Part shown: one piece after another, positions 1 through 48,313 of the stretch | Position numbering within the stretch: the first letter of the stretch is position 1 | How the letters are laid out: every line of letters begins with the position of its first letter | Assembly (NCBI RefSeq): GCF_019008365.1 | Contig: NZ_JAHHUL010000027.1 | Span: 1-48,313, forward strand | Length of the DNA stretch: 48,313 nt | Direction of reading: 5' to 3' | Source of the DNA: Phosphitispora fastidiosa | Lineage (GTDB): Bacteria; Bacillota; Thermincolia; Thermincolales; UBA2595 | Program-made: the position numbers and the translations under genes | The notes under the pieces: model-generated | What the model was told of the DNA's origin: nothing | Database searches by the model: none | The model's input: the letters and a program-made list of their open reading frames with translations, nothing else

Positions 1-791
1 ACCTTGCTGTCTTCAACCTTAATAATTCTATTGTTAGAAATAGCAACCCTGTGAGTGTACTGTCCCAGGTATTGCAGCACTTTCTCCGGCCCGGCAAATG
101 GAGGCTTGCAGTAGACTACCCAACTCGCCTTATAAAGCGGACTGAGAAAAGCTTTAAACGTTTCATTGCTGCCTAAAGATTCAATCTTACCGGGGAAAAC
201 AAGCTTGTCAGAGAAAAAAGCCTGTTTTAAAAAAGCAAGGAATTTGCCCCGAAAAAGTTTTGCCATAACCTTAACCGGGATAAAGAATTTCTTCCTGGAA
301 TTAACCCAGCGCCTGCCATCCAATGACAGGCCGCCACCGGTAACCACGCAGTGGACATTATGCAGGACAAGGGTAGCGCCAATTTGTGCACCCAAATACT
401 TCTTATCACAGGCAAGTTCCTTCAGGGTATCTGAAGCAGCCTGGAACAGGATAGAATACACTTCCTTTTGATTCCTGAGAGCAATTTGATTAAGCTCTTC
501 AGGTATAGTGAAAACCACATGAAAATATCCCACCGGCAGCAGATCCTGACGCCTGTCCTCCAGCCACTTTTCTTTGGTTAACCCCTGGCATTTGGGGCAG
601 TGCCTGTTGCGGCAGGAATTATATGAAATTTTCACATGGCCGCATTCATCACACTCTTGTACATGGCCGCCAAACATAGAAGTGCGGCAGAACTCTATAG
701 CATGGACAGCTTTTAACTGCTGCAGGGGCAGAGCGTGGAGAGCCCTGTAATTTGAGCCATACTCACGGATGATGTGCTGAAGGTCACTCAT
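1..791 (-). pseudogene. IS91-type Y2 transposase, broken and cut by the window edge
   Basis: Reading leftwards from ATG at 791, the frame gives an N-terminal zinc-binding region with Cys/His pairs (CDECGH, CRNRHCPKC) and then IS91-like blocks such as HCVVTGGGLSLDG. Around 353-366 about ten residues that normally supply the HxH metal motif are missing in frame (LVLHNVHCVV). Near 211-222 a one-base slip in an A-run shifts the frame; beyond it the other frame continues with FPGKIESLGSNETFKAFLSP and YLGQYTHR, the region of the Y2 catalytic tyrosines. The gene overlaps the upstream recombinase stop by 8 bases, as in a translationally coupled pair. Both lesions should abolish transposition. The C-terminus lies outside the window. 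Confidence 0.8.
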
Positions 792-1225
792 TATCATCAC
801 CCTCCAGTAAATCAAGAGGGCTCTTCACATTTAAAACATCCATCCTGCGCAAATGAAGATAAATACAGGTAGAAACATCCTTTTGAATTCCGGACCTGAC
901 CTTGGCATCAACGAAAACCTGCTGCACAGTCCGGATAGAGATAGGCTTGTCCGCAGGCTTGCCGGGGAAAAGCCAGAGAGATGGCCGGTACTGCATCCAG
1001 TACTGCCTGAGGATAGAGAGGTTAGCAGGAGAGAGCAGGGAATAGCGATCCTTCTTGCCCTTACCCTGCCTGATAAGGATTTGCATATTCTTACTATCAA
1101 TATCAGACACCTTGAGATTAGCAATTTCACCAACTCTGAGCCCGGCAGCAAAGGTAGTCATCAATATAGCCTTATGCTTCAGATTTCGGGCAACCGGCGT
1201 TCCTGCCGTGACGGCGAAAAACTGT
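784..1225 (-). pseudogene. Tyrosine recombinase (integrase) remnant of the IS91-type element
   Basis: The frame matches the C-terminal catalytic half of a phage-type integrase: GLRVGEIANLKVSDID with the box I Arg, then GKGKKDRYSLLS, the conserved Lys region, and TCIYLHL with the nucleophilic Tyr. At about 868-873 it jumps from QKDVS directly to TCIYLHL. Roughly 33 residues that normally hold HxLRH and the second catalytic His are therefore gone, without loss of frame. The N-terminal DNA-binding half is also missing; homology fades near 1215-1225 and the next gene starts at 1245. The open frame runs on to 1263, but that stretch is probably not original. It is paired with the Y2 transposase downstream, an arrangement seen in some IS91-group elements. 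Confidence 0.75.
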
Positions 1226-1244
1226 GCTACTAGGGATATAAAGA

Positions 1245-1832
1245 ATGAAAGATGGTGAAACAATGGTTCGGAAAGTTACGATTGAAATTTCTTATCCTGA
1301 AATTGGAATATGTGGCCTTTCATGCAGACTTTGCCCTATGTATCACACGGACGGCATAAGTAAGTGCAAAGGATGTAAAAGCCAGAACAGAATTGCCGTT
1401 GGATGCCCTTTTATCACATGTGCTGTGAAGAAAAAAGGAGTTGAATTTTGCTGGGACTGTAATGATAGTGGTCAGTGTGAGAAATGGAAAAAGCATAGAG
1501 ATTTTAGCCGAAAAGTTGACTCATTCAAGTGTTATCAAAAGCTTGAAGACGATATTGGTTTTATTTTGGCAAACGGGATTGAAGACTTTGAAAAAGAACA
1601 GTTGTACAGAGAGCAATTGTTAACAGAAATGTTAAACGAATTTAATGAAGGGCGATCCAAAAGTTACTATTGCATTGCTGCAACAGTTTTAAAAATTGAC
1701 GAACTTCAAGAGGCCTTAAAACAAGCAAAGGAAGGTTCTACCGGTTTAACTATTAAAGAAAAATTTAAATTACTTCATTCAAACATAGATGAAATAGCTA
1801 AGAAGAATTATTACATAAAGCTTAGAAAGTAA
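1245..1832 (+). CDS. Cysteine-rich DUF3795-like protein
   Basis: A 195-residue protein whose first 90 residues carry many cysteines in short spacings (CGLSCRLCP, CKGCKS, CPFITC, CWDCNDSGQC). This resembles DUF3795 proteins, presumed small zinc- or metal-binding proteins of unknown function. The C-terminal half is charged and helical, with no recognised motif. ATG 1245 is preceded by AGGGA; ATG 1263 is an alternative start giving MVRKVTIEI. No signal peptide or membrane segment is seen. It abuts the truncated end of the IS91-type element and is visibly more AT-rich than the housekeeping genes, so it may be a horizontally acquired accessory gene. Confidence 0.7.
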   Translation: MKDGETMVRKVTIEISYPEIGICGLSCRLCPMYHTDGISKCKGCKSQNRIAVGCPFITCAVKKKGVEFCWDCNDSGQCEKWKKHRDFSRKVDSFKCYQKLEDDIGFILANGIEDFEKEQLYREQLLTEMLNEFNEGRSKSYYCIAATVLKIDELQEALKQAKEGSTGLTIKEKFKLLHSNIDEIAKKNYYIKLRK

Positions 1833-1951
1833 AAAATAGTTAAGCCCCGCAGGATTTTAAGTCCTGTGCGTCTGCCAAAAACATTAGCTTTGATCAGGTG
1901 CTTGCTTGAATTTCCGGCATGAATCGGATAAATAGTTCATATAGTTTAATG

Positions 1952-1980
1952 TTGACAATAAAAGGCGGAGTTGGTAAAAT
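1952..1980 (+). promoter_or_regulatory. Sigma-A type promoter for the SLH/YcdB gene
   Basis: TTGACA at 1952-1957 and TAAAAT at 1975-1980 are separated by exactly 17 bases. This predicts a leader of roughly 120 bases before ATG 2109. The leader holds a purine-rich AAAGGAGGG at about 2031-2039 with no obvious start codon behind it, and a second GGAGG nearer the gene. This is motif evidence only. Confidence 0.6.
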
Positions 1981-2108
1981 AAACCTGCATACCGACCGGG
2001 CAGTACGTTGCTCAGTTAATTTCCAGATGAAAGGAGGGAAATAAATAGTCATTTAAGTCACGACGAAACAGTGTAGATTTAGCCGAAAATTTGGAGGTGT
2101 AGTAGGGA

Positions 2109-4307
2109 ATGAAGCGGAAAGTTTTGTCTGCAGCAATCATCATGACATTATTATTCAGCATTGTTTCACCTGCTTGGGCTCAGGGTGAGTCTGCCAAAAT
2201 CAGCCAGGAAGAAGCCCTCAAGATAGCCAAGAATGCCTTTGGGATTTCGGACAACCAAAAAAATGTTAATATCGCTTACCGTGAAGGAGAGTATCAAGGC
2301 AACAAAAAGACATGGGAGTTTCAGTGGGATTTATCACGTTACAATAAGTTTCATATTATCAGGGTAGAAGTTAATGCCGATACAGGCGAAATAATCAGTT
2401 ATATGGACGAAAAAGAGTATGATCCCAAAGGCAAACCTAATGCCAAGCTCAAATCCAAAGAGGAATGTAAAGTAATAGCCGAAACCCTTATTCAAAAACT
2501 GGCCCCGCAAAAATACCAGGAAATCAAAGAAATCAAGTCACCTATCCCGGAATATCTTTATTGGGGGTACAGCTCAAGGGCCTATAGTTTTAGATATGAA
2601 CGGCAGGTTAATGGGGTTCCCTTCCCGGAAAACTCTATAAACGTTGCTGTTAATGCTGAAACCGGAAAGGTGGCTAATTACTATTTGAATTGGGACGACG
2701 TGGTTAAGTTCCCTTCCGCAGATAATACAATTACACTAGAACAAGCCGAAAAAATCTTCAGGGAGAAAATCGGCCTGGGATTGAATTACGTCCAAACGTC
2801 CGGGTTTTATCCGCCAGGCCCCAAGGCCAATAAAAAACCCGTCCAGTTATGTTATTCTATAGACGCACAGTATGGTCCACCTAGGTTAATCGATGCTCTG
2901 AAGGGGAAAATAATCGATCAGAACGGTAAAGAGGTTAGCGTTGAACAGAAGGTTTATTTAACTGCCAAAGAAGAACCTTCTGTGCCGCAAAAAAAAGACA
3001 AGGTGTTAACCTTAGAAGAAGCAAAAGCCAAAGTTGACGATTATATAAATATTCCGGGTGGCTATAAACTGCAGTCCTCCCGATATTCCGAGGGTTGGGG
3101 GGGCGGCAATCAAAAAACATGGAATTTCCAATACGAATCCTCAGACTACAATCCTTATGAATCGTATAATGTTACCGTAAATGCGGTTACCGGTGAACTC
3201 CTCAGTTACAACCGTTGGAACGGACCCTGGGAAGAACAGAAAGACCGGCAGATGAAGTATGACTACACAAAATGTAAGCAAATAGCCCAGAATTTCTTAA
3301 AGAAAGTAGCGGCTAATAAGGTTGATTATGTCTATTTACGGGAAGACCTGAACAGACAACAAATTATCTATTTAAACGGCAAACCCCAGACACTGCCGTC
3401 ATATAGTTTCATTTTCACAAGGGTAGTGAACGGGGTTTCTTTTAGCAGCAATAGTATCAATATAGAGGTTGATAATAATACCGGACAAGTCAGAGGTTTC
3501 TGGTTAAATTGGGATTCGGATCTCCAGTTTGTTTCCACCGATGCGGTGATTACTGAACAGGCAGCGCTTGATGCACTGCTCGTCAAGGAAAAACCGAGAC
3601 TGGTATATACAAGAAAATTGAGTGAAGACGGCAGGCCATCTCAGGAAGTACTGCTCACTTTTGCATTATTTACCGAAGACCCTAAAACGGTTAATGCTAA
3701 AACCGGTAAAGTGACCAGTTATTACGAGTTGGAGGACTCTGTAAAGATTGATGATATTGAACTCCACTGGGCTGAACGGGAAATCCGCACACTTGCTGCC
3801 TGGGGTATTATCTCGGGAAGCAACAACAAGTTTTATCCTGACAAACCGATTACCAGAGCCGAATTTATTACAATGCTGGGCACGTCTAAGGGATTGGAAG
3901 CACCCGCCGGCGCGGCCAAGGATTTTACCGATGTTCCTAAGTCGGCTTGGTTTTACAACGCCGTACAGGCAGCAGTTCAGGCAGGAATAGCCAAAGGTTC
4001 GGGTAGTACATTTGAGCCGAATAAAGTAATTACAAAACAGGAAATAATGGTCATGCTGATTAATGCTCTTAACGGCAGCGATGAATCGGATATAGCCGGG
4101 GAATTGCCGGAACAATTTAAGGATGAAAATAAGATAGCCCCATGGGCTAAACAGGCTGTTTTCAAAGCCTTCAACTTAGGTATTGTTTCCGGGGAGGACG
4201 GATATCTGAAACCAGATAACCCTTCAACCAAGGCGGAAGCTGCCGTAATGTTGTTCAAGGCGCTAGAGTATAGTAGTCAAAACGGTGGGTTTGGGTATAC
4301 AGATTAA
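2109..4307 (+). CDS. Surface protein with duplicated YcdB/PepSY-like units and three C-terminal SLH domains
   Basis: The 732-residue product starts with a signal peptide (about residues 1-25, ending PAWA/Q). Residues about 30-280 form one YcdB/YcdC-like unit with EEALKIA, VEVNADTGEIISY and VNAETGKVANYYLNWD blocks. Residues about 300-540 repeat the same plan (LEEAKAKV, VTVNAVTGELLSYN, VDNNTGQVRGFWLNWD), an internal duplication. Residues about 550-732 hold three SLH domains (YPDKPITRAEFITML, FEPNKVITKQEIMVML, LKPDNPSTKAEAAVML), which normally anchor proteins to pyruvylated secondary cell-wall polymer. It is therefore probably exported and wall-attached; PepSY-like domains are often proposed to restrain proteases, but no protease lies beside it. 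The start is fixed by the signal peptide and GGAGGTG upstream. Confidence 0.85.
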   Translation: MKRKVLSAAIIMTLLFSIVSPAWAQGESAKISQEEALKIAKNAFGISDNQKNVNIAYREGEYQGNKKTWEFQWDLSRYNKFHIIRVEVNADTGEIISYMDEKEYDPKGKPNAKLKSKEECKVIAETLIQKLAPQKYQEIKEIKSPIPEYLYWGYSSRAYSFRYERQVNGVPFPENSINVAVNAETGKVANYYLNWDDVVKFPSADNTITLEQAEKIFREKIGLGLNYVQTSGFYPPGPKANKKPVQLCYSIDAQYGPPRLIDALKGKIIDQNGKEVSVEQKVYLTAKEEPSVPQKKDKVLTLEEAKAKVDDYINIPGGYKLQSSRYSEGWGGGNQKTWNFQYESSDYNPYESYNVTVNAVTGELLSYNRWNGPWEEQKDRQMKYDYTKCKQIAQNFLKKVAANKVDYVYLREDLNRQQIIYLNGKPQTLPSYSFIFTRVVNGVSFSSNSINIEVDNNTGQVRGFWLNWDSDLQFVSTDAVITEQAALDALLVKEKPRLVYTRKLSEDGRPSQEVLLTFALFTEDPKTVNAKTGKVTSYYELEDSVKIDDIELHWAEREIRTLAAWGIISGSNNKFYPDKPITRAEFITMLGTSKGLEAPAGAAKDFTDVPKSAWFYNAVQAAVQAGIAKGSGSTFEPNKVITKQEIMVMLINALNGSDESDIAGELPEQFKDENKIAPWAKQAVFKAFNLGIVSGEDGYLKPDNPSTKAEAAVMLFKALEYSSQNGGFGYTD

Positions 4308-4328
4308 TAATTAAAAATTTTTTTCTGC

Positions 4329-4370
4329 TAAGGCGTGATTCCGATATTCTATCGGAGTCAGGCCTTTTTT
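4329..4370 (+). terminator. Rho-independent terminator of the SLH/YcdB gene
   Basis: An AAGGC..TGA.TCCGAT arm pairs with ATCGGA.TCA.GCCTT across a short loop and is followed by TTTTTT. It lies 21 bases after the stop codon. Confidence 0.85.
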
Positions 4371-4394
4371 GCAGAATTTGACTGGGGATATTTG

Positions 4395-4403
4395 TGATAT
4401 AAT
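4395..4403 (+). promoter_or_regulatory. Extended -10 promoter candidate
   Basis: TGATATAAT gives a TGn element directly before a perfect TATAAT at 4398-4403. A TTGACT lies at 4378, but its spacing of 14 is short. It would serve the small ACG-initiated frame at 4471. Confidence 0.4.
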
Positions 4404-4470
4404 TTGATAAAGCGATACATGCACTTTCCCCCTACATAAATTTTCAGACAGATAGAAAGGGTGAATTCTA

Positions 4471-4653
4471 ACGGATAGACAGATCAAAAAGCTAAAACGG
4501 GCTTATCGGAAATTTTATTTCAAGACCAGGGATTCAGACCTTCCACCACCTCTGCAGGATTTATTGCTGGAGAAAATAGTCAATGAAAAACTGATTCAGG
4601 GTATGGTTCAAATTAACCAAGGAAAAGCGGGAAGATATGATAGCGCTGATTAA
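4471..4653 (+). CDS. Small hypothetical protein with ACG in the start position
   Basis: From 4471 an open frame of 60 codons encodes a basic N-terminus (DRQIKKLKRAYRKFYFKTR) followed by an amphipathic helical part ending at TAA 4651-4653. There is no ATG, GTG or TTG at the natural start. An AAAGGGTG sits at the correct distance ahead of ACG, so the start is either a rare ACG codon or a mutated ATG. An extended -10 promoter lies about 70 bases upstream. I do not recognise the family. No membrane segment or signal peptide is visible. Confidence 0.35.
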   Translation, partial: TDRQIKKLKRAYRKFYFKTRDSDLPPPLQDLLLEKIVNEKLIQGMVQINQGKAGRYDSAD

Positions 4654-4681
4654 AAAAACAGAGTCTTCCATTTGGGAAGAC
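4652..4681 (-). terminator. Terminator of the leftward gene ending at 4701
   Basis: On the minus strand GTCTTCC, a six-base loop and GGAAGAC are followed by TCTGTTTTTTT. It is positioned 20 bases past the stop of the 4701-5132 gene. Confidence 0.75.
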
Positions 4682-4700
4682 CCGTCTGCCATAACTGATT

Positions 4701-5132
4701 TTACAGTAAGGGCTTACATATTACCTGTTTAAGTACACTTACCGGCCCGGTAAAGACTCCGAAAACAACAAGTTCTTTACCCCCGGGACAGATAATGGCC
4801 AGAGATCCTACCCATGAATTACCGGTAAGCCTTTCTGCCGTCAGGATGGCAACACAATTTGAGCTTACCAAGGCGCTATTTTTCTTAAGAGTAACGTTGA
4901 CAAACTTGCCCTCTACAAACTGGAGGCTGTCGGACAACAGTGTTCCCACTATTTCGGCGTTACTTGAACTAAAACTGAAATTACTGGTATCTCTTCCGGT
5001 AAAAGTTCTGATATTACCCTGAATACTTCCTGATGGTTGCCCGCCGAAACATGAAACACCTGCCGAAAATGATGCGGTGGTATCTCCTCCCATGATTTTA
5101 CCGGTTACGGAGCCATCTGGCAATGTTCCCAT
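4701..5132 (-). CDS. Hypothetical beta-rich protein
   Basis: A 143-residue product rich in Gly, Ser and Thr with alternating hydrophobic and polar residues, suggesting a beta-sheet fold. Four cysteines are scattered through it. There is no signal peptide or membrane helix. The start at 5132 is chosen because AAGGGGGAG lies about 8 bases upstream; an ATG four bases further out runs into a stop after 12 codons. It is a single-gene unit with its own terminator. I do not recognise the family; the composition recalls spore or exosporium-type proteins, but nothing decides this. Confidence 0.55.
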   Translation of the reverse strand: MGTLPDGSVTGKIMGGDTTASFSAGVSCFGGQPSGSIQGNIRTFTGRDTSNFSFSSSNAEIVGTLLSDSLQFVEGKFVNVTLKKNSALVSSNCVAILTAERLTGNSWVGSLAIICPGGKELVVFGVFTGPVSVLKQVICKPLL

Positions 5133-5225
5133 TCATACTCCCCCTTTTTCACATACTACGCTTAATAAAGGGGTATTGTGACCAATAATCTCTGATTTGA
5201 TTTGACACTGCCGAGATGAGCGGTC

Positions 5226-5813
5226 CTAGGTAGAATATTTAGAGCCTCTTTTGCTGTAGTGATGGTTTGGGATTATGCGTATTGATCTTGCTTTAGTTTT
5301 TATCTCTTCAGAAGTAGATACAGTTGGTTGAAGGTAATTATTTACAGGTTTCATGTCAAATAACGATGAATCGCCAAGTTTAGCAGCAATAAAGGTCGTA
5401 ACCATACCGTATGCGGCGTGACTAAACATATATGACAGGTTACTGGCAGCGTCTTTTGGCCTTACAGTATTTTGGGGTAGGGCTCCAAGAGCGAAGGTGA
5501 TGAATGAACCCATTGTTATTCCGGAAAGTAGTCCCTTAGTCATTAGGCTATCTCGACCGGTTTTTGACAGCAAATATACTGTTCCGACTCCTCCTAAAGA
5601 ACCCATTCCAAAATCTAATAAGCCTCCAAGAAACTGACCTTTAATGTTTGTTGCTTCATTTTTGTTTTTGACCCAAACTCCCGCTGCAGTGCCACGGAAT
5701 GATCGTTGAGAGATATTCTTTTTGACAGATAGTTCGTCGATTATAGTTTTTACCAGATTTCCTGCTAAACCAGCTACGATTCCTAATGTGATTCTATCCT
5801 TTATTTTAAACAC
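5226..5813 (-). CDS. Hypothetical multi-pass membrane protein
   Basis: A 195-residue product opening with KDRITLGIVAGLAGNL, a Gly-rich first helix. Further hydrophobic stretches follow around residues 65-82, 92-112 and 128-147, and the tail is basic and soluble. The layout, including the N-terminal DR....G...G pattern, resembles the protein at 42755-43207, so the two may be distant paralogues. Both start with a Gly-patterned helix that is common in proteins packing in membranes. The function is unknown and no partner gene is adjacent. Confidence 0.6.
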   Translation of the reverse strand: MFKIKDRITLGIVAGLAGNLVKTIIDELSVKKNISQRSFRGTAAGVWVKNKNEATNIKGQFLGGLLDFGMGSLGGVGTVYLLSKTGRDSLMTKGLLSGITMGSFITFALGALPQNTVRPKDAASNLSYMFSHAAYGMVTTFIAAKLGDSSLFDMKPVNNYLQPTVSTSEEIKTKARSIRIIPNHHYSKRGSKYST

Positions 5814-5968
5814 CTATATCACCCCAATAGTTTATTTATTAGTATTTTTCCTGATTTAGGTTTTGTTATTACTGGAAAAATAGTGGAGTTGTGCCGGACA
5901 TGTTGCCTAAACCGGCCAGTAAACGTGTTAATTTTAGGTCAATTTGAAGGGAAAGAAGGGAGAGTTCG

Positions 5969-6085
5969 ATGAGCGAGCAACAAGTATATAAATCAACTAA
6001 TAATGACTACATAAAGGTTATCGATGGAATAGAACGAAAAACACTGGTTTATGGAGATGAAACTCTGCTATTGAAAAAACATTAA
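5969..6085 (+). pseudogene. Truncated cupin-domain remnant
   Basis: ATG 5969 is preceded by GGGAGAG. The 38-residue frame contains YIKVIDGIERKTLVYGDETL, which looks like the opening strand region of small cupin proteins. It stops just before the part that should contain the metal-binding HxH motif. It is best read as the 5' stub of a decayed cupin gene; a genuine 38-residue peptide is the alternative. Confidence 0.45.
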
Positions 6086-6120
6086 AAGGTTCAAAATAAT
6101 GGCTGAAACTTCAAAGAAGA

Positions 6121-6145
6121 ATGATATGATATGATATGATATAAT
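6121..6145 (+). repeat. (ATGAT)4 microsatellite merging into a TATAAT -10 box
   Basis: Four perfect ATGAT units at 6121-6140 run directly into TATAAT at 6140-6145, 37 bases before the TTG start of the MFS gene. A TTCAAA-type -35 candidate lies on the far side of the repeat. Changes in unit number would alter the distance upstream of the -10 box. Confidence 0.5.
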
Positions 6146-6181
6146 GTAGTTTAAATCATATTATGTTGGGGGTAAAAATTT

Positions 6182-7432
6182 TTGACGAAGAAAAGCTTCA
6201 GCTTTGTACATTATGGCTGGGTAGTACTCATAATGGGGACTTTTGCAATATTCGGTGCCCTTGGACTGGCCCGTTTTGGTTACTCGGTAATACTCCCTAA
6301 TATGCAGGCAGGTCTCGGAATGGATAATGCGCAGATAGGGCTGCTAGCCACGATGGGGTTAGTTGGTTATTTGGTTTTAGCCATAATCGGAGGCGCTTTA
6401 GCTTCGCGGTATGGTGTAAGAATTGTTGCCTCAACAGGTCTTGCTTTGGCTGGAGCAGGTATGCTTTTTATGGGCCTGTCCAATACATATCTTATGGCTG
6501 CCTTCTGGAGCGGGTTATCCGGACTGGGCAGCGGCGCTGTGAATATAGCAATTATGGGACTTTGGCCGGCTTGGTTTTCGAGAAAAAAACGCGGTTTAGC
6601 ATCAGGCATTGCGGTGTCAGGATCTTCGTTGGGATTAATTATTACCGGTTTTGTTGTTCCCAGAATTATCAGTGTATATGGTGAAAACGCTTGGCAGATA
6701 AGCTGGCTGGTTTTTGGAAGTATCACACTTTTACTTGCAGTAGGTTCATTCTTAATTATACGGAACAATCCCGGGGAAATGGGATTAAAGCCGATTGGTG
6801 ATGATGAAGTAATACCAAATGTTTTACGGAATGACAATGTTAATTGGCGGGATGTCTATTTCTCACCTGCAGTTTGGTCTCTTGGCATTGTGTATATAGC
6901 GTTTGGGTTTTCCTATATCGTTTTCATGACATTTTTTGTTAAACACTTGGTAGCTGATGCCGGATTAGCGGAAACGACTGCGGGAAGGCTTTACATGTTA
7001 ATGGGATGGTTCAGCTTGGCTTCAGGAATAATATGGGGCATGCTGTCAGATAAAATTGGCCGTAATAAAACCCTGGTAATTTTATATCTGATTCATGGAT
7101 TGGCATTCAGCCTGTTTGCGATAGGTAAGTCTCCGATACATTTCACCATTACAGCAATGCTTTATGGCATTTCGGCCTGGAGTATACCTGCGATAATGTC
7201 TGCTGCCTGCGGCGATTTGTTAGGTCCTAAACTGGCTCCGGCAGCATTAGGCTTTATTACCCTGTTTTTTGGCATCGGGCAGGTTTTGGGCCCTGTTGTT
7301 GCAGGGATTATAGCAGATGCATATGGCTCGTTTTCACCGGTATTTCTTTTAACTGCAGCAGCAGCTTTTTTAGGAGCCTTGAGTTCAGCATTCATAGTGA
7401 AGAGCGCCGCAAATTATTTAACCACGGATTAA
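6182..7432 (+). CDS. Major facilitator superfamily transporter
   Basis: The 416-residue protein has the usual twelve hydrophobic segments. The loop-2 motif region appears as GGALASRYGVR and its C-terminal half counterpart as WGMLSDKIGRNKT. Start TTG 6182 follows GTTGGGGGT at proper distance. The N-terminal FVHYGWVVLIMGTFAIFGALGLARFGYSV region is typical of the OxlT/YbfB-like group, so an organic anion or similar small solute is a reasonable guess. The substrate is not decided by the sequence. It is preceded by a promoter containing a pentanucleotide repeat and followed after 110 bases by a small zinc-ribbon gene. Confidence 0.85.
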   Translation: MTKKSFSFVHYGWVVLIMGTFAIFGALGLARFGYSVILPNMQAGLGMDNAQIGLLATMGLVGYLVLAIIGGALASRYGVRIVASTGLALAGAGMLFMGLSNTYLMAAFWSGLSGLGSGAVNIAIMGLWPAWFSRKKRGLASGIAVSGSSLGLIITGFVVPRIISVYGENAWQISWLVFGSITLLLAVGSFLIIRNNPGEMGLKPIGDDEVIPNVLRNDNVNWRDVYFSPAVWSLGIVYIAFGFSYIVFMTFFVKHLVADAGLAETTAGRLYMLMGWFSLASGIIWGMLSDKIGRNKTLVILYLIHGLAFSLFAIGKSPIHFTITAMLYGISAWSIPAIMSAACGDLLGPKLAPAALGFITLFFGIGQVLGPVVAGIIADAYGSFSPVFLLTAAAAFLGALSSAFIVKSAANYLTTD

Positions 7433-7542
7433 AAGATTAGAATTTATTTTCTTTAATTCTAAAGGGGAAATGATAAAAGGAACGAATTTTTAAGAGAGGA
7501 AAAAAAAGAATTCAGTAATTTGAAAAAGAAAGGATTGTTAAA

Positions 7543-7818
7543 ATGAATACAAAAAAAATGTGGTTTAAACTAGCAGGCGTAATTGCAGACAATCTCCCTA
7601 CCGAGTCCCAGGACTGTCCGGCATGTGGGCAGCCAAAAATCGATTTTCAATATGTCGGTGAAAAGAAAGCCATGAGAGGATTTTTATGCATTTGGTGTAC
7701 CTCATGTTTACATGGTATTCACATTTCGGGAGTGAGAATTCCTGACCATGCGGATTTTTTGCCAAAAGATCAGGTTGAATTAATTAAAAAAAGAATACCT
7801 AATTTCAAAGCGGGGTAA
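7543..7818 (+). CDS. Small zinc-ribbon protein
   Basis: A 91-residue product with two Cys knuckles, CPACG at about residues 26-30 and CIWCTSC at about 49-55, the pattern of a treble-clef or ribbon zinc site. The rest is soluble. ATG 7543 has AAAGGA upstream. It sits behind the MFS gene with a 110-base gap, so co-transcription is possible but unproven. No enzymatic motif is seen. Confidence 0.65.
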   Translation: MNTKKMWFKLAGVIADNLPTESQDCPACGQPKIDFQYVGEKKAMRGFLCIWCTSCLHGIHISGVRIPDHADFLPKDQVELIKKRIPNFKAG

Positions 7819-7858
7819 ATCGAGGATATTTCAATTTTTCGGAGGTATTATTTCTAGT

Positions 7859-7990
7859 GCGGAAACAGACAAGAAAATTGCAGCTTTAACTTTTAATGAC
7901 GGTCCTATTAAAAATGCACAGGCGGTGCTTGATATACTCGACCAGTTAAAAGTAAAAGCTGCTTTTTTTGTTATCGGTAAAACCTTTTAA
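7859..7990 (+). pseudogene. Polysaccharide deacetylase (NodB-type) remnant
   Basis: The frame from 7859 reads KKIAALTFNDGP, then AVLDILDQLKVKAAFFVIGKTF and a stop. This is the first strand and helix of a NodB deacetylase domain. The usual TFDDGP is TFNDGP here, so the catalytic Asp is replaced, and everything after FFVIGK is missing. A GGAGG and GTG at 7857 lie just ahead but in another frame. It is a decayed 5' fragment. Confidence 0.6.
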
Positions 7991-8687
7991 GGTTTTGTTG
8001 GGGGGAAGGTTATCAGATCCCTTTCTGCAATAGTAACCACAATAAGGGTCCAGGCAGGTACATAGGCTCCCCAAATAATGTTTTTTATCCACGGGACGAA
8101 GGCCTCGCTAAAATATGGATGCATAGGTCACATATCAGCATCAAAACCCCGGCTAAGGCGATGCGTCGCGAGCTTTTGGGGGTAAAATAACCTCTGTTAA
8201 CTGTGCAGATACAGGTCCAGGAACAGTAACACAGAAGAATGATAAACAATAGCAGCCCATATTTAATAAATCCACTTAAAAATGGGAAAAGATTAATAAC
8301 AACCGGGATAGTTAATACCAGAATCGGCAGTGCGGCAACTGCATCGAAGCTGCTTATTCTAAAGTTCTTTTGAAAGGCCAGGATGACTAATAAATAGGCG
8401 GCTGAAAAACTCAGAACTCCCAGCGGCAGGAATTTTACGGAATCAAAATAGGTTTTACAGAAGACTAAAAAGAAGTCTCCTGCCATAACAAAAAACATTG
8501 CCGCCGTTAACAGTCTTTGTTCCGGGTGTTTTCTACTAATTCGTAACGATATCAGGAAAAGTGTGATTATGGTAACGAATTTAATATAATTTACAAAAGC
8601 GGCTCCGGGGAAAAAATTATCTAATGCTATAAAAACCACCGTTAGGGGCAGAAAAATAGACAGCAGTAGTTTTTGAACTTTATTCAA
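7987..8687 (-). pseudogene. YhhN/TMEM86-like membrane protein with a C-terminal frameshift
   Basis: From ATG 8687 the frame encodes seven or so hydrophobic segments with the family's conserved GD (FFVMAGDFFLVF) and LAGVLMLICD. Around 8110-8125 the frame is lost: it ends as HILARPSSRG at 8085. The neighbouring frame continues sensibly with FSEAFVPWIKNIIWGAYVP and AWTLIVVTIAERDL to a stop at 7987. The second part has the Trp/Tyr-containing last helix expected for the family. YhhN-family members include lysoplasmalogenases. A real one-base frameshift or a base-calling error would explain it. Its shifted tail overlaps the deacetylase fragment by 4 bases. Confidence 0.65.
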
Positions 8688-8847
8688 TTTTTTAACTTCC
8701 TCCTTTCATTTCAAGGTGAAAGATAACATTCGTTTGTTTCTATCGGATTAATTAATTATATTACTGTCATATCCGAAAATACAATAATCTTTCCGGATTT
8801 TGTGAAGTCATCCCTGCTCAGCAGGATGCAGGTTAGGAGGACTGGAA

Positions 8848-9660
8848 ATGTGTGAGTTTTGTACAAAGCATGGTGAGGGCAAGAAGTGGTACGAGGTGAT
8901 GGACAACTACTCACAGGAAATGCTGGCCCGGAACAATCGTCAAAAATATATTAAAGAGTTCATCCCAAATATTCAGCGTACCGCCGGCTCAAATTTGGCC
9001 AAATTGGAGTGGGCCAAAAGTAAGATGCCTGCAGCCGTATATCGATTTTTTCGGAAAATCGGGACTGCCGAAATGAAAAAGAGGCACTTCGGCCAGGTGG
9101 TCCCTCTTGAGGATGCGGAAAGGATCATCGATATGGTTCATTCCATAACCAGAATCGCCTGTGTCTGCCGGAGCGTTACTACAGGTAAAAATGATGCCAG
9201 GTATTGCCTGATGCTGGGTATTGACCCGGAAGGTGCAATTAATGATTATTCCGATCTACGGGCCAGTTTGGAAACTATATCGACTGCAGAGGCAAAAGAG
9301 CTTTTACGGAAGTTTGACCAGGAGGGCCTGGTACATTCTGTATGGACTTTTCAGACTCCATTTATTGGAGCGATATGCAATTGTGACCATGATTGTTTGG
9401 CCTACAGGATTCAGGTCAGTTCGGATTTACTTGAAATTATGTTTAAAGGGGAGTACATTGCTGTCACTGATGCCAATGCATGCACAGGCTGTCGTAACTG
9501 CCAGAGGCTTTGTCAATTCGGAGCTGTGGAGTATTCCTTATCCAATGAAAAATGCTATATCAATCCATATAAGTGTTACGGGTGTGGCATTTGCCGCAGT
9601 GGCTGCATAAAGAATGCGATATCTTTAGTTGATAAGCAGGACCTGCCTGTTTGGAGGTAA
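8848..9660 (+). CDS. 4Fe-4S ferredoxin-domain protein
   Basis: A 270-residue soluble protein. The C-terminal 65 residues hold two bacterial ferredoxin motifs, CTGCRNCQRLC followed downstream by CYGCGICRSGC, giving ligands for two 4Fe-4S clusters. The N-terminal 200 residues contain further cysteines (CEFC, CVC, CNCDHDC) that could bind another metal or cluster, and no known catalytic domain that I recognise. The start ATG 8848 follows TTAGGAGG. It is divergent from the YhhN-like gene, with about 160 bases of shared upstream DNA. An electron-transfer or redox-sensor role in anaerobic metabolism is inferred from the clusters only. Confidence 0.8.
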   Translation: MCEFCTKHGEGKKWYEVMDNYSQEMLARNNRQKYIKEFIPNIQRTAGSNLAKLEWAKSKMPAAVYRFFRKIGTAEMKKRHFGQVVPLEDAERIIDMVHSITRIACVCRSVTTGKNDARYCLMLGIDPEGAINDYSDLRASLETISTAEAKELLRKFDQEGLVHSVWTFQTPFIGAICNCDHDCLAYRIQVSSDLLEIMFKGEYIAVTDANACTGCRNCQRLCQFGAVEYSLSNEKCYINPYKCYGCGICRSGCIKNAISLVDKQDLPVWR

Positions 9661-9678
9661 ACTGTTTTAACCCCTGAT

Positions 9679-9968
9679 TTAGATAGATTCGCCATCAGGA
9701 CCTGTGAAAACAGCTCTCTTCCATCCCTTCTCATCAGGAGTGCGGGCATCTGTCGGATGAGGAACTGTTTCTACATGCACACCTGCTTTGGTCAGGCGGG
9801 TATAGTCTGCATCAAAATTATCCGTAAACAGGCAGAAATGATACCCGCTATTTGGACCGGCACATCATGCTCAAAGTAACTTTTAAAACCGAAATTGTCT
9901 TCATAGAACTTGATTGAATGATGACGGTCTTTCACGATAAATGCAATATGGTCGATTCTTTTAAACAT
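9679..9968 (-). pseudogene. Glyoxalase/bleomycin-resistance (VOC) family pseudogene
   Basis: From ATG 9968, with CAGGAGG at ideal distance, the frame gives MFKRIDHIAFIVKDRHHSIK and FYEDNFGFKSYFEHDVPV. It is typical of methylmalonyl-CoA epimerase/glyoxalase-like VOC proteins. Near 9855 it jumps into another frame that reads GPNSGYHFCLFTDNFDADYT, then GVHVETVPHPTDARTPDEKG and WKRAVFTGPDGESI to a stop at 9679. About 25-35 residues are missing at the junction. The two halves together cover a VOC fold, so this is one gene disabled by an internal deletion with frame change. Confidence 0.7.
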
Positions 9969-10065
9969 GTCAATTACCTCCTGATACTGATAGTATAGAT
10001 AGATAGATATCATACCCCATAAAAGTATGCAGATGCCCGTCACCAATTGACAAGGGGGAGCAAGA

Positions 10066-10542
10066 GTGCAGATAAAAATAGTTCAGGGGAATTTGGAACA
10101 TATGGCTGACTGTATAGAAGCCCATAAGTATTCTCAACTGGGAGAAATTTATTATCACCCTGATGAGGAAATGGCAGAATTACTGATAGATGGTTTTAAT
10201 AAGGGAGAAATATATGTGGCGCTGGATAAAGATCGAAATTGTCTGGGTTTTATCTGGATTGCCTTATCTGGTGCTTTCTACGGCTTTCCTTACTGCCGGA
10301 TACTTGCTGTAAAAAAGGACTGCCGTGGTAAAGGGGTTGGCACGGCGTTATTGAACCATTATCAGAAAATGGGTTTTGCCAAATCAGGCAGGTTGTTCAT
10401 CTTGGTTAGTGACTTCAACAAAGGAGCCAGGAAGCTCTATGAAAGATTGGGATTTATTCAGGTGGGCACTATTCCGGATTTATTTAAAAAGGGGATCAGT
10501 GAATTGATATTAGCCAAATTCAGGCCGGAAGACGAATCCTAA
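10066..10542 (+). CDS. GNAT-family N-acetyltransferase
   Basis: The 158-residue protein has the acetyl-CoA binding motif A as CRGKGVGTALL at about residues 86-96, preceded by the strand RILAVKKD. Motif B follows as FNKGARKLYERLGF. The acceptor substrate cannot be told. GTG 10066 is chosen because AAGGGGGAG lies 5 bases upstream. It is 34 bases ahead of a methyltransferase gene on the same strand, and the two probably share a transcript ending at the hairpin at 11305. Confidence 0.8.
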   Translation: MQIKIVQGNLEHMADCIEAHKYSQLGEIYYHPDEEMAELLIDGFNKGEIYVALDKDRNCLGFIWIALSGAFYGFPYCRILAVKKDCRGKGVGTALLNHYQKMGFAKSGRLFILVSDFNKGARKLYERLGFIQVGTIPDLFKKGISELILAKFRPEDES

Positions 10543-10576
10543 AAATCTGCAATATTCCAATGGACTGAGGTGAAAA

Positions 10577-11260
10577 ATGATGGACCTAAATCAAGTCAGT
10601 GAGCATTTTGAAAAAGAAGCTCCTATATATGACGATTTAATTCTGAGATTAATACCGTTTTATAAGGAACAGCATAATATAATGCTTGGGCTGCTGCCTC
10701 ATTGGCCTGAGCAAACATTGAGCGCTTTGGACCTGGGATGTGGAACCGGGGTATTGTCTTACCTGTTGTTGAGTAATTTCCCCAACATCCGGGTAACTGC
10801 TTATGATTTGGCGGAGAACATGCTTGCAACATGTAAAACAAACCTGGTCGGATACTCGGACCGCCTTACGCTTAAACAGGGAAATTTCGGGACTGACAGC
10901 TTTGGTGAGGGTTATGACGTTGTGTTATCGGGTTTTGCGATTCACCACTTGGATAATCCGGGTAAAGCTGACCTCTATAAAAGAATTTACCGGGGACTGA
11001 ACCCGGGAGGACTCTTTCTTAACCGGGATATCGTTTTGGGGGCAACTCCTGAAATTACGGGACAGTATCACCGGTTATGGCGGCAGTTTATAAGGTCCAA
11101 TGGAGAAGATGATGAGAAGTGGTTTCAAAACTATCTTGCTGAGGATATCCCGGCTTCAGTCAGAGACCAGCTGGACTGGTTAAATGATGCCGGTTTTGTG
11201 GATGTGGGCTGCCACTGGAAATGCCTGAATTTTGCTATTTTTGGGGGAAGAAAGCCTTAA
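10577..11260 (+). CDS. Class I SAM-dependent methyltransferase
   Basis: A 227-residue protein with the SAM-binding loop as LDLGCGTG at about residues 52-59. The acidic strand-2 end is AYDLAENML, and the post-loop motif is DVVLSGFAIHHL. This is the UbiE/small-molecule methyltransferase type. The substrate is unknown. It has no membrane segment. ATG 10577 follows TGAGGTG; the next codon is also ATG. A strong hairpin terminator follows its stop. Confidence 0.8.
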   Translation: MMDLNQVSEHFEKEAPIYDDLILRLIPFYKEQHNIMLGLLPHWPEQTLSALDLGCGTGVLSYLLLSNFPNIRVTAYDLAENMLATCKTNLVGYSDRLTLKQGNFGTDSFGEGYDVVLSGFAIHHLDNPGKADLYKRIYRGLNPGGLFLNRDIVLGATPEITGQYHRLWRQFIRSNGEDDEKWFQNYLAEDIPASVRDQLDWLNDAGFVDVGCHWKCLNFAIFGGRKP

Positions 11261-11304
11261 GGGCGGTCAGAACCCCGGGCGGAAATACCGTTTGATGCCA
11301 AAAC

Positions 11305-11333
11305 AAAATCACCACCGAAACGGCGGTGATTTT
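11305..11333 (+). terminator. Terminator after the methyltransferase gene
   Basis: AAAATCACCACCG, an AAA loop and CGGCGGTGATTTT form a long stem ending in a short T-run. The A-run on the other arm would make it work in both directions. Confidence 0.75.
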
Positions 11334-11362
11334 AAATATGTCTCCACGTGAAGTAAGGTCCT

Positions 11363-11476
11363 TTACCTGGTTGTTACAGGCACCTGGACTTCGGTTAACC
11401 ATTCCTCGGGGTTTTCCTTATTCCAGATCCCATCTATATAGGATTCCCTCGGCAGCCCGATGATTTCCAGGTACAT
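11363..11476 (-). CDS. Possible 37-residue peptide or gene remnant
   Basis: ATG 11476 on the minus strand has ACAGGAG 8-9 bases upstream and opens a 37-codon frame beginning MYLEIIGLPRESYIDGIW. It is acidic and soluble, and I do not recognise it. It is the only coding-like signal in the roughly 470-base gap 11261-11729. It may be the relic of a longer gene. Confidence 0.3.
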   Translation of the reverse strand: MYLEIIGLPRESYIDGIWNKENPEEWLTEVQVPVTTR

Positions 11477-11555
11477 ATATCAAATCTCCTGTGCGCACAT
11501 TTGATTCATAAGTTAATTATAATTTCTCCCCTTACCGGAGAGTCAAGGTATTCTT

Positions 11556-11589
11556 TGAATAAATTTAGAAAATGAATAAATTTAGAAAA
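11556..11589. repeat. Perfect 17-base tandem duplication
   Basis: TGAATAAATTTAGAAAA occurs twice head to tail at 11556-11572 and 11573-11589, in AT-rich spacer DNA ahead of the gene at 11730. No function is evident. Confidence 0.85.
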
Positions 11590-11729
11590 ATTTTCCCTAA
11601 AAATGACATCCTCAAATGACAGAAGGGTAAAATTCTGATATATTTATACTGGACTTGGACTAACTTGGACCTGAATAAAATTTCGTTTTAGAATTTTTTA
11701 ATATATTAACAAGGGGGAGAATGTAACAA

Positions 11730-12680
11730 ATGCAACCAATTGATAATGCGGTACTGTTGGATGAAAAAGAGCTATCTCAATTTATCGGGGATATTTTGGA
11801 GGAAGCCCGTGGTGTGATTAACCCAAACAACATTAACCTGTACCTGAGGGATGACCCGTCGCTACATAGTATTATCCAAACGTCAATCGATGCGATCACC
11901 GGTGACTACTCCATTTACGTAAAACCGGAGGCAGTAAACGATGATTATACCCTGTCACATGAGCTGCTGCATATATGTGTGAGAAAACACGTGCCCGGAT
12001 TTATCAAGGTTGTTCAATCTGATGTTGTGGGCCTGATAGGTGCCGAGCTTCAGGGATACCTGGATCATAAATGGATTTTGGCTGAACAGAAAAGAAGAGG
12101 GCTGGTCATCGATGAAATGGCGCTTTATGCCGGTATTGAAGAAACCATCGGGGCTGACCGGGAAAAGTTTGAAGACAACATTGAGCAGATACTGATAATA
12201 AGCAATATTTTGCGTAACCATCCCAAGGTATTTGAACTGCACCGGGAGTTTTTTGCCAACAATAATCCCGAATCCATGGAACTGGCACAGCGAATAATGT
12301 CCCATTATCCGGATCAGGAGGTTTATACCAATTATGAAGCCAGGCGTATTACTGTAAGCGCTATCAGGGAATGGAACAGTATATTTAAGGAAGAAGGACT
12401 TACCTCGGTGAACCTCAGTTTCCTTATCAGTGTGGAACCGGTTTTTTCCGCAAATCAGCTGCAGATGAAGGCAGATGTTGTGTTGGCCTTACTTCCATAT
12501 GCCATTGTGGATGCGTCGGATAAGACTCCCAGGCATGTGCTGGCTACCCTGGCAGACAACCAGTGCTGTGTTGTTTTCTCAATTGAGGACAATGCCCTTG
12601 GACCTTTGAAAAGTTATATGGAACGGAAGACCCTGAAAGAATTCCTCGATTCAATGAACATTTCCTATCTGCTCAGATGA
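11730..12680 (+). CDS. Uncharacterised protein with an HELLH zincin-like motif
   Basis: The 316-residue soluble protein contains HELLH at residues 77-81, inside a predicted helix after a beta segment (YSIYVKPEAVNDDYTLS). This matches the HExxH metal/catalytic motif of zinc metallopeptidases; E106 or D112 could supply a third ligand. The C-terminal 90 residues form an alternating alpha/beta region (VVLALLPYAIVDAS, HVLATLADNQ) without a known signature. There is no signal peptide or membrane helix, so it is cytoplasmic. The start follows AAGGGGGAG. The next gene, pcrA, starts 78 bases on with no terminator between, so the two may be co-transcribed. Peptidase activity is inferred from one motif. 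Confidence 0.6.
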   Translation: MQPIDNAVLLDEKELSQFIGDILEEARGVINPNNINLYLRDDPSLHSIIQTSIDAITGDYSIYVKPEAVNDDYTLSHELLHICVRKHVPGFIKVVQSDVVGLIGAELQGYLDHKWILAEQKRRGLVIDEMALYAGIEETIGADREKFEDNIEQILIISNILRNHPKVFELHREFFANNNPESMELAQRIMSHYPDQEVYTNYEARRITVSAIREWNSIFKEEGLTSVNLSFLISVEPVFSANQLQMKADVVLALLPYAIVDASDKTPRHVLATLADNQCCVVFSIEDNALGPLKSYMERKTLKEFLDSMNISYLLR

Positions 12681-12758
12681 GGGAAAATGCCGGAAAAGCA
12701 CAAGGAAAACTTCCAGTCGGGGGCGAATTAAGAGGGATAGAATTAAGGGAGGATCATA

Positions 12759-17029
<4,271 letters not shown>

Positions 17030-17190
17030 AAACAGGGACCGGCCCAAAATAATAAGACGGGTTATAAGGATGAAGCTAAGGACGACCGCAGTAAAACGAT
17101 GGCGGCCGTTCTTTATTTTTATTAAGGAAATTATTTTCACCTCTACTGCTAATAATAAGACGTATCATGAAATCAAGGAGGGAAAAACAG

Positions 17191-18915
17191 ATGAAAATAT
17201 ACCGGGTTAATATGAACGAATTGACGGTAAAAGCAGAGGATGTCCCGGATGAATGGAAAGGCCTTGGCGGAAGGGCGCTTACTTCAGCAATTGTGGCCAA
17301 AGAGGTAGAACCGGCCTGCCATCCCCTGGGGAAGAAAAACAAATTGGTATTCGCCCCCGGCCTGCTGACCGGAACGGCAGCCCCTAACTCGGGCCGAATG
17401 TCTGTCGGGGCTAAGAGTCCTCTCACGGGCGGGATCAAGGAAAGCAATGTCGGGGGGACAGCCTCCCAGAAGCTTGCCCGCTTAGGGATAAAGGCAATTA
17501 TTATCGAAGGTTTGTCTGATGGGAGTAAGTATTATAACCTGCACGTTGATAAAAACGGGATAAAAATTCAGGAAGAAAGTGAACAGTTAGGAAAGGGTAA
17601 TTATGAGGTAATCGACACCTTAAGCAAAAAGCTCGGTGATAAAACAGGTGTGATTACCATTGGTCAGGCCGGGGAATACGGGCTGTCTTCAGCAAATATC
17701 TCGGTAAAAGACCCGCACGGTAATATCCGCAGCGCCGGCAGGGGCGGCTTGGGAGCTGTGATGAACTCCAAGAGAATCAAATATATTACAGTTGATGACA
17801 GCGATGCTCCCGGTGTACCTGTGGCTGACCCCGAAAGATTCAAACAGGGCGTGCGGGTGTTTGCTGATGCCCTGAAAAAACACCCGGTTACCGGGGAGGG
17901 ACTGCCAAAATATGGCACCAATGTACTCATAAATATCCTCAATGAGGCCGGGGGTTTGCCGACAAGGAATTTCCGCATGGGGCGTTTTGAAGGGGCACAT
18001 AAGATAAGTGGTGAATTTATGTATGATACTATTGTGGAACGAAAAGGCAAGCCGACCCATACCTGTCATGCCGGTTGTGTTATTAGCTGCTCGCAGGTGT
18101 ATAACGATAAGGAAGGAAACTATGTTACTGCCGGATTTGAATATGAAACCATTTGGGGATTTGGTGCGGTCTGCTGCATTGATGACCTGGACATAATTGC
18201 CCAGGCGGACCGCATCTGTGATGATATTGGGATAGATACCATTGAAACAGCTGTTGCGGTGGCGGTGGCTATGGAAGGCGGGTTACTGGAATTCGGCGAC
18301 GGGCAGGGGATGCTTGGCCTGCTGCGGGAGATAGAAAAAGGATCCCCTCTGGGAAGGATAATCGGAAATGGGGCATCTTTTACCGGGAAGGCATTTGGGG
18401 TTACCAGGGTTCCTACTGTGAAAGACCAGGCAATTCCTGCTTATGATCCCAGGGCGGTGAAGGGTATCGGCGTGACTTATGCCACAACTCCCATGGGAGC
18501 CGACCACACGGCAGGGTACTCGGTGGCCACCAATATTCTGAAGGTTGGTGGTGATATCAGCCCACTCGAGAAGGAAGGCAATGTGGAACTCTCCAGAGAC
18601 CTGCAGGTTGCCACAGCAGCAATTGACAGCGCCGGGCTCTGCCTCTTTGTGGCCTTTAGCATGCTGGACAACCCCGAGGCCTTCCAGGCTGTGGTGGATA
18701 TGCTTAATGCCCAGTATGGACTAAACCTGAGCGCCGATGACATCAACGGGCTGGGTAAATCGGTATTGATTACCGAACGGGAATTTAACAAGGCAGCGGG
18801 GTTCACCGAAAAGGATGACCAGCTGCCGGAGTTCTTCGAAGAAGAAGTGCCCCCCCACAATGCCACCTGGGACTTTAGTGCTGAAGAACTGCAGGAAGTT
18901 TTTAATTTTCAGTAG
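17191..18915 (+). CDS. Tungsten-containing aldehyde:ferredoxin oxidoreductase (AOR) family
   Basis: AOR enzymes oxidise aldehydes to carboxylic acids with ferredoxin, using a bis-pterin tungsten cofactor and one 4Fe-4S cluster. The 574-residue protein shows the N-terminal AOR domain with GGRALTS, APNSGRMSVGAKSPLTGG and SAGRGGLGAVMNSK. The cluster cysteines are C292, C296 and C300 (CHAGCVISC), with C484 (GLC) as the likely fourth. The first spacing is CxxxC rather than CxxC, a known variant. ATG 17191 is chosen over the in-frame ATG 17167 because AGGAGGG precedes it. The substrate is unknown. A DUF3343 gene follows, which may help cofactor or sulfur supply. Confidence 0.9.
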   Translation: MKIYRVNMNELTVKAEDVPDEWKGLGGRALTSAIVAKEVEPACHPLGKKNKLVFAPGLLTGTAAPNSGRMSVGAKSPLTGGIKESNVGGTASQKLARLGIKAIIIEGLSDGSKYYNLHVDKNGIKIQEESEQLGKGNYEVIDTLSKKLGDKTGVITIGQAGEYGLSSANISVKDPHGNIRSAGRGGLGAVMNSKRIKYITVDDSDAPGVPVADPERFKQGVRVFADALKKHPVTGEGLPKYGTNVLINILNEAGGLPTRNFRMGRFEGAHKISGEFMYDTIVERKGKPTHTCHAGCVISCSQVYNDKEGNYVTAGFEYETIWGFGAVCCIDDLDIIAQADRICDDIGIDTIETAVAVAVAMEGGLLEFGDGQGMLGLLREIEKGSPLGRIIGNGASFTGKAFGVTRVPTVKDQAIPAYDPRAVKGIGVTYATTPMGADHTAGYSVATNILKVGGDISPLEKEGNVELSRDLQVATAAIDSAGLCLFVAFSMLDNPEAFQAVVDMLNAQYGLNLSADDINGLGKSVLITEREFNKAAGFTEKDDQLPEFFEEEVPPHNATWDFSAEELQEVFNFQ

Positions 18916-18990
18916 GATCGGCAAAACTATTGAAATAAGTGGCTGCTGCTGTTATCATGATTATGGGTAAGATTTGCGGGGTGAATTAAT

Positions 18991-19314
18991 TTGGTACATA
19001 ATCCAACCAAGAGGTCAGACCATAACAAAGTACTGTCAATAGGGGACCTGATTAAAATGGATGACTATTGTGCCATTATATTCCCCAATACCCATAGTGC
19101 GCTGCAGGCCGAAAAAACACTTCAGGAGACCGGGAAAATCCCTTTTGTGATTATGCCGGTGCCCAGAATAATTTCTTCCAGCTGTGGTCTGTCGATCAAG
19201 ATTCCTCCGGATAGCTTGCATGAGTCGGTGGAAATTATGAAGAATTCGGGTACTGCAATTGAAGGGGTTTACAGGATAGACAAAAACAGGAATACAGCGG
19301 ACAGGTTAATCTAG
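18991..19314 (+). CDS. DUF3343 family protein
   Basis: A 107-residue protein whose core DYCAIIFPNTHSALQAEKTL, together with VIMPVPRIISSSCGLSIKI, matches DUF3343, small proteins sometimes described as putative Se/S carriers. The Cys in SSCGLS is the conserved one. TTG 18991 follows GGGGTGA; an internal ATG at 19057 would give a shorter, more typical protein starting at the conserved DYCAI segment. It lies 75 bases behind the AOR gene and ahead of a strong terminator, so an AOR-DUF3343 operon is likely. A role in AOR maturation is inference. Confidence 0.75.
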   Translation: MVHNPTKRSDHNKVLSIGDLIKMDDYCAIIFPNTHSALQAEKTLQETGKIPFVIMPVPRIISSSCGLSIKIPPDSLHESVEIMKNSGTAIEGVYRIDKNRNTADRLI

Positions 19315-19367
19315 TAAAAAACACAAGGCAAAAAGGATTTTATAACAGATGAAGGATAACAAATGCT

Positions 19368-19410
19368 AAAGATTAAGAAGGTTAGGCTGGGCCTAACCTT
19401 CTTAATCTTT
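19368..19410. terminator. Strong bidirectional terminator
   Basis: A near-perfect 20-base-pair stem, AAAGATTAAGAAGGTTAGGC against GCCTAACCTTCTTAATCTTT, sits between the rightward AOR-DUF3343 unit and the leftward CBM25-like gene. T-runs at both ends allow use from either side. Its right arm overlaps the last codons of the CBM25-like gene. Confidence 0.85.
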
Positions 19411-19737
19411 TATGACATAAGTCCAGTTTTCTCCATTATTGTTGTCCCAGTTACTGGCGCTGTCCTTGAAACAGAAATTCAACTGATCGTCATTCATGTG
19501 CAGGACCGGTGATTCCCAACCCCTGTCCGACTTCTTTAGTGGGTGGTCATAGGTTGACTGCCAGCCGCGCCGGGTTCCAAAACCTGCTCTCATAAATACT
19601 TGGTCGGCGCCTGATTTTGACAGTAACCCATCATAAATGATTTTAACATTTTTACCGTCGGAAGATGTGGGATCAGCCTTGATATGTGACCAGGAAACGT
19701 AGTCGCCTTCACCGTTATGGGATTTTAGATATATCAC
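19402..19737 (-). CDS. Stand-alone CBM25/53-like starch-binding domain protein
   Basis: Nearly the whole protein is one starch-binding-type domain: VKIIYDGLLSKSGADQVFMR, then an aromatic stretch and LNFCFKDSASNWDNNNGENW, the diagnostic end of CBM25/CBM53. No catalytic domain, signal peptide or anchor is attached. GTG 19737 is preferred because TTGGAGG lies 7 bases upstream; an ATG at 19779 opens the same frame but lacks a ribosome site. The length is then about 111 residues. A paralogue with the same layout lies at 28707. It probably binds an alpha-glucan; in-cell binding to glycogen-like polymer is the simplest reading, but a non-classical exported role is possible. Confidence 0.8.
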   Translation of the reverse strand: MIYLKSHNGEGDYVSWSHIKADPTSSDGKNVKIIYDGLLSKSGADQVFMRAGFGTRRGWQSTYDHPLKKSDRGWESPVLHMNDDQLNFCFKDSASNWDNNNGENWTYVIKD

Positions 19738-19844
19738 ATTTTCACCTCCAATACAATTTTCAGTCAATAGTGTTCCCATTGGAGGAATAGTTACACTTTG
19801 AAAAAAATGGGGCTAATCATTAGTTCAACCAATTTCGCCATTAC

Positions 19845-19873
19845 TTGTAATCAAACTGCTAATCTGATATAAT
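19845..19873 (+). promoter_or_regulatory. Promoter of the gatCAB operon
   Basis: TTGTAA at 19845-19850 and a perfect TATAAT at 19868-19873 are separated by 17 bases. The leader to gatC is about 80 bases. Confidence 0.7.
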
Positions 19874-19960
19874 AAAATATCGTGGAACCCTGTAATACCA
19901 AGGTTTTAAGGCGGCTGAACTCACGCTGCCGGTCACTATTCCAACAAGGACGGTGAGACT

Positions 19961-20242
19961 ATGCTTACCAAGAAACAGGTTGAACATGTAGCTCTACTGG
20001 GCAGGCTGGAATTATCAGATGCTGAAAAGGAAACCTATGCGACCCAGCTGAGCGAGATTCTGGAGTATTTTGAGGCTTTAAATAAACTTGATACAGAGAA
20101 TATTCCGCCTACAGCCCATGTTCTTCCCCTTAAAAATGTTTTCAGGGAGGACAAGGTGTTTGAGCACCTCGATAATGAAAAAGGCCTGGCAAATGCGCCG
20201 GCAAAGGAAGGAAACAGTTTTAAGGTGCCCCGGATTCTATAA
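19961..20242 (+). CDS. gatC: Asp/Glu-tRNA amidotransferase subunit C
   Basis: This 93-residue subunit wraps around GatA and stabilises the GatCAB complex, which converts Glu-tRNAGln and Asp-tRNAAsn to the amidated forms. The family hallmarks are present: [20 protein letters not shown] near the start and [20 protein letters not shown] in the middle. ATG 19961 follows GGACGGTGAG. gatA starts 23 bases downstream. Confidence 0.95.
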
Positions 20243-20265
20243 AAGCAAGGCAGGAGGGATGCAAG

Positions 20266-21723
20266 TTGCAGTTCAATGCACTAACCGCACATGAACTTCA
20301 TGATAAATTAGCCAATAAAGAGATCAGCTCAGTAGAGCTTACTCAGGCTGTTTTTAAGAGGATTGATGAAGTTGAAGAAAAGGTAAGGACTTTGGTTACC
20401 CAGACCAGGGACAAAGCCCTGGGGAAAGCCGCTGAAGTTGATGCCAAAATTGGCCGTGGCGAGGTAATCGGCCCATTGGAAGGAATTCCGGTGGTCATCA
20501 AAGACAACATGTGTACAGAAGGTATTTTAACCACATGTTCTTCGAAAATGCTCCATAATTTTGTGCCTCCATATGATGCGACTGTTGTCGAAAAATTAAA
20601 AGAGGCCGGCGCAATCATAATCGGGAAATCTAACATGGATGAGTTTGCCATGGGTTCCTCAACCGAAAACTCAAGGTTTTTTGCCACCCGCAACCCTTGG
20701 GATACAGACCGGGTTCCTGGAGGCTCCAGCGGCGGCAGTGCAGCAGCGGTTGCTGCAGATGAGACCATCTACTCCCTGGGTTCAGATACCGGCGGTTCTA
20801 TCAGGCAGCCGGCCTCCTTCTGTGGTGTGGTGGGACTTAAGCCCACTTATGGCGCTGTCTCCAGATATGGGTTGATAGCTTTTGCCTCTTCTCTGGACCA
20901 GATTGGCCCCTTTGCCAAAGATGTCAGGGATTGTGCCCGGGTATTTGGTACAATTGCCGGACACGACTCTAAGGATTCCACTTCAGCGGAATTTGCCGTA
21001 CCTGATTACACTTCATTCCTTACCGGTGATGTAAAGGGTTTGAGAGTAGGTATTCCCAAAGAGTACTTTGTTGAAGGTACAGACTCCGGAGTTAAGGAAC
21101 TGATAAATAATGCCATCAAAAAATTCGAAGAGCTCGGCGCTGTCTGTGAGGAGACCTCACTGCCGCATTCCGAATATGCACTGCCGGTATATTATATCAT
21201 TGCTCCGGCAGAAGCCAGTTCAAACCTGGCCAGGTATGACGGAGTCAGGTATGGTTACCGGGATGAGTCAGCTGAAGATATTGTGACCATGTTTATGCGG
21301 ACCAGAAGTGAGGGGTTCGGAACTGAGGTCAAGCGAAGGATTATGCTTGGTACATATGCTCTCAGTTCGGGGTATTATGATGCTTATTACCTCAAAGCGC
21401 TGAAAGTGAGGACTCTTATTAAGCAAGACTTTGACAGGGCCTTTGCAAACTTTGATATTCTGATTTCACCTACCGCCCCGACACCGGCATTTAAATTCGG
21501 TGAAAAATCAGATGACCCGATGCAGATGTACTTGTCTGACGTATTTACGATTTCCGTGAACCTGGCAGGTATTCCCGGGATAACAATTCCGTGCGGCTTT
21601 GTGAACGGGCTTCCTGTAGGGCTGCAGCTCATGGGCAGACCTTTCGGTGAAGGCACCTTATTCAGGGCGGCTTATGCCTTTGAGCAGAATACCGGGTTTC
21701 ATTTAAGCAGACCTAAACTTTGA
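20266..21723 (+). CDS. gatA: Glutamyl-/aspartyl-tRNA amidotransferase subunit A (amidase)
   Basis: GatA hydrolyses glutamine to supply ammonia to GatB. The 485-residue protein has the amidase-signature Ser-cisSer-Lys triad: the Lys in VVIKDNMC, and both serines in the Gly/Ser-rich block [14 protein letters not shown] and [17 protein letters not shown] 20266 is the start, with CAGGAGGGA at ideal distance. It is the middle gene of gatCAB. Together with the absence of any visible glnS, this points to tRNA-dependent Gln/Asn formation. Confidence 0.96.
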
Positions 21724-21769
21724 TTAAGCCTGAATAAAAGATTCCGAGAGACTAATGAGGTGAAGTTAT

Positions 21770-23218
21770 ATGGCGACACAGTATGAGATAGTTATCGGCC
21801 TGGAGGTTCATTCTGAACTCAAGACAGCTTCAAAGATTTTCTGCTGTTCTTCAACTGAATTCGGAGGGGATCCTAACACACATATCTGTCCTGTTTGTCT
21901 GGGACTGCCGGGTGTCCTGCCGGTTACCAATAAAAAGGTTGTTGAATTTGGCATCAAGGCAGGGCTGGCCTTGAATTGCACCATAGCTGAGTACAGCAAA
22001 TTTGACAGGAAAAACTATTACTATCCGGACCTGCCCAAGAACTATCAAATTTCCCAGTATGACCTGCCCATAGCCGAACATGGGTATCTTGATATTACTG
22101 TTGATGGGCAGCAGAAGAGAATTGGTATTACCAGGGTCCATATGGAAGAGGATGCCGGTAAACTGGTCCATGAGGGTGAGACTATGGCTGCATCACGTTA
22201 TTCACTGGTGGACTATAACAGGACGGGTGTTCCTCTTGTAGAGATTGTTTCTGAGCCAGAAATCAGTTCACCGGAGGAAGCCAGGCTCTATCTGGAGAAA
22301 ATGAAGGCAATCCTGCAGTATACCGAAGTTTCTGACTGCAAGATGGAAGAAGGGTCCCTAAGGTGTGATGCCAACATCTCGGTCAGACCGGTAGGACAAA
22401 AAGAGTTTGGGACAAGGACTGAACTAAAGAACATGAATTCCTTCCGGGCGCTCCAGAAGGCCCTGGAATACGAAGCTGAACGGCAGATTGAAGTGCTTGA
22501 GGACGGGGGCAGAGTAATCCAGGAAACAAGAACCTGGGACGAGGCCAGGGGAATTACTCTCTCAATGCGCAGTAAAGAAGAAGCCCATGATTACAGGTAT
22601 TTTCCCGATCCGGACCTGGTTCCCATGGTGATTTCCCCACAATGGATCGAAGAAATCAGGCAGACACTTCCGGAACTGCCGGATGCCCGCAAAGAGAGAT
22701 ATGCCAGAGATTATGCCTTACCTCTGTATGATGCGGAAGTGATTACGGGCTCTAAGGAACTGTCCGACTACTTTGATGAGGGACTGAAATACACCGCTAA
22801 TGCCAAGGCCCTGAGCAATTGGGTGATGGGTGAATTGCTGAAATATATCAACACCTCCGGAATGAGTGTGGCCGATTTTGATTTCCCCATACCGCCTGCT
22901 AACCTTGCCGAACTGATTGAACTTATTGACAGTGGTGATATCAGCGGAAAGATAGCCAAGGATGTATTTGCAGGCATGCAGGAAAAGGGGGAACGGCCTT
23001 CAGTGATAATTGAGGCCAGAGGCTTGAAGCAGATTAGTGATGCAGGCGCCATTGCGGCTGTTATAGATGAGGTTATTGCCAAGAACCCACAGTCGGTAGA
23101 AGATTTTAGAAACGGAAAAGACAAGGCCATTGGTTTCCTGGTAGGTCAGGTAATGAAGGCAACCAAAGGCCAGGCAAATCCGGGTGTGGTTAATCAACTG
23201 CTTAGGGATAAAATGTAG
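21770..23218 (+). CDS. gatB: Asp/Glu-tRNA amidotransferase subunit B
   Basis: GatB holds the kinase/amidotransferase site and the tRNA-binding tail. The 482-residue protein opens with [19 protein letters not shown]. It shows the zinc-site cysteines (CCSST..., CPVCLGLPG), the [14 protein letters not shown] block and the C-terminal YqeY-like helical domain ([10 protein letters not shown] to [15 protein letters not shown]). ATG 21770 follows GAGGTGAAG. The gene ends the gatCAB operon. Confidence 0.96.
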
Positions 23219-23393
23219 TAATAGGGTGGCTTGTGTTGCTCTCCCCTTTCTTGCCGAACTGGGAAAAAGAGCATTCACACTGCCCTTTTTTTTCTTTGCA
23301 AAGGAAGTCACATTGATGACAAAAGGACTCGCTGGAATAATTTTTGGTGGCCGGACAGCGGTCAACGCCAAACCTGACAAAAGTACTCCGCAT
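23202..23393 (-). CDS. Possible small Cys-rich protein on the minus strand
   Basis: ATG 23393 opens a 63-codon frame with six Cys in 35 residues ([20 protein letters not shown]), resembling a small metal-binding peptide. AAGGAGGT lies about 11 bases upstream, slightly far, and TATAAT occurs further up on the same strand at about 23426-23431. The 3' end runs into the end of gatB. It is the best coding candidate in the 357-base gap 23219-23575, but chance is not excluded. Confidence 0.25.
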
Positions 23394-23468
23394 TCAGAAC
23401 CTTACCTCCTTATACCTTTTGGTAACATTATTATACAGTTAGATGAATTTTATGCCCGCTCTTTTGCC

Positions 23469-23497
23469 ACCGCCTGAAGGCGGTTTTACTTTTTTCT
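23469..23497 (+). terminator. Terminator between gatB and the protease gene
   Basis: ACCGCC, a TGAA loop and GGCGGT are followed by TTTACTTTTTTC. It lies 250 bases after gatB, so the gatCAB transcript may have a long 3' tail. Confidence 0.7.
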
Positions 23498-23575
23498 TCC
23501 TTCTAATTCCCCAAAAAACCTGTTCTGCATATAATGTATTGAATTTCAGGTTAAGAGTAGAGAGGAGGAAATTGT

Positions 23576-24595
23576 GTGGAAAAGATTCGTTCCGCTCTTG
23601 ACAAGCATCGGAACAAGCTGCTGGCAATGAAAAATGTGGTAGGAGTGGGAGTCGGATATAAGGAAACTGTTCGCGCCTCAACGGGTGAGCCTAAGCAGGG
23701 TATTGTAGTCCTGGTAAGGCATAAGTTCCCCGAAAATGAGCTTGAGGCTCAGCACATTGTACCCAAAGATATTGATGGGGTTGTTACAGATGTAATTGAG
23801 GTTGGTGATATCCGTCTTCTGGGCGCTATTGACCGCACCAAAAGAGGCGGTCCGGCCCAGCCGGGAATGAGCATCGGCCATTACAAAATTACTGCCGGCA
23901 CTTTTGGCGCTGTTGTTAAAGATCGGAAAACAAGAGAACTGCTGATACTTTCCAATAACCATGTTTTGGCCAATTCAAGTAACGGCAGGGATAACCGGGC
24001 TAAGATCGGAGACCCGATACTTCTCCCCGGGCCCCATGACGGAGGGCTGATGGATAAGGACTTGATTGGCCGGCTGCATCGGTTTCAGCCGGTAGATAAG
24101 ACGCTTAACCAATCGTCTTGCCCTAAGGCCGCGGCTGCTGAGTTCTGGGCAAATGTGGCATGCCGGTTTATGGCGCCGCATTATGTAGTCAAGTTTTTGC
24201 GCGAATCAAGTACCGGGAATACTATAGATGCTGCATTAGCTAAACCGGAAAACCCGAAAAAGCTTAATGCTGAGCTTCTAGAGATAGGCAAAATAACAGG
24301 TGTGGCGGAAGCTGAACCCGGTATGACTATCATAAAAAGCGGTCGCACAACAGGAGTAACCAAGGGGACAGTAAAGGTTGTCAATGCAACTGTATCAGTT
24401 GAAATGGGAGACGGTACAGAGGCGGAGTTTCACGACCAGATACTGGCCAGTGAGATGTCACAGGGAGGAGACAGCGGCGCATTGGGAGTTGATGATAAGC
24501 GCCGGGCGGTTGGACTTTTGTTCGCCGGCTCAGATAAAGTGACAGTATTTAACAAAATACAAAATGTGATGGATAAAATGGATATAACTTTTTAA
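23576..24595 (+). CDS. Trypsin-like serine protease without signal peptide
   Basis: The 339-residue protein has a recognisable chymotrypsin-fold triad: H129 in SNNHVLA, D218 in NTIDAALA and S300 in GGDSGALG. The N-terminal 85 residues form a separate domain (NVVGVGVGYKET, VVLVRHKFPENEL) found in this bacterial protease group. A Cys pair (SSCPK, VACRF) lies in an insertion between His and Asp. No signal peptide or transmembrane helix is present, so it is likely cytoplasmic or exported by another route. GTG 23576 follows GAGGAGGAAA. It stands alone, bounded by terminators. The substrate is unknown. Confidence 0.8.
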   Translation: MEKIRSALDKHRNKLLAMKNVVGVGVGYKETVRASTGEPKQGIVVLVRHKFPENELEAQHIVPKDIDGVVTDVIEVGDIRLLGAIDRTKRGGPAQPGMSIGHYKITAGTFGAVVKDRKTRELLILSNNHVLANSSNGRDNRAKIGDPILLPGPHDGGLMDKDLIGRLHRFQPVDKTLNQSSCPKAAAAEFWANVACRFMAPHYVVKFLRESSTGNTIDAALAKPENPKKLNAELLEIGKITGVAEAEPGMTIIKSGRTTGVTKGTVKVVNATVSVEMGDGTEAEFHDQILASEMSQGGDSGALGVDDKRRAVGLLFAGSDKVTVFNKIQNVMDKMDITF

Positions 24596-24608
24596 GAAAT
24601 TGTATATA

Positions 24609-24639
24609 TTGGTTCCTGGCAAAAGGGGCCAATTTTTTT
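24609..24639 (+). terminator. Terminator of the protease gene
   Basis: TTGGTTCC, an 8-base loop and GGGGCCAA (two G-U pairs) are followed by seven T. It lies 13 bases after the stop. Confidence 0.75.
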
Positions 24640-24804
24640 ATTTAAAAGAGTGACTCGGCATAAAATGCTGATGCGGCAGATTTTTTACTTCTCAATTAAT
24701 GCCTTTCATGGTAAAATATTAACAAATGGCTCTCTTAAAAAAGGACCAATACATAAAATTATGGGCTGCAGCTAAACAGACAGCGAAAGAAGAGGTGGAA
24801 ACAT

Positions 24805-25938
24805 GTGGCGGAGCAGAATATCAGGATAGTTGATACGACACTGCGCGATGGAGAACAAACTGCCGGTGTGGTATTTGCAAACAAGGAAAAAATAAGAATA
24901 GCCAAGTTTCTGGATGAAATCGGGGTCCACCAGATTGAAGCCGGGGTACCGGTAATGGGCGGGGATGAAAAAAAGGTTATCACGGATATCGCCAAACTCG
25001 GTCTTAAGGCAAGCATTATGGGCTGGAACAGGGCGGTCATTTCAGATATTGAGCACAGTATAGACTGCGGTGTAGATGCAGTGGCAATATCGATTTCGAC
25101 ATCAGACATACATATCCAGCATAAACTTCAGACAACTCGGGAGCGGGTCCTGGAAAATATGATCCAGGCAACAAAGTTTGCAAAAAAGGCAGGGCTGTAT
25201 ATTTCGGTTAACGCTGAAGATGCTTCCCGGACCGACATGGATTTTCTGATTCGTTTTGCCGCCGAAGCCAAAAAGGCAGGAGCGGATAGGCTTCGCTATT
25301 GTGATACCATCGGGATTCTTGACCCTTTCATCACATATGACCGGGTTAAAACCCTGATAGAGAGCACGAACCTGGAAGTAGAAATGCATACCCACAATGA
25401 TTTTGGCATGGCGACAGCCAATACCTTGGCCGGCATTAAGGCAGGAGCCACACATGCCGGGGTTACGGTATTGGGACTGGGTGAGCGGGCGGGCAATGCC
25501 GCACTTGAAGAAGTCGTCATGGCCTTAAAGCATATAGGTGGAATTGACCTGGGCTTCAAGACCGAGATGTTCCGGACGGTAGCCGAATATGTCTCTCTGG
25601 CTTCAGGACGGGAACTTCCTGCCTGGAAGGCTATAGTGGGTTCGAACATGTTTGCCCATGAATCGGGGATACATGCAGATGGGGCCATCAAAAACCCCTT
25701 GACTTATGAGGTTTTTGCGCCGGAGGACGTAGGTCTGGAAAGACAGATTATCATAGGAAAGCACTCAGGTACCAAGTCCCTGATAGTGAAATTCGCTGAA
25801 TATGGGATTCATCTTACCAAAGAAGAGGCCAATGAACTGCTGCGAAGGGTTCGTTCTACTGCAGTTGACCTTAAAAGGTCGCTGTTTGATAAAGAGCTGA
25901 TATATATCTATGAGGATGTGTATGGTTCCCAGGTGTAA
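24805..25938 (+). CDS. Homocitrate synthase-like (NifV/LeuA family) acyl-CoA condensing enzyme
   Basis: The 377-residue DRE-TIM metallolyase has DTTLRDGEQTAGV at residues 10-22, metal ligands in HTHNDF at 195-200 and GLGERAGNAALEEV, the signature of homocitrate/isopropylmalate synthases. It lacks the C-terminal leucine-feedback domain of LeuA, as NifV does. It condenses acetyl-CoA with a 2-oxo acid: 2-oxoglutarate if homocitrate synthase, oxaloacetate if Re-citrate synthase. The next gene is isocitrate dehydrogenase, which favours a citrate-pathway role; no nif gene is near. GTG 24805 follows AGAGGTGG. It has its own terminator, so joint transcription with icd is not assured. Confidence 0.8.
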   Translation: MAEQNIRIVDTTLRDGEQTAGVVFANKEKIRIAKFLDEIGVHQIEAGVPVMGGDEKKVITDIAKLGLKASIMGWNRAVISDIEHSIDCGVDAVAISISTSDIHIQHKLQTTRERVLENMIQATKFAKKAGLYISVNAEDASRTDMDFLIRFAAEAKKAGADRLRYCDTIGILDPFITYDRVKTLIESTNLEVEMHTHNDFGMATANTLAGIKAGATHAGVTVLGLGERAGNAALEEVVMALKHIGGIDLGFKTEMFRTVAEYVSLASGRELPAWKAIVGSNMFAHESGIHADGAIKNPLTYEVFAPEDVGLERQIIIGKHSGTKSLIVKFAEYGIHLTKEEANELLRRVRSTAVDLKRSLFDKELIYIYEDVYGSQV

Positions 25939-25941
25939 AGA

Positions 25942-25970
25942 GATGCCTCCATTGAGGCGTCTTCTTTTTT
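25942..25970 (+). terminator. Terminator after the homocitrate synthase-like gene
   Basis: GATGCCTC, CATT loop and GAGGCGTC are followed by TTCTTTTTT, immediately after the stop codon. Confidence 0.85.
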
Positions 25971-26053
25971 AGTGGAAATAATCAGCAATATAGGGTAAAA
26001 TGTTTAAAGGGTCAATTACCCGTTTACAGACAAAGATGAAGAGGTGAGAGGTT

Positions 26054-27349
26054 GTGGCATTATTCAGTAATTATGACATGCCAAAAGAAGGAGAAAAAAT
26101 TATTTTTCAGAACGGCTGCTTAACTGTTCCTGACTATCCCATAATTCCATTTATTGAAGGGGACGGGACAGGTCCGGATATTTGGGCTGCGGCATCAAGG
26201 GTGCTTGATGCTGCGGTGGACAAGGCATATGGAGGCCAAAAGAGAATCGCGTGGTTTGAGGTGCTTGCCGGGGAAAAAGCGTTTCACCAAACGGGTGAAT
26301 GGCTGCCGGATGACACCCTGACTGCAATCAGGGAGTATATTGTTGCCATCAAAGGACCACTGACGACTCCGGTTGGGGGAGGGATACGTTCCCTTAACGT
26401 TGCTCTGAGACAAGGACTCGACCTATACGTATGCCTTAGGCCGGTAAGGTACTATAACGGGGTTCCTTCTCCGGTGAAAAATCCCGAGCTTGTGGATATG
26501 GTTATCTTCCGTGAAAATGCAGAAGATATTTATGCCGGTGTTGAATGGGCTGAAGGTAGTGATGAAGTCAAGAAGGTAATTCGTTTTCTTACGGAAGAAA
26601 TGGGAGTGAAAAAAATCCGGTTCCCGGAAACCTCAGGAATTGGCATCAAGCCTGTTTCCAAAGAAGGTACAGCACGGCTGGTGAGGGCCGGTCTCGAATA
26701 TGCCATAAAGCACAATCGTAAGAGCCTGACCCTGGTACATAAGGGCAATATTATGAAGTTTACCGAAGGGGCATTCAAGAACTGGGGCTATGAGGTTGCG
26801 GAAAAAGAGTTTGGTGACCGGGTATTTACCTGGACCCAATATGATAGAATCAGCGCTGAACAGGGCAAAGAAGCTGCCGACAGGGCTCAGAGCGAAGCTG
26901 AAAAAGACGGCAGGGTTATTGTCAAGGATGTTATTGCTGATGCCTTCCTGCAGCAGATATTGACAAGGGCGGCAGAGTATGATGTCATTGCCACATTGAA
27001 CCTTAACGGCGACTACATTTCCGATGCTCTGGCAGCACAGGTGGGAGGCATCGGTATTGCCCCGGGGGCAAATATAAATTACATGACGGGTCATGCGGTA
27101 TTTGAAGCAACCCATGGCACAGCCCCTAAATATGCCGGTCTTGACAAGGTCAATCCGGGTTCTCTGCTGCTTTCGGGGGTTCTGATGCTGGAATACATGG
27201 GGTGGCAGGAGGCTGCAGACCTCATCTACAGATCAGTGGAAAAAACTATTGAAAGCAAGGTCGTCACCTATGATTTTGCCAGGTTGATGGATGGGGCAGT
27301 TGAAGTAAAGTGCTCTGAATTCGGTGATGAGCTGATAAAGAATCTGTAA
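26054..27349 (+). CDS. icd: NADP-dependent isocitrate dehydrogenase
   Basis: It oxidises isocitrate to 2-oxoglutarate and CO2. The 431-residue protein follows the E. coli type: substrate loop SLNVALRQ with the phosphorylatable-type Ser, [13 protein letters not shown], the catalytic Lys/Tyr region and HGTAPKYAG. The last segment carries the Lys-Tyr pair that selects NADP rather than NAD. The start is GTG 26054 with GAGGTGAGAGG upstream; an in-frame ATG lies 11 codons on. It follows the NifV-like gene, and together they may make 2-oxoglutarate from acetyl-CoA if aconitase is supplied elsewhere. Confidence 0.95.
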
Positions 27350-27425
27350 TTTTAGGAGAAATGTTTTGAAAACACTAATGTTAGCCTAAATATTTGACGA
27401 TATATTTAATAACAGAATTTTAAAA

Positions 27426-27517
27426 CCGACAGGGCAAACCCTTCGCAAGACGGGGACGCAAAGCCACGGGTCCTATAAGGTATGTTTATTAAAGGACAGC
27501 CGGGTTACCGAAGTTTA
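27426..27517 (+). promoter_or_regulatory. Cyclic di-GMP-I (GEMM-I) riboswitch aptamer
   Basis: The conserved core is present in order: ACAGGGCAAACC, a stem with GCAA tetraloop, GGGACGCAAAGCC, a tetraloop-receptor-like CCTATAAGGTATG, and the 3' strand AGCCGGGTTACCGAAG. These are the diagnostic blocks of the class I c-di-GMP aptamer. GNRA loop and receptor are both recognisable. It lies 136 bases ahead of the lipoprotein gene and just before an intrinsic terminator, so it most likely controls transcription readthrough. Direction of control (on or off) cannot be read with certainty. Confidence 0.93.
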
Positions 27518-27532
27518 ACGGTTTACAAGCAA

Positions 27533-27581
27533 ACCAGTCTTTCTTCGGTCTTTTTCCGAGAAGACTGGTCTCCTTATTTTT
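27533..27581 (+). terminator. Riboswitch expression-platform terminator
   Basis: ACCAGTCT..TCTTCGG pairs with CCGAGA..AGACTGGT and is followed by CTCCTTATTTTT. It starts about 16 bases after the c-di-GMP aptamer and 70 bases before the gene, as expected for ligand-controlled termination. Confidence 0.85.
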
Positions 27582-27652
27582 AGGACGAGTTTTTGCCAAA
27601 AACCCTGAAGGGCTGCCGGAGAAATTAAAAGATCGAGGGAGGGTACTTTTTA

Positions 27653-28624
27653 ATGACAAGGAAACCATTTGTCTTGGGTCTGGTATTGTTGACATCTCTT
27701 GTATTTGTCAGTGGCTGTTCTTTTAACCTGTCCAAATTGAGTTCCATACTTCCTTCCCGGGAAAAGCCGGAAACTGTCTCGGACAAAGTCTATCAAAACA
27801 AGTCTGCAGTTAAGGCCCCTGCCAAGTCCCGGGAAGCGCTGCAAAAAGAATTGGATAGCGAAATCAATCTGGTGGTTGACCAGATTATGGCCGGTAGATG
27901 GAATGAGGCTATTAACCTGGGTGAAGCAGCTTATGAAATGGTTCAGAAGGAGCATAAGGGCAACGCGGATTCTGTGAACAGTGCAGTATATGATGCCTAC
28001 GGTTACGATGCTGCCAAAGAAAAATTGTATGAGGTATTGAGTGCAGCATATGATTTTAAATATCACCTTGAGGGACTAAACAATACTGAAAAAGAAAGAT
28101 ATGTCAGAACCGCAAAAGCCCATTTTGATATCGATCCTTCAGATCCTTTCAAGAAACTGGCGCTGGCAAAGGCACAAATTGATACAGGTGACATGAATCA
28201 AGGTCTCGGGCTTCTTGGGGAACTTTATAATTCCCAGTTTAGAGACAAGGATATCACCGAATCTTACGCCTGGGCGCTCTATCTTTCAGGCAGAAAAGAT
28301 GAGGCCTACAATATATACCGGGCCTTTTATCCCCAGTCAGAGACACTGATTCAGCTTTTTCACAGCGCTCAGGTAATAGAGGAAAAAGACAAGGCCCTGG
28401 GACTGAATCTTTATAATGGCGTTACAGGAGCGGCAAATAACCTTATGGTAAAAGACCCTAATGTCAACAATATGAGCGCTCAGACCTACATAGACCAAGT
28501 GCGGACTGGATCCCGGAATGCATCTGAAAGGCTCTTGGCAGGAGGGTTCAAGCTCAACTCCCAATACAACCTTCAAAAGATTGACCCGATTGTAAAATCA
28601 ATCGTGAAGCTTTCGGGTGAATAA
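27653..28624 (+). CDS. Lipoprotein with helical repeat body, controlled by c-di-GMP riboswitch
   Basis: A 323-residue product with a lipoprotein signal: basic start, hydrophobic stretch and lipobox VSGC, placing Cys at residue 23. It would be tethered to the outer face of the membrane. The mature part is mostly helical with TPR-like periodicity (NEAINLGEAAYEM, DPFKKLALAKAQI, SYAWALYLSGRKDEAYNIY), suggesting a protein- or polymer-binding scaffold. I know no exact family. Its expression is under a c-di-GMP-I riboswitch, so it belongs to the sessile/motile programme. A CBM25-like gene begins 82 bases after it with no clear terminator between. Confidence 0.8.
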   Translation: MTRKPFVLGLVLLTSLVFVSGCSFNLSKLSSILPSREKPETVSDKVYQNKSAVKAPAKSREALQKELDSEINLVVDQIMAGRWNEAINLGEAAYEMVQKEHKGNADSVNSAVYDAYGYDAAKEKLYEVLSAAYDFKYHLEGLNNTEKERYVRTAKAHFDIDPSDPFKKLALAKAQIDTGDMNQGLGLLGELYNSQFRDKDITESYAWALYLSGRKDEAYNIYRAFYPQSETLIQLFHSAQVIEEKDKALGLNLYNGVTGAANNLMVKDPNVNNMSAQTYIDQVRTGSRNASERLLAGGFKLNSQYNLQKIDPIVKSIVKLSGE

Positions 28625-28706
28625 TCTTAGCTGTATTATTTACCACATATAAAAACCCCCTGGTATATGAATACTAATTACAGAAAAATATTAGGGGGGA
28701 AATTTG

Positions 28707-29069
28707 ATGGACCATTTAGATTATGACCATGTGAGCCATAGCAGTTCCGATGGCATGCATGACGTTAGCGGTGTCAATGTTTATCCCACTCCCATCACCC
28801 TTGGAGAGCACGTTAATATTATATATGATGGCCTCCTGTCAAGATCCGGAGCACAGGATGTTTATCTACATGCCGGTTTTGGGTTTCACGATCAGTGGCA
28901 TGGGATAAAAGACCTGAAAATGCTACGCACCGGGCGCGGCTGGGAACAAACCCTGCATGCCGATGATGCTACCAGATTAAACTTCTGTTTTAAGGATGGG
29001 GCGGAGCACTGGGATAATAACTGGGGTCATAACTGGAGTTTTGAGATTCATGACGGGAAGCAGTATTAG
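28707..29069 (+). CDS. Stand-alone CBM25/53-like starch-binding domain protein
   Basis: A 120-residue protein made of one carbohydrate-binding module: VNIIYDGLLSRSGAQDVYLH, then an aromatic middle and LNFCFKDGAEHWDNNWGHNW. It is clearly paralogous to the leftward gene at 19402-19737. The N-terminal 20 residues are rich in His, Asp and Ser and do not form a signal peptide. ATG 28707 is chosen because AGGGGGG is 7 bases upstream; TTG 28704 directly precedes it. It lies behind the riboswitch-controlled lipoprotein and ahead of the glucan locus. It is probably an alpha-glucan-binding protein. Confidence 0.8.
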   Translation: MDHLDYDHVSHSSSDGMHDVSGVNVYPTPITLGEHVNIIYDGLLSRSGAQDVYLHAGFGFHDQWHGIKDLKMLRTGRGWEQTLHADDATRLNFCFKDGAEHWDNNWGHNWSFEIHDGKQY

Positions 29070-29326
29070 GGCTGTAATTTTTGGAGCTATTTAACGGCAA
29101 TGTAAATAGGGGCAGATGTGTTCTTACGGCGGGCCCCCAATCCGTTACCGAAACCCCGGGCTTTTAAAAAGGCCGGGGTTTCGACGGATTGGGGGGGCCC
29201 CCGACATCTCAACCGGTTACCCAAACCCACTAAAGCGGGTTTGGACCGGTTGACGACAGACACCGCCTTTCAGAACACATCTGCCCCTATCTTAATAAGC
29301 TGCTAAACAGCTCCAAAAAACAGCCC
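29069..29326. repeat. Large nested palindrome (element A) with two inner hairpins
   Basis: An outer stem (GGGCTGT and TTTTTGGAGCT against AGCTCCAAAAAA and ACAGCCC) encloses a second perfect 16-base arm pair. That pair is GGGGCAGATGTGTTCT at 29109-29124 and its complement at 29272-29287. Inside lies a GGCGG/CCGCC clamp and two long hairpins: CCCAATCCGT-TAC-CGAAACCCCGG, and CAACCGGT-TAC-CCAAACCC. Each hairpin has the same 3-base TAC bulge on the 5' side. The element begins on the stop codon of the CBM25-like gene. Arms and clamp recur at 33383 and 36415. Confidence 0.9.
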
Positions 29327-29406
29327 TGGCATACTGCCAGATATAGAGAAGCGGGTATTTCGCCGAAGCCTGTTTTTAAGGTGGTTAGGTGATGAAAATC
29401 ATAACC

Positions 29407-29452
29407 GGCAGGTAATCTCCCAAGTTACTCGGGAAATTACCTGCCTTAATTT
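29407..29452. terminator. Terminator-like hairpin ahead of the GT4 gene
   Basis: GGCAGGTAAT.TCCC pairs with GGGA.ATTACCTGCC and is followed by TTAATTTT. A separate small perfect hairpin, CTGGCA-TAC-TGCCAG, lies at 29326-29340. The rest of 29327-29586 holds no gene that I can support. Confidence 0.55.
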
Positions 29453-29586
29453 TACTAATTTGGTGGCGTATTGTACGAGAATTTCTGCGGTAGTGCGAAA
29501 AATCTATACTATACGTCACCATAGAGAATAAAGGATTTACTCCTAAGGTAAAATAAGCTGGAGAGGAAATAAGGAGGAGTTCAAAG

Positions 29587-30852
29587 ATGAAGGTACTGAT
29601 GTTATCCTGGGAGTACCCTCCCAAAAACGTTGGGGGATTGGCCCAGCATGTGTATCACCTGTCCAAGGCTCTTGCCAGGCATGGGGCGGAGGTTCATGTT
29701 ATTACAATCGGCGCGGATGATGCTGTGCCCTATGAGGAAAATGAAGGTGTCCGGGTACACCGGATTTATCCTTACAGCATCTCAGCCCCAGATTTCAGGA
29801 CATGGATACTGCACCTTAATTTTTCGATGCTTGAATATGCAGTAACTCTGCTTAACACCATCAAGGGTGTTGATATCATTCATGCCCATGACTGGCTGGC
29901 TGCATTTGCGGGGCGGGCGCTGAAGCATTCATTCCGAGTGCCCCTGGTGGCTACAATTCATGCAACGGAATTTGGGCGCAACAATGGACTGCACAATGAG
30001 AACCAGAGGTATATCAGTGATGTCGAGTGGTATCTCACTTTTGAAGCCTGGAAAGTAATAGTCTGCAGTACTTATATGCATAGGGAACTGAAGGGTTTTT
30101 TCCAGCTTCCTGAGGACAAGCTGAGGATCATACCAAATGGTGTTACTATTGAGGATTTTGAGACTGGTTCTGATTACCGTCACAAGGGCACAGAAAAATA
30201 TATTTTCTTTATTGGCAGACTGGTTCGGGAAAAAGGGGTACAGGTGCTAATTGAGGCTGCACCCAAGATACTGTCATACTTTCCTGAGGCCAGATTTGTC
30301 GTGGCCGGTACCGGCCCCTATGAAGAGCACCTGCGCAGTATGGTGCGGGAAAAGCGGCTCGGACACCGCTTTTATTTTGCCGGTTATGTGGATGATGCTA
30401 CCAGAAACCGCTGGTTTGCTCAGAGCAGTGCCGCTGTATTTCCCAGCCTGTATGAGCCCTTCGGTATAGTTGCTCTGGAAGGGATGGCAGCGAAGACACC
30501 GGTGGTAGTCTCTGACACCGGAGGGCTGAGTGAAATAGTGGAACACGGTCGGGATGGGATGAAATGTTATGTGGGTTCCGCCAATTCACTGGCAGATAAC
30601 ATCATGGCAGTACTTGGGGATGCGGCGCTGGCAAACCGTCTGCGTAAAAACGGTTACGAAAAGGCCAGAAATAAATATAGTTGGTTTTCGGTTGCCGGCC
30701 AGACCCTGGAAGTTTATGAAGCAGTAATCACTCAGTCCAAAAGGGCGGATTGGCATACTGATACCTGGAGGGCAGCAGATCCTCTCTCGGCTCTTTATGA
30801 AAAAGTAAAAAGCCTTGGCAGGGCAAATGTTCCCGGGCAGAGAGTCCACTGA
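29587..30852 (+). CDS. GT4-family glycosyltransferase, probable alpha-glucan synthase type
   Basis: The 421-residue retaining GT-B enzyme starts with [19 protein letters not shown], the glycogen-synthase-like N-terminal Gly loop. It has [23 protein letters not shown] and the donor-binding [12 protein letters not shown] with its E-x7-E pair. Enzymes of this type next to GH57 branching enzymes are thought to build alpha-1,4-glucan from a nucleotide sugar. There is no signal peptide, so it acts in the cytoplasm. ATG 29587 has AAGGAGGAG upstream. The nucleotidyltransferase gene follows after 14 bases, making a two-gene operon. Confidence 0.85.
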
Positions 30853-30866
30853 AAGGAGAAGATACC

Positions 30867-33386
30867 TTGGTACAGTCAATTATTATGGCCGGTGGAGAAG
30901 GTTCACGCCTTCGGCCGCTGACCTGTAACCGGCCCAAGCCGATGGTGCCGATGCTTAACAGGCCGGTAATGGAATATACGGTGGAGCTTCTGAAACGGCA
31001 TGGAATTAATGAAATTGGTGTCACTCTTCAGTATATGCCGCAGGAAATACAGAACTATTTTGGTGACGGGTCCGGTTTTGGAGTCAGCATGGAATATTTT
31101 ATCGAAAACACCCCTTTGGGCACCGCAGGCAGTGTCAAAAACGCTAAGGGGTTCCTGAGGGATACCTTTATTGTTGTCAGTGGAGATGCTCTGACTGATT
31201 TTGATCTGACAGAGGCCATCCGATTCCACCGCGAAAAGGGGGCTCTGGCTACAATTGTACTTACCCCTGTGGAGATTCCCCTTGAATATGGCGTTGTGAT
31301 TACGGAGAATTCGGGAGCCATCAGGCAGTTCCTGGAGAAACCGGGTTGGGGAGAGGTTTTCAGTGATACTGTAAATACCGGGATATACATTTTGGAGCCG
31401 GAAGTTTTAAAATATATTCCGGAAGATACCAAATTTGATTTCAGTAAAGACCTTTTCCCCTTCCTGCTAAGGGAGAATATGCCTCTCTTTGGGGTAAATC
31501 TGAGAGGATACTGGTGTGATATCGGTAGCCTGAAACAGTATCAGGAAGCCCATTTTGCAGCTATGGAAGGCAAGGTTAATCTTGAGGTCAGGACGGCTTC
31601 CGCGGGTAACGGTATATATACCGGTGAAAACTGTCGGATCGACCCGGCTGCCATTATAAAGGCTCCGGTTATTATTGGCGCTGACTGTCATATTGGTCCG
31701 GGAGCGGTAGTTGGTCCACATGTGGTAGTAGGCAACGGCTGCAGGGTGGATAATAATGCTTCGATAAAACGGGCAGTGGTCTGGAACGGTTCACATGTTG
31801 GCAAACAGGCCGAAATAAGGGGCGCTGTCATCTGTGGCCGGGTCACAATAAAGGATGGGGCAGCGGTATTTGAGGGTGCAGTTATTGGTGAAGAGAGTAT
31901 CATCGAAGAAAATGCGCGGGTTAAACCCAACACCAATATCTGGCCACACAAGCTGGTGGAAAAGGGTACGGTTGTTGATACCCATCTAGTGTGGGGGACA
32001 AAGGCCTGCCGTAATCTCTTCGGAACTGACGGTGTCTCCGGAAAAGTGAATACTAACCTTACCGCAGAGTGTGCCGCCAAACTGGGGGCTGTTTACGGCA
32101 CTATTGCCGGTTCCGGGGCTACTGTATTGGTAAGCAGTGATTACCACCGGAGCACCAAAATGATTAAGAGCGCTATTATCGCGGGTCTGATGTCAGTTGG
32201 GGTAATGGTGACAGATGGCGGAACTCTGGTAACTCCGGTACACAGGCATGCTGTTCGGGCTGTTGCAGCCAAAGGGGGGATTCACGTAAAATCATCGGCT
32301 GCCGACCCGGAGACAATAAACATCAATTTCTTTACCGCAAACGGGGCCATGATTTCCAGAGATATGGAACGAAAAATTGAGAACCAGTTTGAAAGGGACG
32401 ATTTCCAACGCAAAACCAAACACCAGGTGGGTGTTGCAACATATATGCCCGGACTCACCGAATCATATATCCGCAGTTTGTTGGATATGGTTTGCAGGGA
32501 TGATATCAGGAAAGAACAGTACCGGATAGCTGCTATCCTGCCAGGAGACAGCCTGCAGTCTATTGCTCCCTGTGTTTTTGGGGAATTGGGCTGTGAATTA
32601 GTCAATTTTGCACCGGGGACAGGCCACATCATGGAGAACAGCCCTGAAATAGCTGGTGGCAGACCTGATGGGTATGCTGAGTTTGAGCAGATGATGACTG
32701 TTGCTGAGAAAATTGCGCCTGAACTGGCAGGGACAGGTGCGGATATGGGGGTTGTATTTGACAGTAATGCCGAACATGTCATTTTAATAGATGGGTCCGG
32801 ACGGATTCTGGATGAACCGCTCTTTACAGCACTGATGTCAGCAGTTATCCTGGATTCATCCCGGGATCCGGTGGTAGCAGTTCCGGTAACAGGGAGCCGG
32901 GTGGTGGAATCCCTGGCAGAAATCAGAAATGGCAAAGTTATCAGGACGAAAACCTCACCTGTGGTATTTATGCACGAAACCATGAAGCCTGAGCTCATCG
33001 CAGCCCAGGGGCAGTTTAACCAGTCTGTAGTTACCTTTGATGCCATCTCAACAGTTGTCCGGATTATGGATTACATGGCTGCCAGGGACACTGATCTTGT
33101 TGACATAATTGCGGCACTGCCTGAGATAAATATGATTAAAAAGGAGACGGACTGCCCGTGGACTGCCAAAGGCAGGGTAATGAGAAAACTGATTGAGGAA
33201 AGCAGTGGTCAGGAAGTGGAACTGCTGGATGGAGTAAAGGTTTACCATGACAACGGGTGGGCGCTGGTACTTCCCGATGCCGAAGAACCCAGGTATCACG
33301 TTTATTCCGAGGGATACTCTTACGAATTTGCCGAAAGCCTGGCTGACTTTTATATTGACAGGATTAATCAGTTGAAAAACAGTTAA
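30867..33386 (+). CDS. Sugar-1-phosphate nucleotidyltransferase fused to a degenerate phosphohexomutase
   Basis: The 839-residue protein has three parts. Residues 1-235 are a nucleotidyltransferase with [13 protein letters not shown], the Lys in RPKPMVPM, and [10 protein letters not shown]. Residues about 250-360 are a left-handed beta-helix of hexapeptide repeats. Residues about 385-839 resemble a phosphomannomutase/phosphoglucomutase, opening with FGTDGVSG. The usual phosphoserine loop (TASHNP) is replaced near residue 474 by HVKSSAADP, and the metal loop DxDGDR near residue 630 by FDSNAEHV, so mutase activity is doubtful. TTG 30867 follows AAAGGAGAA. Its product, an NDP-hexose, would feed the GT4 enzyme upstream. 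Confidence 0.88.
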
Positions 33387-33479
33387 AATGTAACATGGAA
33401 ATGGGCAGATGAGTTCTTCCGGCGGGCAACGCCTCCGCCTTCCATAACACATCTACCCATTTCTTAATAACATTTTTAA
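33383..33479. repeat. Palindromic element B, short version
   Basis: TTAAAATGTAAC..GAAATGGGCAGATG on the left faces CATCTACCCATTTC.TTAATAACATTTTTAA on the right. In the centre GGCGG, a 9-base loop and CCGCC form the clamp seen in element A. The left edge overlaps the stop codon of the nucleotidyltransferase gene; the element fills the gap between two convergent genes. Confidence 0.8.
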
Positions 33480-33539
33480 GTCTCAAAAACAATGCAAGAC
33501 TTTATCAACAGTCTGACGCCGTTTATCAGCCCCTTTACA

Positions 33540-36203
33540 CTACTTCTTCTCCAATTCATATGCGGTATTATTCAGGACGTACAGGTCAACTGAATCGTTT
33601 TGTGAGAAGTTATCCAGGCTCAGAGAAGCGCTGCCTGAATGGATATATGCATCTGGGCTAAGGTTGTAGGTAGACCAGGTAACGGTATTTTCCGTTACAT
33701 AAATTTTGGTGCCTGCGTCATTGCGGGACTGGAATTTGCCGCTGCATTTATTCAGTACGGTAAACGTTTTCCCACCATCAATGTTTTCTTTAACCTCGAC
33801 CCGGTCTCCTGTAGTGAGAGCGGTTACCAGGCTGAATTCCCGATCGTCTTTGACAATTTCACTGTCACTGTCAAAGACAAAGGTTTCTGTTTTCCCTGCA
33901 AAGGTACTTAGAGTAACGGATTTTGTGTATGTATTTATTGTAGTAATTTTTCCGAAGGTAACCGGGACAGATTCAACCTTAACCAGCCTGCTGCCCATAA
34001 ATTCAGCCTTTACCAAATCCCCCTGGCTGAAGTCTTCGGCATCAGGGGAGTTTATTCCCGGGACAGTTAGGGTGACCTGGCTTTCCAAATAAAGATATGA
34101 AGAATCACCGTCATCATCTTCTACCTTAAGTTTGTCTGGGTCCTCATAAACCCTGATCACCCGATAATTGAGGGTGGTTTTCACATTGATATCTGCAACC
34201 ACCTTGCTTTCACTGCTTTCAAACCTTAATTCAACATAATCCCCTTTATCCAGATCATCGAGATCAGGGCTGCTGACGCCCTTAATATTAACATCAATGT
34301 CATCTGAGAGGACATATGTCTTGGTTCCGGAACTAATGGTGTTTACAGTAAGCAGGTCACGGTCGGCATCAATAGTGACAACAGTGCCTTCCACAGTATT
34401 TTTGGTTTCCAGATAGATTATCTCATCATTGAGAAGCTGTACTTCTACTTTGAGGTTTCGCTCTACATCAGCTATGTCTGAGGTGGTATCATTATCAATA
34501 TAAAACTCGGCTCTGGAATAAACTTCGTAGATTTCCACATCCCCGTCTTCGGTTTCCAGAGTAATAATCCTATTTGCCGTGTCAACTGCCAGCACTGTTC
34601 CTTTGACCGTATCCCTGACATTTCTATTTTGGACGGATATTTTGGTGACTTTTCCGTTCTGGATAGTTAGAGTCACCTGGTCATTAACCAGTACATTAGA
34701 GAATAGAGGGTAGTCAAGTCCGGAAATAATGACCTCGGCATCTTCTGCCGCCTCAAATGCCTGCAGTAATCCGTCTGCATTGGAAATGGTAATAATCCGT
34801 TTTTCTTCTGACAGCAGAAGTACTTTTCCGGAAACTGTCATCTCCTGCTTGGCTTTCAGCAATTCAATTTCAGTAATAAGATTACCTGTGAAGGCGATTT
34901 TCACTTCATCCCCCGGTTCCAGGTCAGTTACTGCCGGAAACCTTATCTGGGGTATTGTAACTATAGTTCCTTCAGAGTACTGGTAGGTATTCAGGATGCC
35001 CTGTGAATTTTTAATGATAATCAGCCCGGTTTCAGGATTAACTGAGAAAACAATACCGCTATTGGCTGCGCTCTGACCTGAATTGAGAAGCAATACAGAT
35101 ATTACCGCACCGGAAATATTACAGTTCAAGGTTACATTGTCACCTGTCTTAATATCTGAGAGCCCGCTTAAGGACCCTGTTTGTGCTGTAAAGGACACAT
35201 AGTCAGCAAGTGTTTTGGTATGTATTTTCAAGGCAGTATCCTGAATTACAATAACGTTTTCGGCGGGCAGGACCTGGAGTACAGAACCGCTTAAGCTGTC
35301 CACAACCGCATCTGCTGCCAGTATTTCCACCAGCCTGACAGTCTCACCGTCAACAATGACTTTTACCGGGTCGTTTTCCGAAATACCGTCCCAGTCGGTA
35401 TAACTGCCGTCATCTTTGAAGACCCAGGTATCGGAGCTAATATTAAAGTCTTCTATAGTGCCGTTTATGGAAAGAGACAGAGTCAGTCCGGATTGTCCGG
35501 CAACCCTTGCAGATAAAAATGATTCACTGAGGTCAAGGTACTGCTCGCTTTCGCCCAGCAGTTTGACCATTTCTGCCCTGGTGACATATCGATAAGGCTT
35601 AAAGGTGTTGTCCGGATACCCGTTAACCAGTTTATACCTGATGGCTGCACTTATGTAACCCCGGGCCCATTCAGGAATGGCTGCGGCATCACTGACAGCC
35701 GGCATTTCCCCAGACATCTGGGAAGCCTCGCTGTCTTTGCCGATAGACCTCACTATCAATTGTGTTACCCAGGATCTGGTGGCACCCGCAGCTGAATTAA
35801 AATTATTTTCCGAGGGAATGATAAGCCCTTCCTGTACTGCAAAAAGCATTTCAGCTTTATAGTAGTCGCTAACCCATTGAGGGACCTCCACCGGCAAATC
35901 CTGGTCTGTATTAATGGTAGCAAGATGGTCAGTAATCGCCATATTGCGGATTGTCATCAGGATGGCTTCTACCTGGGTGATCGGCTTGTTAGGCTGGAAT
36001 GTTCCGTCTGTGTAACCGGTAACCACCCCGCGGACATTCATTTTGATTATATTTTTCAATCCCCAGTGGGTGGTATCGACATCTTTAAAGGGAGTGGCTC
36101 GCGATGCCGGGTTGGCGAAGGCTGGGACAATTGATATCAGCAGAAACAGCAGGCCGAGTGTGATGATAAAGAGGCGGTTTTTTTTGCAGGGCAGTCTGGA
36201 CAT
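33540..36203 (-). CDS. Large S-layer protein with three N-terminal SLH domains and repeated beta modules
   Basis: The 887-residue product has a signal peptide ending AFAN (about residue 31). Three SLH domains follow (PFKDVDTTHWGLKNIIKMNV, FQPNKPITQVEAILM, FKPYRYVTRAEMVKLL) at about residues 37-220. The rest is a chain of roughly eight related 70-90 residue beta-rich modules, each with patterns like VSGKVLLLS..ITI or GTVLAVD..IITLE and rich in Asp. It is probably a wall-anchored S-layer or surface fibre protein. ATG 36203 follows GGAGAG. Its leader (36204-36400) contains several hairpins. It lies inside the glucan locus, opposite in strand to the GT4 operon. Confidence 0.88.
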   Translation of the reverse strand: MSRLPCKKNRLFIITLGLLFLLISIVPAFANPASRATPFKDVDTTHWGLKNIIKMNVRGVVTGYTDGTFQPNKPITQVEAILMTIRNMAITDHLATINTDQDLPVEVPQWVSDYYKAEMLFAVQEGLIIPSENNFNSAAGATRSWVTQLIVRSIGKDSEASQMSGEMPAVSDAAAIPEWARGYISAAIRYKLVNGYPDNTFKPYRYVTRAEMVKLLGESEQYLDLSESFLSARVAGQSGLTLSLSINGTIEDFNISSDTWVFKDDGSYTDWDGISENDPVKVIVDGETVRLVEILAADAVVDSLSGSVLQVLPAENVIVIQDTALKIHTKTLADYVSFTAQTGSLSGLSDIKTGDNVTLNCNISGAVISVLLLNSGQSAANSGIVFSVNPETGLIIIKNSQGILNTYQYSEGTIVTIPQIRFPAVTDLEPGDEVKIAFTGNLITEIELLKAKQEMTVSGKVLLLSEEKRIITISNADGLLQAFEAAEDAEVIISGLDYPLFSNVLVNDQVTLTIQNGKVTKISVQNRNVRDTVKGTVLAVDTANRIITLETEDGDVEIYEVYSRAEFYIDNDTTSDIADVERNLKVEVQLLNDEIIYLETKNTVEGTVVTIDADRDLLTVNTISSGTKTYVLSDDIDVNIKGVSSPDLDDLDKGDYVELRFESSESKVVADINVKTTLNYRVIRVYEDPDKLKVEDDDGDSSYLYLESQVTLTVPGINSPDAEDFSQGDLVKAEFMGSRLVKVESVPVTFGKITTINTYTKSVTLSTFAGKTETFVFDSDSEIVKDDREFSLVTALTTGDRVEVKENIDGGKTFTVLNKCSGKFQSRNDAGTKIYVTENTVTWSTYNLSPDAYIHSGSASLSLDNFSQNDSVDLYVLNNTAYELEKK

Positions 36204-36324
36204 ATATCCATCTCTCCTTTTTAGTAGTATGTCGGCTTGGAAGTATTCCTCATTGGAAACTTATTCCGTGGCAAACATTACTAAATTTCGACGGAGTATG
36301 CCTGAATTCCTTTTTTAAACTTAT

Positions 36325-36402
36325 AAGTCTCTTGGAAATTATATCCCCAGGAGACTTAAAAAAGGATGAGGGGAATTCCTCATCTAAGACTGTTGACACA
36401 GT
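36325..36402 (-). other. Hairpin series in the leader of the SLH gene
   Basis: Three inverted repeats follow each other: AAGTCTC..GAGACTT at 36325-36357, GATGAGG-GGAATT-CCTCATC near 36365-36384, and GACTG..CAGTC near 36388-36403. None has a T-run in the direction of the gene. They lie 120-200 bases upstream of ATG 36203 and could be part of its 5' leader. I recognise no riboswitch class. Confidence 0.45.
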
Positions 36403-36414
36403 CGAGATATTGAA

Positions 36415-36571
36415 CTTTAAAAATGTTATAAGACAGGGGTAGATGTGTTCCGGAGGGCGGAGTCTGTCGTCCGTCCGGCCCGTGACCGCAAAGCGGGAGC
36501 GGCTGCCGGAGGAGATGTAGCCCGCCCGAGGAATTCATCTACCCCTGTCCCTTACTACATTTTAATAATTA
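36415..36571. repeat. Palindromic element C with a k-turn-like inner hairpin
   Basis: TTAAAAATGTTATAAGACAG on the left continues into GGGGTAGATGTGTTCC; the right arm is GGAATTCATCTACCCCTGTC and then an AT-rich tail. Inside is GGGCGG/CCGCCC, then a CCGGC..GCCGG stem holding TGACCGC-AAA-GCGGGA, whose GA/GA flank recalls a kink-turn. It lies just after the end of the GH57 gene (minus strand). Arms and clamp match elements A and B. Confidence 0.85.
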
Positions 36572-36617
36572 AAAAATATAGAGTTTGTTAATAAGCTGAG
36601 TTGGACCTCATCTTTTA

Positions 36618-38237
36618 TTACAGGTTGACCGCAATGCTGCTTTTGACCGGCCGGTAAGGGAGAAAATGCCTGTAATTAATGTCAGGGAAAATATTATCTT
36701 TGTATTCAAGCTCAGCGACCCATGAAGGATTTATCTTATTCCACTTAATATCTTCGTAAAGGCCGGTGAACCTGTGGATATGCTGTTTGGTCCTCTTCTG
36801 AGCATAATCGACCATAGTACCTGTTTTCATGATAAATGCCCAGTCACTGCTCTGGGCCAGCAGTACTTCGCGGGCCGCTTGTTTTAGGGCTCTCAGCAGG
36901 TCACCTTCAGCTTGGGGGAACATTGATGCCAATTCTGTCATTCTTTCACTGGCCTTGTGCAGATGACGGTAAATCCAGTCATTGCTTCCTTCCAGCCATA
37001 CTTCGTGGAACCCTTTATACCCCCAGCTTGACGCAGAGGGGACGGTCATCTGGTTGACAGGATATTCATCCAGATAATCACCCGGTGTTGTCAGTTTAAC
37101 AACATCCTGGTCGCAGGCAATTTTTCTGATGAGATAATTTAGGAACTGCGGGCCCTCAAACCACCAATGCCCAAAAAGCTCGGCATCATAAGGAGATATT
37201 ATCAGGGGTTTGCGGTCCAGTACACCTGTCAAATATTCTATCTGTTTTTCCCTGTTAAACATAAAATTCCCGGCGTGAAGAGCTGCTTTATGGTTTGCCC
37301 GGTATGGGTTATACGGTTCCTTGTAATTGGATTTTCCTGTAATCCGGTAATATTTGATTCCGGTGTTAATCCTTTGCCCATTTGGATGAATATATGGCTT
37401 AACGTAGTCGAAACCAAGGTCCCAGCCAATATCACGGTAATATTCCCGGTAGTCAAAATCTCCGGGATAACCTTCATTAACACTCCAGACCTGTTTGGAG
37501 GTTTCAGTATCCCTGCCAAAGGCTGCAACTCCGGACGGACAGTAGACAGGTGCATATATGCCGTATTTTGGCTGTGTATCTGCATGCATGATGCCGTGAG
37601 TATCGACGAAAAAGTACTTAATTCCAAACTCCTCAAGGATGTGGTCATCCCCAGGGTTGTAGCCGCATTCCGGCAGCCAGATGCCTTTCGGCTTTCTGCC
37701 CATGAGCTTTGTGTACAGGTCCACAGCAACACCTACCTGGGCCCGGACACTTTCTTTTTTTACCCCTATCAGGGGGAAATATCCATGGGTGGCTCCACAA
37801 GTAATTACCTCCAGGACTCCAAGATCCTGAAACCTTCGGAAGGCATTTAAGAGGTTCCTGTGGTAACGGTCATGGAAAGTCCGGCTGGCCTCAATAAACA
37901 TGTCTCGATACATTTTAGCCGTCTCGTGAAAATGCGGTTCCCACTTAGTCCGGGCAACTTCCTTTTCAGCAAGCTCTATTAGGTTTGTAATATGTTTTGA
38001 ATATCTTTGCTGCAGCAGTTCATCAGTAAACATGGACATCAGCGGGGGGGTTATCGACATAGTCAGCCGAAAGTTTACCCCGTCATTTACCAGCGATTCA
38101 AAGACGTTAATCAGAGGGATATAGCACTCAGTGACAGCCTCAAAGAACCATCTTTCTTCCAAAAAAAACTCATGTTCGGGATGCCGAACATAAGGCAAGT
38201 GTGTGTGCAGCACCAATGCCAGGTATCCTTTGGGCAT
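36618..38237 (-). CDS. GH57 1,4-alpha-glucan branching enzyme
   Basis: This family introduces alpha-1,6 branches into amylose-like chains. The 539-residue protein begins with LVLHTHLPYVRHPEHE (conserved region 1) and has GIWLPECGY with the nucleophile Glu and SPYDAELFGHWWFEGP with the acid/base Asp. A C-terminal DUF1957-type helical domain (SWGYKGFHEVWLEGSNDWIY) marks branching enzymes. There is no signal peptide, so it is cytoplasmic. ATG 38237 is preferred: AAAGGA lies 8 bases upstream. It follows the DUF4912 gene by 43 bases on the same strand, forming an operon. Confidence 0.9.
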   Translation of the reverse strand: MPKGYLALVLHTHLPYVRHPEHEFFLEERWFFEAVTECYIPLINVFESLVNDGVNFRLTMSITPPLMSMFTDELLQQRYSKHITNLIELAEKEVARTKWEPHFHETAKMYRDMFIEASRTFHDRYHRNLLNAFRRFQDLGVLEVITCGATHGYFPLIGVKKESVRAQVGVAVDLYTKLMGRKPKGIWLPECGYNPGDDHILEEFGIKYFFVDTHGIMHADTQPKYGIYAPVYCPSGVAAFGRDTETSKQVWSVNEGYPGDFDYREYYRDIGWDLGFDYVKPYIHPNGQRINTGIKYYRITGKSNYKEPYNPYRANHKAALHAGNFMFNREKQIEYLTGVLDRKPLIISPYDAELFGHWWFEGPQFLNYLIRKIACDQDVVKLTTPGDYLDEYPVNQMTVPSASSWGYKGFHEVWLEGSNDWIYRHLHKASERMTELASMFPQAEGDLLRALKQAAREVLLAQSSDWAFIMKTGTMVDYAQKRTKQHIHRFTGLYEDIKWNKINPSWVAELEYKDNIFPDINYRHFLPYRPVKSSIAVNL

Positions 38238-38282
38238 CAAATCATTCCTTTCATCTTGAGATTACCGGATAATCATATGAAA

Positions 38283-38990
38283 TCACTGGATAAAACTCTT
38301 GAATATTTCATATGAACTCATCCCATCCTTGCTTCCAATACGAGCATACAGTTTGCGCTGGTTCCCGGATACCAGCATCCATTCGGGGTCAATCCTGTCT
38401 GACAGGGTATTCCTGGGGGTTGAGGTAAAGTTCGACCTTGCAATTGTAACAAAGGTGCCATCATTAAGCACCCGGCCCAGGTCAACACAAAATGTTCGGT
38501 TTGGGATACCCACATGGAGATACCAGCAGCCGGCAGAATCATCGACCATAATATCATAAAAACTGTTGGCATTGACGCCGTTGAAATAATCAATGCCGGT
38601 AACATCATAAACCCGTAATACAGGCATGGATTCATTCCATCGGGCGCCATAGCTGAACCCGAAGGTGTCGCGCAGCTGTTCACTGATATCCCAATATGCA
38701 TAGACTGTTTCCGGGTCTCTGGCCATAATGGTTATTTTGTTGTCATCATATCCCCAAGGCAGTTCGGGAACGAAGTCGTGTTCAGAATCCGGTTCGGGTT
38801 CAGCTAAAAAATCCAGTCGGGGAAACAGTTCCTCTGCTGTTTCAGGTTCCGGTGTAATTTCCCGGACCGATACCGGTCCAGGAAGCGCTTTATAAGCCAT
38901 GGGCTTCTTCTTGGACATTAAATAAATACCTCCGCCAAAAATAAGTATGCTGAAAAACAGTATTAACATAAATGCCTCCAAATTATACAT
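38283..38990 (-). CDS. DUF4912 protein with N-terminal membrane anchor
   Basis: The 235-residue protein has one N-terminal transmembrane helix (about residues 7-25), then an acidic Pro/Glu-rich linker. A DUF4912 domain follows: ITIMARDPETVYAYWDIS, then LRVYDVTG, GCWYLHVGIPNR and the C-terminal REMVLVSG-like tail EWMLVSGNQRK. DUF4912 proteins often sit beside GH57 enzymes, and an aromatic-rich beta fold suggests glucan binding, but this is inference. ATG 38990 and an in-frame ATG at 38969 both have GGAGG upstream. It heads an operon with the branching enzyme and is divergent from the GH15 gene. Confidence 0.8.
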   Translation of the reverse strand: MYNLEAFMLILFFSILIFGGGIYLMSKKKPMAYKALPGPVSVREITPEPETAEELFPRLDFLAEPEPDSEHDFVPELPWGYDDNKITIMARDPETVYAYWDISEQLRDTFGFSYGARWNESMPVLRVYDVTGIDYFNGVNANSFYDIMVDDSAGCWYLHVGIPNRTFCVDLGRVLNDGTFVTIARSNFTSTPRNTLSDRIDPEWMLVSGNQRKLYARIGSKDGMSSYEIFKSFIQ

Positions 38991-39166
38991 GATCCCTCCT
39001 CCTTTTCCCCGTCAGGAAGATAGCAGCGAACCCGGTGAGTTTTTATATTTTACCGGGCTTTGTGGAATAATGATTAATGACTTTTTAATGACTTTTTTAT
39101 TATCTCACAGAAACTGAAATTTATTTAGGCAAAACCAGTAAAAACAAAGGAACGGAGCTGCAGAAT

Positions 39167-41140
39167 ATGCCCAGAGATATTGCCATTGGCAATGGTTCTA
39201 TGTTAATTAACTTTGACCGCGGTCTGAATATGAGAGATTTGTACTATCCGGTTGTCGGCCTGGAAAATCACATCCTGGGGCATCGCAACAGGCTTGGAAT
39301 ATGGGTCGACGGAATTTTTTCATGGGTTGATGATGATATGTGGTCAAGGAAAGCTGGTTATCGGAAAAATAGCTTGGTAACCAATGCAGAGGCTGTTAAT
39401 AATAATCTCGGAATTTCTCTGGAAATTACTGATGCTGTTCACTATAGGAAGGATTTGTATATAAAGAAGGTTCGCATTACTGATACCACCGGCGAAAAAC
39501 GTGAGATTCGCCTGTTCTTTACCCATGACCTTTCTATAAACGAGACCGATGTCGGTGATACGGCGATATATGACCCAAGCCGTGATTGTATATGTCACTA
39601 CAAGCGGAACCGATATTTCCTCATTAATGGAAGAACCGGTGGGCAGGGAATTTACCAGTACGCAATGGGGATTAAGAGGTTTAAGGGCGCCGAAGGAACA
39701 TGGAAAGATGCCGAGGACGGACTCCTGGAACAGAGTCCGGTGGCTCACGGGTCTGTGGACAGTGTGATTAGTTTCAGGTGCAATCCTAAAGAGGGGGGCA
39801 CAGTTTCATTAGATTATTGGATTGCTGCCGGAGCAAATATAAAAGAAGTCAGACGGGGTAACAAGTACATTCTGGAAAATGGAGCAGAAAAAATATTTGA
39901 TGATATTGAAGCATATTGGTCAGCCTGGGTATATAAGAAAGGAAGGGGGTTTGCCGACCTTACCGATGAAGTCAAAGATATGTACCATCGCAGCCTGCTG
40001 CTTATAAGAACCCAGACCGATAATGGCGGTGCCATTTTGGCGGCTAACGATTCTGATGTATTGATGTATCATCGGGATCATTACAGTTATATGTGGACCC
40101 GTGATGGCGCCCTGGTAGCTTATGCCATGGACAAGGCAGGTTATCCGGAGATTACGGAAAAATTTTATCAGTTATGTGCTGATATCATTACTGAAGGCGG
40201 CTACTTCCTCCATAAATACAATGCTGACGGGACCCTCGGCTCCAGCTGGCATCCCTGGTTCCGGGACGGTGAGGTTCAGATTCCGTTGCAGGAGGATGAA
40301 ACTGCTTTGGTTCTATTTGCATTAGGCCATTATTACAGTGTATATCGCAACCTTGAATTCATCGAGTCCCTGTATCCCCGGCTGATAACCAGGGCAGCCG
40401 ATTTTCTGGTCTCGTACCGTGACCCGGTGACAAAACTGCCTTTGCCCAGTTTTGATCTTTGGGAGGAACGCAGGGGAATATTCACTTTTACCTCTGCCGC
40501 TGTTTACGGAGGGTTAAAGGCTGCTGCTTTTTTTGCGGAAACCCTTAATGACCGGGCGGCTGCAGTGAAGTATGGGCAGGCGGCCTCTGAGGTCAAAAGC
40601 GCAATGGAAAAGTACCTTTTCTGTCCTCAGCTCGGACGCTTTCTGAGGGCAGTATATCCCTGCAAAGACGGGACCTTGGAAAAGGATACTACTCTTGACA
40701 GCAGTTTATATGGAATATTCGAGTTCGGGGCATTTGCTCCAGAGGATAGCCGGGTTGTGAATACCATGAATGCGGTAATGGAACAGTTGTGGGTAAAAAC
40801 TGAGGTGGGAGGGATTGCCAGGTACGTTAATGATTACTACTTCAAGAAAAGTGAGGATATTGAAAATGTTCCCGGAAACCCATGGGTGATATGCACTCTC
40901 TGGATGGCCGAATGGTTTGCCGATACCGCCAAAGCTTCAGAAGGACTGGCAAAGTGTCGGGATCTTATAAACTGGGCTGTCAGGTATGCTCTGGACAGCG
41001 GAGTTTTTGCAGAACAGGTTCATCCGTATACAGGTGAAGACCTGTCAGTGTCACCTCTGACCTGGTCCCACGCCACATTTGTCCTGGCCGTAGAAAAATA
41101 CCTTGATAAGTGCAGGCAGTTACAAGAACCCCTGAATTAG
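39167..41140 (+). CDS. GH15 glucoamylase-like glycoside hydrolase
   Basis: GH15 enzymes release glucose from the non-reducing ends of alpha-glucans. The 657-residue protein has an N-terminal beta-sandwich (IGNGSMLINFDRGLNMRDLY), then the (alpha/alpha)6 barrel: WTRDGALVAYAMDKAGY, QEDETALVLFALGHYY and SFDLWEERRGIFTFTSA. The Glu residues in LWEERRG and LTWSHATFVLA region fit the catalytic face. There is no signal peptide, so it degrades an internal glucan. ATG 39167 has CGGAG upstream. It is divergent from the DUF4912-GH57 operon, which suggests shared control of branching and breakdown. Confidence 0.9.
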   Translation: MPRDIAIGNGSMLINFDRGLNMRDLYYPVVGLENHILGHRNRLGIWVDGIFSWVDDDMWSRKAGYRKNSLVTNAEAVNNNLGISLEITDAVHYRKDLYIKKVRITDTTGEKREIRLFFTHDLSINETDVGDTAIYDPSRDCICHYKRNRYFLINGRTGGQGIYQYAMGIKRFKGAEGTWKDAEDGLLEQSPVAHGSVDSVISFRCNPKEGGTVSLDYWIAAGANIKEVRRGNKYILENGAEKIFDDIEAYWSAWVYKKGRGFADLTDEVKDMYHRSLLLIRTQTDNGGAILAANDSDVLMYHRDHYSYMWTRDGALVAYAMDKAGYPEITEKFYQLCADIITEGGYFLHKYNADGTLGSSWHPWFRDGEVQIPLQEDETALVLFALGHYYSVYRNLEFIESLYPRLITRAADFLVSYRDPVTKLPLPSFDLWEERRGIFTFTSAAVYGGLKAAAFFAETLNDRAAAVKYGQAASEVKSAMEKYLFCPQLGRFLRAVYPCKDGTLEKDTTLDSSLYGIFEFGAFAPEDSRVVNTMNAVMEQLWVKTEVGGIARYVNDYYFKKSEDIENVPGNPWVICTLWMAEWFADTAKASEGLAKCRDLINWAVRYALDSGVFAEQVHPYTGEDLSVSPLTWSHATFVLAVEKYLDKCRQLQEPLN

Positions 41141-41247
41141 TATTAGCCAGAGTTAGTATCCAGTAGAAAGCATCTTGCCAGGCAAAGTAAAATCTGTTAT
41201 TCTTGGCAGGAGAACTTGGAAACTAAGTAAAGTACAGGGGTAATTAA

Positions 41248-41979
41248 ATGGAATCAAAAAATGTTGTTTTACCCCCGCCGTACCCCAAGTGGTCATGGTG
41301 GGATCTGGTTCTGGTCCTGGTTATGCTGCTGGCTTTGATACCTGCGGCCGGCTTCCTGAAACACTATATAATGAAGGCCATTGCAGCACTGAAAGCAACC
41401 GGAAACAGTCCCCAGACCCTGGCCCTTTTTATGGGCGCTTTTATCCAGGCAGCAGTTATGATTGTGGCCGTAAGTTTGCTCACATGGCGCAGGGGCGGTT
41501 CCGGAAAGGATCTTGGTCTGGTCAGTAATGACTTGATGTATAACTTATTTATGGGAGTTGCCGGGGGCGCTGTCCTGGCAGTAGTAATCTGGATTATGGG
41601 ACTAATAGTATTGTGGATTTTTGGACCTCCGCCTCCCCAGGATATAGAAAAACTGCTGACAGGTGTGAAGTCAGGCGGGGATTTTCTGCTTCCTTTTATT
41701 TCAGTTGCAGTGTTGGCGCCCCTGAGTGAAGAAATATATTTCCGCGGTATGGTATTTCCTGTGGTTAGAGCCAGATTCGGTCCGGCGGTCGGAATGCTTC
41801 TGTCAGGTTTGTTCTTTGGAGCCCTGCATATGGATATTTACCGGGTGCTCCCCATATCGGCGATGGGCTTTGTATTAGCTTATTTTTATGAAAGAACAGG
41901 TTCCCTGGTGGCGCCTATTATAGCCCACAGTGTATGGAATTCAATCATGCTGCTTATTCTGTATATTAGCGGCAGATAG
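41248..41979 (+). CDS. CPBP-family (CAAX/Abi) membrane metalloprotease
   Basis: The 243-residue protein has seven or so transmembrane segments and the three CPBP motifs: APLSEEIYFRG (EExxxR), FGALHMD (first His) and IAHSVWNS (second His with Asn). These form an intramembrane metalloprotease site. Family roles include CAAX processing, bacteriocin immunity and sigma/anti-sigma handling; none can be chosen here. ATG 41248 follows CAGGGG. A paralogue follows after 39 bases. Confidence 0.85.
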   Translation: MESKNVVLPPPYPKWSWWDLVLVLVMLLALIPAAGFLKHYIMKAIAALKATGNSPQTLALFMGAFIQAAVMIVAVSLLTWRRGGSGKDLGLVSNDLMYNLFMGVAGGAVLAVVIWIMGLIVLWIFGPPPPQDIEKLLTGVKSGGDFLLPFISVAVLAPLSEEIYFRGMVFPVVRARFGPAVGMLLSGLFFGALHMDIYRVLPISAMGFVLAYFYERTGSLVAPIIAHSVWNSIMLLILYISGR

Positions 41980-42018
41980 TCTTGTATATTGACAGTAATT
42001 AATTGAGAGGTGAGAGTT

Positions 42019-42705
42019 TTGTCCGCCGATGGACCGGTGAATGAAGCAGCAATCTGGGGATTAAAGGAAATTATTTATATTTTTGCCCTCCGGGCCATTT
42101 TCGGGTACGTGACAACCCGGCTAGCCGGACCGTATACAGGTGAGCTGACGGGAGCGGTGGTTACCCTGGCAGACAGGATGCTGACGATTATCCTGATTTA
42201 CCTGATAGTACGCAGGCTGACTGAAGGGTGGCAGCAGGCATTGGGGCTGAAAACCGGCGGACTGGCCCGGCAGGTAGCCATCGGACTGGCCGCAGGTGTC
42301 GGCCTGCTGGCAGCGCTAAATATTGGAGAAAAGGCGCTTTATCGTTTTCTGGCGGTGGAACTGCAGACACACCCGCTAATTGGTTCCGCTTTTGGGGCCG
42401 GCAGTTTTTCGCAATTCCTCTGGCCCCTTTTGGCAGGGGGGATATTCACTCCAGTTGCGGAAGAAATGCTGTACAGGGGGATGATTTATCCTGCTGCTGC
42501 CCGCCGGGCAGGGGTTGCTGGCGGAGTTATTATTTCTGTGATAGTGTTTACGGTATTTCATTTTAATTTGTATTGGCTGGGGGAGATATTTTTTGCCGGA
42601 CTGGTCTTTACCCTGTTATATATCAAGACCCGTTCAATAATCCCGGGTATTATCGCACATGCAGCGGTTAATTCATGGCGGCTGATAATGGCGTTCCTGG
42701 CGTGA
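42019..42705 (+). CDS. Second CPBP-family membrane metalloprotease
   Basis: A 228-residue paralogue of the preceding gene with TPVAEEMLYRGMIYP, FTVFHFNLYW and IAHAAVNS, so all catalytic residues are kept. TTG 42019 is preferred over GTG 42010 because GAGAGGTGA lies at good distance from TTG. Five to six hydrophobic segments are seen. Tandem CPBP genes probably form an operon. No peptide or toxin gene is seen next to them that would mark a bacteriocin system. Confidence 0.83.
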   Translation: MSADGPVNEAAIWGLKEIIYIFALRAIFGYVTTRLAGPYTGELTGAVVTLADRMLTIILIYLIVRRLTEGWQQALGLKTGGLARQVAIGLAAGVGLLAALNIGEKALYRFLAVELQTHPLIGSAFGAGSFSQFLWPLLAGGIFTPVAEEMLYRGMIYPAAARRAGVAGGVIISVIVFTVFHFNLYWLGEIFFAGLVFTLLYIKTRSIIPGIIAHAAVNSWRLIMAFLA

Positions 42706-42754
42706 TTAGCCTGATTAACTGCAGCAGGGAGCCATTAAATTCTTAAAGAGGACT

Positions 42755-43207
42755 TTAGAGTAACTCTGTTCTTTGATCAAGGTATTTCAGAATAAAAGCA
42801 GTAGAAAAACCGAACACAATTGAACCGATGTAGAGATCGAGCGCTGCACGAGGCGGGATATTGATCCACATCGGCATTTTAAAGAGAGTGCCGATGCCTG
42901 TCAATAATACCCAGAGAATAGAACCAAAAATCATTCCCTTGAGCCACCAATAGTTGCTCGTAGCGTATCTAAAGAGAGCGGCAAATACTATTCCAAACAG
43001 GGCACCGACACTAACGTGTGCCACCAACTGCATAAAATGGGCAAGAAGTCCCTGGTAGTTCTGGCTCATAACCAGAACACCTGCATAATCACCGAAATCC
43101 CTGGTGGAAAAGCCAAGCACTGTGGTCAGATTGGCATAAATCTCCTGGAACACACTAGCCAGCATTCCCGAAATTGCTCCGGCAATCATACGGTCATTTT
43201 TTAGCAT
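42755..43207 (-). CDS. Hypothetical four-helix membrane protein
   Basis: The 150-residue protein has hydrophobic stretches at about residues 9-25, 60-82, 90-108 and 122-140. It opens with NDRMIAGAISGMLASV, similar in pattern to the start of the protein at 5226-5813 (KDRITLGIVAGLAGNL). ATG 43207 follows GAAAGGGTGA. It is convergent with the CPBP genes. No known domain is recognised. Confidence 0.65.
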   Translation of the reverse strand: MLKNDRMIAGAISGMLASVFQEIYANLTTVLGFSTRDFGDYAGVLVMSQNYQGLLAHFMQLVAHVSVGALFGIVFAALFRYATSNYWWLKGMIFGSILWVLLTGIGTLFKMPMWINIPPRAALDLYIGSIVFGFSTAFILKYLDQRTELL

Positions 43208-43382
43208 GGCAGATTATCACCCTTTCAAGCTTGTTTAAGCCATATGAACAGCTTGAAATATAGTATTGTATATTTTTATCATAATAATTCGTCGACTCAT
43301 ATTATGTTAGCTGAATGATTCGCAGCCCGCCATTATTGGATGAGGCAGCTAATTGGTTTTTAGCAGACAGGGGAGGTAGGAT

Positions 43383-43745
43383 ATGAGGTTTTTGCGGGTC
43401 TATGCTTCCGGTTCTATAGCAATAGGCATTTTGCAGGTGATTGACGGGATCCTCTTGGTATTGGGTAAGGGTGACCCAGTGCAGTTCAACTATGTTGTAG
43501 CTGTTTTTGAGCTTCTGTGGATTCCTGTTTGTACCGTAATGGTTTTTTTGTTTAAGAGAAATAAAATAAGCATGGTGTCTCCGTATTCATACGTCCTGTA
43601 CAACTTTATCGGCTGGACAATTGCGGCATTGCTGCTAAAACCGGATGCTGCCGCAATCCCGATATGGTTTGCAGGTATCGGAGCCTTATTTGGAATTTAT
43701 TATGTAATTATTAATGACCGGTTATTAAGAAGATTATCCCGATAG
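43383..43745 (+). CDS. Hypothetical small membrane protein
   Basis: A 120-residue protein with four predicted transmembrane helices (about residues 8-27, 37-55, 67-84, 91-108). It ends with a basic tail, NDRLLRRLSR, consistent with a cytoplasmic C-terminus. ATG 43383 has GGGGAGG upstream. It is a single gene followed by a double hairpin. The function is unknown. Confidence 0.65.
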   Translation: MRFLRVYASGSIAIGILQVIDGILLVLGKGDPVQFNYVVAVFELLWIPVCTVMVFLFKRNKISMVSPYSYVLYNFIGWTIAALLLKPDAAAIPIWFAGIGALFGIYYVIINDRLLRRLSR

Positions 43746-43819
43746 GGATTGCCGGCGAATTCCTTTGGTTTATCACATTCATACATATTTAAAGATATTA
43801 AAATTAAAAGATATTAAAA

Positions 43820-43870
43820 GGCTGCTGAATTGATCAGCAGCCTGAATACCCGGGTTTTGCCCGGGATTTT
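43820..43870. terminator. Double-hairpin terminator between convergent genes
   Basis: GGCTGCTGA..TCAGCAGCC at 43820-43842 is followed by CCCGGG-TTTTG-CCCGGG at about 43849-43865 with ATTTTTG after it. The second is a classic terminator for the rightward gene; an A-run on the other side would serve the leftward YidC cluster. Confidence 0.75.
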
Positions 43871-43873
43871 TGT

Positions 43874-44527
43874 TTATCCCACAGATTTCAGCATTTCTTC
43901 AGGAGGGGTCACTTTTAAAAACCGCGTTCTGAAAAATTCCATGGCCAGTATTTTCTTTTCGGCCAGGCTCAGCATAGAACTGATACCCCAATAAACACTA
44001 AGCGCTGCCGGAGCCTTCCAGAGGAATAACAGTCCTATGACAGCAGGTATAATGAACATTAACAGGTTCCTGTCCGCAGAGGCAAGACCTCCCAGTCCTT
44101 GGAGCAGGCCGGCTGTGGCTGGCAGAATATGCAGGTTATCAATGCTGCCTGCATTCACCACCCATGGAATCAGGATACTGCCTGCTGTAGTCCCAAAGTT
44201 AACTAAGGCAAAATAGAGGGAAAACAAAATCGGGGCCTGTACCAATATCATTATTAACGGCATCAGCGGGTTTATTCTGTGTTTTGCAACAATTTTGACC
44301 AGCTCACTGTTAATCCTGTCAGAGCGGTTTTTAAACTTTTCTGACAGAAGTGACTTTACTTGACCAAGATTCTGGGATAACAGGAGAGCTTTTTGCTGTT
44401 TTATGGTCACGGGAAAAAGCAAAACCTTTACCGCCAGGGTGAGCAGGACAATGGCAAGAACCCAGTCACCGGTGAAACTTATCAGGAGATCCAACAGTTG
44501 GCTAAACACAGTGCCTAATATATTCAC
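43874..44527 (-). CDS. Short YidC/Oxa1-type membrane protein insertase
   Basis: YidC-type proteins insert and fold membrane proteins. The 217-residue protein has the conserved core: first helix ending in LTLAVKVLLFPVTIKQQKA, an amphipathic hairpin, PLIMILVQAPILFSLYFAL and helices 3-5. The groove Arg normally found in helix 1 is Lys here (K34). There is no lipoprotein signal, unlike SpoIIIJ/YqjG, and no rnpA-rpmH-jag neighbours. Four genes upstream on the same strand, 46622 to 44549, precede it and may supply substrates. ATG 44527 lies 21 bases after the previous stop, with GAGGTAAG. Confidence 0.85.
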   Translation of the reverse strand: MNILGTVFSQLLDLLISFTGDWVLAIVLLTLAVKVLLFPVTIKQQKALLLSQNLGQVKSLLSEKFKNRSDRINSELVKIVAKHRINPLMPLIMILVQAPILFSLYFALVNFGTTAGSILIPWVVNAGSIDNLHILPATAGLLQGLGGLASADRNLLMFIIPAVIGLLFLWKAPAALSVYWGISSMLSLAEKKILAMEFFRTRFLKVTPPEEMLKSVG

Positions 44528-44548
44528 AATATCTTACCTCCTCAGTTT

Positions 44549-44818
44549 TTAGTTGTAAGAAAAAACAGAGGAAGTAAAGAATGGTGTTTCATCATCATTG
44601 TCACTGATTTTAATCTTTCTCCTGACAACCAGATACTTGCGTATTACCGGACGTATGCTGGCCAAAGCCCTGATGCTAACCAAAGGCCTGCCGGCATCGC
44701 AGACTTTCCGCACTGCATAGGAGTTTTTGGATAAGAATTGAAAACCCAGCCAGGAAAATACTACTATTAGGCTTACATTAAGCGAAACAGCTAGTAATAT
44801 ATGGCTGTCAAGCTGCAT
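44549..44818 (-). CDS. Small single-pass membrane protein of the YidC cluster
   Basis: About 89 residues with one N-terminal helix (ILLAVSLNVSLIVVFSWLGF) and a basic cytoplasmic-type tail (RPVIRKYLVVRRKIK). ATG 44818 is favoured because AGGTGG lies 8 bases upstream; a GTG at 44830 also opens the frame. It sits 21 bases ahead of the YidC gene. A short single-span protein is the kind of substrate YidC handles alone. The family is unknown. Confidence 0.55.
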   Translation of the reverse strand: MQLDSHILLAVSLNVSLIVVFSWLGFQFLSKNSYAVRKVCDAGRPLVSIRALASIRPVIRKYLVVRRKIKISDNDDETPFFTSSVFSYN

Positions 44819-44925
44819 TTGACCCACCACCTAAAGGGATTATACATGTATTTGAAAATATTATATATTGATTCCGGCCAGATTACAAGCTGTCTGCATA
44901 TGCGAGGTAATCATTTAAAATTGGT

Positions 44926-46017
44926 TCATTCAATATATATATCATCTGCACAGTTATATGCATTTTCCGGCTGGAATGGTTCATTACAGGCATACCTGCC
45001 GGTGTTTAACACCGCAGTTCCCACCAAGCTGCGGAAAAACGGGATATCGGCGTTTTCTTCAATTACCCGGAACCGGTCTTTGTCAATGTGGTAAGTCGTC
45101 ATATAATTGACCGAAATCTCCGGTTCCTCAGCCATGACGAAAATGTTCCCCTGCTTTTTAAGCTTAAACAGGTATTCCAAAGGGTGTTTCTCTCCCCTGG
45201 GGAAGATGAAAAATCTTGCCTCGTACTCATCATGTGTCAGGATCGTAAAGGGAATGTAGCCCAAGGGTATGTTGACATTTTTGGCTGCAGGGATGGGTTT
45301 ACCGGTAATCGACTCATTCCCGAAGCTTATTTTGAGCTCACCATAGGCCACGAAAACAGGGCTGTCCTCCCTGGCAATAAAAAGGTAATAAAAGTAATCA
45401 TCAAAGGATAATTCCTCTTTTAACACCACTTTGGCCTTATTTTCGTTATGCGGTTTTATCAATAGTCTCAGCCGAGCCTGCCTCAGGATGGATTTAACAG
45501 ACACATTTACATAGCTGGACAGGAATGAAACGCTTCTCAGCATTACAGGAGGCGGAATCAGGGGACTCATCAGGTAATTTCCGAAGGGGTAAATGGTGTT
45601 TTTCAGCAGGTATCGATAGAAAACTAAAATACCAAGTCCCATGAATATAGGCAGCACATAGAACAGCAGGGATATGCTGAACGTCCACCGGGAGCCGAGG
45701 GTTAATATACTTGCCCAGGATATTACCACTACCGCTATGGTTAGATTAATATATTGGATTATCAGGCGTCCGGGGGTGTCGGGAAACAGGTAATGCATCT
45801 GATACTTTTCAATAAGCTTGTACATCTTTCCGGTAATATTGGTATCACTCTGATAGGAGAGGTCGAGAAATTCCTCCAGGATGTCCTGAAGACGTTCAAC
45901 TCTCCGCTGTACTGTCAGGGAAACAAAAATGCCCACAGAACCGAGCAGGGTTATCAGGGCTGCATTTATGGAAGTAAGGACACGTAAATATGATTGAACA
46001 TCAAACAATAGCAACAC
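44926..46017 (-). CDS. Hypothetical membrane protein of the YidC cluster
   Basis: A 363-residue protein. Residues about 12-33 form a first helix, then a helical, coiled-coil-like segment (QRRVERLQDILEEFLDLS). Two more helices lie around 88-110 and 112-135 and the C-terminal 200 residues are soluble, including a beta-rich part (KPIPAAKNVNIPLGYIPFTI). GTG 46017 begins 5 bases after the previous stop, so translation is coupled. I recognise no family. The chain of coupled genes suggests it works with the 199-residue protein ahead of it. Confidence 0.6.
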   Translation of the reverse strand: MLLLFDVQSYLRVLTSINAALITLLGSVGIFVSLTVQRRVERLQDILEEFLDLSYQSDTNITGKMYKLIEKYQMHYLFPDTPGRLIIQYINLTIAVVVISWASILTLGSRWTFSISLLFYVLPIFMGLGILVFYRYLLKNTIYPFGNYLMSPLIPPPVMLRSVSFLSSYVNVSVKSILRQARLRLLIKPHNENKAKVVLKEELSFDDYFYYLFIAREDSPVFVAYGELKISFGNESITGKPIPAAKNVNIPLGYIPFTILTHDEYEARFFIFPRGEKHPLEYLFKLKKQGNIFVMAEEPEISVNYMTTYHIDKDRFRVIEENADIPFFRSLVGTAVLNTGRYACNEPFQPENAYNCADDIYIE

Positions 46018-46022
46018 CCCGG

Positions 46023-46622
46023 TTAAGTTTCAAGGTTAAAGCGGGCATTTTTAGCTGCAGATGCAAGCGACTTTTCGCCGTTTTCCAAGGCCTTATTTTC
46101 CAGAATCCTTAATGAAGACTGGGTATTGCCTGTGGGAAGCCCCTTAAGTGCGGCAATTCGTCCCATGCCTGCAGTGGAATCGATAATTTCCCGGCAGGCA
46201 TCGTAAAAACCGTTTTGCACCAGAAAGGAACCTACAGTTCGCAGGCCCTCACATATATAGTTCCAAACCTCTTCCGTGAAGGGGAAATCGGGCATCAGGC
46301 ATCTGCTGAATATCATTCGGAGCCGGTACATATAAAGTTCTGCCATGGGTTCTTCGTTTTCCACGTTAATTCTTGCCAGAAGGTATTTAAGCAGCTCATT
46401 GATACCTGTTTTTATTTTATCCAGATGGCATTTAGCGATTTCCTCCATCATAATTTCCTGAAAGCCGCTTAGTCCTCCGGGAGGCGCAACGGGGGACAGC
46501 AGCTCTTGCGGGGAGGGAACTGCCTCCAATTTGGCCAAATCTATGTAGCCATTGTTACCGGCGGTTTGTGAGTTCTCTAGTTCCAGCCTGATTCTGACCA
46601 GGAACCTGTCTGTGTTTTCCAT
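46023..46622 (-). CDS. Hypothetical soluble helical protein heading the YidC cluster
   Basis: The 199-residue product has no membrane segment. Residues 1-50 are low-complexity and Pro/Ser-containing, the rest is helical with alpha-solenoid-like spacing (GINELLKYLLARINVEN, YICEGLRTVGSFLVQNGFYD). ATG 46622 opens the unit; no clear strong ribosome site is visible in the first bases upstream. It is coupled to the membrane protein gene downstream. The function is unknown. Confidence 0.6.
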   Translation of the reverse strand: MENTDRFLVRIRLELENSQTAGNNGYIDLAKLEAVPSPQELLSPVAPPGGLSGFQEIMMEEIAKCHLDKIKTGINELLKYLLARINVENEEPMAELYMYRLRMIFSRCLMPDFPFTEEVWNYICEGLRTVGSFLVQNGFYDACREIIDSTAGMGRIAALKGLPTGNTQSSLRILENKALENGEKSLASAAKNARFNLET

Positions 46623-46838
46623 TCAATGCACCATAGGTAAATAATATTTTCTTCTATTATGTCATAGGTTTGCTAAAGGTATACGGCTGTGTAGACAGTC
46701 CTCTGAGCTGAAAGCCGCAGCAGCAGGCGTTTTGCGGTTGCAGGAATTTTTTTAGTGACAATAGAAAAATATAGTAATAATTAAAGATAGCGGAAATCAA
46801 GAAGAAGTTCGGAAAATAAAGAATTTAGGAGGAAGCAC

Positions 46839-48224
46839 ATGAGCCGGGAGATGGTTGTAAATCCGGGAGATCAGATTGAACTGAGGATAGATTCAGTTAA
46901 TCACCAGGGGGAAGGTGTCGGAAGATACCGCGGTTTGGCGGTGTTTGTGCCCTTTACCGTCCCGGGAGAAGAGATTCTTGCTAAAATAAACAGTGTTAAG
47001 AAAAACTTTGCCCAGGGTGAAATAGTTCAGGTTCTCTCTTTAAGTGAAAAGAGAATTGAGCCCAGGTGTCCGGTGTTTGAAACCTGTGGCGGGTCAAAAT
47101 TTCAGCACATGGATTACGGGTTGCAGCTTGAGCTGAAGAAGCAGCTTGTTGAGGATTCCCTGAAACGCATCGGGAGGATTACCGGTGTGGAGGTCAGACC
47201 GGTAATCGGGATGGAAAACCCGTGGGGTTACCGCAATAAGGCACAGTTCCAGGTTGATATGATTGACGGTAAAATAAAGCTGGGCTTCTTTGAAGAAGGC
47301 ACCCATGTTCTGGTCCCGACAACAGACTGCCATTTGCTTGACGAGCAGGTACGGGGAATTGCTGCAGTTACCGAAGGGCTGCTGAATAAATTCAAACTGT
47401 CCGTTTATAGCTTGGAAACCGGTAAGGGACTGCTGCGCCATGTGATTATCAGGAAAGGGTGGTTTACCTCAAAGGTTATGGTGGTTCTGGTGACCTCGGG
47501 TGAGAAGTTTCCGGAGGCTTTTACAATTGCCAGGGAGCTGCGGGCAAAAGTCCCGGTTGTAGTCTCGGTTGTCCGCAATATTAATCAAAACCCGGCTCGT
47601 CAGGTGTTTGGCCGGGAAACACAGCTCCTGTCAGGGCAGGCAACCATCACAGATCATATCGGGAAATATGTTTTCGCTATCTCCCCGGAGTCATTTTTTC
47701 AGGTGAATTCCCAGCAGATAGAGATTTTGTATGCAAAAGCTCTTGAATATGCGGCTTTGACTGGAGAGGAAACAGTCCTGGATGTATACTGTGGAATTGG
47801 GACGATTTCACTGTTTTTGGCGGAAAGGGCCGGCCGGGTGATTGGCTATGAGGAGTCTGTACAAGCTGTGCATGATGCCGGGGCCAATGCCAGGATAAAC
47901 AAGGTGACAAATGTGGAATTCGTCTCCGGCAGGGCTGAGGAACGCCTGCCCAGGCTGGCTGAGCAGGGTTTCAGGCCAGATGTGATTGTAGTTGACCCGC
48001 CAAGGCAGGGTATTGATAAAAAGGCTCTACAGGCAATAGCTGATATGCAGCCGAAAAGGATGGTGTATATCTCCTGTGACCCCGGCACATTAGCCAGGGA
48101 CCTGCAGTTTTTGTCCCACCGGGGATACAGGGCGGTGGAAGTGCAGCCGGTGGATATGTTTCCGCAGACGAGCCACGTTGAGAGTATAGTTCTGATGACG
48201 AATAGTGGTTTGAAGGGCAAATAA
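46839..48224 (+). CDS. rlmD: 23S rRNA (uracil-5-)-methyltransferase, RlmD/RumA family
   Basis: It methylates a uridine of 23S rRNA with SAM. The 461-residue protein has an N-terminal TRAM domain (about 1-65) and the catalytic domain with SPESFFQVN, VLDVYCGIGTISLFLAERA, VVDPPRQG and ISCDPGTLARDL, the last with the nucleophilic Cys. The iron-sulfur segment reads C77-x5-C83-G-G-S86, with C164 later; the third cluster ligand is Ser instead of Cys, so the cluster may be altered or absent. ATG 46839 has TTAGGAGGA. The symbol could equally be rlmCD, since Firmicutes enzymes may modify two sites. Confidence 0.9.
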   Translation: MSREMVVNPGDQIELRIDSVNHQGEGVGRYRGLAVFVPFTVPGEEILAKINSVKKNFAQGEIVQVLSLSEKRIEPRCPVFETCGGSKFQHMDYGLQLELKKQLVEDSLKRIGRITGVEVRPVIGMENPWGYRNKAQFQVDMIDGKIKLGFFEEGTHVLVPTTDCHLLDEQVRGIAAVTEGLLNKFKLSVYSLETGKGLLRHVIIRKGWFTSKVMVVLVTSGEKFPEAFTIARELRAKVPVVVSVVRNINQNPARQVFGRETQLLSGQATITDHIGKYVFAISPESFFQVNSQQIEILYAKALEYAALTGEETVLDVYCGIGTISLFLAERAGRVIGYEESVQAVHDAGANARINKVTNVEFVSGRAEERLPRLAEQGFRPDVIVVDPPRQGIDKKALQAIADMQPKRMVYISCDPGTLARDLQFLSHRGYRAVEVQPVDMFPQTSHVESIVLMTNSGLKGK

Positions 48225-48242
48225 GGCAGGTTAACCTGCGAT

Positions 48243-48313
48243 TGTCAAGAAAAAACTGAGCCAGTCGCCAGAAAAAAAATGAGCCACTAGCGCCAGGAAA
48301 AAAGTGAGCCACT
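48243..48313. mobile_element. Terminal repeats resembling an IS21-family left end
   Basis: Beginning with TGTCAAG at 48243, three copies of a G-A-run-N-TGAGCCA motif follow at 48249-48265, 48271-48288 and 48296-48313, each spaced by CGCCA-type bases. IS21-family elements carry such multiple short repeats just inside a TG...CA end. The rest of the element, with istA and istB expected, would lie outside the window. Confidence 0.45.

Follow-up and report, generated by a model that had tools for sequence, protein, structure and literature searches.

A c-di-GMP-I riboswitch paired with a lineage-specific lipoprotein gene, and the adjacent CBM53 gene as its probable non-target, in Phosphitispora fastidiosa and relatives

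Introduction

A c-di-GMP-I riboswitch in Phosphitispora fastidiosa is followed by the gene of an exported lipoprotein, by the gene of a predicted starch-binding protein, and then by genes of glucan synthesis. The question raised by this locus is whether the riboswitch would control the lipoprotein gene alone or also the glucan-binding protein, as proposed in a sequence-only reading that placed alpha-glucan binding under c-di-GMP. Class-I c-di-GMP riboswitches are well documented 5' of surface genes of many kinds (PMC7266159), and the riboswitch described here is a further instance of that class.

The window (the whole stretch of DNA that was analyzed, 48,313 nucleotides) is an entire contig (C27) of a 4.09-Mb genome, designated G000. 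It was compared within a set of ten genomes of the class, G000 included, of which nine carry the lipoprotein gene (G000 to G006, G008, and G009). The features of the locus are given in Table 1.

Table 1. Features of the riboswitch, lipoprotein, and CBM53 region, in window coordinates.
Feature	Position	Strand	Basis or remark
Sigma-70-like promoter candidate of the riboswitch transcript	27366-27394	+	TTGAAA-17-AATATT; consensus scan, weak
c-di-GMP-I riboswitch aptamer	27424-27513	+	Covariance models; GCAA tetraloop on P2; G20, A47, C92
P1 3' strand ACCGAAG	27507-27513	+	Complementary to terminator 5' arm
Intrinsic terminator	27533-27581	+	Full stem 27533-27569, U-rich tail to 27581
Predicted antiterminator partner CTTCGGT	27543-27549	+	Within terminator 5' arm
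Lineage-specific lipoprotein, 323 aa	27653-28624	+	Lipobox; helical TPR-like solenoid (model)
Conserved promoter-like block 5' of CBM53	28639-28676	+	TTTACCACATATAAAAA-N14-AATACTA; alignment
CCCCCT, predicted to hide the CBM53 RBS in read-through RNA only	28656-28661	+	Folding
CBM53 ribosome-binding site (RBS) AGGGGGG	28693-28699	+	Predicted partner of CCCCCT
Stand-alone cytosolic CBM53 protein, 120 aa	28707-29069	+	Pfam CBM53 match
GT4-type glycosyltransferase	29587-30852	+	glgA_Coryne best, below cut-off; conserved neighbor
Nucleotidyltransferase-phosphoglucomutase fusion (GlgC/PGM-like)	30867-33386	+	Conserved neighbor

Identity of the aptamer

The aptamer core recognized in the sequence-only reading was borne out by the RF01051 (c-di-GMP-I) model, which gave 68.9 bits relative to a gathering score of 35, and no other Rfam match exceeded its gathering score elsewhere in the 48 kb window. 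The bases G20, A47, and C92 (in Vc2 numbering) were unchanged across 12 aligned aptamers, comprising the window element and 11 relatives, and both sides had changed in 6 of the 18 stem pairs, with 98% of cells paired compared to 91% in shuffles.

The same stretch also passed the RF03167 (c-di-GMP-I-GGC) model, with 66.5 bits relative to a gathering score of 59, and this was the label assigned by cmscan, in which RF03167 was best by E-value. That the aptamer senses another dinucleotide, either cGAMP or the ligand of the GGC variant, is nevertheless highly improbable, because the canonical model gave more bits and the bases point elsewhere: the displayed RF03167 consensus has G at position 47, whereas all 12 aligned aptamers have A, on which the GGC variant was rejected despite its score, and a GEMM-Ib cGAMP riboswitch was rejected on G20 in place of A20. 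An A at position 20 is the mark of cGAMP sensors, and the A20G change converts one of them into a c-di-GMP sensor (PMC6456294). On the basis of the three bases, and of this published role of position 20, we infer that the window aptamer binds c-di-GMP as an ordinary sensor of this ligand. The genome encodes 16 GGDEF matches over the cut-off and contains 18 c-di-GMP-I aptamers.

The lipoprotein gene

The exported lipoprotein with helical repeats described in the sequence-only reading was recovered, the repeats in the form of a structural model. The lipobox of the window protein is VSGC, and the pattern [VLIMA][SAT]GC was found at Cys22 in all nine orthologues. The predicted structure is all-helical (pLDDT 78) and in a fold search was similar to TPR solenoids at E 6e-4, with low TM values of about 0.35-0.43; no TPR profile exceeded its cut-off with this protein, the best giving 15.4 bits. 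Outside the class, a search of about 390 Bacillota genomes gave only marginal matches, and these weak signal-peptide or TPR-like matches were rejected as homologues (the best was 1e-5, relative to 1e-107 inside the class).

Each of the nine related genomes with the lipoprotein gene has an aptamer 5' of it, and this constant pairing supports the interpretation that the lipoprotein would be governed by a c-di-GMP-I riboswitch. In G009, a purine riboswitch (locus L031 2656-2757) is oriented divergently from the lipoprotein aptamer.

The leader and the direction of the switch

The promoter candidate of the riboswitch transcript is weak, because the consensus scan of the region yielded 8 such sites relative to 4.3 expected. 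Directly 5' of this transcript, TGNCGAA-like motifs, possible Spo0A-box-like elements, were observed in the window (27393-27401) and in the leaders of G005, G003, and G006. Downstream of the aptamer, the terminator noted previously was found again as a terminator-like hairpin with a U-rich tail, the match of the terminator scan (27545-27568) lying inside the full stem.

Two unrelated kinds of expression platform precede the lipoprotein gene among the nine genomes. In the leaders of G000, G004, G005, and G002 (group A), the terminator 5' arm CTTCGG complements the P1 3' strand CCGAAG; of the shuffled arms, about 0.8% equaled the 7-bp run ACCGAAG/CTTCGGT, and G002 retains the 7-bp pairing through an A-to-G and a T-to-C change, with GCCGAAG/CTTCGGC in its place. 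In the leaders of G003, G006, G001, G008, and G009, it is an arm of another kind (TTACCCTATT-like) that complements the aptamer core (AATAGGGTAA-like). When the RNA was folded only as far as the terminator loop, so that the 3' arm was absent, the 5' arm paired with the aptamer in all nine leaders. The energies of free duplexes were also compared with those of shuffled arms, and most leaders were not significant in this antiterminator test, with a clear win only in G003 and G001 and a close value in G008.

Because this pairing of the terminator 5' arm is available in each of the nine leaders, these results suggest that c-di-GMP switches transcription off, a direction that we infer, given that the simple duplex test was significant in some leaders only. 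At low c-di-GMP, the aptamer strand would pair with the terminator 5' arm and transcription would continue, and at high c-di-GMP the aptamer would fold, the arm would be freed, and the terminator would form, such that no lipoprotein would be made. An ON switch, in which the ligand-bound aptamer prevents the terminator, has precedents among c-di-GMP-I riboswitches, such as Vc1 activating gbpA (PMC4744006), but we regard it as rather unlikely here, since in the nine leaders the terminator arm is sequestered by the ligand-free fold and not by the aptamer fold, and in group A the complementarity sits in the P1 3' strand.

The CBM53 protein and its neighbors

The second gene had been read as encoding a CBM25-like module, and it was found instead to match Pfam CBM53 (2.2e-10, 41.1 bits, cut-off 27.6), whereas CBM25 gave 21.3 bits, under the cut-off of 27.3. 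The protein is a predicted alpha-glucan (starch) binder, in which no export signal was found over its 120 residues and in which W64, W79, W102, and W110 are invariant among nine orthologues. Its model is a beta-sandwich (pLDDT 78) with weak structure matches, including the CBM25 structure 2c3x at E 0.011. The adjacent enzymes of glucan synthesis are present as stated before, the GT4 and GlgC/PGM-like genes being conserved neighbors. Another stand-alone CBM53 protein, which shares 48% identity with the first and is kept in relatives, is encoded at 19402-19779 (-).

Between the CBM53 and GT4 genes, there is a palindromic repeat (29075-29330), of which the genome contains dozens of partial copies. 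In the window and in G005 this gap exceeds that of G004 by about 300 bases, which suggests a recent MITE/REP-like insertion. A block GAATAAA-N19-AATAAGC is located 5' of the GT4 gene (29526-29558) and is kept in most relatives; it may be akin to a forespore sigma promoter.

Gene order in relatives and in other Bacillota

The order lipoprotein, CBM53, GT4, and GlgC/PGM was found in seven of the nine genomes, and the lipoprotein and CBM53 genes are adjacent in eight, including G001, the contig of which stops after CBM53. In G008, the two genes are 6.5 kb apart, with the aptamer 5' of the lipoprotein gene and no aptamer within about 1.5 kb 5' of CBM53. A SECIS_3-like element near the CBM53 gene of G008 (locus L014 2940-2998) scored 53.8 bits, below the gathering score of 63.

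When 80 CBM53 loci from named records were inspected, an aptamer was found in six, all of them from close relatives in this group, and none was found nearby in the 73 loci outside it. The order homocitrate synthase-IDH-CBM53-GT4-GlgC/PGM, without the lipoprotein, was seen in Desulfovirgula, Desulfofundulus, Desulforamulus, and others. The simplest account of these gene orders would be that in the Thermincola lineage a riboswitch-lipoprotein unit was inserted at the junction of IDH and CBM53; loss of this unit elsewhere is a possible alternative.

The region between the lipoprotein and CBM53 genes

The absence of a terminator between the two genes, as stated in the sequence-only reading, held for the + strand of the window (28624-28707), but a conserved promoter-like block in this gap had been missed. 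The block, TTTWCCACAWATAAAAA-N14-AATAMTAAT, lies 50-90 bases 5' of CBM53 and could be aligned in all nine genomes, including G008, although it is degraded in G009. The strict pattern was found in eight of the nine, and a form of it (GCATAAAA...CATAATAATA) in 6 of 17 other Bacillota loci, with no more than 2% expected per matching sequence, the counts being descriptive because the pattern was composed after viewing the sequences. The block is thus partly common to bacteria that have neither the lipoprotein nor the riboswitch.

No sigma-70 promoter for CBM53 was found in the scan, and the block has a different architecture, the -35 part of which fits no sigma-70. In spacing and letters it may be closer to promoters of the sporulation sigma factors (sigma-G or sigma-E type), a likeness that we use as a lead only. 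The exact block has one copy in the genome, and a large regulon was rejected, as the relaxed pattern gave 6 matches relative to 5 in a reversed control.

Terminator-like hairpins lie between the lipoprotein and CBM53 genes in G006, G001, and G002, whereas the three closest genomes (G000, G005, and G004) have no terminator there and a gap of only 82-88 bases. In G000, the sequence CCCCCT, located 5' of the presumed CBM53 start site, was predicted to pair with the RBS, the unpaired probability of which was 0.00 in read-through RNA relative to 0.66 in RNA from the gene's own promoter. Shuffled spacers reproduced this masking in 0 of 200 cases for G000, 2 of 200 for G005, and 1 of 200 for G001; the masking was not significant in G004 and was not seen in G003, G006, G002, G008, and G009. 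Where they occur, the hairpins in relatives and the masking of the RBS would uncouple CBM53 from the transcript that starts at the riboswitch.

Is CBM53 a target of the riboswitch?

The account that we consider likely builds on the computed aptamer, diagnostic bases, and terminator, on the conserved association of the aptamer with the lipoprotein, and on the conservation of the CBM53 block, and it supposes ligand binding, an OFF direction, promoter activity of the block, and RBS masking. The riboswitch would control, by transcription termination, the single lineage-specific exported TPR-like lipoprotein, and CBM53 would be an older member of the glucan-synthesis cluster, transcribed separately by a conserved promoter of its own that may be of sporulation type. 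CBM53 is probably not a riboswitch target in most of these genomes because it has its own block, kept in G008 with the lipoprotein 6.5 kb away, and because of the hairpins in three genomes and the predicted masking of the RBS in G000, G005, and G001. Of the proposal that the riboswitch leads both genes, the part concerning the lipoprotein is supported and the part concerning CBM53 is not supported.

A single operon, in which c-di-GMP sets the amount of the glucan-binding protein, would fit the 82-base gap without a terminator, the adjacency in eight of nine genomes, and the glucan genes that come next, but it appears unlikely in view of the separate block retained in G008, the hairpins of G006, G001, and G002, the occurrence of the CBM53 cluster without an aptamer in other Bacillota, and the RBS predicted to be masked in read-through RNA. 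Somewhat less improbable is dual control, by which minor read-through would add to a promoter of CBM53 itself, perhaps one active at sporulation, such that c-di-GMP only shifts the basal level of CBM53. The combination of the block with the absent terminator in the genus of the window is as expected from this arrangement, and co-transcription is possible there; however, read-through RNA of G000 and G005 is predicted to conceal the RBS, and the arrangement is impossible where terminators occur. The glucan link of the riboswitch is mostly positional.

Comparison with known systems

Among the closest parallels is Cd1 of C. difficile, a transcriptional OFF c-di-GMP-I riboswitch upstream of flagellar genes (PMC9262584), which is alike in aptamer class, terminator platform, and the pairing of the ligand-free aptamer 3' end with the terminator region. 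The window switch differs in that it would control a class-restricted lipoprotein and in that platforms vary between close relatives. Vc1 of Vibrio cholerae, which acts directly and positively on gbpA, encoding the chitin/GlcNAc-binding colonization factor GbpA (PMC4744006), is likewise a class-I c-di-GMP riboswitch beside a carbohydrate-binding protein, whereas in the window the binder is a cytosolic CBM53 protein that the switch probably does not control. CBM53 modules occur in plant starch synthase III (PMC6243121), with the same Pfam family and a glucan-synthase partner; unlike these, the window protein stands alone and its gene adjoins, and is not fused to, the GT4 gene.

Our literature search for Thermincola and riboswitches found nothing joining Thermincola and c-di-GMP riboswitches, the sole joint match being a genome report on another genus. 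The locus would add an exported lipoprotein as a c-di-GMP target that is conserved throughout a Thermincola-like lineage, and the same logic is predicted from each of its two unrelated platforms. It is also a clean case in which co-regulation is suggested by the conserved arrangement of genes beside a riboswitch, while deeper comparison points to two separately controlled units.

Other c-di-GMP-I aptamers in the genome

What still speaks most for a link between c-di-GMP and glucan, although a weaker one, is a second locus (G000:C2:90400-94840), where three c-di-GMP-I aptamers lie within 1.5 kb. The last of them, at C2:93405, is followed by two genes, one for a DUF4912 protein and one for a GH57 branching-enzyme/glycosyltransferase. 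This last aptamer is kept in six genomes and degraded in a seventh (6-7 of 9 relatives). It may not be the main control of the locus, because a TATAAT-like element is conserved near the DUF4912 start, 250-390 bases 3' of the aptamer in six genomes. It is doubtful that c-di-GMP riboswitches tune alpha-glucan storage in Thermincola-like bacteria at two loci, through CBM53 read-through and through DUF4912/GH57 (C2:90400-93500); if they did, glycogen handling would be tied by riboswitch to the motile-sessile-sporulation decision. Riboswitches would then reach carbon storage, which in the literature searched is tied to c-di-GMP only in Streptomyces, where c-di-GMP acts on glycogen breakdown via GlgX (PMC9530166), a system that is alike in linking c-di-GMP with alpha-glucan metabolism in a sporulation setting and different in using allosteric control of an enzyme and not a riboswitch.

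Other aptamers (L148-L161) precede flagellar rod genes, MCP/CheW-like genes, and a gene for an HD-domain protein, as well as a type IV prepilin-peptidase/pilin-like locus and genes for SLH proteins, a FeoB-like GTPase, and an HU-like protein, several of these genes being named from sequence alone.
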